Origin: Pseudomonas yamanorum
Lineage (GTDB): Bacteria > Pseudomonadota > Gammaproteobacteria > Pseudomonadales > Pseudomonadaceae
Assembly: GCF_900105735.1 (NCBI RefSeq)
Contig: NZ_LT629793.1
Coordinates: 124,001 to 188,000 of the forward strand
Reading direction: 5' to 3'
DNA length: 64,000 bases
Shown here: in pieces, positions 1 through 64,000 of the stretch
Layout of the letters: each line of letters begins with the position of its first letter
How positions within the stretch are numbered: position 1 is the stretch's first letter
Translations under genes and position numbers: made by a program
The notes under the pieces: generated by a model
Databases searched by the model: none
Told to the model about the DNA's origin: nothing
What the model saw: the letters and a program-made list of their open reading frames with translations, nothing else

Positions 1-277
1 ACGCAGCCGGCACCAACGCCGCCACGCCCAACGCACGCTTGAGCACCGCACGCCGCCCCGGTTGCGGGCGATCGAGGCTGGCCATGGCCAATGCTGGAGG
101 CAAGTCGGTAAAACGCTGGCGCAGTAACTGGGCTTTTTGCCAGATCTGTTCGTGTTGAGGATGGCTGTCACGCCACTGCTGCAGGCCGGCATGATCACGC
201 TCGGTGGCGGTACCGGATTCCAGCAACGCCAGCCAGTGCGCCGCCGCACGAGCCAGATCCGGCGCAGTACGGCTCAC
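1..277 (-). CDS. FecR-type anti-sigma/sensor protein, N-terminal part
   Basis: Only the first 92 codons lie in the window; the rest runs off the left edge. FecR proteins span the inner membrane and carry the signal from an outer-membrane siderophore receptor to the cognate ECF sigma factor. The visible part has the usual N-terminal cytoplasmic region (ARAAAHWLALLESG, then a run rich in Gln and Trp: QQWRDSHPQHEQIWQKA), followed by a basic stretch and the beginning of a hydrophobic segment (RRAVLKRALGVAALVPAA) that should be the membrane anchor. The GTG start overlaps the TGA stop of the upstream sigma factor by three bases, so the two are translationally coupled. A TonB-dependent receptor gene would be expected beyond the left edge. 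Confidence 0.85.
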   Translation of the reverse strand, partial: MSRTAPDLARAAAHWLALLESGTATERDHAGLQQWRDSHPQHEQIWQKAQLLRQRFTDLPPALAMASLDRPQPGRRAVLKRALGVAALVPAA

Positions 278-792
278 AGTTCCACCAGCAGGCAATGCTC
301 ATAGGCCTGGGCCATGTAGCGCTTGACCGTACGCTCGGACACCTTGAGCCGCTCGGCGATCTCGCGGTAGCCCAGCCCTTCCAGCTGGCTCCAGAGAAAC
401 GCGCGACGCACCACCGGTGGCAAACCGTCGAGCAGCTCATCCAGGGCTTGCAGGGTTTCCAACAGCAGCCAGCGCTGCTCCGGCGACGGCACGCAAGCCT
501 CCGGCAACTGCATCAACGCATCGAGATACGCCTGCTCCAAGCTGCGCCGCTGGTGAAAATTCACCAGCAAGCGCTTGCCCACGGTCACCAGATAGGCCCG
601 GGGTTCCTGCAATTGCGCAATCGGCTGGGCGCTGGCCAGCACCCGCAGGAACGTGTCCTGGCTCAGGTCTGCGGCATCCCAGGCGTTGCCCAGGCGGCGT
701 CGCAACCAGCTTTCCAGCCAACTGCGATGGTCACGGTACAAGCTGTGAAGCGTCGGTTCAGCGAGGTGCGTCGGCAATACAGCTTCATTCAT
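274..792 (-). CDS. ECF sigma-70 factor, FecI family
   Basis: A 172-residue extracytoplasmic-function sigma factor, the usual length for FecI-like iron-starvation sigmas. Region 2 is visible near residues 15-80 (LYRDHRSWLESWLRRRLG, then AADLSQDTFLRVL, the core-binding and -10 recognition helices). Region 4 near 115-165 contains LPPVVRRAFLWSQLEGLGYREIAERL and KVSERTVKRYM, the helix-turn-helix that reads the -35 element. It is the first gene of a fecI-fecR pair and has a likely Fur box 34 bases upstream of its start. The predicted role is to transcribe a siderophore receptor gene beyond the left edge in response to iron limitation and ligand. The siderophore cannot be told from this sequence. 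Confidence 0.92.
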   Translation of the reverse strand: MNEAVLPTHLAEPTLHSLYRDHRSWLESWLRRRLGNAWDAADLSQDTFLRVLASAQPIAQLQEPRAYLVTVGKRLLVNFHQRRSLEQAYLDALMQLPEACVPSPEQRWLLLETLQALDELLDGLPPVVRRAFLWSQLEGLGYREIAERLKVSERTVKRYMAQAYEHCLLVEL

Positions 793-825
793 GGCAAGTA
801 ACCTGCGCGGCGCGAGTCAGTCTCA

Positions 826-838
826 AATGAGATTCATT
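826..838 (-). promoter_or_regulatory. Candidate Fur box upstream of fecI
   Basis: The 13-base sequence AATGAGATTCATT is a near-perfect palindrome in an AT-rich stretch 34-46 bases upstream of the sigma-factor start. It differs by one base from the AATGAGAATCATT core common in pseudomonad Fur sites. Repression by Fe-Fur is the expected control for fecI genes. Assigned by eye. Confidence 0.6.
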
Positions 839-884
839 CTATTTAATATCCCGCCGGCATACCACGTTCTTTTGCACAGGATGT

Positions 885-1826
885 TTAAAGCATCGCCGCC
901 TTTTGCCTGAGCATTTCGATAAACATCCCTAGCTCGCGACTCACCGGGTCACCCCGGCGCAGCAGCATGCCGAACGGCGCGAGCTGCACCTCCAGCGCCA
1001 CCGGCAGTGCGACCACCAGGCCCATTTTCAGGTAATCCCGCAGGGCGCTTTCCGAGAGCACCATAATTGCGTCGGTCAGTTGAATCAGTTGCTGCATGGA
1101 ATACACCGAGCTGCATTCGATGATGTCTGCCGGCTGCGGTAACGCAAGGCGTTGCAGCGCTTCGTCGAAGCCGATGCGCGCCGGGCTGGTTTCCGGTTGC
1201 AGGATCCACGGCCAGTCGCTGACCAGCTCCGTCAACGCCAGGTCATCACGCTGGGCCAGGGGATGGCCGGCGTGCACCACCACCAACAAACGCTCGTTGC
1301 CCAAGGGTTCGAAGGTGTAATGCTCGCTGTCGGTGGCGGCATTGCGCCGCGCGATGGCCAAGTCGATGCGGCCTTGTTCCAGCAACTGGATCACCTGGTC
1401 GCTGGTGTCGCCCATGATGCGAATGCGCAGTTGGGGATTGAGTGTCTTGATCTGGGCGATGGAGTCCATCACCAGGTCCGGGGCCGCGCCCATGATGGTG
1501 CCAATCGACAAGTAGCCATAGCCGCCCTGTTGACGTGCCATCAGGTCTTCGGCGCAACGGTCGAGACCACTCAGCGCCGACTCGGCAAAGCGGATCAGTT
1601 CCTTGCCCAGCGCAGTCGGGCGCATGCCCCGGGGCAGGCGCTCGAACAGGTCACAGGCAAACATGTCCTCGATCTCGCGCAACATGCGCGTCGCCGCCGG
1701 CTGCGACATGTTCAGGCTTTGGGACGCACGGTGCAGGTTCTGGCTGGAACTCAAGGCCACCAGCATGTGCAGATGCTTGTAGCGCAGGCGGTTGAACAGG
1801 CTGCGGGAGATCAACGGACTACTCAT
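885..1826 (-). CDS. LysR-family regulator of the rhamnose cluster (inferred)
   Basis: A 313-residue LysR-type regulator. The N-terminal winged helix-turn-helix is visible (LHMLVALSSSQNLHRASQSL, then MSQPAATRMLREIE), followed by a periplasmic-binding-protein-like effector domain. The open frame extends 45 codons further upstream, but that extension looks non-coding; the start at MSSPLISRSLF gives the normal family length. It is divergent from the first gene of the L-rhamnose cluster (117 bases between starts), the classic arrangement for a LysR regulator and its target. The inducer is probably a pathway intermediate such as rhamnonate, which is inference. A semi-palindromic site lies between the two genes. 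Confidence 0.88.
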   Translation of the reverse strand: MSSPLISRSLFNRLRYKHLHMLVALSSSQNLHRASQSLNMSQPAATRMLREIEDMFACDLFERLPRGMRPTALGKELIRFAESALSGLDRCAEDLMARQQGGYGYLSIGTIMGAAPDLVMDSIAQIKTLNPQLRIRIMGDTSDQVIQLLEQGRIDLAIARRNAATDSEHYTFEPLGNERLLVVVHAGHPLAQRDDLALTELVSDWPWILQPETSPARIGFDEALQRLALPQPADIIECSSVYSMQQLIQLTDAIMVLSESALRDYLKMGLVVALPVALEVQLAPFGMLLRRGDPVSRELGMFIEMLRQKAAML

Positions 1827-1842
1827 TTTTATCCTTGTTATC

Positions 1843-1859
1843 GATACCCTGAGGTTATC
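1843..1859. promoter_or_regulatory. Candidate LysR operator
   Basis: The sequence GATACCCTGAGGTTATC lies between the divergent LysR gene and the MFS gene. Its arms GATACC and GGTTATC are near-inverted repeats, the loose dyad expected of a LysR box. Assigned by position and symmetry only. Confidence 0.3.
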
Positions 1860-1918
1860 AGTTGTAAGCGAGATTCGATTTGTAGCGCATGGATTGAGCG
1901 CCGTACAGTCCTTCCCAT

Positions 1919-1926
1919 AAGAACAA
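1919..1926 (+). promoter_or_regulatory. Catabolite-activity (Hfq/Crc) motif before the first rhamnose gene
   Basis: AAGAACAA fits AANAANAA exactly and lies 17-24 bases upstream of the ATG of the MFS gene. In Pseudomonas, Hfq with Crc binds such motifs on mRNA and blocks translation of catabolic genes during growth on preferred carbon sources. The same motif recurs before rhaT and before the operon that ends at 22950. Confidence 0.5.
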
Positions 1927-1942
1927 AACACCGGACTGAACA

Positions 1943-3238
1943 ATGAAGACCCTGCCCGCACCTCTGCTCGCCAAAATTTCCTGGCGGCTGCTGCCCTTCC
2001 TGCTGTTGATGTACATCATGGCCTTCCTCGACCGCGCCAACGTCGGATTCGCCAAACAAGCCTTCCAGGCCGACACCGGCCTCAGTGACGCCGCCTTCGC
2101 CTTTGGCGCCGGGGTGTTTTTTGTCGGCTATGCGCTGCTGGAAGTGCCGAGCAACCTGATCATGCATCGCGTCGGTGCCCGCCTGTGGATGTGCCGGATC
2201 ATGGTCAGTTGGGGCCTGGTGTCCGCCGCCATGATGTTTGCCCACAACGAAACCAGCTTCTACGTGTTGCGCTTTCTGCTGGGCGTGGCCGAGGCCGGGT
2301 TTTTCCCCGGGGTGATTCTCTACCTCACCTACTGGTTCCCCTCCGCCGTGCGCGGCAAGGCCATGGGCTTCTTCTACTTTGGCGCGCCCTTGGCCTTCAT
2401 CTTCGGCAGCCCGCTGTCCGGCCTGTTGCTGGAGCTGGACGGGTTCTCCGGGCTGCATGGCTGGCAATGGCTGTTTGCGGTGGAAGGCCTGATGGCCACC
2501 GCGGTTGGCATTTGGGCCTACTGGTACCTGGACAACCGCCCCGCCGATGCCAAATGGCTGAGCGTTGCAGAGCGCCGCCAGATCCAGGATTTGCTGGACC
2601 ACGAAGATCAACACAAAACCTCCCACGGCCGCAGCCTGCTCACAGTGCTGTGTCAGCCCAGCGTGCTGTACCTGTGCCTGGTATACCTGCTGATCCAGGC
2701 CAGCGTCTACGGCGTGGTGTTCTACTTGCCAACCCAAGTCGGCGGGCTGCTGGGGACCAAGGTCGGCTTGATGGTGGGCCTGGTCTCGGCGATTCCCTGG
2801 GTCTGCGCACTGTTCGCCGCGTGGTGGATTCCCGGCTACTCCGACCGCACCGGCGAGCGCCGCAAAACCGCATCCCTGACCCTGTTGATGGCCGCCGCCG
2901 GGATCGCCTGCTCAGTGACCTTCGCCAACCCGCTGCTGGGCATGCTCGCCCTGTGTTTTGCCGCCTCGGGTTTTATCGCTGTACAACCGGTGTTCTGGAC
3001 CTTCCCGTCCAGCTACCTGGCCGGCAGCGCAGCGGCGGCCAGCATCGCCCTGATCAACTCCTTCGGCGCCCTCGGCGGGTTTATTGCCCCGGTGCTGAAG
3101 AACTGGGCAGAAACCGCCTTTCACTCCCCTGCGGCCGGCCTTTACCTGCTGTCCGCCACCACCGTACTCGCAGCGTTGCTGGTACTCGGTATCCATTCCC
3201 CAGGCCAAAAAGCGACGAACACGCCGGCCACTGTTTAA
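1943..3238 (+). CDS. MFS transporter, anion:cation symporter type (sugar-acid uptake, probably L-rhamnonate)
   Basis: A 431-residue major facilitator protein with about 12 hydrophobic segments. It carries the ACS-family N-terminal signature (MAFLDRANVGFAK) and the loop motif GVAEAGFFPGVILYL, as in the GudP, RhmT and phthalate carriers. It is the first gene of the L-rhamnose cluster, 15 bases ahead of rhamnonate dehydratase, and a separate RhaT for L-rhamnose is present downstream. It therefore most likely imports L-rhamnonate or a related deoxy-aldonate. Substrate assignment is by context; the family assignment is clear. Confidence 0.87.
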   Translation: MKTLPAPLLAKISWRLLPFLLLMYIMAFLDRANVGFAKQAFQADTGLSDAAFAFGAGVFFVGYALLEVPSNLIMHRVGARLWMCRIMVSWGLVSAAMMFAHNETSFYVLRFLLGVAEAGFFPGVILYLTYWFPSAVRGKAMGFFYFGAPLAFIFGSPLSGLLLELDGFSGLHGWQWLFAVEGLMATAVGIWAYWYLDNRPADAKWLSVAERRQIQDLLDHEDQHKTSHGRSLLTVLCQPSVLYLCLVYLLIQASVYGVVFYLPTQVGGLLGTKVGLMVGLVSAIPWVCALFAAWWIPGYSDRTGERRKTASLTLLMAAAGIACSVTFANPLLGMLALCFAASGFIAVQPVFWTFPSSYLAGSAAAASIALINSFGALGGFIAPVLKNWAETAFHSPAAGLYLLSATTVLAALLVLGIHSPGQKATNTPATV

Positions 3239-3253
3239 TCAAGGAGTCACACC

Positions 3254-4438
3254 ATGGGCAACCTCACTATCAAGCACGTCCGCGCCTTTGTGCTGCGCGG
3301 CGGCGGCGCGGACTACCACGACCAGGCAGACGGCCACTGGATCGACGATCACATCAGTACCCCCATGAGCAAATACCCCGAGTACCGCCAGAGCCGCCGC
3401 AGTTTCGGGATCAACGTACTCGGCACACTCGTGGTGGAAATCGAAGCCAGCGACGGCACCGTCGGGTTCGCCGTGACCACCGGTGGCGAGCCCGCCGCGT
3501 ATATCGTCGAGAAGCACCTGGCGCGCTTCCTGGAAGGCGCCCGCGTCACCGATATCGAGAAAATCTGGGACCAGATGTACCAGTCCACCCTGTACTACGG
3601 CCGCAAGGGCCTGGTGATCAACACGATCTCCGGTGTCGACCTGGCGCTGTGGGACCTGCTCGGCAAGATCCGCCAGGAGCCGGTGCACCAGTTGCTCGGC
3701 GGCGCGGTGCGTGACGAATTGCAGTTCTACGCCACCGGCGCCCGCCCCGACCTCGCACAGAAGATGGGCTTTATCGGCGGCAAGATGCCCTTGCACTACA
3801 GCCCGTCGGAAGGCGAAGAAGGCTTGCGCAAAAACCTCGAGGAACTGGCGACCATGCGCGAACGGGTCGGCCCGGACTTCTGGCTGATGCTCGATTGCTG
3901 GATGAGCCTGGACCTGAACTACGCCACCAAACTGGCGATCGGCGCCCATGAATACGGCCTGAAATGGATCGAAGAAGCGCTGTCGCCCGACGACTACTGG
4001 GGCTATGCCGCGCTGCGCAACAACGTGCCCAAAGGTATGTTGGTCACCACCGGCGAACACGAAGCCACCCGCTGGGGCTTTCGCATGCTGCTGGAGATGG
4101 GGTGCTGCGACATTATCCAGCCGGATGTGGGCTGGTGCGGCGGCCTCACCGAGCTGGTGAAAATCTCGGCACTGGCCGATGCCCATAACGCGCTGGTGGT
4201 GCCTCACGGCTCGTCGGTCTACAGCTACCACTTTGTTGCGACCCGCCATAACAGCCCGTTCGCCGAATTCCTGATGATGGCGCCCAAGGCCGATGAGGTG
4301 GTGCCGATGTTCCACCCGCAACTGCTCGGTGAACCCGTGCCGGTGAATGGCCGCATGCGCCTGTCGGTGCTCGACAAACCCGGGTTTGGCGTGGACCTCA
4401 ACCCCGATTGCCAACTGCATCGTCCGTATAACCGCTGA
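3254..4438 (+). CDS. rhmD: L-rhamnonate dehydratase
   Basis: A 394-residue enolase-superfamily enzyme that dehydrates L-rhamnonate to 2-keto-3-deoxy-L-rhamnonate (KDR). The N-terminal capping domain has [23 protein letters not shown], typical of rhamnonate dehydratases. The barrel shows the metal ligands in order: the Asp of LMLDCW, the Glu of WIEEAL and the Glu of TTGEHE, followed by the VPHGSS catalytic His. It sits between the MFS carrier and the KDR aldolase with gaps of 11-15 bases, so it is co-transcribed. Enzyme assignment rests on recognisable whole-length similarity to E. coli RhmD/YfaW. Confidence 0.93.
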
Positions 4439-4449
4439 GGACTCCTGCC

Positions 4450-5250
4450 ATGAACATGCCCCACAACGCTTTCAAGGCTGCGCTGCGTAAAGACGCTGCG
4501 CAATACGGGATCTGGGCCGGCTTCGCCACCGCTTACGCCGCCGAAATCGTCGCCAGCACCGGTTACGACTGGATGCTGATTGACGGCGAACACGCCCCCA
4601 ACACCGTGCCCAGCGTGCTCAACCAGCTCCAGGCCGTGGCGCCCTACGCCACTGCGCCGGTGGTGCGTGCGGTGAGCAGCGACGCCAACCTGATCAAGCA
4701 ACTGCTGGACGTCGGCGCGCAAACGCTGATGATCCCGATGGTCGAAACCGCCGAGCAAGCCCAGGCCCTGGTGCGTGCGATGCGTTACCCGCCTCACGGT
4801 ATTCGTGGCGTTGGCGGCGGCCTGACCCGCGCCACCCGCTGGGACGGCGTGGCCGACTACCTCAATACTGCCCATGAACAGCTGTGCCTGATCGTGCAGG
4901 TGGAGTCGCGCCTGGGCGTTGAAAACGTCGCGGCGATTGCGGCGGTGGAAGGCGTGGACGCTGTATTTATCGGCCCCGCCGACCTGTCCATCGGCCTCGG
5001 TCACGCCGGCAATCCCGGGCACCCCGAGGTGCAGGAACGCATCCAGCACGCGGTCAACGCCACGCTGGCGGCCGGCAAGGCCTGCGGCATTCTTGCGCCC
5101 AACGAAGACGATGCTCGCCGTTATCAAGCCTGGGGCTGCCAGTTCATTGCGGTGGCCATCGACATCAGCCTGCTGCGCCAGGGTGCCATGGCGACCCTGG
5201 CCCGCTACCGCCCCGCCGCCGACGCCAAGGCGCCGTCACGTACTTACTGA
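4450..5250 (+). CDS. rhmA: 2-keto-3-deoxy-L-rhamnonate aldolase (HpcH/HpaI family)
   Basis: A 266-residue class II aldolase of the HpcH/HpaI family. It splits KDR into pyruvate and L-lactaldehyde and needs a divalent metal. Family motifs are visible: DWMLIDGEHAPN, the MIPMVET segment, RGVGGGLTRATRW, QVESRLGVENV (metal Glu) and VFIGPADLSIGLGH (metal Asp). The gene follows rhmD by 11 bases, and the next gene encodes the aldehyde dehydrogenase that uses one product. This makes the aldolase branch, rather than the diketo-hydrolase branch, the pathway used here. Confidence 0.92.
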   Translation: MNMPHNAFKAALRKDAAQYGIWAGFATAYAAEIVASTGYDWMLIDGEHAPNTVPSVLNQLQAVAPYATAPVVRAVSSDANLIKQLLDVGAQTLMIPMVETAEQAQALVRAMRYPPHGIRGVGGGLTRATRWDGVADYLNTAHEQLCLIVQVESRLGVENVAAIAAVEGVDAVFIGPADLSIGLGHAGNPGHPEVQERIQHAVNATLAAGKACGILAPNEDDARRYQAWGCQFIAVAIDISLLRQGAMATLARYRPAADAKAPSRTY

Positions 5251-5260
5251 GGAGCCAAGC

Positions 5261-6694
5261 ATGTCATCCGTACCGGTCTACCAGAACTTCATCAATGGCC
5301 GCTTTACCCCGAGCGATGCCCACCTGGATGTGTTGAACCCGGCCACCGGCGTCCTGCTGTCGAAGGTCCCGGCGGCCACCGCCGAAGACGTCGACCAGGC
5401 CCTGGCCGCTGCCCGCCATGCGCAGAAAGACTGGGCGCGCAAGCCGGCGATCGAACGCGCCGGGCACTTGCGCCGCATCGCCGCCAAGCTGCGGGAAAAC
5501 GTCGGTCACCTGGCGCGCACCATTACCCTGGAGCAAGGCAAGGTCAGCGGCCTGGCGGAAGTGGAAGTCAACTTCACCGCCGACTACCTCGACTACATGG
5601 CCGAGTGGGCGCGCCGCATTGAAGGCGAGATCATCACCAGTGACCGCCACAACGAAAACATCTTCCTGTTCCGCAAACCCCTGGGGGTGGTGGCCGGTAT
5701 CCTGCCGTGGAATTTCCCGTTCTTTTTGATCGCCCGCAAGATGGCCCCGGCGTTGCTGACCGGCAACACCATCGTGATCAAACCCAGCGAAGAAACGCCG
5801 AACAACTGCTTCGAGTTCGCCAAATTGGTGGCCGAGACGGACCTGCCGGCCGGGGTATTCAATGTGGTGTGCGGCGATGGCCGCGTCGGTGGCGCCCTCA
5901 CCGCCCATAAGGGCGTGGACATGATCAGCTTCACCGGCAGCGTCGCCACCGGCTCGCGGATCATGGCTGCTGCGGCACCGAATATCACCAAGCTCAACCT
6001 GGAACTGGGCGGCAAGGCACCGGCCATTGTCCTCGCCGATGCCGACCTGGACCTCGCGGTAAACGCCATTCGCGCCTCGCGGATCATCAACAGCGGCCAG
6101 GTGTGCAACTGCGCCGAACGGGTGTACGTGGAGCGCAAAGTCGCCGACCAGTTTATCGAGCGCATCAGCGCCGCGATGGCCGCCACCCGCTACGGCGACC
6201 CCATCGCCCAGGCCGATGTGGAGATGGGCCCACTGATCAACCGCCAAGGACTGGACAGCGTCAATCGCAAGGTACGCACCGCCTTGAGCCAGGGTGCATC
6301 GCTGGTCACCGGTGGGCAGATCGCCGATCTGGGCCAGGGCTTTCACTTCCAGCCGACGGTATTGGCCGGTTGCCACGCCGCCATGGAAATCATGCGCGAA
6401 GAAATTTTTGGCCCGGTGCTGCCGATCCAGATTGTCGACGACCTGGATGAGGCGATCGCCATGGCCAACGACTGCGACTACGGCCTGACCTCCTCGATCT
6501 ACACCCGCGACCTGGGCAAGGCGATGAAGGCGGTGCGCGAATTGTCGTTTGGCGAAACCTACATCAACCGCGAGAACTTCGAGGCGATGCAAGGCTTCCA
6601 TGCCGGCGTGCGCAAATCCGGAATCGGCGGCGCCGACGGCAAGCACGGCCTGTATGAGTACACCCATACCCATGCGGTGTACCTGCAGGGCTGA
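5261..6694 (+). CDS. Aldehyde dehydrogenase, probably L-lactaldehyde dehydrogenase
   Basis: A 477-residue NAD(P)-dependent aldehyde dehydrogenase close to the AldA type. The start at MSSVPVYQNF has a GGAG site nine bases before it; the frame is open further upstream but overlaps the aldolase. Visible landmarks are the cofactor region (GILPWNFPFF, KPSEETP), FTGSVATG, the general-base Glu in LELGGKAP and the nucleophilic Cys in GQVCNCAERV. In this cluster it should oxidise L-lactaldehyde from the aldolase to L-lactate. A second AldA-like gene lies at 21526, so some overlap of function is possible. Confidence 0.9.
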   Translation: MSSVPVYQNFINGRFTPSDAHLDVLNPATGVLLSKVPAATAEDVDQALAAARHAQKDWARKPAIERAGHLRRIAAKLRENVGHLARTITLEQGKVSGLAEVEVNFTADYLDYMAEWARRIEGEIITSDRHNENIFLFRKPLGVVAGILPWNFPFFLIARKMAPALLTGNTIVIKPSEETPNNCFEFAKLVAETDLPAGVFNVVCGDGRVGGALTAHKGVDMISFTGSVATGSRIMAAAAPNITKLNLELGGKAPAIVLADADLDLAVNAIRASRIINSGQVCNCAERVYVERKVADQFIERISAAMAATRYGDPIAQADVEMGPLINRQGLDSVNRKVRTALSQGASLVTGGQIADLGQGFHFQPTVLAGCHAAMEIMREEIFGPVLPIQIVDDLDEAIAMANDCDYGLTSSIYTRDLGKAMKAVRELSFGETYINRENFEAMQGFHAGVRKSGIGGADGKHGLYEYTHTHAVYLQG

Positions 6695-6764
6695 GGTGGT
6701 GCAACGGGCCCTGGCGCGGTAGCGTGCGGGCCCTTCCCTATCCATTGTTCCGAAGGATTGCGCT

Positions 6765-7670
6765 ATGCCTCTTACCCCTTACAGCGGGCCGATCATCGAC
6801 AGCCATTTGCACCTGTTCGACCCGCGCCGCCCCCAGGGCATTCCCTGGCCCGAGCCGGGCAACGCGCTGTATGCCGCGCATTTGCCGGCGGACTATTGGG
6901 GGCTGGCAGGCGAACATAACGTGATCGGCGCCATTGCCGTGGAAGCCAGCCCATGGCGCGACGACAACCGCTGGTTGCTGGAGACCCTTCGCAGCGACCC
7001 ACGCATGCTCGGTTTCGTCGGCAACCTTGACCCGCTGCATGGTGACTTTGCGGCAGACCTTGAGGCCTTGGCCCAGGAACCCCTGTTCCTCGGCTTGCGT
7101 TACGGCAACCTGTGGGACCGCGACTTGCTCGAAGACCAGACGCGCCCCGGCTTCATCGATGGCCTGCGCCGGCTTGCCAAATGCGGGCGTGGCCTGGACA
7201 GCGCCAACCCCAATCCGCGCCTGATCAAAGGGCTGCTGCACCTGAGCGACGCCTTGCCCGAGCTGCGCATCATCGTCGATCACCTGCCCAATGCCAGCGT
7301 GCCCGCCGGCGAAGAATCCGCGTATCACGCCGACCTGATGCGCCTGGCAGAGCGGCCGAATGTGTTTGCCAAACTGGCGGAAATCCCCCAGGTCGGCCCG
7401 CAGGGTCTAATCCTTGACCCGGCGTTCTACAACGACCGCCTGGCCGTGCTGTGGGAAGCCTTTGGCGAAGACCGTTGCTTCTACGGCAGCGACTGGCCCA
7501 ACAGCGATCATCTGGCCAGTTTCGCCACCACCTTGGACCTGGTGAAAGCCTGCATGGCGGGCAAACCCGAGGACGTACAGGGCAAGTTCTTCCTGCACAA
7601 CGCGGTGCGCATCTACAGCCCCACGCCACCCCACGGAGGCCAGTCATGCAGACCCGAGCCTTTCGCATGA
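6765..7670 (+). CDS. L-rhamnono-1,4-lactonase (amidohydrolase 2 family)
   Basis: A 301-residue metal-dependent hydrolase of the amidohydrolase-2 family. The metal-binding HxH is in IIDSHLHLFDP at the N-terminus, further His residues lie in IIVDHLPN, and the catalytic Asp is in YGSDWPNSD near residue 245. In this pathway it opens rhamnono-lactone, the product of rhamnose dehydrogenase, to rhamnonate. Its last 25 bases overlap the start of the mutarotase gene in another frame, which suggests tight coupling. The specific lactone is inferred from the neighbours. Confidence 0.85.
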   Translation: MPLTPYSGPIIDSHLHLFDPRRPQGIPWPEPGNALYAAHLPADYWGLAGEHNVIGAIAVEASPWRDDNRWLLETLRSDPRMLGFVGNLDPLHGDFAADLEALAQEPLFLGLRYGNLWDRDLLEDQTRPGFIDGLRRLAKCGRGLDSANPNPRLIKGLLHLSDALPELRIIVDHLPNASVPAGEESAYHADLMRLAERPNVFAKLAEIPQVGPQGLILDPAFYNDRLAVLWEAFGEDRCFYGSDWPNSDHLASFATTLDLVKACMAGKPEDVQGKFFLHNAVRIYSPTPPHGGQSCRPEPFA

Positions 7671-7966
7671 ACCTCAACCCCGGCCAGCACGCCGAGTACC
7701 GTCGACGTCATGACGAGATCTGGCCCGAACTGGCCCAGGCCCTGCGTGATGCCGGGATGCTGGACTACCGGATCTTCCTCGACGAGGCCAACAACGCCTT
7801 GTTCGCCGTGATGACCCACGAAGACCAGCACGGCCTCGACGCGTTGCCGAGCACCGCGCTGATGCAACGGTGGTGGCAGTACATGCAATACATCATGCCC
7901 AGCCATCCGGACGCCTCGCCCGTCAGCGTGGATTTAATCCCGATGTTCAGCCTCACCCCAGGCTGA
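7646..7966 (+). CDS. rhaM: L-rhamnose mutarotase
   Basis: A 106-residue protein of the RhaM family (typical length about 104). It interconverts the alpha and beta anomers of L-rhamnose so that the dehydrogenase sees its preferred form. Conserved features visible are RMNLNPGQHAEYRRRHDEIW near the N-terminus, with the active-site Tyr and His, and MQRWWQYM near the C-terminus. The ATG is preceded by GGAGG at 7636-7640 and lies inside the end of the lactonase gene. Confidence 0.92.
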   Translation: MQTRAFRMNLNPGQHAEYRRRHDEIWPELAQALRDAGMLDYRIFLDEANNALFAVMTHEDQHGLDALPSTALMQRWWQYMQYIMPSHPDASPVSVDLIPMFSLTPG

Positions 7967-7982
7967 AACAGCGTGCTACCAC

Positions 7983-7990
7983 AACAATAA
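7983..7990 (+). promoter_or_regulatory. Catabolite-activity (Hfq/Crc) motif at the rhaT ribosome-binding site
   Basis: AACAATAA matches AANAANAA and runs straight into the Shine-Dalgarno AAAAAGGA of rhaT. It is well placed for Hfq/Crc to block translation of the transporter. Because it lies inside the operon, it would give transporter-specific control independent of the lead gene. Confidence 0.5.
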
Positions 7991-8006
7991 AAAAGGATTC
8001 GACTAC

Positions 8007-9065
8007 GTGGAAATCATTCTCTTCGGTGTGATCCTGCACTTCATCGGCGGCTTCGCCTCCGGCAGTTTCTACATCCCTTACAAGAAGGTCCGTGGCTGGG
8101 CGTGGGAAAGCTATTGGATCACCGGTGGCCTGGTGTCATGGCTGATCGTGCCGCTGATTGCCGCGCAGCTGACCGTGCCCGGCTGGGCCGACATCCTGCG
8201 CCAGGCCGACAGCAGCACCTTGCTCTGGACCTACCTGTTCGGCGTGCTCTGGGGCATCGGCGGGCTGACCTTCGGCCTGACCATGCGCTACCTCGGGCTG
8301 TCCCTGGGCATGTCGCTGGTACTGGGCCTGACCTCGGCCCTTGGCGCCTTGATGCCGGCGCTGTACCGCGACCTGTTCACCGACGCCACCGAAGGCACCT
8401 TGACCTCGATGCTCGCGTCTCAAGGCGGGCATTGGGTGCTGTGGGGTGTAGCGGTTTCACTGGTGGGCATCGCGGTGTGTGGCAAGGCCGGGTTGATCAA
8501 GGAGCGTGAAGTGCCGGAGGCGGTGAAGTTTGCCAGCATCAGCGAGTTCTCGGTGGCCAAGGGCATGCTGGTGGCGGTGATCTCCGGCGTACTCAGCGCG
8601 TGCTTCAGCTACGGCATTTCCGCCGGTCGCCCCTTGGCCGCAGCGGCCGTGGAGCACGGCGCCAACAGCCTGTTCCAGAACAACGTGACCTTCATGGTGA
8701 TCATGTGGGGTGGCCTGACCACCAACGGCCTCTGGTGCCTGTGGCTGAACTGGCGCAACCGTACGTTCCACAACTACACCGACCGCAGTACGCCACTGCT
8801 CGGTAACTACCTGCTGGTGGCGTGTGCCGGCACCCTGTGGTTTCTGCAGTTTTTCTTTTACGGCATGGGCGAAAGCCGCCTGCAGAACGACGCCAGTTCG
8901 TGGGTGTTGCACATGTCTTTCATCATCATCGTATCCAACTGCTGGGGCCTGTATTTCCGCGAATGGCAGGGCACCAGCGCCACTAACAAAGGCGTATTGG
9001 TCGCGGGTATCGCGGTAATTCTCGGTGCTATCGCCATGGTTGGTTACGGCAACTATCTCGGCTGA
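8007..9065 (+). CDS. rhaT: L-rhamnose:proton symporter
   Basis: A 352-residue integral membrane protein with about ten hydrophobic helices. Whole-length character matches RhaT: the opening GVILHFIGGFASGSFYIPYK, then WESYWITGG and GGLTFGLTMRYLG, then the C-terminal WVLHMSFIIIVSNCWGLYFREW. It imports L-rhamnose with a proton. The start is GTG at 8007, chosen because AAAAAGGA lies 9-16 bases upstream and no ATG fits the family N-terminus. It sits between the mutarotase and the rhamnose dehydrogenase. Confidence 0.95.
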   Translation: MEIILFGVILHFIGGFASGSFYIPYKKVRGWAWESYWITGGLVSWLIVPLIAAQLTVPGWADILRQADSSTLLWTYLFGVLWGIGGLTFGLTMRYLGLSLGMSLVLGLTSALGALMPALYRDLFTDATEGTLTSMLASQGGHWVLWGVAVSLVGIAVCGKAGLIKEREVPEAVKFASISEFSVAKGMLVAVISGVLSACFSYGISAGRPLAAAAVEHGANSLFQNNVTFMVIMWGGLTTNGLWCLWLNWRNRTFHNYTDRSTPLLGNYLLVACAGTLWFLQFFFYGMGESRLQNDASSWVLHMSFIIIVSNCWGLYFREWQGTSATNKGVLVAGIAVILGAIAMVGYGNYLG

Positions 9066-9092
9066 GGCCGCTTTTTTTCCAGGAGTCCACTT

Positions 9093-9863
9093 ATGTTACT
9101 TGCAGACAAAACCGTGATTATTACTGGCGCCTCCCGTGGTATCGGCCGCGCCGCCGCCCGGGAATGTGCACGCCAGGGTGCCCGTGTGGTCATCGGCCAC
9201 AGTGGTAGCGGCCAGGGTACTGAGGCGGCGCTTTCGTTGATTGAGGAGATCAAGGCGTTCGGTGGCCAGGCGGTGGAAGTGGGCGGCGATGCGGCTGATC
9301 CGGACACCGGCGACAAACTGGTGGCCGGCGCGCTCAAGGCGTTCGGGAGTGTGGATGTGTTCGTCAACAACGCCGGGATCTGTCCGTTCCACTCGTTCCT
9401 CGACATGCCGCGGGAGGTGTATCTGAAGACGATCAACACCAACCTCAACGGCGCCTACTTCGCCGTGCAGGCGGCGGCGAACCAGATGAAAAACCAGGGC
9501 AAGGGTGGCGCGATCATCGCGGTCAGTTCCATCAGTGCGTTGGTGGGCGGCGGGATGCAGACGCACTACACGCCGACCAAGGCCGGGCTGCATTCGTTGA
9601 TGCAGTCCTGTGCGATTGCGCTGGGGCCTTATGGGATTCGCTGTAATTCGGTGTTGCCGGGGACGATTGCTACCGACATCAACAAGGAGGATTTGGCGGA
9701 TGAGGAGAAGCTGGCGTACATGACTTCGCGTACCCCGCTGGGGCGCCTGGGTGAACCCGACGATGTTGCGGGGCCCATTGTTTTTCTTGCTTCGGATATG
9801 GCGCGGTATGTGACCGGGGCTTCGTTACTGGTGGATGGGGGGTTGTTTGTCAACTTGCAGTAG
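9093..9863 (+). CDS. L-rhamnose 1-dehydrogenase (SDR family)
   Basis: A 256-residue classical short-chain dehydrogenase. It has the cofactor motif TGASRGIG at residues 11-18, NNAG near 92, a Ser in SSISALVGGG and the catalytic YTPTK. The residues after the first beta strand (GHSGSG) are compatible with NADP or dual use. It oxidises L-rhamnose to rhamnono-lactone, the first step of the non-phosphorylative pathway encoded by the preceding genes. Last gene of the cluster; no clear terminator follows, only the repeat island. Confidence 0.88.
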   Translation: MLLADKTVIITGASRGIGRAAARECARQGARVVIGHSGSGQGTEAALSLIEEIKAFGGQAVEVGGDAADPDTGDKLVAGALKAFGSVDVFVNNAGICPFHSFLDMPREVYLKTINTNLNGAYFAVQAAANQMKNQGKGGAIIAVSSISALVGGGMQTHYTPTKAGLHSLMQSCAIALGPYGIRCNSVLPGTIATDINKEDLADEEKLAYMTSRTPLGRLGEPDDVAGPIVFLASDMARYVTGASLLVDGGLFVNLQ

Positions 9864-10126
9864 CTTTCGGGGGGCATATCCGTTTTTTGGGTGATGGCTG
9901 AGATTGGTTCCGCTCTTACAGCGGCTCACTTTTGAACAGCGCAAAAGTAAGCAAAACGCTCTTGCCCCACCACTCGGCACCTCGCTAATGCTCGGTGTGC
10001 CCTCACTCCGGCCTGCGTGGTTTAACGGGGCGCCTAAGATCAAGATCAACAGCAAGAGCACAGCGGCCTACCGGCCGGCTTGAGTGTTGAAGAGCTACAT
10101 CAAAAGCTAAAGCGGGCACGGTCAAA

Positions 10127-10213
10127 TGTGGGAGCTGGCTTGCCTGCGATGGCATCACCTCGGTGTATCTGAAAAACCGAGTTGTCTGCATCGCAGGCAA
10201 GCCAGCTCCCACA
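10127..10213. repeat. REPIN-type hairpin repeat, copy 1
   Basis: Two long inverted arms (TGTGGGAGCTGGCTTGCCTG and its complement at the right end) enclose a spacer. The arrangement is the doublet typical of REPINs in fluorescent pseudomonads. A diverged copy lies at 24825-24911. Such elements are mobilised by a single-copy RAYT enzyme elsewhere in the genome. Confidence 0.85.
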
Positions 10214-10232
10214 GAAAAGCAGAGCCACCCCG

Positions 10233-10268
10233 CCCGTAGCAGCTGTCGAGCTGCCAGCGAGGCTGCGT
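10233..10268. repeat. Single REP arm, CCCGTAGCAGCTG family
   Basis: A 36-base arm beginning CCCGTAGCAGCTGTCGAG and ending GCGAGGCTGCGT. It is the same repeat as the paired copy at 60962-61079 and the copy at the right edge (63957 on). Here it is a solo arm. Confidence 0.75.
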
Positions 10269-10323
10269 GCTTTTGATCTTGATCTACGGGCCCCATTACC
10301 GCAGCAACGGATATGTACCCCCC

Positions 10324-10935
10324 TTACTCCTCACAATCAAAAACCTCCCCCCGCCTGACCACACTACCCGCCGCAAGCAACGCCCCCGGTGCCAACACCC
10401 CATTGGCACCCACCCGACACTGATCCCCCAGCAACGCGCCAAACTTGTCACAACCAGTACCCTGCAACTGCCCGTCAACGCGCACCTGCACCTCCTTGTC
10501 GTCACGCTCGTTCCGGTAATTGGCGACGATGCTGCCGGCCTCCAGGTTAACCCCGCGCCCCAGCACCGAATCGCCGACAAAGTTGAAGTGCGCCAGCTTG
10601 CTGCCGCTGAACACGAAGGACGTCTTGAGCTCTGCACCAGGCCCGAAGATGCAATATTCATCCACCCAGCAGCCGCCGCGAAGGTAAGCACCGGCGGCGA
10701 TAAAACAGTGGGCACCGATGATCAGCGGGGCTTTTAAAACAGCGCCCGCCTCCACAACAGCAGTACGGTGCACCGCAATCTCATCATGAATCTCATAGTC
10801 ATCATCAGAAAGCCCCGCCAACAACTGACGCACGATGCCAGGCGCTTGGGTGACCAGTTCCCAGGGCGCAAGATCAGCCCAGGGTGACAGCGGCGAACGG
10901 GAAAAGTCAGCGATGTAATCGGTGAGTCGAATCAA
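10324..10935 (-). CDS. Left-handed beta-helix (hexapeptide repeat) protein, acyl/nucleotidyltransferase-like
   Basis: A 203-residue protein whose residues 60-190 form hexapeptide-repeat coils ([54 protein letters not shown]). This is the fold of LpxA, GlmU C-terminal and related acyltransferases. The first 55 residues are a non-repeat cap (LTDYIADFSRSPLSPW). No substrate can be assigned. The start is TTG: the protein has no internal Met, and an AGAGGG site lies 7-12 bases upstream. It stands alone between the repeat island and a divergent ammonia-lyase gene. Confidence 0.75.
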   Translation of the reverse strand: MIRLTDYIADFSRSPLSPWADLAPWELVTQAPGIVRQLLAGLSDDDYEIHDEIAVHRTAVVEAGAVLKAPLIIGAHCFIAAGAYLRGGCWVDEYCIFGPGAELKTSFVFSGSKLAHFNFVGDSVLGRGVNLEAGSIVANYRNERDDKEVQVRVDGQLQGTGCDKFGALLGDQCRVGANGVLAPGALLAAGSVVRRGEVFDCEE

Positions 10936-11049
10936 TGTCGAGCCCTCTACAGATCAGAGAAGCCCGAAACGCTAGCATGAAATGCATCTTTACAGTTTGT
11001 ATAGATATGGATATTTTATCCACAACAAGACATTCGAGAGATCCCTTCC

Positions 11050-12015
11050 ATGCAACTGTCTTCGTACCAAGACGTGATCAACGCCGCCGAACGCCTGGAG
11101 GGCTTTGCCAACCGCACGCCGGTGTTCACCTCGCGTACCCTCGATGCCGGGACCGGCGCCCAGGTGTTTATCAAGTGCGAGAACCTGCAGCGCACCGGCT
11201 CGTTCAAGTTTCGTGGGGCGTTCAATGCGCTATCGCGGTTTGATGAGCAGCAGCGCAAGGCTGGCGTAGTTGCGTTTTCCTCGGGCAATCATGCCCAAGG
11301 CATCGCGCTGGCCGCACGGTTGTTGCAGATGCCGGCAACCATCGTCATGCCAACAGACGCCCCGGCCGCCAAGGTCGCCGCCACCCGTGAGTACGGCGCG
11401 ACCGTGGTGTTTTACGACCGCATCACCGAAGACCGGGAGCAGATCGGTCGCACTCTGGCCGAGCAACACGGCATGACCCTGATCCCCTCCTACGACCACC
11501 CGGACGTGCTGGCCGGCCAGGGCACTGCCGCGAAGGAGTTGCTGGAGTTCACCGGCCCGCTGGATGCGCTGTTTGTCGGCCTGGGCGGGGGCGGCATGCT
11601 CTCCGGCACGGCGTTAGCGACCCGTGCGCTGGCACCCGATTGCCTGTTGTACGGGGTCGAGCCCGAAGCCGGGAATGACGGGCAGCGCTCCTTCCAGACT
11701 GGCAGCATCGTGCACATCGACACGCCAGCTACCATCGCCGATGGCGCCCAGACCCAGCATCTGGGCCATCACACCTTCCCGATCATCCGTGAGCAGGTCA
11801 CCGACATCCTCACCGTCTCGGATGCCGAATTGGTGGCCTCGATGAAGTTCTTCATGCAGCGCATGAAAATGGTTGTGGAGCCCACCGGTTGCTTGGGCCT
11901 CGCTGCCTTGCGCAACCTGAAGGACCAATACCGGGGCCAGCGCGTGGGCATCATCGTGACTGGCGGTAACGTCGATCTCCAAACGTATGCGGCGCTGCTG
12001 AGCACTCCGCAATGA
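11050..12015 (+). CDS. PLP-dependent ammonia-lyase (threonine dehydratase / threo-3-hydroxyaspartate dehydratase type)
   Basis: A 321-residue fold-type II PLP enzyme. The cofactor Lys is in GSFKFRG near residue 55, the phosphate-binding loop is GLGGGGML near 175, and the C-terminal TGGNVD holds the pyridine ring. The length matches serine-racemase-like and hydroxyaspartate dehydratases, which lack the regulatory ACT domain of biosynthetic IlvA. It deaminates a beta-hydroxy amino acid to a 2-keto acid. Its stop overlaps the start of a RidA gene by four bases, which fits because RidA hydrolyses the enamine/imine such lyases release. Exact substrate unknown. Confidence 0.85.
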   Translation: MQLSSYQDVINAAERLEGFANRTPVFTSRTLDAGTGAQVFIKCENLQRTGSFKFRGAFNALSRFDEQQRKAGVVAFSSGNHAQGIALAARLLQMPATIVMPTDAPAAKVAATREYGATVVFYDRITEDREQIGRTLAEQHGMTLIPSYDHPDVLAGQGTAAKELLEFTGPLDALFVGLGGGGMLSGTALATRALAPDCLLYGVEPEAGNDGQRSFQTGSIVHIDTPATIADGAQTQHLGHHTFPIIREQVTDILTVSDAELVASMKFFMQRMKMVVEPTGCLGLAALRNLKDQYRGQRVGIIVTGGNVDLQTYAALLSTPQ

Positions 12016-12389
12016 ACATCATCCACACTCGCGCAGCCTCGGCGCCTGCCGGTCACTACGCCCAGGCCGTGAGTCATCAGGGCACGCTGTACATCTCCGG
12101 GCAATTGCCAGTGAGCCCTGACGGGCGTCATAACTTCGAGGCTTCGTTTGCCGAACAGGCTCAAGTGGCCCTGGACAATCTGCTGGCGATCTTGAAGTCG
12201 GCAGGCGGCTCACCCGCAGACCTGGTGAAAGTCACCGTGTATGTGGTGGGCGTGAAGCACTGGCCTGAATTTGACGGTTTGTATGCCGCCGCGCTGGGGG
12301 AGCACCGCCCTGCCCGCGCGGTGGTGCCGGTGCCGGAATTGCACCACGGCTACCTGATTGAAATCGAAGCCGTGGCGCGCTCGGCATAG
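12012..12389 (+). CDS. RidA family enamine/imine deaminase
   Basis: A 125-residue YjgF/YER057c/UK114 protein. Key features are AVSHQGTLYISGQLPVSP near the N-terminus and the catalytic Arg in RPARAVVPVPEL, followed by IEIEAVA. RidA-type proteins speed hydrolysis of reactive 2-aminoacrylate or related imines to keto acids. The ATGA overlap with the PLP lyase points to a dedicated partner rather than the housekeeping copy. Confidence 0.92.
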   Translation: MNIIHTRAASAPAGHYAQAVSHQGTLYISGQLPVSPDGRHNFEASFAEQAQVALDNLLAILKSAGGSPADLVKVTVYVVGVKHWPEFDGLYAAALGEHRPARAVVPVPELHHGYLIEIEAVARSA

Positions 12390-12390
12390 G

Positions 12391-13017
12391 TCATTTGGCG
12401 TAGGTGTAGACCGCCGCCCGCGAGACGCCAAGGTGCGAGGCGACCGTTTCCATGGCACGTCGAATGTCCATCACACCCGCCTCTTTCAGCTCTTGCATCA
12501 GCAAGCGCCGGTCGGCGGCCTTGAGGGCACGTGGGGTGGTCGCCAGGCGTGCGGCGAACTGGTCGATACGCGCGCGAATGGCATCCGCGCCGGACGGGTC
12601 GAGAGACTCGGCGAGCCGGTCGCCGCTGACCGAGCCGAACTGTTCCAGCATGCCCTGCAGGCCTCGGAACAGCGAGAGGTCGACGTTCATGCACAAGGCC
12701 GCCACGTACTTGCCGGTGGAGTCCTTGATGCCGATGGAGGTGCTCTTGACCTGGCGGCCGTCGGCGAACTGGTTCTGGTAGTTGGCGATCACCTGCGGGT
12801 ACTCGGGATCGGCGATCCGCGCCAGGCCCAGCTCGGTGGCCGGGTCACCCGGTTGACGCCCGGAGAGGTTGTTGTGGATGGCCATGATTGCGTGCTGCGG
12901 GTCGCGCAGGTCGTGCAGCACGACCTCGCAAAACGGGCTGAAGGTTTTGCTCAGGCCTTCGGCAATCTGTTCGAGTTGGCTGATCAAGGCGGCTTGTTCG
13001 GGAGTGTGTTTTTTCAT
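12391..13017 (-). CDS. YheO/DauR-type transcriptional regulator (PAS-like plus HTH)
   Basis: A 208-residue protein with an N-terminal YheO-like PAS domain (residues about 10-125, including FCEVVLHDLRDPQHAI and STSIGIKDSTGKYVAALCMNVD). A C-terminal HTH lies at about 150-208 (RALKAADRRLLMQELKEAG, ETVASHLGVSRAAVYTYAK). Members such as DauR control D-amino-acid catabolism. It is convergent with the lyase-ridA pair, one base apart, and is its most likely regulator. The IS has inserted upstream of it, separating it from the SSS symporter gene. Confidence 0.85.
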   Translation of the reverse strand: MKKHTPEQAALISQLEQIAEGLSKTFSPFCEVVLHDLRDPQHAIMAIHNNLSGRQPGDPATELGLARIADPEYPQVIANYQNQFADGRQVKSTSIGIKDSTGKYVAALCMNVDLSLFRGLQGMLEQFGSVSGDRLAESLDPSGADAIRARIDQFAARLATTPRALKAADRRLLMQELKEAGVMDIRRAMETVASHLGVSRAAVYTYAK

Positions 13018-13140
13018 TCAGACAACATATCCAGTAGTGGATAGGCCGTCAATTTGGCTTTTTGCGGTGTGCATGGTGGATAGCCTGAAGGCCTTACTGG
13101 GTGTGGGCTGATATCTTGGGCGTTAGCTTGATCGGGGTCA

Positions 13141-14696
13141 TATCCGTTATTTAGGTAACGGCAGCTTATGGTTCCGCTCTTACAGCCATCCCTTTCAAGG
13201 TCTGCGTTTAAAAGTCCGTTTAAGGCCATGTTTAAGTACGTTTATCCGACTTGGCCGCCTTAAGCACCCTAGCTGTTGAGACATGCGCCCGTGCTGCCTT
13301 ACCTTCCAGCCACTCCTTGGGCTTGGCTACTTTGGGGCCACGAGGGCTTTTTGCTACGGACTTAGGTTTGATCATCCTTGCCAGGGCCAGCAATCGCTCT
13401 GCCAGCCCTTGCGGAGTCTTTTCAAGAGGGAAATTTTCCGCAGGCAATGCGATCTGCAAGCCTTGATAATCACTGCGAACATGCACCGCCAAATGGAAAA
13501 TCGAAACCTGCCAACCCTCTGGCTGCGTTTCGCGGTGCGCCTGCTCAACGCTACGCTTGAGAACCGACAAAACGTTGTAAGCCAGGACCGCCGAGGCAAA
13601 GCCCAATAGCGCGGCTTTCGGGCTGCCAAGGCCTGTAATTTCACTGTCCAGTACCGACTCAAGGCGCTGAAACATTCCCTCGATACTCCAGCGATGACGG
13701 TATAAATCGGCTATCTGCCGGGCACCGATGGTGTCGGGCAAATTGCTCCAGAACCACATCACCAAATCACCTGAGTCATTCGCCGTTTGCAGGCTCAACT
13801 CAACACGTCGCCAGCGGCGGCCACCCTTCACTTCGATGATTTGTTCGCGAACGGTTCCGCTATCGACCGTCCCTGAGTCTTGCCACTCACTTTCCTGGAC
13901 CAGGCGTGGATGCTTACTGGGTTGGCGAACGATGAACGAAGCCCCCGTGTCCTCGCAGGCTTGCAGGATGGGCAGCGTGCAATAGAGCCGGTCAGCCATC
14001 CACAACTGGCCCGCGCATGCGCGGGCCAGCAGCGGTAAAACACTGACTCGCTCACTGGCGTAGGCATCTTCCCACGGCTGAAGATCAACGACTAAATCCA
14101 GATCCGGATCGTAGGCAACTACTGAAAATCCTGGGCGCGCTGCGCCGCGCTCATTGCGCAGAGCGCCTAGACGTTTTTCAGTGGCCGGCAAGTGGTTGCC
14201 ATCCACAATACGCAACTGCCAGCCGGGCAGGATCGATGAATGGCCGAGCGTTTCGACGGTTGGTATCAAACGCTCGGCACTGCCCGAAATGAGGGCGCGA
14301 AGCAGCTCGGGTTCGGTTCGCTTGATCTTGTCATAGAGTGCCGAAACACTGACCGAAAGGCCCTCCATCTTGCGCGCCGCCGCGTGCAACGACGGCCTCA
14401 AGCCCAATGAAACAAGGGACATCAGCTCAACAACGGTTGAAAACAAAAGCTCACGTGAGTACTGCCGTTGGCGGTGATCATCGAACACCTTGTCAACCCA
14501 AGCGGCATCTACTGCCTGCTCTAATATCAACTTGGTCATGACGCTGGCCGGAGCCTGTTTTTCAAACCGTTCTAAAACCTTTTCCCACATAGTTTCGTCG
14601 TCCTGACTGGATTGGTTAGGGGATTTTAAACCAAGACCTTGAAAGGGATGGCTGTAAGAGCGAAACCATAGGTGGCCGTTACCTAAATAACGGATA
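13141..14696. mobile_element. IS4-like insertion sequence with 63-bp inverted ends
   Basis: The transposase gene is flanked by inverted repeats at 13141-13203 and 14634-14696 that agree at 59 of 63 positions. Each end starts TATCCGTTATTTAGGTAACG and finishes CCATCCCTTTCAAGGTCT. The outer 20 bases contain their own small hairpin (CCGTTA/TAACGG). Direct repeats of the target could not be recognised at the junctions. The element separates the DauR-like regulator from the SSS symporter gene. The same CATATCCGTT tip is found at both ends of the repeat island at 9875-10315. Confidence 0.85.
13232..14590 (-). CDS. IS4-family transposase
   Basis: A 452-residue DDE transposase. Catalytic acidic residues are likely the Asp in LRIVDGNHL, the Asp in LWMADRLYC and the Glu in RWSIEGMF, within the Y-(2)-R-(3)-E-(6)-K signature region (YRHRWSIEGMFQRLE). 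The start at MWEKVLERFEKQ is chosen because the frame before it reads through the inverted repeat. The gene is full length with no frameshift, so the element is probably still active. Confidence 0.92.
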   Translation of the reverse strand: MWEKVLERFEKQAPASVMTKLILEQAVDAAWVDKVFDDHRQRQYSRELLFSTVVELMSLVSLGLRPSLHAAARKMEGLSVSVSALYDKIKRTEPELLRALISGSAERLIPTVETLGHSSILPGWQLRIVDGNHLPATEKRLGALRNERGAARPGFSVVAYDPDLDLVVDLQPWEDAYASERVSVLPLLARACAGQLWMADRLYCTLPILQACEDTGASFIVRQPSKHPRLVQESEWQDSGTVDSGTVREQIIEVKGGRRWRRVELSLQTANDSGDLVMWFWSNLPDTIGARQIADLYRHRWSIEGMFQRLESVLDSEITGLGSPKAALLGFASAVLAYNVLSVLKRSVEQAHRETQPEGWQVSIFHLAVHVRSDYQGLQIALPAENFPLEKTPQGLAERLLALARMIKPKSVAKSPRGPKVAKPKEWLEGKAARAHVSTARVLKAAKSDKRT

Positions 14697-14805
14697 TACA
14701 CCCATACCAAGAGAGTATCAAACCATACCAACCCGATATTAGACGAAAGCAAAACCAGCAGAGGAAACTACCCACAATTACAAAAATACCTAAAGAGTAT
14801 AAAAA

Positions 14806-16209
14806 ATGCCCACCCACTCCTCCTGGATCGTACTGTCCATCACCGGCCTGTACATGCTCAGCCTGGCACTGATCAGCTACGGCGTTCGCCGCCACTCCCG
14901 CAGCGCCACCAACTACACCACCGGCGGCGGCCACTTCCCGGCGTTCCTGATCGGCTTCCTGATGCTCTCGGAATTCATCGGCACCGCGGTCAGCATCGGC
15001 ACCGCTCAAACCGGTTTCAAGGTGGGCATCTCCGCCGCATGGAACCTGTTCGCCCTGGCCCTCGGCTTCGTACTCTTCGCCTGGCTACTGGCCCGCAAAT
15101 ACAAGGACCTGGGCGACAACACCATCTCCGGCGTACTCGCGCGCAACTACGGCCAACGCACCCGCTTCGCCACCTCGATCATCACCATCTTTGCCCTGGA
15201 AATCGTCGCCGTCTCGATCTACGCCAGTGGCGGCGCCGTATTAGCCAGCGTAATGCAAGTGGACCGGACCCTGGCGATCGTGATCGTCGGCGTGGTCTCG
15301 GTGGCGTACGTGAGCATCGGCGGCATGCGCTCGGTGATCTACACCAACTTCGTCCACGCCGCCCTGAAATACCTGGGCGTCGGCCTGGCACTGTGGTTTG
15401 GCTTGAAGCAGGTGGGCGGCATCGGCCAGTTGCAAGCGCAATTGCCCGCCAGCATGTTTGACTGGACCACCGTGGGCTGGGGCCAGATCATCGCCTGGAT
15501 GATCGCCGGTATCGGTTCAATCTTCTCCACCCAATACGTGATTCAGGCGGTGAACACCGTCAGCCATGCAGGCAAGGCCCAGCGTGCGTGTTTCTACGTG
15601 GCGGTGCTGATGGTGCCGTTCGGCATCGGCGCGGCATTGATCGGGATGTGCAGCGCAGTGCTGTTCCCCAATGTCGATTCCCTGCAAGCCTTCCCCACCC
15701 TGATCGCCAGCATGGACCAACTGACGGCCGGCCTGGTGGTGGCAGGCCTTGCAGGCTCGCTGTTCGGCACCATTTCAGCGGTGAGCATGGGCTCGGCGAC
15801 GTTGCTGTTGCGGGACTTCTACGAGCCGTGGTTCAACCCGGAAAAAAGCGACGCCAAGTCCCTGCGCTTCGTGCGCCTGGCGACCATCGCCGTCGGCCTG
15901 TTGCCGATCGCTCTGGCGCTGACCTCGGACAAGGTGCTGATGATCGCCTTCCTCGGCAAGGCGTTGCGCGCCTCCCTGGCGGTGCTGGTGTTGATGGTGT
16001 TCTACGCGCCGAAATTCGGCACGGCGGCCGGGGCATTCCTGAGCATCATTGCCTCGTTGCTGGCCACCGTGGGCTGGTTCCTCGCCGGTAATCCATGGGG
16101 CATCGACAACGCTTACATCGCCCTGTTCACGCCGCTGATCATCATGGGCATCAGCCATGTGACACGCCGCAAGACACCGGCCGAACCGCTGGTGGCAGCC
16201 ACAAGCTGA
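14806..16209 (+). CDS. Sodium:solute symporter (SSS family)
   Basis: A 467-residue membrane protein with about 13 hydrophobic helices. It has the SSS landmarks NYTTGGGHFPAFLIGFLMLSE, a transmembrane segment with ATSIITIFALEIVAVSIYASGG, and GTISAVSMGSATLLLRDFYE. It should bring in an organic solute with Na+. It is followed 38 bases later by a PLP lyase, so the substrate may be an amino acid or hydroxy acid used by the enzymes here. The IS end lies about 110 bases upstream and may have changed its promoter. Confidence 0.85.
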   Translation: MPTHSSWIVLSITGLYMLSLALISYGVRRHSRSATNYTTGGGHFPAFLIGFLMLSEFIGTAVSIGTAQTGFKVGISAAWNLFALALGFVLFAWLLARKYKDLGDNTISGVLARNYGQRTRFATSIITIFALEIVAVSIYASGGAVLASVMQVDRTLAIVIVGVVSVAYVSIGGMRSVIYTNFVHAALKYLGVGLALWFGLKQVGGIGQLQAQLPASMFDWTTVGWGQIIAWMIAGIGSIFSTQYVIQAVNTVSHAGKAQRACFYVAVLMVPFGIGAALIGMCSAVLFPNVDSLQAFPTLIASMDQLTAGLVVAGLAGSLFGTISAVSMGSATLLLRDFYEPWFNPEKSDAKSLRFVRLATIAVGLLPIALALTSDKVLMIAFLGKALRASLAVLVLMVFYAPKFGTAAGAFLSIIASLLATVGWFLAGNPWGIDNAYIALFTPLIIMGISHVTRRKTPAEPLVAATS

Positions 16210-16246
16210 GGTAGGATGGCAGCCCAACCAATAAGGAAGTTGTGAA

Positions 16247-17167
16247 ATGCTGCCGATCCGCACCCCGTTGATCCTGCACCCCGGCTTGTCCACCGCTACC
16301 CGGCGGGTCTGGCTGAAGCTCGAGAACCTGCAACCCTGTGGCTCGTTCAAGTTGCGCGGGATGACCACGTTGTGTGCCTACGCGGCCAGCCAGGGCAAGA
16401 CCACCGTGGTGTGCCCCTCCGGCGGTAATGCCGGGTTGGCGACGGCCTTTGCGGCGCGGAGCTTGGGGTTGCAGGCGCGAATCGTGGTGCCCTCCACCAC
16501 CCCCGAAGCCACCCGTGCGCGCATCCGCCAGGCTGGGGCCGAGGTGGTGGTGCACGGTGATCTGTGGGATCAATCCAACGAACTGGCCCTGCAACTCGCC
16601 GAAGCACCGGACGCGTTGTATGTGCCGGCCTTTGATCACCCGTTGTTGTGGGAAGGTCACAGCAGCATGATCGACGAGATTCTCGAAGACTGCCCGCAGG
16701 TGGGCGCCATCGTGACGTCGGTGGGTGGCGGTGGATTGCTCGCGGGTGTATTGACCGGGCTGGAACGCCATGGGCGATTCGACTGCAAAGTGATTGCGTG
16801 CGAAACGGCGGGCGCGGCTTCGTTTGCGGCCGCAGTGGAAGCTGGAAAACCGGTGCGGCTGGCGAAGATCGATACCGTGGCCAAATCGTTGGCGGCAACC
16901 CAGGTGGCGGCGTGGCCGGTTGAGCATATCGGCCGGTTTGCCCATCAGTGCGTGGTGTTGAGCGATGCCGACGCGATGATGGGCGTGGCGCGGTATGCCG
17001 ATGATCTCAGGCAGTTGGTGGAACCCGCGTGTGGGGTTTCGTTGGCCGTGGCTTATTTGGAGCATGCCGCGATTGCCGGGGTTGAGGATGTGGTGGTGAT
17101 TGTGTGTGGTGGGGTGAGCATCAGTGCGGAAACGGTTGCTCAGTGGCAGAACACGGTCTCTCTATGA
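16247..17167 (+). CDS. PLP-dependent lyase, serine/threonine dehydratase-like
   Basis: A 306-residue fold-type II PLP enzyme. The Schiff-base Lys is in GSFKLRG near residue 34, SGGNAG near 63 and VGGGGLLAG near 165. It is closer in length to catabolic L-serine/threonine dehydratases than to IlvA. It differs in sequence from the lyase at 11050, so the two probably act on different substrates. Its TGA stop is also the first base triplet of the REPIN-like repeat that follows. Confidence 0.82.
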
Positions 17168-17279
17168 TCGTTCCCACGCTCCGCGTGGGAACGCCGCCCT
17201 GGACGCTCCGCGTCTGCTCTTGAAGTCGTGACGCGGAGCGTCACAGGATGCATTCCCACGCAGAGCGTGGGAACGATCA
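17165..17279. repeat. REPIN-like hairpin, GTTCCCACGC family
   Basis: The ends TGATCGTTCCCACGCTC and GAGCGTGGGAACGATCA are inverted copies. Internal shorter dyads (GGACGCTCCGCGTC, GACGCGGAGCGTC) make a two-hairpin structure. It lies between two convergent genes and probably also works as the transcription end for both. Confidence 0.85.
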
Positions 17280-17281
17280 AT

Positions 17282-18892
17282 TCAGGCATCCTGCAGGATC
17301 AGATCCGCGCCCTTCTCCGCCACCATCAACACCGCCGCATGGGTATTGCCTGAGGTCACGTTGGGGAAAATCGATGCATCGACAATCCGCAGTCCTTGCA
17401 TGCCGTGCACCTTCAGGCGCTTGTCCACCACCGACACCTGCGGGTCCGAACCCATGGCGCACGAGCCGCACAGGTGATAGATCGAGCCGCTGTTCTCGCG
17501 GAAGTACTGCAACATTTGCTCGTTGGTTTCCACCGCCACACCTGGCAACACTTCAGCCACCGTCACGCCCTTGAGCGCCGGTGCCTGCATGATCTTGCGC
17601 ATCAGCCGGCTACCCTGGATCACCTCGTCGATGTCCTTCTGGGTACTCAGGTAGTTGGGGTCGATCAAGGCCGCATCCCGTGGGTTTTTCGAGGCGATGC
17701 GAATCGTCCCGCGGCTGGTGGGCCGGCACGGGTTGAAGCACAGCAGGAAGCCTGAATACGGCTCGGGCTTGAGGCTGGCCTTGTTGTTTTTCGGGATCTG
17801 GTACGACAGCGGGTTGAAGTACAGCTGCAGGTTCGGATGCGCCTGTTCAGCATTACCGCGAAAGAACCCGCCAGCCTGGTTGACGCTCATGGCCAGCGCG
17901 CCCTTGCGGGTCAGCAGGTATTTGAGGCCCAGTTTGAACTGGCCGAACAGCGAGCTGAGCTGGTCGTTCAAGGTCGGGATATTGGCCTTGTAGTAATAGC
18001 TGGCGCACAGATGGTCCTGCAGGTTCTGCCCCACCGCCGGCAGGTGCTTAACCAGCGGGATGTTGTGTTCGGCAAGCAGTTGCTTGTCCGCCACTCCCGA
18101 GAGTTGCAGGATCTTCGGCGTATCCACCGCACCGGCACACAGGATCACTTCCTTGCGCGCGGTAAAGGTCCGCACCACGCCGTGCTGGGTCACGCTGATG
18201 CCGGTGGCGCGCTGCTGGTCGTCGAACAGCACACGGTCTACCAGTGCATGCAATTCGACGGTCAGGTTCGGCCTACCCAACGCCGGATGCAGGTGCGCAA
18301 AGCTGCTGGAGCAGCGCTCGCCGTTGCGGGTGTTGACGTCGTAGAGGCCCGCGCCTTCGAAGTTCGGCCCGTTGAAGTCATCGCTCAGGCCATAGCCCAA
18401 TTGCTCGCAGCCCTTGAGGAACACGTCGCAGATGGCGTGGGTCTGGCCCTTCATCGGGGTGATGCTGATGGGGCCGCTGCTGCCGTGGTATTCAGTGTCG
18501 CCCAGAGGGTGGTTTTCGAGCTTGCGGAAGTACGGCAGCACGTCCTTGAAGCCCCAACCGTCGTTGCCATTGGCTGCCCAGTCATTGAAGTCATGGGCCT
18601 GGCCGCGCACGTAGATCATGGCGTTGATCGAGCCGGAACCGCCTTGCACTTTGCCCCGTGGGGCATAGATGGCGCGGTCGGCCAGCTGTTTTTGCGGCTG
18701 GCTGTAGTACATCCAGTTGAAGGTCGGGTTGTAGTACATCTTGGCGAAACCGACCGGAATCTTGAACCACCAGGAACTGTCCTTGCCGCCGGCCTCCAGC
18801 AGCAACACCGAATGCTCGCCCGAGGCGGAGAGTCGGTTGGCCAGGACGCAACCTGCGGCGCCGGCGCCGGCGATGATGTAGTCGTATGTCAT
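17282..18892 (-). CDS. GMC-family FAD-dependent oxidoreductase (choline/alcohol dehydrogenase-like)
   Basis: A 536-residue glucose-methanol-choline oxidoreductase. The N-terminal dinucleotide-binding motif GAGAAGCVLANRLSA binds FAD. The GMC signatures are PRGKVQGGSGSINAM and GAVDTPKILQLSG. The catalytic C-terminal pair is in YHLCGSCAMG and VTSGNTHAA. It oxidises an alcohol to an aldehyde or ketone. It is the last gene of a four-gene operon with an aldehyde dehydrogenase, an MFS carrier and an enolase-superfamily protein, so it probably acts on a polyol, aryl alcohol or sugar-derived substrate. No signal peptide is seen. Confidence 0.9.
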   Translation of the reverse strand: MTYDYIIAGAGAAGCVLANRLSASGEHSVLLLEAGGKDSSWWFKIPVGFAKMYYNPTFNWMYYSQPQKQLADRAIYAPRGKVQGGSGSINAMIYVRGQAHDFNDWAANGNDGWGFKDVLPYFRKLENHPLGDTEYHGSSGPISITPMKGQTHAICDVFLKGCEQLGYGLSDDFNGPNFEGAGLYDVNTRNGERCSSSFAHLHPALGRPNLTVELHALVDRVLFDDQQRATGISVTQHGVVRTFTARKEVILCAGAVDTPKILQLSGVADKQLLAEHNIPLVKHLPAVGQNLQDHLCASYYYKANIPTLNDQLSSLFGQFKLGLKYLLTRKGALAMSVNQAGGFFRGNAEQAHPNLQLYFNPLSYQIPKNNKASLKPEPYSGFLLCFNPCRPTSRGTIRIASKNPRDAALIDPNYLSTQKDIDEVIQGSRLMRKIMQAPALKGVTVAEVLPGVAVETNEQMLQYFRENSGSIYHLCGSCAMGSDPQVSVVDKRLKVHGMQGLRIVDASIFPNVTSGNTHAAVLMVAEKGADLILQDA

Positions 18893-18919
18893 TCACGGTT
18901 ACCGCATAAGTCGTTTTTT

Positions 18920-20137
18920 TTAGCCCTTGGCGGGCGAAGTGTCTTTCACATCAGCAGGCGTGGGCGCCATTTGCAGGTGCAGGCGTTCGCCGGTGTATGG
19001 CGTGTGCTTGCGCACCACGTCCATGTTCAGCTCCACCCCAAGGCCTGGCTCGGTGGACGGGATGATGTAGCCGTCCTCCCATTGCAACGGCTTGGTCAGC
19101 ACTTCGGCATGGAAGCCGCCCCAGGTCATGATGCTTTCCTGGATCAGAAAGTTCGGCGTGCACGTGGCCAACTGGAAACTCGCCGCCGCGCCAATCGGGC
19201 CGTTGTACAGATGCGGGGCGATCTGCGCGTAGTAGGCCTCGGCCATGCTTGCGATTTTCTTGGCTTCCAGCAGGCCGCCACAACGGGCCACGTTCATTTG
19301 CAGGATCGACGCACCGCCCGCCTGCAGGAGCTTGAAGAACTCGTACTTGGTGGTCAGCCGCTCTCCGGTGGCGATGGGGATGCTGGTCTTGGCCGCGACC
19401 TGGGCCATGGCCTCTTCCTGGCCCGGTGGCACCGGCTCTTCGAACCACAGCGGGTCGTATTTCTCCAGACGCTTGGCCAGGCGGATCGCCGACGACGGCA
19501 CCATCTGCCCGTGGGTGCCAAACAGCAAGTCGCACTTGTCCCCCACCGCTTCGCGGATCTTGCGGCAGAAGGTTTCGCAGCGCTCCAGCACTTCCAGGGA
19601 AATCTGGTGGCCGGAGTACGCGGTGTAAGGCCCGGCCGGGTCGAACTTCACGGCGGTAAAGCCTTTGTTCATGTTCTCGACGGCGCACTCGGCAGCCAGG
19701 TCCGGGTCGTCGTAGTCGTACTCGCCCTGGCTGTTGACCGGGTACAGGTAGGTGTAGGAACGCAGGCGCTCGTTGACCTTGCCCCCCAGCAACTCGTAGA
19801 CCGGCTTGTTAGCGGCCTTGCCGATGATGTCCCAGCAGGCCATTTCCAGGCCGCTGACCACGCCCATCATGGTCAGGTCGGGGCGCTGGGTGAACCCGCT
19901 GGAATACGCCTGGCGGAAAAAACGCTCGATGTGGTGCGGGTCGTGGTTGAGCAGGTAGCGCTCAAACACATCCTCAATGATCGGCAGCATCGCCTTGGGC
20001 CCGAAAGTGGCGGCGTAGATCTCGCCCGCGCCTTCAATGCCGCAGTCGGTTTTCAGTTTGACGAACAGCCAGTACATCCCACCGATGTGCGGTGGCGGTA
20101 CGGCAACAATATGGGTTTCAAGGGCGACGATTTTCAT
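18920..20137 (-). CDS. Enolase-superfamily acid-sugar dehydratase-like protein with a missing metal ligand
   Basis: A 405-residue mandelate racemase/muconate lactonizing family protein that reads like D-galactonate dehydratase (DgoD). Barrel motifs in order are VKFDP, LFGTHGQM, WFEEPVPP (Glu233), ATGERL (Glu259) and APHLYNGPIG (His309). Spacing to DgoD (183-209-235-285) is exact, and it places Gly207 where DgoD has its first Mg-binding Asp; the catalytic His is kept (His209). So one of three metal ligands is absent. The ATG at 20137 has AGG eight bases upstream and lies one base after the MFS stop. A dehydratase role is inferred, and the metal site makes it uncertain. Confidence 0.8.
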   Translation of the reverse strand: MKIVALETHIVAVPPPHIGGMYWLFVKLKTDCGIEGAGEIYAATFGPKAMLPIIEDVFERYLLNHDPHHIERFFRQAYSSGFTQRPDLTMMGVVSGLEMACWDIIGKAANKPVYELLGGKVNERLRSYTYLYPVNSQGEYDYDDPDLAAECAVENMNKGFTAVKFDPAGPYTAYSGHQISLEVLERCETFCRKIREAVGDKCDLLFGTHGQMVPSSAIRLAKRLEKYDPLWFEEPVPPGQEEAMAQVAAKTSIPIATGERLTTKYEFFKLLQAGGASILQMNVARCGGLLEAKKIASMAEAYYAQIAPHLYNGPIGAAASFQLATCTPNFLIQESIMTWGGFHAEVLTKPLQWEDGYIIPSTEPGLGVELNMDVVRKHTPYTGERLHLQMAPTPADVKDTSPAKG

Positions 20138-20138
20138 C

Positions 20139-21449
20139 TCAGGCACCTGTCTGGTTGAATTTTTTACGATTGATTCGAGCGCGCAGGGTCAGGGCCGCGA
20201 GGGTCCCGAGCACGCCGATGAAGGCGATGTAGCCGAAGTACAGGTTGTAGCCGACCTGCCCCGGGTAGGTGTCGGTGAGGTAGCCATTGATCAGCGGAAT
20301 AAAGGTGTCCGGCAGGTAACCCACCACCGAGACGATACCGATGGCCAACCCGGTGATGCGCAGCGGGATGTTGCAACTGTCGAGGATCGCCCAGTACAGG
20401 CCGCGAATCGCGTAGGTCATCAGCCCGATAAAGATCACCGTGCCGATCAGCAAGCCGAGGCTGCCAATGGCCGGGAACACGATCAGGCCGACCATCGCCA
20501 GGGTCACCAGCACCAGCGCGACGATCAGCACCGAGATGTTCGAAAACTTGTCCCCCAGCCAGCCGCCGCCGATCCCGCCGATAGGTCGCATCCACAGTTT
20601 GATGGTGGTGATGGTGCCGGCCATCACGGCGGTCAGGCCGCTGCCTTGCAGGTAGTCGGAGAAACTGTAGGTGGCCCAGAACATGTGATAACCGCAGAAC
20701 ACGATGGCGGTCACCAGCCACAGCTCGGGGATTTTCACCAGGGTGGTGAGGTCGGCGACCAGGTTGAACTTACCCTTCTCCACCGCGGCGGTTTCGGCCA
20801 TGGATTTAGGGTCCTTGAGCAGCACCAGCACACAACCGATGGCGATGCACACGAACGAATACAGGTACACCACATGCTTGAAGCCTTCGGCGGCCGTCTG
20901 GCTGCGGGTCTCGGTGGCATAGGCAAACAGCCCCAGGGCCACGGTTGCCAGCAAGGCTTCCACCAAACCACGGCCACCGTCGAGGATGCCGAAGAAACGG
21001 CCCTGCTCACTGTGATGGGCGATCATCTTCACCCGCTTGAGCACCGAAGCCCAAAAGGTCAGGCCGGTGGTCAGGCCCCAGCAGCCGAAGATGATCATCA
21101 ACCCAGTCATCGACGGTACGGTGGAGTACCAGATGCCCAGGGCCCCGGTGGCCACCAGCGAAAAGAAGATCAGGAAGCGTGGCGGCAGGCGATCGGCCAA
21201 CCAGCCGCTGGGCAGGTAACTGAGCAGGAAGATCGTACCGAGCATCGAATACAGATAACCCAGCTGGCTGTGGTTGATCTGGAACACCTCGAGCATGGTG
21301 GTCTGGTAGACCTGGCGCAGGTAGAGGATCGGGTAGATCGCCCCGGCGGCCAGTACCAGCAACATCAATTGGAAGTAGCGACTGGCTTTGTCGCTTTTGG
21401 CCGCGGACACGGCATCGAAACCCTGGGCAACGGGTGCAGGCTTGGACAT
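20139..21449 (-). CDS. MFS transporter
   Basis: A 436-residue major facilitator protein with about 12 hydrophobic segments (SRYFQLMLLVLAAGAIYPIL, LGTIFLLSYLPSGWLADRL, GLMTYAIRGLYWAILDSCNI). The motif SGWLADRLPPR is the loop 2-3 signature. The start at MSKPAPVAQG is chosen because GAGG lies eight bases before it. It lies second in the four-gene operon, one base before the enolase-superfamily gene, so it most likely imports that pathway's substrate. It is not of the same subfamily as the MFS genes at 1943 and 29320. Confidence 0.85.
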   Translation of the reverse strand: MSKPAPVAQGFDAVSAAKSDKASRYFQLMLLVLAAGAIYPILYLRQVYQTTMLEVFQINHSQLGYLYSMLGTIFLLSYLPSGWLADRLPPRFLIFFSLVATGALGIWYSTVPSMTGLMIIFGCWGLTTGLTFWASVLKRVKMIAHHSEQGRFFGILDGGRGLVEALLATVALGLFAYATETRSQTAAEGFKHVVYLYSFVCIAIGCVLVLLKDPKSMAETAAVEKGKFNLVADLTTLVKIPELWLVTAIVFCGYHMFWATYSFSDYLQGSGLTAVMAGTITTIKLWMRPIGGIGGGWLGDKFSNISVLIVALVLVTLAMVGLIVFPAIGSLGLLIGTVIFIGLMTYAIRGLYWAILDSCNIPLRITGLAIGIVSVVGYLPDTFIPLINGYLTDTYPGQVGYNLYFGYIAFIGVLGTLAALTLRARINRKKFNQTGA

Positions 21450-21525
21450 CTTGTAGACCTCGGGCACCCACTGTGCAGGTGCCCCGATAATTGTTTTTAT
21501 TGAGGTAAAGCCGGTGGTCGGTGAA

Positions 21526-22950
21526 TCAGTACTTCATGACCACCAAACGGGTCTGGGTGAACTCAAGCATCCCGTGCTTGCCGTCATCACCGCCCAGCCC
21601 TGAGCGTTTCCAACCGGCGTGGAAGCCCTGGTAAGGGTCGGCCGGGGTGCGATTGACGTACAACTCGCCGGCCTCAATGGCGTTGGCGACTTTCATGGCC
21701 GTGCGGTAGTTCTCGGTGTAGAGCACCGACGACAGGCCGAACTGGTGGTCGTTGGCCATGGCCAGCGCTTCGTCGATGTCGCGGTACTTGAGCACCGGCA
21801 GCACCGGGCCGAAGATTTCTTCCTGGATGATTTCCATGTCCTGGCGGCAGCCGCTGAGCAGCGTCGGCGGGTAGAAATGGCCCGGGCCTTCGGGGAGTAC
21901 GCCGCCTGCTTCCAGTACAGCACCGTCGGCGATGGCGCGCTGGACCATGGCATGAATATTCTGCTGCGAACTGGCGTTGACCAGCGGGCCCATCAGGCCT
22001 GCGTCCGTGGCACGGTCACCGAATTTGACGGCACTGATCTTGGTCTTGAGCAGAGCCAGGAATTGGTCGTAGACGCTTTCCTGCACGTACACCCGCTCGA
22101 CCGCCGTGCACAACTGGCCGCAGTGGGTGGTCTTGGACGCGATGATTGCGCTGGCGGCCTGTTCAAGGTCGGCGTCGGCTTCGATGATCGCCGGGGTCTT
22201 GCCGCCCAGCTCCAGGGACGGCTTGGCGATGTTGGCCTTGCAGTAGTCGAGGACGATGCGCCCGGCGTTGACGCTGCCGGTCAGGGTAATCAGGCCCACG
22301 GCCTTGTGGGTGCACAGGGCGGCGGCGGTGGCGTGGTCCATGGTCAGGATATTGATCACACCGGCCGGCATGCCCGACTGCTCGACCGCACGGGCGATTT
22401 CAAAGGCGGACAACGGCGTGTTGTTGCTTGGGCGCACCACCACGGTGTTGCCGGCAATCAGCGCCGGGGCGATTTTGCGCAGCAGGGTGTAGACCGGGTA
22501 GTTGAACGGAATCAGGCAAGCCACCACGCCAATGGGCTCGCGCTGCAGGAACAGGTTTTCGTCCGGGGTGTCGCTGGGGATGATTTCGCCTTCAATGCGG
22601 CGCGCCCATTCAGCGTGGTAGCGGGTGATCTGGGCGGCGTAGCGGGCTTCGTTGCTGGCGTCGTCGAGGCTTTTGCCGGATTCGCTGGCAAGCGCCTTGC
22701 CTATGCTTTCAGCGCAGGTTTCGAGGGCGTCGGCGAACGCCCGCAGGTGTTCGGCGCGCTGGATGCTGGTGAGTTTGCCCCAGGTCTTTTGCGCGGTAGC
22801 GGCGGCCTCGACAGCAGCAGTGGCCTCATCAGGTGTGGCGGCGGAGACCAGGCCGACCTGAGCCTCGGTCGCGGGGTTGTAGACCGCGATCTGGGCGGTG
22901 CTGGCAGGTTCGGCGAAGTGGCCGTTGAAAAAGTTGCGCTCGATTTGCAT
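21526..22950 (-). CDS. Aldehyde dehydrogenase, AldA-like
   Basis: A 474-residue NAD-dependent aldehyde dehydrogenase. It shows LIPFNYPVYTLLRKIAP, RPSNNTPLS, LTGSVNAG, the base Glu in LELGGKTP and the catalytic Cys in CGQLCTAVERVYV. It resembles lactaldehyde/glycolaldehyde dehydrogenases. It is the first gene of the operon running to 17282 and could oxidise the aldehyde made by the GMC enzyme. The start at MQIERNFFNG follows a leader with a perfect AANAANAA motif. No regulator gene is adjacent. Confidence 0.9.
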   Translation of the reverse strand: MQIERNFFNGHFAEPASTAQIAVYNPATEAQVGLVSAATPDEATAAVEAAATAQKTWGKLTSIQRAEHLRAFADALETCAESIGKALASESGKSLDDASNEARYAAQITRYHAEWARRIEGEIIPSDTPDENLFLQREPIGVVACLIPFNYPVYTLLRKIAPALIAGNTVVVRPSNNTPLSAFEIARAVEQSGMPAGVINILTMDHATAAALCTHKAVGLITLTGSVNAGRIVLDYCKANIAKPSLELGGKTPAIIEADADLEQAASAIIASKTTHCGQLCTAVERVYVQESVYDQFLALLKTKISAVKFGDRATDAGLMGPLVNASSQQNIHAMVQRAIADGAVLEAGGVLPEGPGHFYPPTLLSGCRQDMEIIQEEIFGPVLPVLKYRDIDEALAMANDHQFGLSSVLYTENYRTAMKVANAIEAGELYVNRTPADPYQGFHAGWKRSGLGGDDGKHGMLEFTQTRLVVMKY

Positions 22951-22969
22951 GTGGTTTTTTGCCCAATCG

Positions 22970-22977
22970 TTGTTGTT
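22970..22977 (-). promoter_or_regulatory. Catabolite-activity (Hfq/Crc) motif before the aldehyde dehydrogenase operon
   Basis: On the minus strand the leader reads AACAACAA, an exact AANAANAA match ending 20 bases before the ATG at 22950. Position and sequence equal those before the rhamnose operon, so the operon is probably under carbon catabolite repression. Confidence 0.5.
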
Positions 22978-23158
22978 TTGCGAGTGACTTGCAGTTTTGT
23001 CATTGGGCGGGGGTTGGACAAATGATTTATTGACGGGGGTAACGTGCAAAAAACGCAGGTTAGTGGCTGATCCGTATTAATGACCCGGGTCTGAGTCTGT
23101 ATTGTTCTGCCCATACTTCCTACAGTGCCGCCCACTTGGAACCGTGGGAGGACTAAGC

Positions 23159-24585
<1,427 letters not shown>

Positions 24586-24586
<1 letters not shown>

Positions 24587-24807
24587 TGTGGGAGATAGCG
24601 CTGAACCTGGCGGCGGTGATTGGCCTGTATGGCGCGGTGGAGTATTGCTTGCGGGGCCAGTCGAAGGAGAGCCTGGATGAGGCCAGCCTGATGCCGTTTG
24701 CCGATGACCCGGAGGTGGCGCGGCGGGTGGAGTTGGCCACGGGCAAGCGGGTCAACGCGGTGGCGCCGGAAGCAGCAAAACCCGGCTGGGGCAATGTAGA
24801 TATCTGA
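24586..24807 (+). CDS. Small CcoQ-like membrane protein partnered with orphan CcoN
   Basis: A 73-residue protein with one N-terminal membrane helix (EIALNLAAVIGLYGAVEYCL) and a hydrophilic tail (PFADDPEVARRVELATGK, then PGWGNVDI). Its ATG shares one base with the ccoN stop (TGATG), so it is translated with ccoN. Position and topology match CcoQ, which stabilises cbb3 assembly, but the tail is longer than usual. Assignment is from context more than sequence. Confidence 0.65.
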
Positions 24808-24824
24808 TAAAGGAATGCGGTCAG

Positions 24825-24911
24825 TGTGTGAGCTGGCTTGCCTGCGATGGCATCACCGTGGTGTTTCTGAAGCACCGAGTTGCCTGCATCGCCGGCAAGC
24901 CAGCTCCTACA
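24825..24911. repeat. REPIN-type hairpin repeat, copy 2
   Basis: The same doublet as 10127-10213, with a few changes (TGTGTGAGCTGGCTTGCCTG at the left, CTCCTACA at the right). It sits between ccoN/ccoQ and the convergent unknown gene that stops at 24913, and probably serves both as a transcription end. Confidence 0.85.
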
Positions 24912-24912
24912 A

Positions 24913-25407
24913 TCATCCGCGTTCGCGGGGAATCAGGCTCTGCAACTGCAAGGCCAGGAAGTTGGCATCGAAACCGAAGGTGTCCGGATCTTTCAGGCCG
25001 TTGGTTTTCTTCCACAACCAATCGTTTTTCCCCGGCAGCAGCACCAGGGAAATACTGCCGTAGCGGGCGGCGGTCAAGCCCATCACCGACAACGAAATCA
25101 ACCCACCGGCGCCCATCACATCCGGCACGAACTCCACCGGTTTGCCGGCGATATGGATGGTCAGTTTCTCGGTCTTGAAGGTGGAGGTCTCCACCGGCAC
25201 GCTAGGGCCGGAAGCCACGTACGCCTCGCGCTGCACTTCCAGCAAGCCGACGGTCTTCACCGGTTCCAGCCACTGCTCGATCTGGTCGAACAAGTCGACG
25301 ATCTTCTGCGCCCAATGGGCCGACTGCACTTCGAACTGCTGCTTCTTGTGGGCTTCGCTGTCGGCGTAATGACGCAGCATCTCGCCCAGTTGTTGTACAT
25401 CGTCCAT
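24913..25407 (-). CDS. Hypothetical protein, 164 residues
   Basis: I do not recognise a family. The N-terminal half is hydrophilic and probably helical (MDDVQQLGEMLRHYADSEAH, then FEVQSAHWAQKIVDLFDQIE). The C-terminal half looks like beta strands (KTEKLTIHIAGKPVEFVPDV, then ISLSVMGLTAARYGSISLVL). There is no signal peptide or membrane helix. The start at 25407 has AAGGAA 8-13 bases upstream; an in-frame ATG eight codons earlier is less well supported. It is divergent from the racemase gene. Confidence 0.7.
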   Translation of the reverse strand: MDDVQQLGEMLRHYADSEAHKKQQFEVQSAHWAQKIVDLFDQIEQWLEPVKTVGLLEVQREAYVASGPSVPVETSTFKTEKLTIHIAGKPVEFVPDVMGAGGLISLSVMGLTAARYGSISLVLLPGKNDWLWKKTNGLKDPDTFGFDANFLALQLQSLIPRERG

Positions 25408-25533
25408 TGCCGTGTTCCTTGGGTGACCCATGTTGCGAACCTTGATCATGGCAGATGCCGCACGCTGGCGTATGACTAAAGCGCGTCGCTTGGGTAATGT
25501 GGTGCCCTCGCCCGTCCAATTCAGGAGCATCGC

Positions 25534-26229
25534 ATGCGCACCATCGGCCTTATCGGCGGCATGAGCTGGGAGTCCAGCGCCGAGTATTACCGCATCATCA
25601 ACCAAAGTGCGCGCGACCAGCTCGGCCCCCTGCGTTCGGCACAACTGTTGATGTACAGCGTCGACTTCGGCCCGGTGGAGCAGGCCCAGCACGCCGGGCG
25701 CTGGGATGACGCCGCACTGATCCTCGAAGACGCAGCCCGCCGCCTGCAAGCCGGTGGCGCCGAATGCATCGTGCTGTGTACCAACACCATGCACCTGGTG
25801 GCGCCGCGCATTGAAGCGGCAGTGTCGATACCGTTTCTGCATATTGCAGACGCCGCCGGCGCAGCGGCCGTGGATGCCGGCACTCTGACGGTGGGCCTGC
25901 TGGGCACCGCATTTACCATGGAGCAGGAGTTTCTCAAGTCGCGTTTGGCCGCCCAAGGGCTGACCGTGCTGGTGCCGGACGCGGAAGAGCGCCAGGCCGT
26001 GCACCGGATCATCTATGAGGAATTGTGTGTCGGGGTGATCAGCGACGCATCGCGTGAGGTGTACCAACGGGTGATCGAGTCCCTGGCGGCGCGTGGCGCC
26101 CAGGCCATCATCCTTGGCTGCACGGAAATCAGTCTGTTGATCAAGCCGCAGCACAGCGACCTGCCACTGCTGGACACCACCGAGCTGCATGCGCAGGCTG
26201 CGGTGGCGTTTGCCTTGCAGGACGACTAG
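25534..26229 (+). CDS. Aspartate/glutamate racemase family protein (YgeA-like)
   Basis: A 231-residue cofactor-independent amino-acid racemase. The opening GLIGGMSWESSAEYYRIIN is typical of aspartate racemases. Both catalytic cysteines are present, in IVLCTNTMH near residue 83 and ILGCTEISLL near 197. It interconverts D- and L-isomers of aspartate, glutamate or another amino acid. Its 3' end overlaps the convergent acetyltransferase gene by four bases. Confidence 0.88.
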   Translation: MRTIGLIGGMSWESSAEYYRIINQSARDQLGPLRSAQLLMYSVDFGPVEQAQHAGRWDDAALILEDAARRLQAGGAECIVLCTNTMHLVAPRIEAAVSIPFLHIADAAGAAAVDAGTLTVGLLGTAFTMEQEFLKSRLAAQGLTVLVPDAEERQAVHRIIYEELCVGVISDASREVYQRVIESLAARGAQAIILGCTEISLLIKPQHSDLPLLDTTELHAQAAVAFALQDD

Positions 26230-26738
26230 GCAGGCTTGCGGATGCGCGCCATGGTCAGGGTGTCGACGAATGCGCCGTCACGCACGGCGTAATCGCGCAG
26301 CAGGCCTTCGGTCTCGAAGCCGAACTTGTGGTACAGGCGGTGGGCGGCTTCGTTGTCGGCGTACACCGTCAGTTCCACCCGGTGCAGGTTCATCCAGTTA
26401 TCCGCCACCTCCAGCGCCGCACTCAGCAGCCGGGAGCCCACGCCCTTGCCCTGCCAGGCGGTGGCCACGCCCATGCCGAATGAACCGACATGGCTGCGGC
26501 GCACACGGGAATATTGCTCAAGCCCCAGGTTGCCAATCACTTCACCCGCATGCACGGCCACCAGTTGTAGCCGCCGTTCATCCCCGGGTGCCAGGCGTGC
26601 GCGCCAGGCCTCGATCGACTGGAAAGGCATTTGCAGCACCTGACGGCAGACAGCCGGGTCGTTGTAGAGCGCAGCGACGCCGTCAAGGTGGGCCTCGGTG
26701 AAGCGCGTGATCACGATTTTGGGTTCAGGTGTGTGCAT
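26226..26738 (-). CDS. GNAT N-acetyltransferase, YhhY/AaaT-like
   Basis: A 170-residue acetyltransferase. The acetyl-CoA loop is visible as WQGKGVGSRLLSAAL near residue 95, followed by HRVELTVYADNEAAHRLYHK. It resembles E. coli YhhY (AaaT), which acetylates the amino group of some amino acids, through RRSHVGSFGMGV and the end FVDTLTMARI. The true acceptor is not known. It overlaps the end of the racemase gene on the other strand. Confidence 0.85.
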   Translation of the reverse strand: MHTPEPKIVITRFTEAHLDGVAALYNDPAVCRQVLQMPFQSIEAWRARLAPGDERRLQLVAVHAGEVIGNLGLEQYSRVRRSHVGSFGMGVATAWQGKGVGSRLLSAALEVADNWMNLHRVELTVYADNEAAHRLYHKFGFETEGLLRDYAVRDGAFVDTLTMARIRKPA

Positions 26739-26815
26739 GGTGTTTCATCCTTTGAAAACACATGGCGGGCCAGTGTAGGCGGCAAAGCCTCAGGATGGCG
26801 AGCCCAGCACCGCAA

Positions 26816-27961
26816 TTATCGGGGCCGCGCAGCAACCAGTTTCCAGACCCGGGCGATGTCCGAGGCGCGCTCGCGCAACAGGCGCGGCGCCTCGCTGCAG
26901 GCCTGTTCCAGGGTAGTCGGGCCGGACGGCAAGGCGAACGCGGCATCCACACCGTGGGCGTACATCTGCTCGTAGCCATCACCCAAGGTGCCGGCGATCA
27001 CAATCACTGGCACGTTGTACTGTTTGGCGATCCGCGCGACGCCAAACGGGGTTTTGCCCCGCAGGGTCTGGGCGTCGAAGCGGCCTTCGCCGGTGATGAC
27101 CAGGTCAGCGCCACGCACGGCCTTTTCGAGCCCCACCAGCTCGGCGACCACTTCAACCCCTGCACGAAACTGTGCGCCAAGGAACGCCTTGGCGGCAAAG
27201 CCCAGGCCGCCGGCGGCGCCGCTGCCGGGTTCGTCGCGTACATCTTTGGGCAAGACCTTGGCGCAGTGATCGGCGAAATGGCCGAGGGCGGCATCCAGTT
27301 GTTCGACTTGCTGGGGATTGGCGCCTTTTTGCGGGCCGAAAATCGCCGAGGCACCGTGGGGGCCGCACAGTGGATTGTTCACGTCGGCGGCAATTTCGAA
27401 GCGCACCTGGGCCAGGCGTGGGTCCAGTTGCTCAAGGCTGATGCGCGACAGCTTGGCCAGCGCCAGGCCGCCCAGGGGCAATGCAGCCTCTTCGGCATCA
27501 AGCAATTGCACACCGAGAGCCAGCATCGCCCCCGCCCCTCCATCGTTGGTGGCGCTGCCGCCAATGGCCAGGATGATGCGTTGGGCGCCGGCATCCAGGG
27601 CGGCGCGGATCAGCTCGCCAGTGCCGAAGGTGCTGCTGGAACACGCATCTCGCTGACCCGGTGGCACGAGTTGCAGACCGCTGGCCTCGGCCATTTCGAT
27701 GATTGCGGTGTGGCTCTCGGCCAGCCAGCCCCAATGCGCGTCGACACTGCCACCCAATGGCCCTTGCACACGGTTGGTGCGCAACTCGCCCTGGCAGGCG
27801 GCGAGTACCGACTCCACCGTGCCCTCACCACCGTCCGCCATCGGGCACTTGATCAGCTCGGCGTCGGGCCACACGCTGGCCAACCCCTCGGCAATGGCAT
27901 TCGCCACGCCTTCAGCACTCAGGCTGTCCTTGAACGAATCGGGGGCGATGATGATTTTCAT
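26816..27961 (-). CDS. Glycerate 2-kinase (GarK/GlxK family)
   Basis: A 381-residue kinase that phosphorylates D-glycerate to 2-phosphoglycerate, linking glyoxylate, glucarate or hydroxypyruvate breakdown to glycolysis. Family marks are the start MKIIIAPDSFKDSLSA, DGGEGTVESVL near residue 60, GGSATNDGGAGAMLALG near 120 and GEGRFDAQTLRGKTP near 290. The start follows a GGAGAAAG site. It lies downstream of and in line with a cdaR-like regulator, with 91 bases between. Confidence 0.93.
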   Translation of the reverse strand: MKIIIAPDSFKDSLSAEGVANAIAEGLASVWPDAELIKCPMADGGEGTVESVLAACQGELRTNRVQGPLGGSVDAHWGWLAESHTAIIEMAEASGLQLVPPGQRDACSSSTFGTGELIRAALDAGAQRIILAIGGSATNDGGAGAMLALGVQLLDAEEAALPLGGLALAKLSRISLEQLDPRLAQVRFEIAADVNNPLCGPHGASAIFGPQKGANPQQVEQLDAALGHFADHCAKVLPKDVRDEPGSGAAGGLGFAAKAFLGAQFRAGVEVVAELVGLEKAVRGADLVITGEGRFDAQTLRGKTPFGVARIAKQYNVPVIVIAGTLGDGYEQMYAHGVDAAFALPSGPTTLEQACSEAPRLLRERASDIARVWKLVAARPR

Positions 27962-28052
27962 GGGCTTTCTCCGGTTTTTATAACGCCCATGCTGCCAGTT
28001 GGCACCGGCAATAACGCCGGTCCATTGCACAAGAGTGGCTGGGGTTTGTTGT

Positions 28053-29159
28053 TCATTTCGACAAAGCCTGCGGCAATAGCTGTACGCCCAGGTACAACGC
28101 AAGCATGCCATCGAGGGTCAACGGGTCGACGCCGCTCAACTCGGCGATGCGCTCCATGCGATAGCGCAGGCTGTTGCGGTGAATGCCCAGGGCATCGGCG
28201 CAGGCCTGGCTTTGGCCGTCGTGATCGCACCAACTGCGCAGGGTCGCCAGCAACTGGCCGTTGCTGTCCTTGACCAGTACCTTGCGCAGCGGGTTGAGCA
28301 GTTCGTCGAGGGCGTCGTCGTTGCGGTGGCGCCAGAGCATTACCGGCAGGCGGTAGCGATTGAGGGTCAGCAACCGCGATTCGGGCAGCACATCACGGCC
28401 ATAGGCAAGCAGATCGCCGACCCGCCGGTAGCAACGGCGTAGCCCGGGCAGGCCGTCTGCTTGCCCGCCGACGGCGACCCGCAGGATGTTCCAGCCCAGG
28501 CCGTCGAGTTTTTCCAGCAGGCGCGGGTTGTCGACTTGCACCGACGCCGGTCGGCACCACAGCAGGGAAAACTGTGCGGAGCTGACGCACCAGCTGTCCG
28601 GGTAGCGCGAGGTCAGCCAGGTGCTCAAGGCTTCCGCCGACTGGCCGCTGCCCAGTTCAAACAGGTACGGCGTACGTGCCATCTGCGGTTTGAGGCCCAG
28701 CTGCTGCGCTTCATCCACCAGCCGCGGCGAGTCGCCGGTCTCGGCCAGAAGGAGCGCCAGCAGGTCATCGCAACGCTGGCGCCGCCATTGCTGCTCGGCC
28801 TGCTGGTGACGCTGGCTCACCAGCATTTCGGCGGTCATGCGTACGAGTTGCGCATAGGTACGCAGCAATTCCGGCTCACCGGTAATGCCCAGCACGCCGA
28901 TCAGGCGCTGGTCGTGCAGCAGCGGCAGATTGATCCCGGGTTGCACGCCCTTGAGGTGCTTGGCGGTCTGGCTGTCGATCTCCACCACGCGCACATTCGC
29001 CAGCACCAACTGCGCGCCTTCGTGGCGGGTGTTGATCCGCTCGGGTTCGCCGCTGCCGAGGATCAGGCCCTGGCTGTCCATGACGTTGACGTTATAGGGC
29101 AGGATCGCCATGGTGCGATTGACGATATCCTGCGCCAAGTCATGATCCAGCTCGAACAT
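28053..29159 (-). CDS. CdaR-family sugar-diacid regulator
   Basis: A 368-residue activator. The N-terminal diacid-binding domain (LDHDLAQDIVNRTMAILPYN, GVQPGINLPLLHDQRLIGVLG) is followed by a central region. A C-terminal PucR-type HTH comes last (LRSWCDHDGQSQACADAL, then GIHRNSLRYRMERI). CdaR proteins sense glucarate, galactarate or glycerate. It stands between glycerate kinase (same strand) and a divergent MFS carrier, so it should control both. The start at MFELDHD is chosen because AGGAA lies 10 bases upstream. Confidence 0.9.
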   Translation of the reverse strand: MFELDHDLAQDIVNRTMAILPYNVNVMDSQGLILGSGEPERINTRHEGAQLVLANVRVVEIDSQTAKHLKGVQPGINLPLLHDQRLIGVLGITGEPELLRTYAQLVRMTAEMLVSQRHQQAEQQWRRQRCDDLLALLLAETGDSPRLVDEAQQLGLKPQMARTPYLFELGSGQSAEALSTWLTSRYPDSWCVSSAQFSLLWCRPASVQVDNPRLLEKLDGLGWNILRVAVGGQADGLPGLRRCYRRVGDLLAYGRDVLPESRLLTLNRYRLPVMLWRHRNDDALDELLNPLRKVLVKDSNGQLLATLRSWCDHDGQSQACADALGIHRNSLRYRMERIAELSGVDPLTLDGMLALYLGVQLLPQALSK

Positions 29160-29319
29160 GGGGCTAAATTCCTGAAAAAACCGGTTGTTCATAGGCACAG
29201 CGCAAACGATGCTTGACTGTGCGCGAGCACAAAGACATCACCCCTTGAGGTGGTCGAGACTCATTGGGCGATCAACGTTACCCTCGCATCGCGAAAAATC
29301 ATAATAAAGAGAGACTGCC

Positions 29320-30630
29320 ATGTCACAGAGCGCCGCTGTTACCCAGGCCACCGATGACGATAAAAACGCCGTATACAAGCGCATCACCCTGCGCCTGATC
29401 CCCTTCATTTTCATCTGCTACCTGTTCAACTACCTCGACCGCGTCAACGTCGGCTTTGCCAAGTTGCAGATGCTCGACGACCTGAAATTCAGCGAGACCG
29501 TGTACGGCCTCGGTGCCGGGATCTTCTTTATCGGCTACGTGCTGTGCGGCGTGCCGAGCAACCTGGCGTTGACCAAATTTGGTCCACGGCGCTGGATTGC
29601 GCTGATGATGATCGTTTGGGGCACCCTGTCCACCTGCCTGCTGTTCGTCAGCACGCCAACGCACTTCTATGGTTTGCGCCTGCTGACCGGTGCCGCCGAA
29701 GCCGGGTTCTTCCCGGGCGTGGTGCTGTACCTCTCGCAGTGGTTCCCGACCTTCCGCCGTGGGCGGATCATGGCGCTGTTCATGTCGGCGATTCCGGTGT
29801 CCGGCCTGCTGGGCAGCCCGTTCTCCGGCTGGATCCTCAACCACTTCGCCGCCGGCCAAGGCGGGCTTGCGGGCTGGCAGTGGATGTTCCTGCTGCAAGG
29901 CGTGCCGACGGTGATCCTCGGTGCCCTCGCCTACTTCCTGCTCAGCGACAGCTTTGCCAACGCCAAGTGGCTCACGCCCCATGAGCGCGCGGTGCTGGAA
30001 GCCGACCAGGCCACCGACCTGGCCAACAAACCGAAGACCACCAGCGACTCGCTGCTGGAAGTGTTCAAGAACCCGGCCATCTGGGCATTCGGCCTGATCT
30101 ACTTCTGCATCCAGAGCGGTGTGTACGCCATCAACTTCTGGCTGCCATCGATCATCAAGAACATGGGCTTCAGCGATAACCTGGTAATTGGCTGGCTGAG
30201 TGCGATCCCGTACCTGCTGGCGGCGGTGTTCATGTTGCTGGTGGGCCGCTCTGCCGACCTGCGCAAGGAGCGTCGCTGGCACTTGGTGGTGCCGATGTTG
30301 ATGGGCGCGATCGGGCTGGTGATTGCGGTGAACTTTGCAACCACCCCGGCCATTGCGATCCTTGGCCTGACCATCGCCACCATGGGCGCCCTTACCGGCC
30401 TGCCGATGTTCTGGCCGGTGCCCACCGCCATGCTCAGCGCAGGTGCGGCAGCGGGTGGTTTGGCGTTGATCAACTCCATGGGCCAGATGGCGGGTTTCCT
30501 CAGCCCGTATATCGTCGGGTTTGTGAAGGACGCCACCGGGTCTACGGACATTGCGCTGTACCTGCTGGCGGCAGTGATCGTCGCGGGCAGTGTGTTGGCG
30601 TTGCGCATGACGCGCACACTCAAGGGCTGA
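29320..30630 (+). CDS. MFS transporter, GudP-like (sugar diacid or glycerate uptake)
   Basis: A 436-residue ACS-family MFS protein with 12 hydrophobic segments. It has the signature NYLDRVNVGFAKLQ, then RLLTGAAEAGFFPGVVLYL and FMSAIPVSGLLGSPFSG. It is divergent from the cdaR-like gene. No glucarate or galactarate dehydratase is in the window, while glycerate kinase is, so D-glycerate is as good a guess as glucarate. A strong terminator follows. Confidence 0.85.
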   Translation: MSQSAAVTQATDDDKNAVYKRITLRLIPFIFICYLFNYLDRVNVGFAKLQMLDDLKFSETVYGLGAGIFFIGYVLCGVPSNLALTKFGPRRWIALMMIVWGTLSTCLLFVSTPTHFYGLRLLTGAAEAGFFPGVVLYLSQWFPTFRRGRIMALFMSAIPVSGLLGSPFSGWILNHFAAGQGGLAGWQWMFLLQGVPTVILGALAYFLLSDSFANAKWLTPHERAVLEADQATDLANKPKTTSDSLLEVFKNPAIWAFGLIYFCIQSGVYAINFWLPSIIKNMGFSDNLVIGWLSAIPYLLAAVFMLLVGRSADLRKERRWHLVVPMLMGAIGLVIAVNFATTPAIAILGLTIATMGALTGLPMFWPVPTAMLSAGAAAGGLALINSMGQMAGFLSPYIVGFVKDATGSTDIALYLLAAVIVAGSVLALRMTRTLKG

Positions 30631-30641
30631 CATCAGGGTAG

Positions 30642-30680
30642 ACCGGTACCGTCGATCTCCATGACGGCGCCGGTGTTTTT
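30642..30680 (+). terminator. Rho-independent terminator after the MFS gene
   Basis: Arms ACCGGTACCGTC and GACGGCGCCGGT pair at 10 of 12 positions around a nine-base loop, followed by GTTTTTA. Confidence 0.7.
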
Positions 30681-30861
30681 ATAGCTAAAGTACCGCCGGA
30701 AACCCGTCTTAACCTGAACGCCAAAGCCAAGTAACAAACAGGCTACAAACCTTACCTAACCTTTACTCTGGCGCCGCGTCATCCCCTCAAAAAGTGCTGT
30801 CTGAAACGTATGCCCGGGAATATTATTAAAACCGGTTCGATGCATAGGTAGAGGACTTGTC

Positions 30862-31209
30862 ATGATCAGTCGACTCTCAAAAATGAAAGTAGCCATCGTG
30901 CTTATTGCCACCCTCGCCATCGCAGGGCAAGCAGAAGCCCGTGGTGGGTACGGCTATGGATGGGGTCACGGTGGTTACCATGGTGGTTGGGGCTGGGGTG
31001 GCCCCGCCCTGCTGGGCGCAGTGGTGGGTGGATTGGTAGTGGGCTCGGTGGTTGCGAACTCCCAGCCTCCGGTCTACGTGCAGCAACAACCGGTTTACGT
31101 GCAACCGCAGCCGGTGTACATCCAGCAACCGCCGCCGGTCTACTACCAGGCGCCGCCTCCTCCGGGCTATTACTACCCGCCGCAACCGATTCCGGCACCG
31201 CGTTATTAA
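30862..31209 (+). CDS. Small secreted/membrane protein, Gly-Tyr-Trp then Pro-Tyr-Gln rich
   Basis: A 115-residue protein with a signal peptide (KMKVAIVLIATLAIAGQAEA). Next comes a Gly/Tyr/Trp/His region, then a hydrophobic Gly-rich segment (ALLGAVVGGLVVGSVVAN) like a glycine zipper. The tail is low-complexity, with tandem PVYVQ/QQP/PPVYY units. It is probably exported and may sit in the membrane or interact with the cell surface. No family function is known to me. An alternative start lies seven codons in (MKVAIV). It stands alone with its own terminator. Confidence 0.75.
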   Translation: MISRLSKMKVAIVLIATLAIAGQAEARGGYGYGWGHGGYHGGWGWGGPALLGAVVGGLVVGSVVANSQPPVYVQQQPVYVQPQPVYIQQPPPVYYQAPPPPGYYYPPQPIPAPRY

Positions 31210-31234
31210 CGCGCGGCCCGATTACTGATAATGC

Positions 31235-31264
31235 AGGTCCCGCCTGAAAGCGGGACCTTTTTTA
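31235..31264. terminator. Terminator between convergent genes
   Basis: The hairpin AGGTCCCGC / GCGGGACCT, with a six-base loop, is followed by a T run on the + strand. It serves the small secreted protein gene and perhaps the convergent SDR gene. Confidence 0.85.
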
Positions 31265-31275
31265 TTCCGCTGCCT

Positions 31276-31980
31276 TTAGAGCAATCCACCGCCGTCGACA
31301 TCAATCACGCTGCCAGTGATAAACCCGTTCTCCATCGCCAGTACGTACCCGGCAGCCACTTCTTCGGCCTGCCCCACTCGCCCCACCGGCAATGCCCCGC
31401 CCGCCTTGGCAAACATTGCCAGTCGCTGCTCCTCGGATAAGCCCGAATACGCCTCGGTATCGATCACCCCAGGACTCACCACATTGACCCTGCGTGGCGC
31501 CAGTTCCTTGGCCAGTTGCTTGCCCAGCGCTTCAGTGGCCGCATTGATCCCGGTCTTGATGAATTGCCCTGCAACCGTTTTGCGCCCCAACTGTCCCGAC
31601 GTCAGGGTGATGCTGCCGTGCTCGGCGAGAAAGGGCAGCGCCGACTGGATCGCCCGCAGCGAACCCCAGAGTTTTACGTTGAAGTTGTCTTGCGCCAGGT
31701 TCAGGTCCGTCTCGATCAATGCCTTCGCCTGTACCGCAGGGCCTGCGGTATAGACCAGATGATCAAACGGCCCCACCGTTTCGAACAACCGCTGCAACGA
31801 GGCCGCGTCGGTCACGTCTACCTGCTCGCTGCGCATGCCGTTCTCCACGGTTGAAGACAAGCGTCGCCCGGCCAGCACCACCTGGGCGCCGCGTGCCACG
31901 GCCTGCTTGGCCACGGCGGCACCAATGCCGCTGCTACCGCCGATGACGATGATGGTTTTGCCGCTGAGGGGAGAATTCAT
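31276..31980 (-). CDS. Short-chain dehydrogenase-like protein lacking the YxxxK motif
   Basis: A 234-residue SDR-fold protein. The cofactor motif GGSSGIG is at residues 14-20 and VDVTD near 54. In the usual NNAG position it has YTAGPA. Where classical SDRs have Tyr-x-x-x-Lys, this protein reads VAGQFIKTGINAATEAL, and no Tyr occurs nearby. It may be a non-classical SDR or may have a different acid-base residue. It is divergent from a LysR gene, its likely regulator. Substrate unknown. Confidence 0.85.
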   Translation of the reverse strand: MNSPLSGKTIIVIGGSSGIGAAVAKQAVARGAQVVLAGRRLSSTVENGMRSEQVDVTDAASLQRLFETVGPFDHLVYTAGPAVQAKALIETDLNLAQDNFNVKLWGSLRAIQSALPFLAEHGSITLTSGQLGRKTVAGQFIKTGINAATEALGKQLAKELAPRRVNVVSPGVIDTEAYSGLSEEQRLAMFAKAGGALPVGRVGQAEEVAAGYVLAMENGFITGSVIDVDGGGLL

Positions 31981-32080
31981 GAAGAACTACCTGGTTGAGA
32001 AAATGAGCTTTCATCTTCCCAGCTTGGCAATCGTTGAAAAATCCCGGTAAAACGACAAGATCTTTAAAGGATTTTTACAG

Positions 32081-32983
32081 ATGAGTTCAATCCTCGACCT
32101 TGAAGTCTTCGTGCGCACCGCCGACACCGGCAGCCTGTCCGCCGCCGCCCGTAGCCTCAGCCTGACCCCGGCGGCCGCCAGCATTGCCCTCAAGCGCCTG
32201 GAAACCCGCCTGGGCATTCGGCTGCTGGCGCGCTCCACCCGCAGCATGCGCCTGACTGAAGAAGGCCGGCGCTACCTGGACAGCGTGCGGGTGGCCCTGG
32301 AGGCGTTGTCCGAAGGCGAACAGGCGATCAAGCAACAAGGCCAAAGCCTCAGTGGTTTGCTGCAATTGGCCGCGCCCTCGGATTTCGGGCGCAATGTGCT
32401 GCTGGGCTGGCTGGATGAGTTCAAGCTCGAGCACCCGAACGTTCGCCTGCAATTGCTGCTCAACGACAGCAATGCCGACCTGTTTCGCGAAACCGTCGAC
32501 ATCGCCCTGCGTTTCGGCGTACCACGGGACTCCAGCCTGGTCGCGCTGCCGGTGGTGCCCGATCACACACGGGTAGCGTGTGCCAGCCCCGACTACCTCG
32601 CGCGCCACGGCACGCCACGCATCCCTCAGGACCTGGCACAGCACAGCACGCTGCGCTATATGCGCCAGGGGCGCGCGAACAACACCTGGTACTTTCGCCA
32701 GGGTGAGCTGCTGCAGGAAGTCGAGGTCAGCGGCGACTACTTGAGTGATGACGGCGAGATCGTGCGGCGTTGGGCATTGGCCGGCCATGGCATTGCTTAT
32801 AAAGCGCGACTGGATATAGCCCGCGACATCAAGGCCGGACGCCTGGTGCCCTTGCTCACCGATTGGCAAGGCGAGCCGACGCCGTTCAACCTGATGTGCC
32901 CGCATCGGCTGCAAGTGTCGGAACGGGTCAAGGTACTGCACCGCTTCCTGCAACTGCGCTGCGCCGAACTATTACCGCAATAA
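32081..32983 (+). CDS. LysR-family transcriptional regulator
   Basis: A 300-residue LysR protein. The HTH is LEVFVRTADTGSLSAAARSL then SLTPAAASIALKRLE, followed by RLLARSTRSMRLTEEG. The effector domain includes IALRFGVPRDSSLVALPV. It resembles the CrgA/AaeR-type group that usually controls an adjacent divergent oxidoreductase. Here that is the SDR gene, 100 bases away. The aldo-keto reductase gene follows on the same strand. Confidence 0.9.
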   Translation: MSSILDLEVFVRTADTGSLSAAARSLSLTPAAASIALKRLETRLGIRLLARSTRSMRLTEEGRRYLDSVRVALEALSEGEQAIKQQGQSLSGLLQLAAPSDFGRNVLLGWLDEFKLEHPNVRLQLLLNDSNADLFRETVDIALRFGVPRDSSLVALPVVPDHTRVACASPDYLARHGTPRIPQDLAQHSTLRYMRQGRANNTWYFRQGELLQEVEVSGDYLSDDGEIVRRWALAGHGIAYKARLDIARDIKAGRLVPLLTDWQGEPTPFNLMCPHRLQVSERVKVLHRFLQLRCAELLPQ

Positions 32984-33058
32984 CCGTCCCAGGGCTTGTT
33001 CCAGAGCCTTGCTGTCTGGTATTGGATAGGTCTGTCTCCCCCTTTTGAGGTGTTCACG

Positions 33059-34069
33059 ATGATTTACCGCACACTGGGCCAGTCCGGGTTGAAGGTCAGC
33101 GCACTGACCCTGGGCAGCATGATGTTTGGCGAGCAGACCAACACCGAGGATTCGCTGCGCATCATCGACAAGGCCTGGGATCAAGGCATCAATTTTATCG
33201 ACACCGCCGACGTCTACACCGGCGGGCGCTCCGAGGAGATCGTCGGCGAAGCCATCGCCCGCCAGCGCCAGGATTGGGTGCTGGCCTCGAAAGTCGGCAT
33301 CGGCCCGGTGGACGGACTGCCCAATCGCAGCGGCCTGAGTCGCAAGCGGATTTTCAACGCGTTGGAAGCCAGCCTGACGCGCCTCGACACCGATTACCTG
33401 GACATCTATTACCTGCACCGTGAAGACCACAACACCCCGCTGGAAGTCACGATTTCAGCGATTGGCGACTTGATCCGCGAGGGCAAGATCCGCCATTGGG
33501 GCTTGTCCAACTACCGCGGCTGGCGGATCGCCGAAGTGATCCGCGTGGCCGAGCGCCTGGGGGTGGACAAGCCAATCATCAGCCAGCCGCTGTACAACAT
33601 CGTCAACCGCCAGGCCGAGGTGGAGCAGATCACCGCTGCCGCCGCCTATGGCCTGGGCGTGGTGCCTTACAGCCCACTGGCCCGTGGCGTGCTCAGCGGC
33701 AAGTATGCGCCGGACGTAACGCCTGAGGCCGGCAGCCGTGCCGGGCGCCAGGACAAGCGCATCCTGGAAACCGAATGGCGCGTTGAATCCCTGCGCATCG
33801 CCCAGCAGATCCAGCAATACACCCAGGGCCGTGGCGTGGGAATTGTTGAGTTTGCGATTGCCTGGGTGCTGAACAACTCGGCGGTCAGCTCGGCGATTGT
33901 CGGGCCGCGCACCGAGGCCCAGTGGGATGCCTACACCGGTGCGCTGGAGGTCAAGATCACGGCAGAAGATGAAGCCTTCATCGATTCGCTGGTCACCCCG
34001 GGCCATGCCTCGACGCCAGGGTTCAATGACGTGGGCCACTTTGTCTCGGGCCGAATTGCCCGGCCATAA
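33059..34069 (+). CDS. Aldo/keto reductase
   Basis: A 336-residue NADPH-dependent aldo-keto reductase of the group near Kv-beta and E. coli YghZ. The catalytic residues Asp and Tyr are in FIDTADVYTGGRSEE, Lys is in VLASKVG, and His is in DIYYLHREDHNTPLE. The C-terminal cofactor region is AIVGPRTEAQWD. The start at MIYRTLGQSG is chosen by family match with GAGG upstream. It probably detoxifies aldehydes; the actual substrate is not known. Confidence 0.9.
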   Translation: MIYRTLGQSGLKVSALTLGSMMFGEQTNTEDSLRIIDKAWDQGINFIDTADVYTGGRSEEIVGEAIARQRQDWVLASKVGIGPVDGLPNRSGLSRKRIFNALEASLTRLDTDYLDIYYLHREDHNTPLEVTISAIGDLIREGKIRHWGLSNYRGWRIAEVIRVAERLGVDKPIISQPLYNIVNRQAEVEQITAAAAYGLGVVPYSPLARGVLSGKYAPDVTPEAGSRAGRQDKRILETEWRVESLRIAQQIQQYTQGRGVGIVEFAIAWVLNNSAVSSAIVGPRTEAQWDAYTGALEVKITAEDEAFIDSLVTPGHASTPGFNDVGHFVSGRIARP

Positions 34070-34205
34070 GCACACTTTACGGGAGGAGCCGAGCGTTCCT
34101 CCCATAAACTGCCCCAAAACAGAGCAAACATCTCACCTTAAAAGCACTATATTCCCTCCCTGAAATCTCCCCTCTTTTGTATGAATCGGTTTTCGCGAGG
34201 ACAGT

Positions 34206-35087
34206 GTGTCTAAAGGTGTTGTGTTATCGGTCTTGGCCTCGGTGTTGTTTGCCGTGATGTATTACTTCACCTCGCTGCTCACACCCTTGAGCGGTCTGGA
34301 GATCTTCGGCTGGCGGATGCTGCTGACGGTCCCCTGCATGACGGTGTTCATGATCGTCAGCGGCGAGTGGCGGCGGGTGTGGGAGTTGGTTCGGCTGGTG
34401 GCGGCCAAACCCGGGTTGATCGGCGGGTTGCTGTTGTCTTCGGCCTTGCTGGGGGTGCAGTTGTGGCTGTTCATGTGGGCACCGCTCAACGGGCGTAGCC
34501 TGGATGTCTCCCTGGGGTATTTCCTGCTGCCGTTGACCATGGTGCTGACCGGGCGCCTGGTGTATGGCGAACAATTGTCACGCCTGCAAAAGGTCGCGGT
34601 GTTTTTTGCCGGCCTCGGCGTACTTAACGAGTTGTATCAGGTCGGTGGTTTCTCTTGGGCCACGTTAGTGGTGATCATCGGTTACCCGATCTACTTCATC
34701 GTGCGCAAACGCCTGAAGACTGACCACCTGGGCGGGCTGTGGCTCGACATGGCGCTGATGTTGCCGGTGGCGTTATGGTTCGTGCAAAGCGGCGAACAGG
34801 GGTTTTCCGTGCTCGATGCCCACAAGGGCTTGTATGCCTTGATCCCGATGCTGGGCTTGATCAGTGCCTCGGCGCTGGTGTGCTACATCGTTGCCAGCCG
34901 CTTGTTGGCGTTCAGCCTGTTCGGGCTGCTCAGCTATGTGGAGCCGGTGCTGTTGCTCGGGGTCGCCTTGTTGCTGGGAGAAAGCATCAAGGCGGGAGAA
35001 TGGCTGACCTATCTGCCGATCTGGCTGGCCGTGATGGTGCTGGTATACGAAGGTTTCAAGCACCTGGTTCGCCAACGTAAAGCCTGA
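34206..35087 (+). CDS. rarD: EamA-family transporter, RarD type
   Basis: A 293-residue protein with ten hydrophobic helices and the two-fold EamA repeat. It opens with GVVLSVLASVLFAVMYYFTS and GLEIFGWRMLLTVP, the RarD hallmark, and ends with SLFGLLSYVEPVLLLGVALL. The function of RarD is not settled beyond being a drug/metabolite family carrier. The start is GTG. A bidirectional terminator lies directly downstream. Confidence 0.85.
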   Translation: MSKGVVLSVLASVLFAVMYYFTSLLTPLSGLEIFGWRMLLTVPCMTVFMIVSGEWRRVWELVRLVAAKPGLIGGLLLSSALLGVQLWLFMWAPLNGRSLDVSLGYFLLPLTMVLTGRLVYGEQLSRLQKVAVFFAGLGVLNELYQVGGFSWATLVVIIGYPIYFIVRKRLKTDHLGGLWLDMALMLPVALWFVQSGEQGFSVLDAHKGLYALIPMLGLISASALVCYIVASRLLAFSLFGLLSYVEPVLLLGVALLLGESIKAGEWLTYLPIWLAVMVLVYEGFKHLVRQRKA

Positions 35088-35101
35088 TTCCAGGCGAAAA
35101 A

Positions 35102-35138
35102 AAGCCCGGTCGCGGATCCCCACGACCGGGCTTTTTTA
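35102..35138. terminator. Bidirectional terminator between rarD and hpd
   Basis: The hairpin AGCCCGGTCG / CGACCGGGCT is flanked by As on the left and Ts on the right, so it can stop transcription from both convergent genes. Confidence 0.9.
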
Positions 35139-35147
35139 CATCAACGA

Positions 35148-36224
35148 TCAGTCAGCGGTGAGCACACCACGGCGTACCTGGTCGCGCTCGATGGATTCGA
35201 ACAGCGCCTTGAAGTTACCTTCGCCGAAACCGTCATCACCCTTGCGCTGGATGAACTCGAAGAACACCGGGCCCATCAGGGTTTCCGAGAAGATCTGCAG
35301 CAGCAGGCGCTTGTCCCCCGCCACCGACGAACCGTCCAGCAGGATGCCCCGCGCTTGCAACTGGTCCACCGGCTCGCCGTGGTTTGGCAGGCGGCCTTCG
35401 AGCATCTCGTAGTAGGTGTCTGGCGGCGCAGTCATGAAGCGCATGCCGATTTTCTTCAGCGCGTCCCAGGTCTTGACCAGGTCATCGGTGAGGAACGCCA
35501 CGTGCTGGATGCCCTCGCCGTTGAACTGCATCAGGAACTCTTCGATCTGCCCGGCGCCTTTGGACGACTCTTCGTTCAGCGGGATGCGGATCATGCCGTC
35601 CGGGGCGCTCATGGCCTTGGAGGTCAGGCCGGTGTACTCGCCCTTGATATCGAAGTAACGCGCCTCACGGAAGTTGAACAGTTTCTCGTAGAAGTTCGCC
35701 CAATAGACCATGCGCCCGCGGTACACGTTGTGGGTCAGGTGATCGATGACTTTCAGGCCGGCGCCCACCGGGTTGCGTTCAACGCCTTCGAGGTACACGA
35801 AGTCGATGTCATAGATCGAGCTGCCTTCGCCGAAGCGATCGATCAGGTACAGCGGTGCGCCGCCAATGCCCTTGATCGCTGGCAGGTTCAATTCCATCGG
35901 GCCGGTTTCGATATGGATGGGCTGGGCGCCCAGTTCCAGGGCCCGGTTGTAGGCCTGTTGCGAGTCTTTCACGCGAAACGCCATGCCGCACACCGACGGG
36001 CCGTGCTCGGCCGCAAAGTAGGAGGCGATGCTGTTGGGTTCATTGTTGAGGATCAGGTTGATCTCGCCCTGACGGAACAGGTGCACGTTCTTGGAACGGT
36101 GCGTCGCGACTTTGGTGAAGCCCATGATCTCGAAGATCGGCTCCAGGGTGCCCGGGGTTGGCGAAGCGAATTCGATGAATTCAAAGCCCATCAGGCCCAT
36201 TGGGTTTTCGTATAGGTCTGTCAT
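35148..36224 (-). CDS. hpd: 4-hydroxyphenylpyruvate dioxygenase
   Basis: A 358-residue non-haem iron dioxygenase, exactly the length of the P. fluorescens enzyme. It turns 4-hydroxyphenylpyruvate into homogentisate in tyrosine breakdown and supplies the precursor of pyomelanin. Iron ligands are His162 in IDHLTHNV, the His in GIQHVAFLT near 241 and the Glu in [19 protein letters not shown] near 323. The C-terminal helix ends the protein as usual. The start is [10 protein letters not shown] with GAGG upstream. A 34-codon reading frame lies in its leader. Confidence 0.97.
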
Positions 36225-36259
36225 TTTCGGTGCCTCATCATTCTTGTAGTTACACATGT

Positions 36260-36364
36260 TTATTTGCGAGCAAGGATGAGGTCAGCGGGTGGCGCACAGG
36301 AGATACCCCGCACGCTGCGGGCGAGGAAGTCACCAAAGATGAGGGGGGACCCGAGTAGCTTCAT
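36260..36364 (-). CDS. Possible 34-residue leader peptide upstream of hpd
   Basis: An open frame of 34 codons begins [17 protein letters not shown] and ends in ARK, 35 bases before the hpd start. Its middle contains GISCAPPAD. It has a proper ATG and stop but only a weak ribosome site. It could be a translated leader that senses an amino acid or controls hpd, or just chance. I know of no family. It accounts for much of the 245-base gap upstream of hpd. Confidence 0.35.
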
Positions 36365-36469
36365 GGTTACATCAGTCTCTTACGGGCGAGGCTTGCGTTA
36401 GCGCAAGTCCTTATTCTTGTATGCGTAAATCGATTCTACACAGCGTAAACAGATTTGTCCGTACTCTTA

Positions 36470-37393
36470 TCAAATCCCCATTGCCCTCACCCGCGCAAGG
36501 GGTTTGTTGCACAGGTAGATGCCCAGCAGGATCACTGCCCCGCCCAGTAGCATCGGCGCGGTGAGTTGCTCGCCGAGCAGCAATGCACCGCAGATCACCG
36601 CCGTCAGCGGATTGAGAGCGATGAACACACCCGCCCGGGTGGCGCCGATGCGACGCAAGCCGTCGTAGTAACCGATGTAGGCCAGCGCCGAGCCCAGCAC
36701 GCCGAGGTACAACAAGCTCGTCAGTTGGGGCAGATCAATCGCGCCCAACGCCGCCACGCTCAACCGCCCCGTCACCAGCGTGGTGATCGTCAGCATCAGC
36801 GTGCCCAACAGGATCGACCAGGTCACGGTTTGCAACGGCCCCAGGCTTTGGTTGAGGCTGCGAGAGAACAGCGAATACACGCCCCACCCCACCACGCAGC
36901 CAAAGATCAACAGATCACCGATCCAGGCATGCGCGCCGCCCTGCAACAGCTGCGGGTTGCGGCTGACGATCACCAACCCCGCTCCGCCCAGGCACAGCGC
37001 GATACCCAACAGTTTCACCTGCCCCAGCCGCTCCTTGAACAGCAGCCACGACGCCAGGCCAATCACCGCAGGGTTCAGTGCGACGATCAACGATGCCCGG
37101 GACGCATTGATGTAATGCAGGCCGTAGAAAAAGCACAGGTTGTAGAAAAAGATCCCGAAAAAACCGAGTACGGTCAGTTGCGCAAGCTGTGCGTTGGTCG
37201 GGCGCACCAGGCGAATACGCGCTACACCCAGGAAGACCAGCAACGCGAGGCTGGCCAGCACAAAGCGCACGGTCGCCGCCAGCAGCGGGTCCAGGCCTGC
37301 GGCCAGATAGCGGCCGGCCACGAAGGTGCCGCCCCAGATCATGGTCACCGCCGCCAATTTCAAATACGTGAGACGGTCAGAAGTCGGGGTCAT
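36470..37393 (-). CDS. EamA-family transporter (DMT superfamily)
   Basis: A 307-residue inner-membrane protein with ten helices and two EamA repeats (LKLAAVTMIWGGTFVAGRYL, GSALAYIGYYDGLRRIGATR). It is a probable exporter of amino acids or other small metabolites. The ATG at 37393 was chosen; a TTG five codons upstream is also possible. It is divergent from a LysR gene 77 bases away, its likely regulator. Confidence 0.85.
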   Translation of the reverse strand: MTPTSDRLTYLKLAAVTMIWGGTFVAGRYLAAGLDPLLAATVRFVLASLALLVFLGVARIRLVRPTNAQLAQLTVLGFFGIFFYNLCFFYGLHYINASRASLIVALNPAVIGLASWLLFKERLGQVKLLGIALCLGGAGLVIVSRNPQLLQGGAHAWIGDLLIFGCVVGWGVYSLFSRSLNQSLGPLQTVTWSILLGTLMLTITTLVTGRLSVAALGAIDLPQLTSLLYLGVLGSALAYIGYYDGLRRIGATRAGVFIALNPLTAVICGALLLGEQLTAPMLLGGAVILLGIYLCNKPLARVRAMGI

Positions 37394-37470
37394 CAGATTT
37401 CTACTCAAGAAACGTGGGATTGGCTTATTGTTTAGCTAATCTTTTGTCATCGTAAAATGAGTAAATACTC

Positions 37471-38343
37471 ATGACCCTTACCCAGCTGGAAATCTTCTCC
37501 CTGGTGGCCGAATTGCAAGGCTTCACCAGCGCCGCCAATCGCCTGGGCATCAGCCAGTCGGCGGTGTCCCATGCGATCAAATCCCTGGAACAGGAACTGG
37601 GTGTGGAGTTGATCCACCGCCATCAGTCTCAAGTCGAACTCAGCGATATCGGCCAACAACTGCTGCTGCGCGCACGGGCCATGCTCGGGCTGGCCAATAC
37701 ACTGCAACAGGAAGCCGCCGATGCCCGCGGGATGAAGCGCGGCACGCTGCGCATCGGTTCGTTCGGGCCAACTTCATCGATTCGTCTGTTGCCGAAGATT
37801 TTGCAACGCTTTCGCGAGCTGCATCCGGGCGTCGAGGTGCACGTCGACGAAGGCCCTGATCGGCAGGTGATGCAGTGGCTGGAAGAGCGGCGCGTCGACG
37901 TTGGGTTTGTGGTGCTGCCTGAAGAGCGCTTCGATACCTTCCCGTTGATCGAGGATCAGTTGGTCGCACTGTTGCCATCGGTGCATCACCTGGGCGCGCA
38001 GCCGAGTGTCAGCCTCAAGGCGCTCTGCGGCGAACCCTTTATCCTGACCCAGGCCGGCTCGTCCGAACTGGTCTCAAGGCTGTTCGTCGGTGCCGGGCTG
38101 CAGCCGGATGTGCGTTACCGCTGTTCACAGTTGCTCAGCACCCTGGACACCGTGCGCCGGGGCGACGGCGTGACCATTGTTGCCGAGCTGTCATTGCCTG
38201 AATCCGCAGCGCCGGATTACCTGATCAAGCCGCTCAAGCCTGCCGTCAAACGCCAGGTCGGGCTGGCGGTTCTGGATCGACGACAGTCCTCGCCGGCGAC
38301 CCTGGCATTTATTGAACTGGCCACACGCTTGACGCTTTATTGA
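37471..38343 (+). CDS. LysR-family transcriptional regulator
   Basis: A 290-residue LysR protein. The HTH is LEIFSLVAELQGFTSAANRL then GISQSAVSHAIKSLEQELG. The effector domain has RIGSFGPTSSIRLLPKILQRF and VGFVVLPEERFDTF. It is divergent from the EamA transporter, so it probably switches on that exporter. The short gap of 77 bases must hold both promoters and the operator. Confidence 0.9.
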   Translation: MTLTQLEIFSLVAELQGFTSAANRLGISQSAVSHAIKSLEQELGVELIHRHQSQVELSDIGQQLLLRARAMLGLANTLQQEAADARGMKRGTLRIGSFGPTSSIRLLPKILQRFRELHPGVEVHVDEGPDRQVMQWLEERRVDVGFVVLPEERFDTFPLIEDQLVALLPSVHHLGAQPSVSLKALCGEPFILTQAGSSELVSRLFVGAGLQPDVRYRCSQLLSTLDTVRRGDGVTIVAELSLPESAAPDYLIKPLKPAVKRQVGLAVLDRRQSSPATLAFIELATRLTLY

Positions 38344-38467
38344 ACATGCACAGTCCCCTGCCGCCATCTATCATGGCCAATACCAATACGCTTTGTTGGA
38401 CGGCTGCCGTGGTTGTCCCGACCGCATTTGAGCGTCTTATCGCCCCCTCCCGCTACAGGCTGCACAG

Positions 38468-40012
38468 ATGCCACTGACCGTCAAAGGCCCACGAAAAGCC
38501 AGCACCCGCCTCCTGATCACTCTGCTCAGCGGCGCACTGCCGATTTTGCTGGGGGTGCTGATCCTGTACTGGCAAGCGGGGCGCACCCTGGAGCACAGCA
38601 CCGCGCAAACCGCCCGGGAGGCCGTGCGCCAGTTCGACCTGATGCTCGACAATACCGCCCTCGCCGCCAAGGACTTGCTGCCGCTGGCCGGCCATGAATG
38701 TGATAACCCGACACAACTGGCGCTACGGGAACAAGTCACCCGTCGGCCTTTTGTGCGCGCCACGACCTTGTCCTGGCAGAGAAACATCTATTGCAGCTCG
38801 TTGTTTGGTGGCAACTACCAGTCGCCGGTCAACCCTGAAGACTACGTCGATGGCCGCCTTTGGCTGATGAAAGGCAACCCGGTGACACCTGACACCGCAT
38901 TGCTGGTGTATCGCCTCACCGAGGGCGACCGTGGGGCCTTTGCCTCCATTGATGGCTACCACTTGACCAACGCCTTGCGCCTGATCAGTCGATATACCGA
39001 CCTGGTGTTGCAGGTGGGGCCTAACTGGCTGGCGTCGGATGGCAAGGTGCACAGCACAGCGCTGCCGACATTTTCCGTCGCGCACCATCATCTCGACTCC
39101 ACGCGGTATACCTACAGCGTGGAAGCCGGGATGCCGGAGGGCGAAACCTGGCGCTACATGCAAGCGCGGTATCCTGCGCTGTTCATCCTGGTGGTGTTTT
39201 TCGGCGTGTTGGCGGGCATCCTCGCCCACTGGCTGCAAAAGCGCTCATCGGCACCGACCCTCGAGCTGCAACGCGCCTTGGGCGCCAATGAATTCGTGCC
39301 CTATTACCAGCCGGTGGTACGTGGCCAGGACATTCGCCAGTGGGCCGGTTGTGAAGTGTTGATGCGCTGGAATCACCCCAAGGAAGGCCTGGTGCGCCCC
39401 GACCTGTTCATTCCCCTGGCCGAGCATTCCGGCCTGATCGTGCCAATGACCCGCGCCCTGATGCGCCAGACCGCCTTGCAACTGGCGCCCCACGCCGAGC
39501 AGTTCGCGGATGGCTTTCATGTCGGGATCAACATCACCGCCCGCCATTGTCACGACCTGGAACTGGTGGAGGACTGCCGGGAATTCCTCGCCGCCTTCCC
39601 GCCGGGCAAGGTGATTCTGGTGCTGGAATTGACCGAGCGCGAGTTGATCGAACCCACGGGTGTCACCCGCCAACTGTTCCAGGCGCTGCACGAAATGGGG
39701 GTAATGATTGCGATCGACGACTTCGGTACCGGTCACTCAAGCCTGGGTTATTTACGCAACTTCAATGTCGATTACTTGAAGATAGATCAAAGCTTTGTGG
39801 CGATGATCGGGGTTGATGCACTCTCGCGGCATATACTCGACAGCATCATTGAACTGTCTGCCAAGCTCGACTTGGGCATCGTTGCCGAAGGTGTCGAAAC
39901 ACCAGAACAATGCGAATATCTTGCCGCTCAAGGTGTTGATTTCTTGCAGGGCTACCTGTTTGGCAAGCCTGTACCTTGCGATGAGTTCATTAGATTCCTG
40001 AACAGCCATTGA
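38468..40012 (+). CDS. Cyclic-di-GMP phosphodiesterase with CSS sensor and EAL domain
   Basis: A 514-residue membrane protein. An N-terminal helix (residues about 15-35), a periplasmic CSS domain with IYCSSLF near 108 and a second helix (ALFILVVFFGVLAGILAHWL) precede an EAL domain from about 265. The signature is EVL rather than EAL (CEVLMRW). All metal and catalytic residues appear present: that Glu, the Asn of GINIT, the Glu of LELTE, DDFGTGHSS, the Lys of YLKIDQSF and AEGVET. It should be an active enzyme that lowers c-di-GMP in response to the periplasmic thiol/disulphide state. No GGDEF domain is present. Confidence 0.93.
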   Translation: MPLTVKGPRKASTRLLITLLSGALPILLGVLILYWQAGRTLEHSTAQTAREAVRQFDLMLDNTALAAKDLLPLAGHECDNPTQLALREQVTRRPFVRATTLSWQRNIYCSSLFGGNYQSPVNPEDYVDGRLWLMKGNPVTPDTALLVYRLTEGDRGAFASIDGYHLTNALRLISRYTDLVLQVGPNWLASDGKVHSTALPTFSVAHHHLDSTRYTYSVEAGMPEGETWRYMQARYPALFILVVFFGVLAGILAHWLQKRSSAPTLELQRALGANEFVPYYQPVVRGQDIRQWAGCEVLMRWNHPKEGLVRPDLFIPLAEHSGLIVPMTRALMRQTALQLAPHAEQFADGFHVGINITARHCHDLELVEDCREFLAAFPPGKVILVLELTERELIEPTGVTRQLFQALHEMGVMIAIDDFGTGHSSLGYLRNFNVDYLKIDQSFVAMIGVDALSRHILDSIIELSAKLDLGIVAEGVETPEQCEYLAAQGVDFLQGYLFGKPVPCDEFIRFLNSH

Positions 40013-40208
40013 ATAGCCAACCACTTCAACGGAAATATTGTTATTTATACAAAAGACATGATTTACTCATGGCTGATTAACTACTACAATTTTTCCTGCC
40101 TGTGCTGAATTGGCAGGAAGGCCACTTTTGTTGAGTCGCCTTAAGGCTCTTGGCTTATCGCTTTGTTTGCAGTAGATATCAGCCAAATACACTATTGGAG
40201 TATAGATT

Positions 40209-40574
40209 TTGTCCAGACTCGCCGAATTTCGCGCAGCAGAAAAAGCCCTTCAAGAGCAGCTTGCCCAGCTGGAATCCCTGAAGAACGACGCAGGCCTGAA
40301 GAAAGAAATCGAATTCGAAGAAAAGCTGCAAGGGCTGATGAAAACCTACGGCAAAAGCCTGCGCGACATCATCTCCATCCTGGACCCTAACCCGAGCAAG
40401 TCCGGCGCTTCCGTCGCAGCTGCACCAAAACAGCGCCGTGCACGTGTGGTCAAGGTTTACCACAACCCGCACACTGGCGAACTGATCGAAACCAAAGGCG
40501 GCAACCACCGCGGCCTGAAGGCATGGAAAGAACAATACGGCGCGGCCACTGTAGATTCCTGGCTTCGCGGCTAA
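40209..40574 (+). CDS. H-NS-like nucleoid protein, MvaT/MvaU family
   Basis: A 121-residue DNA-bridging silencer of AT-rich DNA. The N-terminal half is a coiled-coil dimerisation region (SRLAEFRAAEKALQEQLAQL). The C-terminal half is the DNA-binding part, with the AT-hook-like loop ETKGGNHRGLKAWKEQYG. The length and SRLAEFR start are typical of the family. Translation starts at TTG (40209), unusual but supported by the family N-terminus and the absence of a better ATG. It stands alone with its own terminator. Confidence 0.95.
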   Translation: MSRLAEFRAAEKALQEQLAQLESLKNDAGLKKEIEFEEKLQGLMKTYGKSLRDIISILDPNPSKSGASVAAAPKQRRARVVKVYHNPHTGELIETKGGNHRGLKAWKEQYGAATVDSWLRG

Positions 40575-40604
40575 TGCTTTGCAGCTAGTACAAACGCACT
40601 AAGA

Positions 40605-40632
40605 AAAGCCCTGCACATGCAGGGCTTTTTGT
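40605..40632 (+). terminator. Terminator after the MvaT/MvaU gene
   Basis: The perfect hairpin AGCCCTGC / GCAGGGCT around a four-base loop is followed by TTTTTG. Confidence 0.9.
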
Positions 40633-40743
40633 TTACAGGCATCGATATTGAAACAAAACAGGACCCGGACACTTTCAAAAACGAACTTTAAAAAACATTT
40701 CACTTTGTTCAGATCGACTAATTCGCTGCTTTGCCTACAGCGC

Positions 40744-41280
40744 TCAAAGTTTCAGGCTGTCACGCACCGAACTGACTTCATCCTTGCTTGATTCGTAAGC
40801 CTGGGCCTGGCCTGCGTATGAAAATACATAGGCTTTATCGGTGTCGACCGCTCCCACCAGGGTTTGCGACAGCACATGCCGACCGTTCTCGGTGATTACA
40901 CAAGTAGTTTCCAACGCCTCAAGGCGGCTCAATGTTGTGGGGTGCATCTTGGTGCACACACTTTGATAACCGCCTTGGGCAAAGTCCTTCTGGATGGACT
41001 TGCGCATTTCCAGCAGCACACCTTGAAGATTGACCGTATGCCCCGCTTCGATCGGAGTGCCTGTCAACTCCATGACCATCAAGGTCGTGCCATTTTCATC
41101 ATTCTTGATCGCACGCTGGCGGGACACTGCCGAAGGCTGCGCCGGAGCCTGATCGTCGGGCACCACCTCCTCCACCTGCCAGCCGCTGGGCCAGTGAACT
41201 TCCGGGTCAGCCGCCCATGCAGCAGTGCTGCCCAACAACAGGCCCAGGGTACTTAACAGCAGTGCGCGAAATCCGATCAT
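40744..41280 (-). CDS. Exported hypothetical protein, possibly DUF4946
   Basis: A 178-residue protein with a clear signal peptide (MIGFRALLLSTLGLLLGSTA, cut near AWA-AD). The mature part has two cysteines (SVCTKMHP, TTCVITENG) that could form a disulphide. It ends YESSKDEVSSVRDSLKL. It resembles a small periplasmic protein family common in Pseudomonas, which I believe is DUF4946. A GTG four codons upstream is an alternative start. Function unknown. Confidence 0.75.
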   Translation of the reverse strand: MIGFRALLLSTLGLLLGSTAAWAADPEVHWPSGWQVEEVVPDDQAPAQPSAVSRQRAIKNDENGTTLMVMELTGTPIEAGHTVNLQGVLLEMRKSIQKDFAQGGYQSVCTKMHPTTLSRLEALETTCVITENGRHVLSQTLVGAVDTDKAYVFSYAGQAQAYESSKDEVSSVRDSLKL

Positions 41281-41474
41281 TGCGAAAAACACTCAAGGTT
41301 CAAGCTACAAAGTTTGGGCCTCTACACCCGCTGCTCGCAAGGGCTGCGTGACCTTTTTCATTTGGCGCAACCGGCAGGGCTGCGTATCATGGACCGGCTG
41401 CACGGATGCCAGCCGCAAGCCAAGGGATCGCTCGAACTAGAGCCACGTTTGCCCCATTCTTCTCTGGAGGGCCC

Positions 41475-41996
41475 ATGAGCCTGCACGAACTGAACACCTT
41501 CCCGGGCGTCACCGCCCAACCTGACACCGCCACCGCGAACTTCGTTTTCAACCACACCATGCTGCGGGTCAAAGACATCACCAAGTCGCTGGACTTCTAC
41601 ACCCGCGTATTGGGTTTTTCCCTGGTTGAAAAACGTGACTTCCCGGAAGCCGAATTCAGCCTGTACTTCCTGGCCTTGGTGGACAAGGCCCAGATCCCGC
41701 CCGACGCCGCCGCACGCACCCAGTGGATGAAGTCGATTCCGGGCATCCTGGAACTGACCCACAACCACGGTACCGAAAACGACGCGGACTTTGCCTATCA
41801 CAACGGCAACACCGACCCACGTGGCTTTGGCCATATCTGCATTTCGGTACCGGACATTGTTGCGGCCTGCGCGCGCTTTGAGGAGTTGGGCTGCGACTTC
41901 CAGAAGCGCTTGAGTGATGGCCGCATGAAGAGCCTGGCCTTCGTGAAAGACCCGGATGCGTACTGGGTTGAAATCATTCAGCCAACGCCGCTGTAA
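41475..41996 (+). CDS. gloA: Lactoylglutathione lyase (glyoxalase I)
   Basis: A 173-residue glyoxalase I of the longer eukaryote-like type. It isomerises the methylglyoxal-glutathione hemithioacetal to S-lactoylglutathione. Metal ligands are in NHTMLRVKD (His), ILELTHNHG (Glu), GFGHICISV (His) and YWVEIIQP (Glu). The start at MSLHELNTF has GGAGG seven bases upstream. A bidirectional terminator separates it from ahpF. Confidence 0.93.
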   Translation: MSLHELNTFPGVTAQPDTATANFVFNHTMLRVKDITKSLDFYTRVLGFSLVEKRDFPEAEFSLYFLALVDKAQIPPDAAARTQWMKSIPGILELTHNHGTENDADFAYHNGNTDPRGFGHICISVPDIVAACARFEELGCDFQKRLSDGRMKSLAFVKDPDAYWVEIIQPTPL

Positions 41997-42001
41997 CAAA
42001 A

Positions 42002-42028
42002 AAACCCCATGATCACTCATGGGGTTTT
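42002..42028. terminator. Bidirectional terminator between gloA and ahpF
   Basis: The hairpin ACCCCATGA / TCATGGGGT has As before and Ts after, and serves the two convergent genes. Confidence 0.9.
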
Positions 42029-42047
42029 TCGTTTCAGGGCCGGCAGC

Positions 42048-43601
42048 TTAGCTGCGGATCAGGTGATCGAAAGCACTCAGGGAAGCCTTGGCGCCCTCGC
42101 CCACGGCGATCACGATCTGCTTATACGGCACGGTGGTGACGTCGCCGGCAGCAAAGACGCCTGGCAATGAGGTCTCACCCCGGGCATCGACAATGATCTC
42201 GCCACGGGGCGACAGCTCGACGGTACCCTTGAGCCAGTCGGTGTTGGGCAGCAAACCGATCTGGACAAAGATCCCTTCCAGGTCGACGGTCTTGAACTCG
42301 CCGCTGTCACGGTCCTTGTACGCCAGGCCGGTGACCTTCTGGCCATCGCCTTTGACTTCGCTGGTGAGCGCACTGGTGATCACGTCAACGTTGGGCAGGC
42401 TGTACAACTTACGTTGCAATACCGCATCGGCGCGCAGTTTGCTGTCGAATTCCAGCAAGGTCACGTGGCTGACAATACCGGCCAGGTCGATGGCCGCCTC
42501 AACGCCGGAGTTACCGCCGCCGATCACCGCCACACGCTTGCCTTTGAACAGTGGACCATCGCAATGCGGGCAAAAGCACACGCCCTTGGCCTTGTATTCC
42601 TGCTCGCCCGGCACGCCCATTTCACGCCAGCGGGCGCCGGTGGCCAGGATCACGGTCTTGGACTTGAGGGTCGCACCGCTTTCGAAACGGATTTCGTGCA
42701 GTTCACCCGCGTTCTTGGCCGGAATCAGCGCGTTGGCGCGTTGCAGGTTCATGATGTCCACGTCGTACTGTTTGACGTGTTCTTCAAGGGCACTGGCCAG
42801 TTTCGGCCCTTCGGTTTCCTGCACCGAGATAAAGTTCTCGATCGCCATGGTATCCAGCACCTGGCCACCAAAACGCTCAGCGGCCACACCGGTACGAATG
42901 CCTTTACGGGCCGCGTAGATCGCCGCAGCGGCACCGGCTGGGCCACCGCCAACGACCAGTACGTCAAAGGCCTCTTTGGCGCTGATTTTCTCGGCTTGTT
43001 TTTCAATGCCGCTGGTGTCGAGCTTGGCGAGGATCTCTTCCAGGCCCATGCGGCCCTGGCCGAAGCTAACACCGTTCAGGTAAACGCTCGGCACAGCCAT
43101 GATCTGACGATCATCGACTTCGGCCTGGAACAGCGCACCGTCGATGGCGACGTGGCGGATGTTCGGGTTCAGTACTGCCATCAGGTTCAGCGCCTGGACC
43201 ACGTCCGGGCAGTTCTGGCACGACAGCGAGAAGTAAGTTTCGAAGCTGAACTCGCCTTTAAGGGCACGAATCTGTTCAATCACTTCGACACTGGCCTTCG
43301 AGGGGTGGCCGCCGACTTGCAGCAGTGCCAGCACCAGCGAAGTGAATTCATGGCCCATTGGGATGCCGGCGAAACGCAGGCTGATATCGGCACCCGGGCG
43401 GTTGATGGAGAACGATGGCTTGCGCGCATCATCGCCATCGCTTTTCAGGGTAATCAGCGTTGAGAGGCTGGCTACATCCTGCAAGAGGGCAAGCATTTCC
43501 TGGGATTTCGCACCGTCGTCGAGGGAGGCAACGATCTCGATCGGCTGGGTGACCCGTTCCAGGTATGACTTCAACTGAGCTTTAAGATTGGCGTCCAACA
43601 T
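42048..43601 (-). CDS. ahpF: Alkyl hydroperoxide reductase subunit F
   Basis: A 517-residue FAD-containing disulphide reductase that passes electrons from NADH to AhpC. It has an N-terminal thioredoxin-like double domain with CQNC near residue 130, an FAD motif ([19 protein letters not shown]) near 216, and the redox CPHC in [11 protein letters not shown] near 345. An NADH motif ([14 protein letters not shown]) follows. It lies downstream of ahpC on the same strand, with a terminator between that probably reduces ahpF relative to ahpC. Confidence 0.96.
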
Positions 43602-43640
43602 ACGGGCGATTTCCTATTAATTCGGTTTATTGCAGACAAA

Positions 43641-43673
43641 AAAACGCCCGAGCGAATCTCGCCCGGGCGTTTT
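43641..43673 (-). terminator. Terminator between ahpC and ahpF
   Basis: The hairpin AAAACGCCCG...CGGGCGTTTT is followed on the minus strand by a T run. It is placed to stop most transcription after ahpC and let some continue into ahpF. Confidence 0.85.
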
Positions 43674-43728
43674 GAGGGCGGATGCAGCTTACTTAGGTGC
43701 GGTCATCCGCCCTTGGTACTTCACAGAC

Positions 43729-44292
43729 TTAGATCTTGCCGACCAGGTCAAGAGACGGAGCCAGGGTGGCTTCGCCTTCTTTCCACTTGGCTGGGCAGAC
43801 TTCGCCCGGGTGAGCAGCAACGTACTGGGCCGCCTTGATTTTGCGCAGCAGCTCGGAAGCGTCACGGCCAACGCCGCCATCGTTCAGTTCAACGATTTTG
43901 ATCTGGCCTTCCGGGTTGATCACGAAGGTGCCACGGTCTGCCAGGCCAGCTTCTTCGATCAGTACGTCGAAGTTGCGGGAGATGGTCAGGGTCGGGTCAC
44001 CGATCATGGTGTACTGGATTTTGCCGATGGCTGGCGAAGTGTTGTGCCAGGCTGCGTGGGCAAAGTGGGTGTCGGTGGAAACGCTGTAGATTTCGACGCC
44101 CAGTTTCTGGAATTCGGCGTAGTTGTCAGCCAGGTCTTCCAGTTCGGTTGGGCAGACGAAGGTGAAGTCGGCTGGGTAGAAGAAGACGACAGACCATTTG
44201 CCTTTCAGGTCAGCATCAGTCACGTCTACGAAGTTGCCGTTTTTGTAGGCGGTAGCTTTGAACGGTTTTACTTGGCTGTTGATGATAGGCAT
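43729..44292 (-). CDS. ahpC: Alkyl hydroperoxide reductase subunit C (peroxiredoxin)
   Basis: A 187-residue typical 2-Cys peroxiredoxin. The peroxidatic Cys47 is in TFVCPTE, the resolving Cys166 is in GEVCPAKW, and the GGVG and YF-like C-terminal region is present. It reduces H2O2 and organic peroxides, and AhpF reloads it. Its leader lies in the 149-base gap before the integrase gene; regulation by OxyR is expected from family knowledge, but I do not see a convincing full site. Confidence 0.96.
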
Positions 44293-44441
44293 CGTTGACT
44301 CTCCGTCAGGTTTGTAGAAGGGCTTAGAAAGTTGATGAGGTGAATCCTACCCACTCTCCCGGCCGATGGCTCATTGGCAAACCTGATGCTGACGATTGGT
44401 TTTCACTATCAAGGGACTGTATTAATAGAAGAAACCTTAAA

Positions 44442-45368
44442 TCACTCGAGGGATGCTCGGGCCATGCCGAGAAAGGGTGTCGCTTCAACATAGCGCATGG
44501 CCGATTTCATGTCTTTCCAGCCGACGTAAGTCATCAATGACTTCAAGTCCCAGCCGCTACGATGGGCCCAGGTGGCAAAGCCCCGGCGCAGGGAGTGGCT
44601 GGTGTATTGATCCGCTGCAATGCCGGCGCGCTCCAGGGCCTGGCGCAACAGCGGGATCACGCTGTTGGGGTGCAAGCCCTCCTCTCCCAGGTTGCCCCAG
44701 CGGTCTATGCCGCGAAATACCGGGCCACGTACCAGCGCTGAAGCACTGAGCCACTCGCTGTAGGCCTGGACCGGGCACAGGCGCAGCAACGCTGGCGTCT
44801 GGTAAGTGCGACCCAGGTTCTCCCGATCGCCTTTGCTGCGTGGCAAATACAGGGTGATGCCCGAGCCGGGCACTGCCTGCACGTGCTCGATATTCAACCG
44901 GCACAGCTCGTCACTGCGAAAGCCGCGCCAGAAACCCAGCAGGATCAATGCGGCGTCACGTTTGGCACGCAGCCAGCGGGGATGGTCTTCTGCGCTTCGA
45001 GCGTCGCGACCTTCCTGATCGAGAAACTGGATCACCTGTTCCAAGTGTTGGAGTTGCAACGGCTCCGCCTGCTTTTCCTGAGCCGGGTGCACGGCGCGAA
45101 TCCCTTTCAGCACTTTACGCACCACCGGCGCCTTGGTCGGATCGGGAAAACCCTGGCTGGTATGCCACTGGGCCAAGGCCGACAAGCGCAACTTCAACGT
45201 GTTGACCGACAACACGCCCGCATGGGCCACCAGGTAGCGCGCCACGCTGTCGCTGGTGGCCGGCAGGAATCCACCCCAATTCACCTCGAAATGCTCGATT
45301 GCCGCTCGATAACTGCGGCGGGTGTTATCGCGGGTGGCCGCATTCAGATAACGGTCCAGTTCACTCAT
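44442..45368 (-). CDS. Tyrosine recombinase / phage-type integrase
   Basis: A 308-residue site-specific recombinase. The N-terminal SAM-like core-binding domain spans residues about 1-95 (RYLNAATRDNTRRSYRAAIE). The catalytic domain has the Arg in FWRGFRSDELCRL, HSLRRGFATWAHRSG (His-x-x-Arg), VGWKD and the nucleophilic Tyr in MRYVEAT. All catalytic residues are present. No attachment site or phage genes are near. It is divergent from a KfrA-like gene, a plasmid-type association. Confidence 0.9.
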   Translation of the reverse strand: MSELDRYLNAATRDNTRRSYRAAIEHFEVNWGGFLPATSDSVARYLVAHAGVLSVNTLKLRLSALAQWHTSQGFPDPTKAPVVRKVLKGIRAVHPAQEKQAEPLQLQHLEQVIQFLDQEGRDARSAEDHPRWLRAKRDAALILLGFWRGFRSDELCRLNIEHVQAVPGSGITLYLPRSKGDRENLGRTYQTPALLRLCPVQAYSEWLSASALVRGPVFRGIDRWGNLGEEGLHPNSVIPLLRQALERAGIAADQYTSHSLRRGFATWAHRSGWDLKSLMTYVGWKDMKSAMRYVEATPFLGMARASLE

Positions 45369-45480
45369 ACCTGTACTGCCATTGGGCGCTGTCCACTTCA
45401 AAGCCTTGATCACACGGGATAATACGCCAATATCCCATCTGTTAAATCATCAATTTCAGGGTAAATATAATCGTGATATA

Positions 45481-45503
45481 GTACGTATATACATACTACG
45501 TAC
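45481..45503. promoter_or_regulatory. Candidate KfrA operator palindrome
   Basis: GTACGTA and TACGTAC are exact inverted repeats spaced by nine bases in a very AT-rich stretch between the divergent integrase and KfrA genes, 27 bases before the KfrA start. KfrA proteins typically repress their own promoter by binding such repeats. Confidence 0.5.
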
Positions 45504-45529
45504 CACAGTACTAAATCGACGGAGACTCC

Positions 45530-46537
45530 ATGGCTCGCGGCGGCATCAATAAAGCAGTAGTTCAAACGGCGCGCCTGGCGATCCTCGCCCGCGGCGAGAA
45601 CCCAAGCATCGATGCAGTACGCATCGAGATGGGCAATACCGGCTCGAAAACCACGATTCACCGCTATCTGAAGGAGCTGGACGAAAGCGAAACCCGCCAG
45701 ACCATCACCGAAGCGCCCATCGATGACGAGCTGGGCGAACTGGTGGCACGGCTGGCCCAGCGCCTTAAGGAAAAGGCACAGGAACCTATCGACCTGGCCC
45801 TGGCGCAGTTCCAGCAACAGAAAGCCGCCCTGCTCGCCCAGGTTGAAGAACTGGAAGCCACCCACAGCCAGCTCAAGCAACAGTTCGATATCCAGGCAGC
45901 CGCCCTGGCTGACGAAAGCGCGGCGCTGCAAAGCACCCGCTCCAGCCTGCAAACCGAGCAAACCCGCAACGCCGGACTGAGCCAGGCGTGCAGCGATTAC
46001 GAGTTGCGGATCAACGACAAGGACGAGCAGATTCGCTCATTGGAAGAGAAGCACCTGCACGCCCGGGATGCTCTTGAGCATTACCGCAACGCAATCAAGG
46101 ATCAGCGTGAGCAGGAACAGCGTCGCCATGAGGGTCAGTTGCAGCAGGTACAGGCAGAACTACGTCAGGCTCAGCAGAGCGCGATGGTGCGCCAGGACGA
46201 GATCACCCAGTTGCATCGCGATAACGAGCGCCTGCTGATTGAACATCGAGTGACGGTGAAGGAATTGAGCGCACTGCAGGAACAGGCCCGCCAGGACCGC
46301 GACCAGCAACGCCAGCTTAGCGAACAGGTGAATGTGATCGACAGCGAACGCACCTTGCTGCAGGAACGCTTGCGGGTTGCACTGCTGGAGAGTCAGACGC
46401 GCCAGGAAGCGCTGGCCGAGCATCAGCAGACCAACAAAACCCTGGAGCTGGACCTGGTCAAAGCCCAGGCCAGCATCGAGGCGCTGCGCCTGGCGGCCGT
46501 CGTTGCGACGGCGCCAGAGGCAACTACCGAGGGCTGA
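45530..46537 (+). CDS. KfrA-like DNA-binding coiled-coil protein
   Basis: A 335-residue protein. The N-terminal KfrA-type HTH domain is at residues about 5-60 (INKAVVQTARLAILARGENP, then RIEMGNTGSKTTIHRYLKEL). It is followed by a continuous coiled coil rich in Gln and Glu (LAQFQQQKAALLAQVEELEA, then QVNVIDSERTLLQERL). Plasmid KfrA proteins bind DNA and form filaments that help segregation. This one is chromosomal and paired with an integrase. Its stop is directly followed by the convergent gor stop. Confidence 0.85.
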   Translation: MARGGINKAVVQTARLAILARGENPSIDAVRIEMGNTGSKTTIHRYLKELDESETRQTITEAPIDDELGELVARLAQRLKEKAQEPIDLALAQFQQQKAALLAQVEELEATHSQLKQQFDIQAAALADESAALQSTRSSLQTEQTRNAGLSQACSDYELRINDKDEQIRSLEEKHLHARDALEHYRNAIKDQREQEQRRHEGQLQQVQAELRQAQQSAMVRQDEITQLHRDNERLLIEHRVTVKELSALQEQARQDRDQQRQLSEQVNVIDSERTLLQERLRVALLESQTRQEALAEHQQTNKTLELDLVKAQASIEALRLAAVVATAPEATTEG

Positions 46538-47896
46538 TTACCGCGCCACCGGCGTGCGCATGGTGACGAACTCTTCCGCCGCCGTCGGATGCACGCCGAT
46601 GGTTTCGTCGAAATGCTGCTTGGTCGCACCCGCCTTGAGTGCGATCGCCAGGCCCTGCACGATCTCCCCGGCGTCAGGGCCAACCATGTGGCAACCCAGG
46701 ACCTTGTCGGTCTCGGCGTCGACCACCAGCTTCATCAGGGTCTTTTCTTGGCACTCGGTCAGGGTCAGCTTCATCGGCCGGAAGCGGCTTTCGAACACCT
46801 GCACCTTGTGCCCGTCTTCACGTGCCTGCTCTTCGCTGAGGCCCACGGTGCCGATGTTTGGCAGGCTGAACACCGCCGTCGGGATCATCGCGTAGTCCAC
46901 CGGGCGATATTGCTCAGGCTTGAACAGGCGACGTGCCACGGCCATGCCTTCAGCCAGCGCCACCGGTGTCAGTTGCACGCGACCAATCACATCACCAATC
47001 GCCAGAATCGACGATTCCGCAGTCTGGTACAGGTCATCCACCTCGACAAAGCCACGCTTGTCCAACTTGACGCCGGTGTTTTCCAACCCCAGGTTATCGA
47101 GCATCGGGCGCCGGCCGGTGGCGTAGAACACGCAATCGGTTTCCAGCACCCGGCCGTCTTTCAAGGTGGCCTTGAGGCTGCCGTCGGCCTGCTTCTCGAT
47201 ACGTTCGATGTCGGCATTGAATTGCAGATCCAGACCACGCTTGGTCAGCTCTTCCTTCAAGTGCGTGCGCACCGAACCGTCAAAACCGCGCAAGAACAAG
47301 TCGCCGCGATACAACAGCGAGGTCTGCGCACCCAAGCCATGGAAAATCCCGGCAAACTCGACAGCGATGTAACCGCCGCCAACCACCAGCACACGCTTGG
47401 GCAACTCTTTGAGGAAGAACGCCTCATTGGAGCCAATGGCGTGCTCGCGCCCCGGGATCTCCGGGATCTGCGGCCAGCCACCGGTAGCCACCAGAATGTG
47501 CTTGGCGGTGAAGCGCTCACCGTTGATTTCCACCTGATGCGGGTCCACCAACCGCGCATGCCCTTCATGCAGGGTCACGCCGCTGTTGACCAGCAGGTTG
47601 CGGTAGATGCCATTGAGGCGGTTGATCTCGCGATCCTTATTGGCGATCAGGGTCGCCCAATCGAAGTTTGCTTCGCCCAGGGACCAGCCGAAACCGCTGG
47701 CCTGCTCGAAGTCTTCGGCGAAATGCGCGCCGTACACCAACAGCTTCTTCGGCACGCAGCCCACGTTCACGCAGGTACCGCCCAGGTAGCGGCTTTCAGC
47801 CACTGCCACCTTGGCGCCAAAACCTGCGGCGAATCGTGCAGCGCGCACACCGCCGGAACCGGCACCAATTACATAAAGGTCAAAATCGTAGGCCAT
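46538..47896 (-). CDS. gor: Glutathione reductase
   Basis: A 452-residue NADPH-dependent disulphide reductase. It has an FAD motif ([17 protein letters not shown]), the redox pair in [13 protein letters not shown] near residue 43, and the NADPH motif [11 protein letters not shown]. The C-terminal active-site [10 protein letters not shown] contains the catalytic His-Glu pair. It regenerates reduced glutathione, which also feeds gloA nearby. It is adjacent to, and convergent with, the KfrA gene. Confidence 0.95.
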
Positions 47897-47950
47897 TTCA
47901 CTCTCCTCGGCAGGACAACAGCATACCTGCTTACATGGGGCCGAAAAACG

Positions 47951-47976
47951 AAAAAGCCACCCGAAGGTGGCTTTCC
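47951..47976 (-). terminator. Terminator after galU
   Basis: The minus strand reads AAAGCCACC-TTCG-GGTGGCTTT followed by TTCG, a strong stem with a stable tetraloop. It lies between the galU stop and the gor start. Confidence 0.8.
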
Positions 47977-47999
47977 CAGATCAAGCAGGCAACCGTGAA

Positions 48000-48839
48000 T
48001 CAGTAAGCCTTGCCAGTCTTGTAGAAGTGCTCGTAGCAGAAGTTGGTTGCTTCGATGTAGCCTTCAGCGCCACCGCAGTCAAAACGACGACCCTTGAACT
48101 TGTAGGCAATCACGCAACCGTCTTTTGCCTGCTTCAGCAGGGCGTCGGTGATCTGGATCTCGCCACCCTTGCCCGGCTCGGTTTCTTCGATCAGCTTGAA
48201 GATGTCCGGAGTCAGGATATAGCGACCGATGATCGCCAGATTCGACGGAGCATCTTCCGGCGCTGGCTTTTCAACCATGTCGCGTACGCGGATCAGGCCA
48301 TCACCGATATCGTCGCCGGCAATCACGCCGTACTTGTTGGTTTCCTGAGGGTCGACCTCTTGAACCGCGACGATGGTGCAACGGTACTTCTGGTACAGCT
48401 TGACCATCTGGGTCAGGACGCCGTCGCCTTCCAGGTTTACACACAGGTCATCCGCCAGTACCACCGCGAAAGGTTCGTCACCGATCAGCGGGCGACCGGT
48501 CAGGATCGCGTGACCCAGGCCTTTCATTTGGGTCTGACGGGTGTAGGAGAACGAGCACTCGTCGAGCAGTTTACGGATGCCGACCAGGTATTTTTCCTTG
48601 TCGGTGCCCTTGATCTGGTTTTCCAGCTCGTAGCTGATGTCGAAGTGGTCTTCCAGGGCGCGTTTGCCACGGCCGGTCACGATCGAAATTTCGTTCAGGC
48701 CGGCATCCAGTGCTTCTTCCACGCCGTACTGGATCAGTGGCTTGTTCACCACCGGCAGCATTTCTTTGGGCATGGCCTTGGTCGCTGGCAGGAAGCGAGT
48801 GCCGTAACCGGCTGCTGGGAACAAGCATTTCTTGATCAT
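48000..48839 (-). CDS. galU: UTP-glucose-1-phosphate uridylyltransferase
   Basis: A 279-residue nucleotidyltransferase that makes UDP-glucose for LPS and exopolysaccharide. It has the motif FPAAGYGTRFLPATKAMPKE at the start, VNKPLIQYGVEEA, LADDLCVNLEG and VEKPAPEDAPSNL. The length is standard. It is separated from gor by a terminator and from the upstream small gene by about 300 bases in which I see no gene. Confidence 0.96.
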   Translation of the reverse strand: MIKKCLFPAAGYGTRFLPATKAMPKEMLPVVNKPLIQYGVEEALDAGLNEISIVTGRGKRALEDHFDISYELENQIKGTDKEKYLVGIRKLLDECSFSYTRQTQMKGLGHAILTGRPLIGDEPFAVVLADDLCVNLEGDGVLTQMVKLYQKYRCTIVAVQEVDPQETNKYGVIAGDDIGDGLIRVRDMVEKPAPEDAPSNLAIIGRYILTPDIFKLIEETEPGKGGEIQITDALLKQAKDGCVIAYKFKGRRFDCGGAEGYIEATNFCYEHFYKTGKAY

Positions 48840-49146
48840 ATGAGTCCTTACAAAGGGCTGTGCGTACGAAATTCGGCGCAGTCTAATCAGGCCGCAGTCA
48901 CCTTACAATGGGTCCTGCTGGCGTTGCGATGTCAACATAGAGGAAAAATGTCGGCGTAAGTTCCGCCGGCATTCAATCCAGTACCTTCGCCGCTGTTAGA
49001 AATCGTCGACTTGCGCCCGTCATTCAAAGGGCTTAAACCTTTTTAGCACGCTTTATGGCGATCGGCACTGACCTGCAACATCTTGCGCCGCCCCGCGCCG
49101 TTTGGCGCTATCATTACCGCCTTGAACCAGACAACGAGATTGATAG
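48840..49146. other. Gene-free gap of 307 bases
   Basis: Divergent promoters for galU and the 61-residue gene must lie here. I see a small dyad (GCGCCGTTTGGCGC at about 49097-49110) close to the right gene, but no RNA gene, operator or repeat I can support. Confidence 0.5.
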
Positions 49147-49332
49147 ATGTCAGAACCAAAAGGCGTGAACGGCTACCTGATCACCAAGCGAGCAGATGGC
49201 TGGCACTTGATCAACTTCCACGGCGACAGCGTTGCCGGGGCATTCGCGACCGAAGCTCAAGCCTGTGCCGTGGCCGAAGTGTTTGTGGATGAAGCGGGCC
49301 ATGCGTCGAGCAAGCGCCCCAAAACCAAGTAA
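49147..49332 (+). CDS. Small hypothetical protein, 61 residues
   Basis: A short soluble protein (MSEPKGVNGYLITKRADGWH, LINFHGDSVAGAF, and a Lys-rich tail). I do not recognise the family. It has a good terminator directly after it (49353-49377), which supports a real transcript. Confidence 0.65.
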   Translation: MSEPKGVNGYLITKRADGWHLINFHGDSVAGAFATEAQACAVAEVFVDEAGHASSKRPKTK

Positions 49333-49352
49333 CACCCGCAGAAACGCCAATC

Positions 49353-49377
49353 AAGCCTCGTTTATCGGGGCTTTTTT
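49353..49377 (+). terminator. Terminator after the 61-residue gene
   Basis: The stem AAGCCTCG / CGGGGCTT (one G-T pair), loop TTTAT, is followed by TTTTT. Confidence 0.8.
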
Positions 49378-49477
49378 GTGTTTGTCTGTACCTTGATGGC
49401 GGTTCGCTATAATCTCGCCTGAAACGCCCCACGACAGTGTCAGCGCTTCCCTCCAACACCCTAATGACGACTCCTAC

Positions 49478-49762
49478 ATGAACAAGATCCTGGCACTGAT
49501 TGCGGTACTGGCGCTTACCGGTGGCTGCACCACCACTTCCGACACCGTGCTGAAAAACGGCGAACAAGGGCTGGCCATCGATTGTTCCGGCGAAGCCAAC
49601 TCCTGGGCCAGCTGCTATGAAAAGGCTGATGCGTCCTGCGCAGGGACCGGTTACCGGATTGTCGGCACCGAAGGCACACCGGCCCTGAAAGAAAGCGATA
49701 AGACCCTGGGCAAGGATGTCGGCAACTACAAGACCCGCAGCGTGACCGTGGTCTGCAAATAA
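49478..49762 (+). CDS. Small lipoprotein, 94 residues
   Basis: The signal peptide ends in a lipobox (ALTGGC, Cys17), so this is a lipid-anchored envelope protein. The mature part holds four more Cys (DCSGEA, SCYEKAD, SCAGTG and the final VCK). The length and cysteine pattern recall small Pseudomonas lipoproteins of unknown function. Its stop codon is directly followed by the stop of the convergent 76-residue gene. Confidence 0.8.
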   Translation: MNKILALIAVLALTGGCTTTSDTVLKNGEQGLAIDCSGEANSWASCYEKADASCAGTGYRIVGTEGTPALKESDKTLGKDVGNYKTRSVTVVCK

Positions 49763-49993
49763 TTACATGTGAATTTCGGCGAATTTGATGCCCAGGCCGC
49801 GAATGGTCTCGATTAAGTCGTCCAGGCGAGAAAAGGATTCGACTTCGTCCTGGTCATCCACCAGGAAATAGCTGCGGCCGCCGCTCTTCTTGAAGAACAC
49901 GATCCACTCGCCCGTATCCGCGGGATTTTGAATCACATGGGTCGCAGATATATGCCCCCCTGCATGCTGTTCTCTGACTTGCTCACGCTTCAT
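49763..49993 (-). CDS. Small hypothetical protein, 76 residues
   Basis: A soluble protein with a basic N-terminus (MKREQVREQHAGGHISATHV) and a middle that looks like a small alpha/beta fold (GEWIVFFKKSGGRSYFLVDD, FSRLDDLIETIRGLGI). I do not recognise it. The start at MKREQ is preferred over the longer frame. Confidence 0.6.
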   Translation of the reverse strand: MKREQVREQHAGGHISATHVIQNPADTGEWIVFFKKSGGRSYFLVDDQDEVESFSRLDDLIETIRGLGIKFAEIHM

Positions 49994-50013
49994 GACTGAA
50001 CTTCCGAAAAGAC

Positions 50014-50041
50014 AATGCCGCTGATTCAGCGGCATTTTTTG
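50014..50041. terminator. Terminator-like hairpin downstream of the dihaem cytochrome
   Basis: The perfect stem AATGCCGCTGA / TCAGCGGCATT has a T run on the + strand and a weaker TGTCTTTT on the minus strand. No + gene ends here, so it most likely ends the minus-strand tsdBA-like operon. Confidence 0.6.
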
Positions 50042-50056
50042 TGGGTGACCGACAGT

Positions 50057-50968
50057 TTAACGGATGCCTTGGCCGATCAGTACGCCGTCGACCGTCTGCC
50101 CGTAAAGATTGATGCCGTCATTGGCGTGGAACTTCAGCCGGGTTTTCTCCACGGAGCCCTCCACCAGGCGCGGGTCCTGGGGTCGCTCATGGCGGTTGAC
50201 GTAAGCTGCGACGTCCCAGGCTTGCTGGTCGCTCAGGCTGCCGCCCTTGCCCAGGGGCATGTTGTGCTTGATGAAGGACGCGGCGGTGTTGATCCGGTGC
50301 ATCCCGGCGCCCCAGTTGTAGGAATCTTTACCCCAAAGCGGCGGCATCACGTAGCTGTCACCGACTTTCTGGCCCTGGCCTTCGGCGCCATGGCACACCG
50401 CGCATTGGCCCTTATAGACCTCCGCGCCCTGGGCCAGGTCGTAACCCTTGGCAGGTGTCGGCACGTCCGGATAACCACGCCCCGGCAACTCGACGCCCAA
50501 CGGCGCCTTGCTCGACAGCCAATAGGCATACACCGACAGCGCAGTAATTTCCGGGCTGTCTGCGGCCGGTGGCGTGCCGCCATTCATGCTGAACTGGAAA
50601 CAGCCCTGCAAGCGCTCGGCGAAGGTGTTGACCTTGTCGTTCTTTTTTCGATACGCCGGATACATCGGATAGGCACCCCACAGCGGCGCGGAATTGGCCA
50701 GGCGGCCCTGGTCCAGATGGCAATTACTGCAATTGAGACCATTGCCGACAAATTGCGGCGCCAGGCGCTTGGTGTCGACAAACAGGGCGTAGCCCTGCTT
50801 CACCAGCTTGCCGTAGGCGTTGTCCGGCAGCTCGCTCTCTTGCGGCGGCTGGAACTGCGCGGCAGCCGTCGAACGGGCGACTGGCTGCAACTGTGACTGG
50901 TCTTCCATGGCGATGGTGGCGGCATGGACAGGCACACTGGCAAGGGTTGCCAATAAGAAAAGCTTCAT
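50057..50968 (-). CDS. Dihaem cytochrome c, TsdA-like thiosulfate dehydrogenase
   Basis: A 303-residue periplasmic protein with signal peptide MKLFLLATLASVPVHA. Two c-haem sites are present: CSNCH (80-84) and CAVCH (189-193). Cys123 in ERLQGCFQFSMNG is in the place of the unusual Cys haem ligand of TsdA. Met237 in KHNMPLGKGG fits the second haem ligand. Flanking motifs PLWGAYPMYPAYRKKN and YVNRHERPQDPR also read like TsdA, which oxidises thiosulfate to tetrathionate or works in reverse. Its ATG overlaps the end of the upstream cytochrome gene by four bases. Confidence 0.8.
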   Translation of the reverse strand: MKLFLLATLASVPVHAATIAMEDQSQLQPVARSTAAAQFQPPQESELPDNAYGKLVKQGYALFVDTKRLAPQFVGNGLNCSNCHLDQGRLANSAPLWGAYPMYPAYRKKNDKVNTFAERLQGCFQFSMNGGTPPAADSPEITALSVYAYWLSSKAPLGVELPGRGYPDVPTPAKGYDLAQGAEVYKGQCAVCHGAEGQGQKVGDSYVMPPLWGKDSYNWGAGMHRINTAASFIKHNMPLGKGGSLSDQQAWDVAAYVNRHERPQDPRLVEGSVEKTRLKFHANDGINLYGQTVDGVLIGQGIR

Positions 50969-51612
50969 GGCTTGGCCTCCTGGCCGCTCAACGACGCAAA
51001 ATAGGTGGCCACGGCCTGTGCTTCTTCAGCGCTGAGGGATTTGGCGATATGGCCCATCAAATCGTTCGGATCGTTATGGCGGGTGCCACTGCGCCAGGCA
51101 TTCAACTGCGCCACCAGGTAGGCCGCGGATTGCCCGGCCAGGGGCGGAAATGCGTCGCCAACACCCACGCCAGCTGGCCCATGACAACTGACACACGCCG
51201 GAATCTGGCGCTCCCACGCGCCTTGCAGGGCAATCTTTTGCGCAGCTTCGGTTGGCATTTCGCTACGGTGCACCGAAACGGCCACCGGCGCAGGCATTGC
51301 CGCCAGCTCCCGGGTCACAGCATTGATTTCCTCTTCCGTCAGGGCGTTGGCCAGCGGCTGCATCACCGGGCTGTTACGGGCGCCGCTTTTAAAATCCTGC
51401 AGTTGCTTGCGCAAATACCCCGCTGGCAAACCGGCCAAGCGCGGAAAGCCGGCCGCTGCCAGCCCCAGCCCATCAGCCCCGTGACAGGCTACGCACGGCG
51501 CAGCTCCCGGCTGCGAACCACCCTGCGTAAATACGTTTTTCCCCTCTAGCGCGTGGGCATTGCCCAGCATCAGCAGCAGCACACTACCCATCAGAACTCG
51601 TTCCAGAGACAT
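50965..51612 (-). CDS. Dihaem cytochrome c4-like protein, TsdB-like electron partner
   Basis: A 215-residue periplasmic protein with a signal peptide (VLMGSVLLLMLGNAHA) and two CxxCH sites (CVACH near residue 40, CVSCH near 140). Each lies in its own class I cytochrome domain, the c4 arrangement. The gene is directly upstream of, and overlaps, the TsdA-like gene. This is the tsdB-tsdA order, in which TsdB takes electrons from TsdA. The start at MSLERV is set by GGAG eight bases upstream; ATG and GTG codons just before it are alternatives. Confidence 0.8.
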   Translation of the reverse strand: MSLERVLMGSVLLLMLGNAHALEGKNVFTQGGSQPGAAPCVACHGADGLGLAAAGFPRLAGLPAGYLRKQLQDFKSGARNSPVMQPLANALTEEEINAVTRELAAMPAPVAVSVHRSEMPTEAAQKIALQGAWERQIPACVSCHGPAGVGVGDAFPPLAGQSAAYLVAQLNAWRSGTRHNDPNDLMGHIAKSLSAEEAQAVATYFASLSGQEAKP

Positions 51613-51743
51613 CATCACGACTCCATTTTTATAGTTATATGCTTAGGCGAATTAGGCATAAGCCTACAAATGGTAGGGTAATGATTAGATCGCCACAACA
51701 CCCAGCACTGACGGAAAAGGGCTACTTAATGAAAATCCCACAC

Positions 51744-51779
51744 AAAAAACCCGACACTGCACTGGCAGGTCGGGTTTTC
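51744..51779 (-). terminator. Terminator after the minus-strand lipoprotein gene
   Basis: Arms ACCCGAC / GTCGGGT surround a longer loop, with a T run on the minus strand. It separates the lipoprotein gene from the tsdBA-like operon. Confidence 0.8.
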
Positions 51780-51811
51780 TTGATCGGATTCGAAAGTGGG
51801 CGGCTATAGAC

Positions 51812-52162
51812 TCAGCCGGAAATGCAAGCCTCCCCTGCCGCCTTCACGTCACCCGGACGAATAGGCACATTGGACATGCTCTCGTAGAGTTTGATGCTGC
51901 TACCGCTGGAGCGCTCTTCAATTTCGAAAATGGCCGACGGATCAGCAGAAAACTTCTGCGGAACGATCACCTGAACGCCATCCTTGTGGGGCTCGATCTG
52001 CGATGGCCTACGGGTTTTCGACAGTTTCTGGACGATACACGCCGCGTATTCCTGCGGCTTTTTCCCGGAGATCACTGCCAGTGTCGGTGGGGTCTGCTTG
52101 ATATCCGCCACCGAAGCACATCCACCCAACGCCAAGGCCAGAACCAACACACTCCACTTCAT
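51812..52162 (-). CDS. Small lipoprotein, 116 residues
   Basis: The signal peptide MKWSVLVLALALGGC ends in a lipobox, so it is lipid-anchored. The mature part has CIVQKLSKTRRPSQIEP, VQVIVPQKFS and a late Cys (AGEACISG), which could pair with the earlier one. Function unknown. GGAGG lies eight bases before the ATG. Confidence 0.8.
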   Translation of the reverse strand: MKWSVLVLALALGGCASVADIKQTPPTLAVISGKKPQEYAACIVQKLSKTRRPSQIEPHKDGVQVIVPQKFSADPSAIFEIEERSSGSSIKLYESMSNVPIRPGDVKAAGEACISG

Positions 52163-52373
52163 AAAAAACCTCCGATAAAGACCCTACGACAGCAAGAAAG
52201 GTATTTTTCTCCCGCCAATGTAGGATTTATCCCTGATAACTCGGTAAATAACTGTTTTAAATTGTCGAACTCGTCGACGACGGTCCGATAATAAACGTGC
52301 TGGGGCTGATAAACTCCATCTTATCCTACGTATCGTTCTGATTTTTCAGAAAAAGCCCTTCTGGAGACACCTC

Positions 52374-52676
52374 ATGAAATTCATCCACCAGCGCGAACAC
52401 CTCAATGAAGGAGACATTGTCGTCATTGAATGTTCGCAAACGTGCAACATCCGCCTGATGAGCGACGCGAACTTTCGCAGCTTCAAGAACGGTGGCCGCC
52501 ACACTTACCACGGCGGCGCGTTCGACAAATTCCCGGCAAAAATCACCGCGCCGAGCACCGGCTTCTGGAACATTACCCTGGACGTGGTTACCCGCCGCGC
52601 CATCAGTGTGACCAAAAAGCCGACCTTGTCCCACAAGATCCGCATCGTGCGCCGCACCAATTCGAAACTCAGCTGA
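52374..52676 (+). CDS. DUF1883-like small protein
   Basis: A 100-residue soluble protein that I believe belongs to DUF1883, through MKFIHQREHLNEGDIVVIEC, NIRLMSDANFRSFKNG and the end HKIRIVRR. The fold is probably all beta. In some proteins this domain is linked to a TIR domain, but here it stands alone. The next gene starts five bases after its stop, so the two are co-transcribed. Confidence 0.75.
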   Translation: MKFIHQREHLNEGDIVVIECSQTCNIRLMSDANFRSFKNGGRHTYHGGAFDKFPAKITAPSTGFWNITLDVVTRRAISVTKKPTLSHKIRIVRRTNSKLS

Positions 52677-52681
52677 CAGGA

Positions 52682-52852
52682 ATGCCCGTGACTACCACCA
52701 AATATGTGATCAAGTACAAACTCAACGGTGAGCGCCGCTTCGAATTCGCCCAGCTGCAAGCGGGCAGCATTGAGGAAGCCAAGGAAGCACTGGCAAAAAT
52801 GCACGATGCCAGCGATGAAATCACCGATATCAATGTGAGCAAGGCCCTGTAA
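52682..52852 (+). CDS. Small hypothetical protein, 56 residues
   Basis: A short alpha/beta protein (VTTTKYVIKYKLNGERRFEF, then SIEEAKEALAKMHDASDEI). Translation is coupled to the DUF1883-like gene, with AGGA directly before the ATG. I do not recognise a family. Its TAA stop lies inside the first Ada-box-like sequence. Confidence 0.7.
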   Translation: MPVTTTKYVIKYKLNGERRFEFAQLQAGSIEEAKEALAKMHDASDEITDINVSKAL

Positions 52853-52864
52853 TTCGAGCGCAAG
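52851..52864 (+). promoter_or_regulatory. Ada-box-like site 1, upstream of the 2OG oxygenase
   Basis: AATTCGAGCGCAAG agrees at all but two positions with the E. coli ada operator as I recall it (AATTAAAGCGCAAG). The following GCATCGGAGTG is shared with site 2 at 54321. It lies 71 bases before the 2OG oxygenase start, at the right distance for activated Ada to recruit RNA polymerase. Confidence 0.65.
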
Positions 52865-52934
52865 CATCGGAGTGTCGTAACGCTGGCGACTTCCTAGACT
52901 GGCAGCCCTTATCCGCTGCCACAGGAACTCGTCG

Positions 52935-53651
52935 ATGCCTTCTACCTCACTTAAAGAGCGCCTGGCCAAGCTGGACTGGCGCGCGATCGAGCAAGACCTT
53001 GACCAACAGGGCAACGCAATTATTCCAGCGCTGCTGGATCAGCAAGAATGTGCGGAGCTCTGCGGCCACTACCCGCAGCACGAACGGTTTCGCTCCCACG
53101 TGCTGATGGCCAGGCACGGCTTTGGTCGGGGCGAGTACAAGTATTTCCGCTATCCGCTGCCCTCCCGGGTCAGCGAGTTGCGTGAACAGCTGTATCACTA
53201 CCTGGCCCCCCAGGCCAATCGCTGGAACGAACAGATGAACCTGCCGATCACTTACCCGGCACGCCATGCTGACTTCATTACCCGTTGCCACGCTGCGGGC
53301 CAACAGCGCCCTACCCCGTTATTGCTGCAATACGGCCCCGGCGACTACAACTGCCTGCACCAGGATCTGTACGGCGAACATGTGTTTCCCTTACAAGTGG
53401 CCATCCTGTTGTCGCAGCCGGGAGAAGACTTCCGTGGCGGCGAACTGGTGCTGACCGAACAGCGGCCACGCATGCAATCCCGGGCCCAGGTCGTACCGCT
53501 GAACAGGGGCGACGCCGTGATCTTCGCGGTTAATCAGCGGCCCATGCCCAGCGTGAGAGGGTTTCATCGGGTGACCTTGCGCCATGGGGTCAGTGTTCTG
53601 CACAGTGGTACGCGGCATACCTTGGGAGTGATTTTTCACGATGCGCAGTAA
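52935..53651 (+). CDS. 2-oxoglutarate/Fe(II) oxygenase next to alkB
   Basis: A 238-residue protein with a jelly-roll oxygenase signature. It has HQD (in CLHQDLYG), GEDFRGGELVLTEQRP and a C-terminal His and Arg in FHRVTLRHG or TRHTLGVIFH. An N-terminal helical part (LKERLAKLDWRAIEQDLDQQ) precedes it. It differs from AlkB but overlaps alkB by 11 bases and has an Ada-box-like site upstream. It is therefore probably part of the alkylation response, perhaps repairing a lesion or modified protein that AlkB does not. Actual substrate unknown. Confidence 0.8.
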   Translation: MPSTSLKERLAKLDWRAIEQDLDQQGNAIIPALLDQQECAELCGHYPQHERFRSHVLMARHGFGRGEYKYFRYPLPSRVSELREQLYHYLAPQANRWNEQMNLPITYPARHADFITRCHAAGQQRPTPLLLQYGPGDYNCLHQDLYGEHVFPLQVAILLSQPGEDFRGGELVLTEQRPRMQSRAQVVPLNRGDAVIFAVNQRPMPSVRGFHRVTLRHGVSVLHSGTRHTLGVIFHDAQ

Positions 53652-54321
53652 GACCGATCCTGGAGCAACCGCCGATTTGTTCGCCGACGAGGCCTTGCAA
53701 CAGCCCCCGGGACGCGAACAAATCGGTGAGCAATCCTACGTTCTCAGAGGCTACGCCCTGCCCTGGGTCGAGCGCTTGCTTCCGGAACTGCGGCGCGTAC
53801 TGGCTCAATCGCCGTTCCGGCAAATGGTCACGCCGGGCGGCTTTACCATGTCCGCCGCTTTGAGCAGCTGCGGTGAACTGGGTTGGACGACCGATCCCAC
53901 CGGCTATCGCTACTCTGCGATTGACCCCAACAACCAGCAACCCTGGCCAGCCATGCCCGAGGCGCTACGCCAATTGGCGCTCATGGCGGCGGCGGACGCG
54001 GGTTTCGAGGATTTCGAACCGGATGCCTGCCTGATCAACCGCTATGTGCCAGGCGCGAAAATGTCCCTGCATCAGGACAAGAACGAGCGCCGCTACGCCG
54101 CTCCAGTGATCTCCGTGTCACTGGGTTTGCCGGCGATCTTTCTGTTCGGCGGCCATGAGCGGAGCGACACAGCGCAAAAAGTCTCGCTGTTCCATGGCGA
54201 TGTCGTGGTATGGGGCGGTGTGGATCGCCTGCGCTTTCACGGCGTGATGCCGATCAAGCCCGGCACTCATCCGGTCATGGGGCCGCAGCGCATCAACCTG
54301 ACGTTTCGCACAGCCGGATGA
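53641..54321 (+). CDS. alkB: AlkB DNA/RNA demethylase
   Basis: A 226-residue 2OG/Fe(II) dioxygenase that removes methyl groups such as 1-methyladenine and 3-methylcytosine from DNA. Visible features are the substrate loop WTTDPTGYRYSAIDP, NRYVPGAKMSLHQDKNE (Fe-binding His-x-Asp), LRFHGVMP (His) and the 2OG Arg residues in RINLTFR. The ATG lies inside the end of the 2OG oxygenase gene with GGGAG upstream. Ada follows after 76 bases. Confidence 0.95.
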   Translation: MRSKTDPGATADLFADEALQQPPGREQIGEQSYVLRGYALPWVERLLPELRRVLAQSPFRQMVTPGGFTMSAALSSCGELGWTTDPTGYRYSAIDPNNQQPWPAMPEALRQLALMAAADAGFEDFEPDACLINRYVPGAKMSLHQDKNERRYAAPVISVSLGLPAIFLFGGHERSDTAQKVSLFHGDVVVWGGVDRLRFHGVMPIKPGTHPVMGPQRINLTFRTAG

Positions 54322-54334
54322 ATTTGACCGCAAG
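54321..54334 (+). promoter_or_regulatory. Ada-box-like site 2, upstream of ada
   Basis: AATTTGACCGCAAG plus the following GCATCGGAGT agree with site 1 at 22 of 24 positions. It lies 63 bases before the ada start, so Ada probably activates its own gene separately from the alkB operon. Confidence 0.65.
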
Positions 54335-54397
54335 CATCGGAGTGATGGGAATGCCACCGGGGACTAACCTGGCATTCTTCAACCAGGAGCCACCACC

Positions 54398-55462
54398 ATG
54401 ACCGCGCGCCACGCCACCGAACAAGACCCACGCTGGGCGGCCATCGTCGCCCGCGACGCCAAAGCCGACTTGACCTTCGTCTATGGCGTGAAAACCACCG
54501 GTGTGTACTGCCGCCCCAGCAGTTCCGCACGGCGGCCGCGCCCGGAGAACGTCGAGTTCTTCGATACTCCGCAACAGGCCGAAGCCGCGGGCTACCGACC
54601 CAACAAACGTTCGTCGGGCGACCAGACCCAAGTGGCCGCACGCCACGCGCAACTGGTGGCAGCCGCCTGTCGGCACATCGAACAGGCCGAAACCCTGCCA
54701 GCCCTTGAAGACCTGGCCACCCTCGCCGGCCTGAGCCCGTTTCATTTCCATCGGGTGTTCAAGGCGGTGACAGGCCTCACACCCAAGCGCTACGCCAGTG
54801 CCCATCGCTCGCGCAAAGTACGCGACGGGCTCAAGGACCAGCATTCGGTGACCGATGCGCTGTACGACGCCGGCTTCAATTCCAACAGCCGTTTTTATGA
54901 GGCCGCCGACCAGTTGCTTGGCATGAAGCCTGGCGACTACAAGGCGGGCGGCACTAACACGGACATTCGGTTTGCCGTCGGCCAATGCTCGTTGGGCGCA
55001 ATTCTGGTGGCGCAGAGCAATCGCGGTGTGTGCGCAATCCTGCTGGGGGACGACCCGGACAAACTGGTGCGCGACCTGCAGGACCAGTTTCCCCGCGCCA
55101 ATCTGTTGGGCGCCGATCACGACTTCGAACATTTGATCGCCCAGGTGGTGGGCTTTATCGAGGCGCCGGCCCTGGGCCTGAACCTGCCCCTGGATCTGCG
55201 TGGTACTGCGTTTCAGGAACGGGTCTGGCAGGCCTTGCGAGAAATCCCGGTGGGTTGCACCGCCAGCTATGCAGAGATTGCCCAGCGCATCGGCGCCCCG
55301 ACCGCCTATCGCGCCGTGGCCCAGGCGTGCGGTGCCAACAGCCTGGCCGTGGCGATTCCCTGCCATCGGGTGGTGCGCGCCGACGGTAATCTATCGGGCT
55401 ACCGCTGGGGCGTTGAGCGCAAGCGGCAGTTGCTGGAGCGCGAAAGCCCGGCCGGTGCCTGA
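54398..55462 (+). CDS. ada: Ada: methylated-DNA repair methyltransferase/activator with a degenerate zinc site
   Basis: A 354-residue full-length Ada. The N-terminal domain keeps the methyl-acceptor Cys38 in GVYCRPS. The other three zinc ligands of E. coli Ada are replaced: Cys42 by Ser (CRPSSSAR), Cys69 by Asn and Cys72 by Ser (RPNKRSS). An AraC-type HTH follows (LATLAGLSPFHFHRVFKAVT), then the O6-methylguanine methyltransferase domain with IPCHRVV intact. Repair of O6-methylguanine should work. How Cys38 is activated without the Zn(Cys)4 centre is unclear, although Ada-box-like sites are kept upstream. No frameshift is seen. Confidence 0.93.
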   Translation: MTARHATEQDPRWAAIVARDAKADLTFVYGVKTTGVYCRPSSSARRPRPENVEFFDTPQQAEAAGYRPNKRSSGDQTQVAARHAQLVAAACRHIEQAETLPALEDLATLAGLSPFHFHRVFKAVTGLTPKRYASAHRSRKVRDGLKDQHSVTDALYDAGFNSNSRFYEAADQLLGMKPGDYKAGGTNTDIRFAVGQCSLGAILVAQSNRGVCAILLGDDPDKLVRDLQDQFPRANLLGADHDFEHLIAQVVGFIEAPALGLNLPLDLRGTAFQERVWQALREIPVGCTASYAEIAQRIGAPTAYRAVAQACGANSLAVAIPCHRVVRADGNLSGYRWGVERKRQLLERESPAGA

Positions 55463-55468
55463 CGACCG

Positions 55469-56053
55469 CTACAAGAGTTTGCGCTTGCGAAACTCGGCCA
55501 CCTTATGCCGGTTGCCACACAGCGCCATGCTGCACCAGCGGCGCTTGTGGCCCTTGGTCCGGTCGTAGAACCACAGCACGCACTCGGGGTGTTCGCAGGT
55601 GCGGATCAAACCGAAATCCCCTTCCACCAGCAACGTCGCCGCGGCTTCGGCGATCGGTGCCAGGAACTGCTCAGCGGTTTGCTGTTTGCGCTGGCGCTCC
55701 AGGCGCAACTCGCCCGGCGCCGGCCAAGCCAGCTGCGGATGGCTGACGGCCTTGCGCAAAAATGCATTCAACGCAGCAGGATCACCCTGCTGGCCGGCCT
55801 TGCGTTGCTCCAACAACAGCCGGATCACTTCCCGCAATCCCCTCGCCGCGCCCAGTAAAGCGCCCTCCTCGAATACCGGCACCGCGCCTTCTTCGCACCA
55901 GCCCAGTCGCACCAGCCAGCGCTGCACCTCGGCATCGCCTTGCCAGAACTCAAAGGGCACACCGTCGACATTCGCCCGGGTGTTGAGCATGTCCAACACC
56001 GGATGGTCGGCTAGAACGTAGGGATCCATCGTGGATGGTGTGATGACGGTCAT
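55469..56053 (-). CDS. CGNR zinc-finger (ABATE domain) regulator
   Basis: A 194-residue protein. The N-terminal ABATE domain (MDPYVLADHPVLDMLNTRAN) is followed by a C-terminal CGNR zinc finger with RTCEHPECVLWFYD and RRWCSMALCGNRHKVAEF. The four Cys are present. These are stress- or antibiotic-linked regulators. It is divergent from the hydrolase gene at 56231 and probably controls it. The start at MTVITPSTMD follows a short AT-rich leader. Confidence 0.88.
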   Translation of the reverse strand: MTVITPSTMDPYVLADHPVLDMLNTRANVDGVPFEFWQGDAEVQRWLVRLGWCEEGAVPVFEEGALLGAARGLREVIRLLLEQRKAGQQGDPAALNAFLRKAVSHPQLAWPAPGELRLERQRKQQTAEQFLAPIAEAAATLLVEGDFGLIRTCEHPECVLWFYDRTKGHKRRWCSMALCGNRHKVAEFRKRKLL

Positions 56054-56230
56054 TGGCGAGTCCTCTTCAAGTCCGCGACATGGTAACCGCTGATAATGCT
56101 TTTGGATAGTTACTAAACACTCCGAAAAGTAACCTATTAAATTAATTTGACAGGTTACTTTTTCGAGCGCAGCCTGCGAGACCAGTAACCCCACAAATCA
56201 ACTTATCCAGTTACACAGAGGATTCCGATC

Positions 56231-57109
56231 ATGTCGATTTCAGCCCCCGTTGTGCGCTACCAGCATGTTGATGCCGATGGCGTGCGCGTGTTCTACCGCG
56301 AAGCCGGCGACCCGTCTGCGCCCGTGCTGTTACTGCTGCACGGTTTTCCCAGCTCGTCCCATATGTACCGTGACCTGATCCCGCTGCTCGCCACCCGCTA
56401 CCGGGTCATCGCCCCCGATCTGCCGGGTTTCGGCTTCACCGAAGTCCCAGCCGAACGCAATTACCGCTTCAGCTTCGACAACCTGGCGATTACCGTCGGC
56501 CATTTCGTCAACGCCCTGCAGCTCAGCCGTTACGCCCTTTATGTGTTCGACTATGGCGCGCCGGTAGGCCTGCGCCTGGCGGTGGCACATCCGGAACGGG
56601 TCAGTGCGCTGATATCGCAGAACGGCAATGCCTACCTGGAAGGTCTGGGTGACGCCTGGGATCCGATCCGGGCCTATTGGGCCGAGCCGAGCCCAGCCAA
56701 TCGTGAGGTCATTCGCAACGCCGTCATCAGCCTGGAAGGTACGCGCTATCAGTACCTGCACGGGGTACCGCAACCGGAGTTGGTTGCGCCTGAGTCCTAC
56801 ATGCTCGATGTGCTTCTGATGCAGCGTCCCGGCAACGACGAAATCCAGTTGGACCTGTTTCTCGACTACCGCAACAACCTGACGCTGTACCCGGCGTTCC
56901 AGGGGTTTTTCAAGGCCACGCAAGTGCCGGCGCTGGTGATCTGGGGCCAGAACGATCCCTTCTTCATCCCGCCGGGTGCCCATGCTTACAAAGTCGATAA
57001 CGCCAACGCCGTGGTGGAATTGCTCGATACCGGCCACTTCGCCCTGGAAACCCACGCGGCGCATATTGCCCAGCGGATTCATGAGGTACTGGGCGAAGCT
57101 ATCAACTGA
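56231..57109 (+). CDS. Alpha/beta hydrolase, haloalkane dehalogenase/epoxide hydrolase-like
   Basis: A 292-residue alpha/beta hydrolase. The oxyanion motif is LLLLHGFPSSSHMYRDL, the nucleophile is the Asp in YVFDYGAPVG near residue 114, the cap domain runs about 140-215, and the charge relay His is in DTGHFALE. An Asp nucleophile points to epoxide hydrolase or dehalogenase chemistry. The halide-binding Trp pair is not clear. It is divergent from the CGNR regulator. Confidence 0.85.
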   Translation: MSISAPVVRYQHVDADGVRVFYREAGDPSAPVLLLLHGFPSSSHMYRDLIPLLATRYRVIAPDLPGFGFTEVPAERNYRFSFDNLAITVGHFVNALQLSRYALYVFDYGAPVGLRLAVAHPERVSALISQNGNAYLEGLGDAWDPIRAYWAEPSPANREVIRNAVISLEGTRYQYLHGVPQPELVAPESYMLDVLLMQRPGNDEIQLDLFLDYRNNLTLYPAFQGFFKATQVPALVIWGQNDPFFIPPGAHAYKVDNANAVVELLDTGHFALETHAAHIAQRIHEVLGEAIN

Positions 57110-57219
57110 TAGCCGCCCACGAAACCCTGGATTCGTCCAGTGAATAATACAGACTGGCCTGGTGCTGCATGGCCCTGCTAAAACGATGGAACAGCATTCC
57201 ACCGTTGGAGAAGCGTCCC

Positions 57220-58284
57220 ATGAGCACCTGGCCAGACACCCGAATTCTTGACCTGCTGGGCATTGAGTTGCCGATCATCCAGGCGCCCATGGCGAATGCC
57301 ACGAGCACGGCCATGGTGATTGCCGCCAACCAGGCTGGCGCCCTCGGTTCGATGCCGGCAGCAACGCTCAGCATCGAGCAACTGCGCGAAGCACTCACCA
57401 CCATTCGCCAAGCCAGTTCACGGCCGCTGAACGTGAATTTCTTCTGCCATCGGCCGCCGGCGCCGGACGCTGATCGCGATCTTCAGTGGAAGAAACTGCT
57501 GGAAACCTACTACCGCGAACTGGGCGCCGACTTTGACGCCCCGACGCCCGTCTCCAACCGTGCCCCCTTCAACGACGCTGCCTGCAAAGTGGTGGAAGAG
57601 TTCCGCCCGGAAGTCGTGAGTTTCCACTTTGGCTTGCCGGAAAAATCCCTGCTGGACCGGGTCAAGGCCACCGGGGCGAAAATCCTGTCATCGGCCACCA
57701 CGGTGGAAGAAGCCATCTGGCTGGAACAGCACGGCTGCGACGCAATCATCGCCATGGGTTTCGAAGCCGGTGGCCATCGCGGGATGTTCCTCAGCGACGA
57801 CCTGAATAGCCAGATTGGCACCCTGGCGTTGGTGCCACAGATCGTCGACGCCGTGAAGGTGCCGGTGATCGCAGCCGGCGGCATCGGGGATGCGCGGGGC
57901 ATCGTCGCGGCCTTCGCCCTCGGCGCGTCGGCGGTACAGATCGGTACCGCTTACCTGTTTACCCCCGAGGCCACCGTCTCGAAGTCCCACCACCACGCGT
58001 TGCGCAACGCTCAGGCCAGCGAAACCGCGCTGACCAACCTGTTCACCGGCCGCCCTGCGCGGGGCATCATTAATCGGGTGATGCGTGAACTGGGCGCGAT
58101 CAACCCGACAGCGCCTGCGTTTCCCTTGTCTGGCGGTGCGTTGATGCCACTCAAAGCCAAGGATGAAGCCGGATTCAGTAACTTGTGGTCGGGCCAGGCG
58201 TTGCGCCTTGGCAAAGACATCTCCACTTATGACCTGACGCTGGAGCTGGCCGCGCAGACCCTGGAAAAACTCGGCCGACGCTGA
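57220..58284 (+). CDS. Nitronate monooxygenase family protein
   Basis: A 354-residue FMN enzyme that oxidises alkyl nitronates such as propionate-3-nitronate. It has the motif IIQAPMANATSTAMV, the catalytic His region AMGFEAGGHRGMF and FMN-phosphate binding in PVIAAGGIGDARG, followed by AVQIGTAYLF. The start at MSTWPDTRIL has GGAG nine bases upstream. It stands alone, about 110 bases after the hydrolase. Confidence 0.9.
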   Translation: MSTWPDTRILDLLGIELPIIQAPMANATSTAMVIAANQAGALGSMPAATLSIEQLREALTTIRQASSRPLNVNFFCHRPPAPDADRDLQWKKLLETYYRELGADFDAPTPVSNRAPFNDAACKVVEEFRPEVVSFHFGLPEKSLLDRVKATGAKILSSATTVEEAIWLEQHGCDAIIAMGFEAGGHRGMFLSDDLNSQIGTLALVPQIVDAVKVPVIAAGGIGDARGIVAAFALGASAVQIGTAYLFTPEATVSKSHHHALRNAQASETALTNLFTGRPARGIINRVMRELGAINPTAPAFPLSGGALMPLKAKDEAGFSNLWSGQALRLGKDISTYDLTLELAAQTLEKLGRR

Positions 58285-58328
58285 ACCTGAACTCCCGGGA
58301 CAACTTTGCACTGTACCGGCAGTGGCCA

Positions 58329-58356
58329 ACCGCTATATATTCCCATACATAGCGGT
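58329..58356. promoter_or_regulatory. ModE operator upstream of modA
   Basis: ACCGCTATATA and TACATAGCGGT are inverted repeats with one mismatch, spaced by six bases. This is the CGCTATATA-N6-TATATAGCG type of site bound by molybdate-ModE. It lies 56 bases upstream of modA, overlapping the likely promoter, so molybdate should repress the operon. No modE is in the window. Confidence 0.8.
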
Positions 58357-58393
58357 ACGCCCTTCTGTCTATAACAAGCCGCAAAGTCGGTAA

Positions 58394-59179
<786 letters not shown>

Positions 59180-59860
59180 ATGCCGCTGTCGAGTGCTGAT
59201 TTTTCCGCGATCTGGTTGACCCTGAAGCTGGCGTCACTGACCACGGTCATCCTGCTGATCATCGGCACTCCGATCGCTCTGTGGCTGTCGCGCACCCGTT
59301 CTTGGTGGCGCGGCCCCATCGGCGCGGTGGTGGCCTTGCCGCTGGTGTTGCCGCCCACCGTGATCGGTTTCTACCTGCTGCTGACCATGGGGCCCAACGG
59401 CTACTTCGGCCAGTTCACCCAATGGCTGGGCCTGGGCACTCTGACCTTCAGCTTCGCCGGGCTGGTGATTGGCTCGGTGATCTATTCCATGCCGTTTGTG
59501 GTGCAGCCGTTGCAAAACGCCTTCTCCGCCATCGGCACTCGACCGTTGGAAGTGGCCGCCACCTTGCGGGCCAATCCCTGGGACACTTTTTTCAGCGTGA
59601 TCCTGCCCCTGGCGCGCCCGGGTTTTATCACCGCGTCGATTCTCGGCTTTGCCCACACCGTCGGTGAGTTCGGCGTAGTGCTGATGATCGGCGGCAATAT
59701 TCCAGACAAGACCCGGGTAGTCTCCGTGCAGATCTACGACCACGTCGAAGCTATGGAATATGCCCAGGCCCACTGGCTGGCCGGCTCGATGGTGGTGTTT
59801 TCTTTCCTGGTGTTGCTGGCGCTCTACTCCAGCCGTAAAACCAAAGCGGGCTGGAGCTGA
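59180..59860 (+). CDS. modB: Molybdate ABC transporter, permease
   Basis: A 226-residue membrane protein with about five helices and the permease loop [20 protein letters not shown] followed by LARPG (the EAA motif). Its ATG directly follows the modA stop codon. It forms the channel for molybdate, with ModA outside and ModC inside. Confidence 0.96.
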
Positions 59861-60945
59861 TGTCGATGATCGAGGTGCGCCTGCAACTGAAGTACTCCGG
59901 GTTTGCCCTGGACGTCGACCTGCAACTGCCCGGTCGCGGAGTGACGGCGCTGTACGGTCATTCCGGCTCCGGCAAGACCACGTGCCTGCGCTGCATCGCC
60001 GGGCTGGAACGGGCTGAAGAGGGCTTCGTGCAAATCAACGACGAAGTCTGGCAAGACAGCCGCAAAGGGCTGTTTGTGCCACCCCACAAGCGCGCCCTGG
60101 GCTACGTGTTTCAAGAAGCCAGCCTGTTCCCGCATTTGTCGGTGCTGGCCAACCTGGAATTCGGCCTCAAGCGCATCCCGCGTCAGCAGCGGCGGGTGGA
60201 GATGGCCCATGCCACCGAGCTGTTGGGCATCGGCCACCTGCTGGATCGCCATCCGCAGCACCTTTCCGGCGGTGAACGCCAGCGCGTCGGCATCGCCCGC
60301 GCCCTGCTCACCAGCCCGAGCCTGTTGCTGATGGATGAACCGTTGGCGGCGCTGGACAGCAAACGCAAAAGCGAAATCCTGCCGTACCTTGAACGTTTGC
60401 ACGACGAGCTGGAGATCCCTGTGCTGTACGTCAGCCATGCCCAGGACGAAGTGGCGCGCCTGGCTGATCACATCGTGTTGCTCAGCGAAGGCAAGGCCCT
60501 GGCCAGCGGCCCCATTGGCGAAACCCTGGCTCGGCTCGACCTGCCCATGGCCTTGGGCGACGATGCCGGCGTGGTGATCAACGGTACGGTCTGCGCCTAC
60601 GACGAGCACTACCAGTTGCTGACTCTGCAACTGCCCGCCAGCCAACTGCAAATGCGCGTGGCGCATGCACCGCTGGCGTTGGGCAAACCGTTGCGCTTCA
60701 AGATCCAGGCGCGGGACGTCAGCCTCAGCCTGCAGGCCGAGGAACACAGCAGCATCCTCAATCGCCTGCCGGTGACGGTGACCCAGGCAATCCCGGCGGA
60801 CAACGCAGCCCATGTGCTGGTGAGCCTCGATGCAGCCGGCACGCCACTGCTGGCACGCATCACCCGTTACTCACGGGACCAGTTGCAACTGCATCCCGGC
60901 CAGGCGTTGTGGGCGCAAATCAAGGCGGTGGCGGTACTGGCCTGA
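59860..60945 (+). CDS. modC: Molybdate ABC transporter, ATP-binding protein
   Basis: A 361-residue ABC ATPase. It has Walker [10 protein letters not shown], the signature [15 protein letters not shown] and Walker [13 protein letters not shown], then a C-terminal molybdate-binding (TOBE) domain from about residue 290. The ATG shares one base with the modB stop (TGATG). Last gene of the operon; the REP pair follows. Confidence 0.96.
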
Positions 60946-60961
60946 CTGCCCGACACCCCGT

Positions 60962-61079
60962 CCCGTAGCAGCTGTCGAGCCCCAGCGAGGCTGCGTCAGG
61001 CGCGCCTCGGTTCAGCGCCTGGCTGGTTAATGGAGGTACTGCTAACGCAGCCTCGCTGGGGCTCGACAGCTGCTACGGG
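60962..61079. repeat. REP pair with two perfect 35-base arms
   Basis: Arms 60962-60996 and 61045-61079 are perfect inverted copies (CCCGTAGCAGCTGTCGAGCC and on to GGCTGCGT, then the reverse complement), spaced by 48 bases. Single-arm relatives lie at 10233-10268 and 63957 to the window end. It fills most of the gap between modC and the topoisomerase gene and probably acts as the modABC transcription end. Confidence 0.9.
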
Positions 61080-61149
61080 GGAGCAAACTTGTTGGCACGA
61101 CCGCAACACCCTGCGGTCAATCAGAAATACCTGCCAAGGAATTTGCGCC

Positions 61150-62178
61150 ATGCCCGATCCTGCGTTGCTTGCCGACCTGCCCCGCGACCTGCATTACGTC
61201 GACGATACCCAGCCCGGGATCTCCCGGAAAAAGCTGCGGGGCAAATTCCAGTACTTCAAGGCCGACGGCACACGCATAACCGATGCCGACGAAATCAAAC
61301 GCATCAACGCCCTCGCGGTGCCGCCGGCCTATACCGATGTGTGGATCTGCGCCGACCCGCGCGGCCACCTGCAAGCGACCGGCCGTGATGCCCGGGGGCG
61401 CAAGCAGTACCGTTATCACCAACGCTGGCGTGAGGTGCGTGACACCGACAAGTATTCCCGGCTGCAACAGTTCGGCAGCGCGTTGCCCAAGCTGCGCAAG
61501 CAGTTGGAAGCGCAGATCGCGGCGCCCGGGTTCAATCGGGAGAAGGTCCTGGCCACGGTGGTGATGCTGCTCGACGCCACGCTGATCCGCGTCGGCAACA
61601 CTCAGTACGCTCGGGACAATCGCTCCTACGGCCTGACCACCCTGCGCACCCGCCATGTGGACATCAAGGGCAGCGAGATCCTGTTCCAGTTTCGCGGCAA
61701 GAGCGGCATCGAGCACCAGATCACCGTCAAGGATCGGCGCCTGGCCACGGTGATCAAGCGTTGCCTGGAATTGCCGGGGCAGAACCTGTTCCAGTACCTG
61801 GACGAGAACGGCGAGCGCCATACGGTCAGCTCCACTGACGTGAATGCCTACCTGCATACCCTGACGGGTGCGGATTTTACCGCCAAGGATTACCGCACCT
61901 GGGCCGGCAGTGCCCTGGCGCTGGCGGTATTGCGCGAGCTTGAATGGCAGCCGGAGTCCGACGCCAAGAAGCATGTGGTGGAGATGGTCAAGAATGTCGC
62001 CAAGCAACTGGGCAACACCCCGGCGGTATGCCGCAAGTGCTACATCCACCCGGCCGTGCTGGAGCATTTCAGCCTGGGCGAGCTGGCAAAGCTGCCCAAG
62101 CCACGGGTGCGCAAAGGCCTGAAAGCCGAGGAAGTGGGGTTGGCGATGTTTCTGGAGCAACTGGCAGAACGCCTGTGA
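61150..62178 (+). CDS. DNA topoisomerase IB (poxvirus type)
   Basis: A 342-residue type IB topoisomerase that relaxes DNA through a covalent 3'-phosphotyrosine bond. Conserved parts are KLRGKFQYFKADGTRITDAD, VATVVMLLDATLIRVGN-like (ATVVMLLDATLIRVGNTQYA), RGKSGIEHQITVKDRRLATV, DFTAKDYRTWAGS and the nucleophile Tyr298 in CRKCYIHPAV. The start at MPDPALLADLP is chosen because earlier codons lie in the REP. Bacterial copies are scattered and non-essential. Confidence 0.93.
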   Translation: MPDPALLADLPRDLHYVDDTQPGISRKKLRGKFQYFKADGTRITDADEIKRINALAVPPAYTDVWICADPRGHLQATGRDARGRKQYRYHQRWREVRDTDKYSRLQQFGSALPKLRKQLEAQIAAPGFNREKVLATVVMLLDATLIRVGNTQYARDNRSYGLTTLRTRHVDIKGSEILFQFRGKSGIEHQITVKDRRLATVIKRCLELPGQNLFQYLDENGERHTVSSTDVNAYLHTLTGADFTAKDYRTWAGSALALAVLRELEWQPESDAKKHVVEMVKNVAKQLGNTPAVCRKCYIHPAVLEHFSLGELAKLPKPRVRKGLKAEEVGLAMFLEQLAERL

Positions 62179-62255
62179 GTGCGCCAAGTCATTGCAGCTG
62201 GGGGCAAAGCGCCCTACGGTAGTGGCCGGATAATCTCGCCGAGGAACCCGGCCCC

Positions 62256-62960
62256 ATGCTGCCTTCATCCTTGAAGCCCTACACCAACGCCGCCTTATTG
62301 CATCGCCACAAATGGCGCGGGCGTGTCGGACTGATGCTGGTGGCCAGCCTTTCCGTGCTGGCGGGCATGACCGACGCCATTGGTTTCATGGCCAGCGGGG
62401 ATTTTGTCTCTTTCATGAGCGGCAACACCACGCGCCTCGCCGTGGCGATCAGCGAAGGCGACCTGGGCCTTACCGGGCGCCTGACGCTGCTGGTAGCGAC
62501 GTTTATCGCCGGGAATGCGTTGGGCGTGATGGTCAGCCGCGTCAGCCGGCGCCATGCCCTGCCTTTGTTGCTCTGTATCGCGACCCTGCTGTGCGGGGCC
62601 GCCGCCTGGCCGTTCGACGATCAACTGCCGGCGTTGCTGGCGGCGATCATCGCCATGGGCATGTTGAATGCTGCCGTCGAAGAGGTGAACGGATTACCGG
62701 TGGGGCTTACGTATGTCACCGGGGCGCTTTCGCGATTTGGTCGCGGGCTGGGCCGCTGGATGCTCGGTGAACGCCGCAACGGCTGGCGCGTGCAACTGAT
62801 CCCCTGGGCCGGGATGTTTGCCGGTGCGGTGATCGGTGCATTACTGGAGCATCAGATGGGGATTCGTGCGCTGCTGGTCAGCGGGGTGCTGTCGGCGCTG
62901 TTGGGGTTGGTGTCGCTGAAGATTCCCCGGCGCTGGCACTTGGGGTATATGCCACGCTAG
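62256..62960 (+). CDS. DUF1275 (YoaK-type) membrane protein
   Basis: A 234-residue protein with about six membrane helices. The family features are LSVLAGMTDAIGFMASGDFV, SFMSGNTTRLAVAI and VNGLPVGLTYVTGALSRFGR. The SGNTT and TYVTG motifs are typical of DUF1275. Function unknown. GAGGAA lies 10-15 bases upstream of the ATG. Confidence 0.88.
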   Translation: MLPSSLKPYTNAALLHRHKWRGRVGLMLVASLSVLAGMTDAIGFMASGDFVSFMSGNTTRLAVAISEGDLGLTGRLTLLVATFIAGNALGVMVSRVSRRHALPLLLCIATLLCGAAAWPFDDQLPALLAAIIAMGMLNAAVEEVNGLPVGLTYVTGALSRFGRGLGRWMLGERRNGWRVQLIPWAGMFAGAVIGALLEHQMGIRALLVSGVLSALLGLVSLKIPRRWHLGYMPR

Positions 62961-63041
62961 AAAAGAGTTGCCCGCCCGGCGCTCCGGCCTCGACGTCCAT
63001 GTACCGGTAAAGAGCCGTCACACCGGGCGAGCAGGAAAATA

Positions 63042-63080
63042 CTAAAACAATGCCCGCGAAGCTGTCCGCAGGGCATTTCT
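63042..63080 (-). terminator. Possible terminator after the minus-strand lipoprotein gene
   Basis: Arms ATGCCC and GGGCAT with a long imperfect middle are followed on the minus strand by TGTTTTAG. It lies 22 bases after the lipoprotein stop codon. Confidence 0.45.
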
Positions 63081-63101
63081 GAACTTTTCTAACGCAACGG
63101 A

Positions 63102-63455
63102 TTACAGACAAGTCGCCAGTGCGGCGAGGCGACGCTTGGCCGGGTAGTCATCCTGGGCAGCATAATAGTTGACGCTGGCACCCGCGCCGGCGCTGCGCAC
63201 GTCGACAAAGTAATCGCCTGCCGTGGTGTAGATGGTGAAGCCACCGGCCTGCGCAGGCTCCATGAAGCCACCGGCATCCACGCCGAACACCGCTTCGTCC
63301 TGCCAACCGAACTGGATGCATTGGGCAACCACCAGCGGGGCCTTGTCCGAGGCCAGGGTTTTATAGGGCGTACCGGTACGCGCCTCTTTCATCTTCGAGC
63401 CCGCACAACCGGCCAGCGATGCCAGTACCAAAGCGCCAATTACCACCATCCGCAT
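63102..63455 (-). CDS. Small lipoprotein, 117 residues
   Basis: The signal peptide MRMVVIGALVLASLAGC has a lipobox. The mature part begins AGSKMKEARTGTPYK and includes VAQCIQFGWQDEAVFG, a Gly-rich region and a C-terminal LATCL. Two late cysteines may pair. It resembles small lipoproteins of unknown role in fluorescent pseudomonads. Confidence 0.8.
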   Translation of the reverse strand: MRMVVIGALVLASLAGCAGSKMKEARTGTPYKTLASDKAPLVVAQCIQFGWQDEAVFGVDAGGFMEPAQAGGFTIYTTAGDYFVDVRSAGAGASVNYYAAQDDYPAKRRLAALATCL

Positions 63456-63564
63456 ACCGAAGCTTCCTTGGAAAAAACGCGACTGTACCATTAGCAGGCG
63501 ACACCGAATGATAATTGCGTCACCCTGCCGCCTACTTACGAACCCGCTTTTACCCGGAACCCCC

Positions 63565-63825
63565 ATGACACCCAACGCCGAGCGCTACAACCCCTCCACC
63601 GACTACGCCGACAAGCTGATCAGCCGCATCGGCCAAACGCCTTCGTGGATCGCCAAACGCATCGGCGTGACCGACAAGCGCATTCGCTACATCCTGGATG
63701 GCGAGCGCACCGTCAAGGGCGAAAGCACCCCGATCCAGATGACCTACACCGAGCAGTTTGCCCTGGAATGCCTGGCGGCCGAAGCCAAAGCCAACAAAAA
63801 GCCCGCCAGCCCGGTTGCTGAATAG
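63565..63825 (+). CDS. Small protein with a possible helix-turn-helix, 86 residues
   Basis: Residues about 15-50 (DKLISRIGQTPSWIAKRIGV, then TDKRIRYILDGER) look like a Cro/XRE-type helix-turn-helix, so DNA binding is likely. The rest is helical with an Ala/Lys tail. No phage genes are near. The family is not known to me. A clear terminator follows at 63913. Confidence 0.6.
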   Translation: MTPNAERYNPSTDYADKLISRIGQTPSWIAKRIGVTDKRIRYILDGERTVKGESTPIQMTYTEQFALECLAAEAKANKKPASPVAE

Positions 63826-63912
63826 CTGACAGATTCATGAACTTTGTTTCACTGTGAAGGGAGACCTTGCCGCCTATAGTCGACAGGCTCATTTTTAAGA
63901 AGTCTCCCTTCC

Positions 63913-63939
63913 AGCCTGCCCTCCCGCAGGCTTTTTTTT
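63913..63939 (+). terminator. Terminator after the small HTH gene
   Basis: The hairpin AGCCTGC / GCAGGCT with a six-base loop is followed by a run of eight Ts. Confidence 0.85.
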
Positions 63940-63956
63940 GCCCTGGTTTTGCTCCC

Positions 63957-64000
63957 CCCGTAGCAGCTGTCGAGCCCCAGCGAGGCTGCGTTGGCAGCAC
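63957..64000. repeat. REP arm at the window edge, CCCGTAGCAGCTG family
   Basis: The sequence from 63957 to 63992 is the same arm as 60962-60996, followed by TGGCAGCAC to the end of the window. Its partner arm, if any, is outside. Confidence 0.8.

Follow-up and report, generated by a model that had tools for sequence, protein, structure and literature searches.

The window, the whole 64,000-nucleotide stretch of Pseudomonas yamanorum DNA analysed here, contains a tight gene run in the order PF09859 dioxygenase, alkB and ada. The PF09859 gene overlaps alkB by 11 bases, and operators of one pattern precede both the first gene and ada. The features are:

52851..52874, plus strand: operator 1, AAT-N6-GCAAG-CAT-CGGAGTG, before the first operon gene (AAT at 52851, GCAA at 52860)
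52935..53651, plus strand: PF09859 Oxygenase-NA 2OG-Fe(II) dioxygenase, first gene of the run (Pfam, 283.8 bits)
53641..54321, plus strand: alkB, 2OG-FeII_Oxy_2 (Pfam, 194.5 bits)
54321..54344, plus strand: operator 2, AAT-N6-GCAAG-CAT-CGGAGTG, before ada (AAT at 54321, GCAA at 54330)
54398..55462, plus strand: ada, a Zn-less Ada of 354 aa (ORF and Pfam)
54431..54613, plus strand: N-terminal Ada_Zn_binding-like domain, residues 12-72, without three of four Zn ligands (Pfam)
54509..54511, plus strand: codon 38, TGC, Cys38, the methyl acceptor position (sequence read)
54521..54523, plus strand: codon 42, AGT, Ser; Cys42 in E. coli (sequence read)
54602..54604, plus strand: codon 69, AAC, Asn; Cys69 in E. 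coli (sequence read)
54611..54613, plus strand: codon 72, TCG, Ser; Cys72 in E. coli (sequence read)
54644..54943, plus strand: AraC-type double HTH, residues 83-182, with F115/H116/R119 at the B-box reader positions (Pfam, alignment)
55361..55363, plus strand: PCHR acceptor cysteine, residue 322, E. coli C321 (alignment)

The GCAA of operator 2 lies 68 nt before the ada start. The A box of operator 2 overlaps the alkB stop codon (54319-54321) by one base, and that of operator 1 overlaps the stop (52850-52852) of a 56-aa ORF at 52682-52852. No second full Ada was found in the window's own genome (one contig, 7.09 Mb), which holds three PF01035 matches besides ada, one of them partial.

Ada is the textbook example of activation through methylation of a cysteine bound to zinc, and zinc is credited with making its Cys38 nucleophilic. 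The window Ada matches Ada_Zn_binding (98.7 bits, residues 12-72), HTH_18/HTH_AraC and the MGMT DNA-binding domain in Pfam, the domain order of EcAda-like proteins. Aligned to the solved chains of E. coli N-Ada (40-47% identity), it shares their numbering up to residue 72. The first-pass annotation had read Ser, Asn and Ser at the places of Cys42, Cys69 and Cys72, and both the codons and this alignment bear the reading out: the four EcAda-like positions are C38, S42, N69 and S72. Its companion claim, that Cys38, the AraC-type HTH and IPCHRVV are intact, agrees with the TGC codon, the Pfam matches and the translation. The A-box readers R45/R71 and the B-box readers F115/H116/R119 are all present.

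The window Ada and E. coli Ada thus have the three-domain order, C38, R45, R71, the HTH and PCHR in common, and their genes share the AAT-N6-GCAA operator spacing and the alkB operon link (E. coli facts from PMC4437013 and PMC3788762). The window Ada differs in lacking Cys42, Cys69 and Cys72, which leaves it without a Zn(Cys)4 centre or a Zn-thiolate electrostatic switch; its operator differs in an additional conserved CGGAGTG. In E. coli Ada, as PMC4437013 states, repulsion between the DNA backbone and the thiolates of C38 and C69 lasts until methylation of C38. Judged from its sequence, the textbook zinc-based damage switch, as described, cannot work at the window Ada. Its Zn-less N-domain is predicted to keep the Ada fold.

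An alignment across Pseudomonas had been proposed to see whether the Ser/Asn/Ser form is conserved, and it reveals a large conserved group. Among 220 same-genus ada loci, read one per genome out of 398 genomes searched, 63 have Cys at all of positions 38, 42, 69 and 72 (CCCC), 147 are non-canonical (Zn-less), including L141, whose N-domain start is unreadable, and L197, in which only Cys72 is missing, and 10 have a missing or broken N-domain. Cys38 is present in all 146 readable non-canonical loci. Position 42 is Ser in 144 of the 147, position 69 is Ser in 133, Asn in 13 and Cys in one, and position 72 drifts through 13 different residues. The reader residues are retained in 144 Zn-less rows (R45 97%, R71 97%, H116 99%, R119 100%, F115 74%), with residue 115 mostly Y or W when not Phe. 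The gene neighbourhood also separates the two forms: alkB or a PF09859 gene lies just upstream of ada in at least 99 of the 147 Zn-less loci, a lower bound because many of the stretches read end shortly upstream, and in none of the 63 CCCC loci. Counted alone, the PF09859 gene lies upstream of ada in 61 of the 147 Zn-less loci and in none of the 63 with CCCC; at the CCCC locus L039, both alkB and the PF09859 gene lie downstream of ada. At L002 (G000:C1:1276228-1279317), a stand-alone 87-aa ORF at 1360-1623 with the motif FRPCAVC resembles the second half of the Ada zinc domain and scores 24.3 bits against PF02805.

The Zn-less form extends beyond the genus. Among the best 80 of 583 named relatives with a close homologue, a set that overlaps the same-genus one and whose counts are not additive with it, 77 are Zn-less and three CCCC. 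The Zn-less ones, from Beta- and Gammaproteobacteria, include members of Pseudomonas, Metapseudomonas, Collimonas, Rhodoferax, Bordetella, Ralstonia, Herbaspirillum, Variovorax, Dyella, Dokdonella, Montanilutibacter and Cellvibrio. In 24 loci from other genera of the same order, 21 are CCCC, and the others are L245 (CSSY), L248 (CASE) and L259 (no N-domain).

Two Ada-box-like sites had been reported in the operon at first pass, and they are real and conserved in relatives: the exact core GCAAGNNNCGGAGTG has two matches in the 7.09 Mb genome, both in this operon. With at most one mismatch allowed, GCAAGNNNCGGAGTG gives 32 matches genome-wide against 30 for its reversed form as a control, so that the exact matches alone are distinctive. 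The pattern ahead of ada, AAT-N6-GCAAG-N3-CGGAGTG, holds both the AAT-N6-GCAA operator of EcAda-like systems, present twice at the protein's own operon, and the B box plus X box (CGG) of Cada2-like operators, as GCAAG-N3-CGGAGTG.

A proximal core (at most one mismatch) is found in 141 of the 147 Zn-less loci, and RRTT stands at the A-box place in 139 of these 141, against 10 of 54 in the reversed-core control; in the named set, 70 of 77 Zn-less loci have the proximal core, 67 with RRTT. The A box is kept in 57 of 59 Zn-less proximal-core loci without adjacent alkB and is thus not merely the alkB stop codon. By a crude test, a stop triplet occupies the A-box place in 33 of 82 alkB-adjacent sites and 16 of 59 others. 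The 63 4-Cys loci, read with up to two mismatches and with many cores distal, are not a like-for-like comparison: 24 have a proximal core, which in eight comes with TT in the A-box position, and 30 cores lie further up. The CGG part also occurs with the 4-Cys relatives L246, L247, L249, L255 and L263, so a Cada2-like operator does not set the Zn-less form apart.

The N-domain-less Pseudomonas loci, which have the same HTH-MGMT part, provide a contrast. All five that have a proximal core (L142, L145, L147, L148 and L151) keep the B box and CGG and have no A box, a Cada2-like architecture within Pseudomonas. The other loci among the ten without an N-domain reading are L128, which is frame-broken rather than deleted and keeps its A box, and four without a proximal core. 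The loss of the A box together with the N-domain is the strongest sign in these data that the A box may still be read by the Zn-less domain, and it is correlative, resting on five loci of which L147 and L148 are close relatives.

Comparison with two further systems places the variant more closely. In P. putida, according to PMC3788762, ada is arranged as alkA-ada with alkB about 3 Mbp away, which differs from the oxygenase-alkB-ada run of the window; this Ada comes from the same genus and keeps R45/R71 and the B-box readers. Caulobacter Cada2 is activated through its C-terminal PCHR cysteine and, as PMC10957082 describes it, resembles the window system in an operator with a GCAA B box and CGG, a PCHR domain and no usable 4-Cys switch. 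It lacks the A-box domain and has RLHD, whereas the window system has the A-box domain, Cys38 and an A box. The A-box domain, absent from Cada2-like regulators, is present and conserved in the window Ada, and at the place matched by eye to RLHD its residues 165-168 are RFYE, which is mostly the same in P. putida-type 4-Cys loci. A search of the open-licence literature found nothing on an A-box-domain Ada without the zinc cysteines. By protein and operator sequence, a Zn-less Ada with an A, B and CGG operator fits neither the EcAda-like nor the Cada2-like type and is a new Ada variant.

The first-pass annotation offered two outcomes, sensing by another chemistry or lost sensing. The choice omitted a third, in which the N-domain is a DNA reader and the trigger is C-terminal, as PMC10957082 describes for Cada2. 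The reading preferred here, with a probability of about one half, is of this kind: a Zn-free, A-box-reading Ada that would sit on its own operators without methylation and be triggered through the C-terminal PCHR cysteine, with an additional role for Cys38. With the thiolate cluster gone, repulsion of the DNA backbone by the N-domain would be much weaker. The loss of C69 and two further thiolates means, most simply, that the N-domain could always read the A box, as E. coli Ada does in its methylated state, and Zn-less Ada would then occupy the operators of its own oxygenase-alkB-ada operon. If the A box can always be read, the trigger must lie elsewhere. N-domain-less forms with an intact operator core likewise suggest a trigger outside the N-domain and a genus able to dispense with the N-terminal switch, and by analogy with Caulobacter Cada2 it would be methyl transfer to the PCHR cysteine, residue 322. 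Cys38 would survive as a lone thiol with an extra role, selected in most but not all lineages.

Several observations count against this reading. A wholly C-terminal trigger predicts that Cys38 drifts like position 72, and it does not. Zinc is essential for folding of the E. coli N-domain, according to a review (PMC4999995), and the Zn-less fold is a predicted one. CGG occurs with 4-Cys relatives too, RFYE stands at the place matched by eye to RLHD, and the five N-domain-less loci are few, with such rows branching partly outside the Zn-less group. Cys38 would have either a second role or still be a zinc-free sensor.

The latter is the less probable reading of the two: Cys38 may be a zinc-independent alkylation (or redox) sensor, activated by a Ser-lined, Arg/Lys-rich site, whose methylation or oxidation alters DNA binding. 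Such a zinc-free switch might take its methyl group from phosphotriesters or by direct alkylation. It is supported by the constancy of the residue. On a tree of Zn-less rows that uses the C-terminal part alone, column 38 requires no change, column 42 three, column 69 two and column 72 as many as 22; over columns 12-72 the median is eight, and 17 of 61 columns need none in the 147 loci. Cys38 thus lies in the best-conserved portion of the domain despite its lost zinc partners, T33, T34, G35, Y37 and R67 also require no change, and Ser42 and Ser/Asn69 are nearly fixed. Cys38 is likewise retained in 75 of the 77 Zn-less loci among the best 80 of 583 named relatives, and in 113 of 121 protein rows, that is, the query and 120 listed of 7999 matches, the window's own entry included.

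Against a Cys38 sensor stand forms that keep the domain and replace the residue. It is Gly in the other eight of the 121 rows (two changes on their tree), Arg in L320 and Ala in L327 (Rhodoferax). L320 and L327 still carry an A box (AATT/AGTT), so A-box reading seems independent of Cys38 there. Textbook chemistry, in which zinc makes Cys38 nucleophilic, also speaks against it. These Gly, Arg and Ala forms (P0095, P0096, P0101, P0107, P0108, P0110, P0114, P0118, L320 and L327) make up a natural C38 mutant series.

Loss of sensing, the other outcome named at first pass, would make Ada a constitutive or decaying regulator with an N-domain without function. Three ligands are gone, and some lineages lack Cys38 or the whole N-domain, as such a loss would have it. 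Both dN/dS and the conservation of the operators contradict simple decay. Over 99 Zn-less pairs, dN/dS is 0.088 for the N-domain, 0.101 for the HTH and 0.077/0.060 for the MGMT parts, which indicates that the Zn-less N-domain is under purifying selection at about the HTH level. The A box is co-conserved with the N-domain, the PCHR cysteine is present in 220 of 221 aligned rows (the remaining row has a gap), and the invariant N-domain columns point the same way. Lost sensing is unlikely.

Retention of a metal through other ligands is highly improbable. It would draw on L197 (G041:C1:1644475-1648612), which has four Cys within residues 8-82, namely C38, C42, C69 and one at 74 rather than 72, and on eight Zn-less loci with one extra Cys each in that stretch. 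In 138 of the 147 Zn-less loci, however, Cys38 is the sole Cys within residues 8-82, and no common compensating Cys or His column was found in the 147 N-domains, the most frequent His position, 82, carrying His in only 18. As first claimed, the canonical Zn(Cys)4 site has been lost, and other cysteines filling the ligand places, which were to refute the claim, are not found in these 138 loci. L197 is a possible shifted-ligand intermediate. A sequencing or assembly error in the window genome is refuted, since the same kind of loss recurs in 146 other same-genus loci and in 77 named ones, some of them from genomes of the first set, and the codons vary synonymously (Cys38 is TGC in 128 and TGT in 16 of 144 Zn-less loci).

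The origin of the form is less sharply drawn. On the C-terminal tree (110 rows), the P. putida-type CCCC rows, named by resemblance, with PP_0706 outside the alignment, fall near or within the Zn-less rows, with three changes. The AU test does not reject a single Zn-less clade (p 0.564), and a single ancestral ligand loss is possible. The N-domain-less rows do not all branch within the Zn-less group; one of them, L145, branches beside the Zn-less L042.

As its conservation indicates, the window Ada belongs to a widespread, selectively maintained Ada subfamily without the Zn(Cys)4 site. As the comparison suggests, regulators may have passed from the EcAda-like form to the Zn-less one and on to the N-domain-less (Cada2-like) one. 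In the Zn-less group, what zinc, Cys38 and DNA reading each contribute can be told apart inside a single family, and as a natural group it permits a direct test of the need for the electrostatic switch. If Cys38 should instead prove to be a zinc-free sensor, this would be a new chemistry for the textbook damage-sensing cysteine, in many Pseudomonas and beta-proteobacteria.
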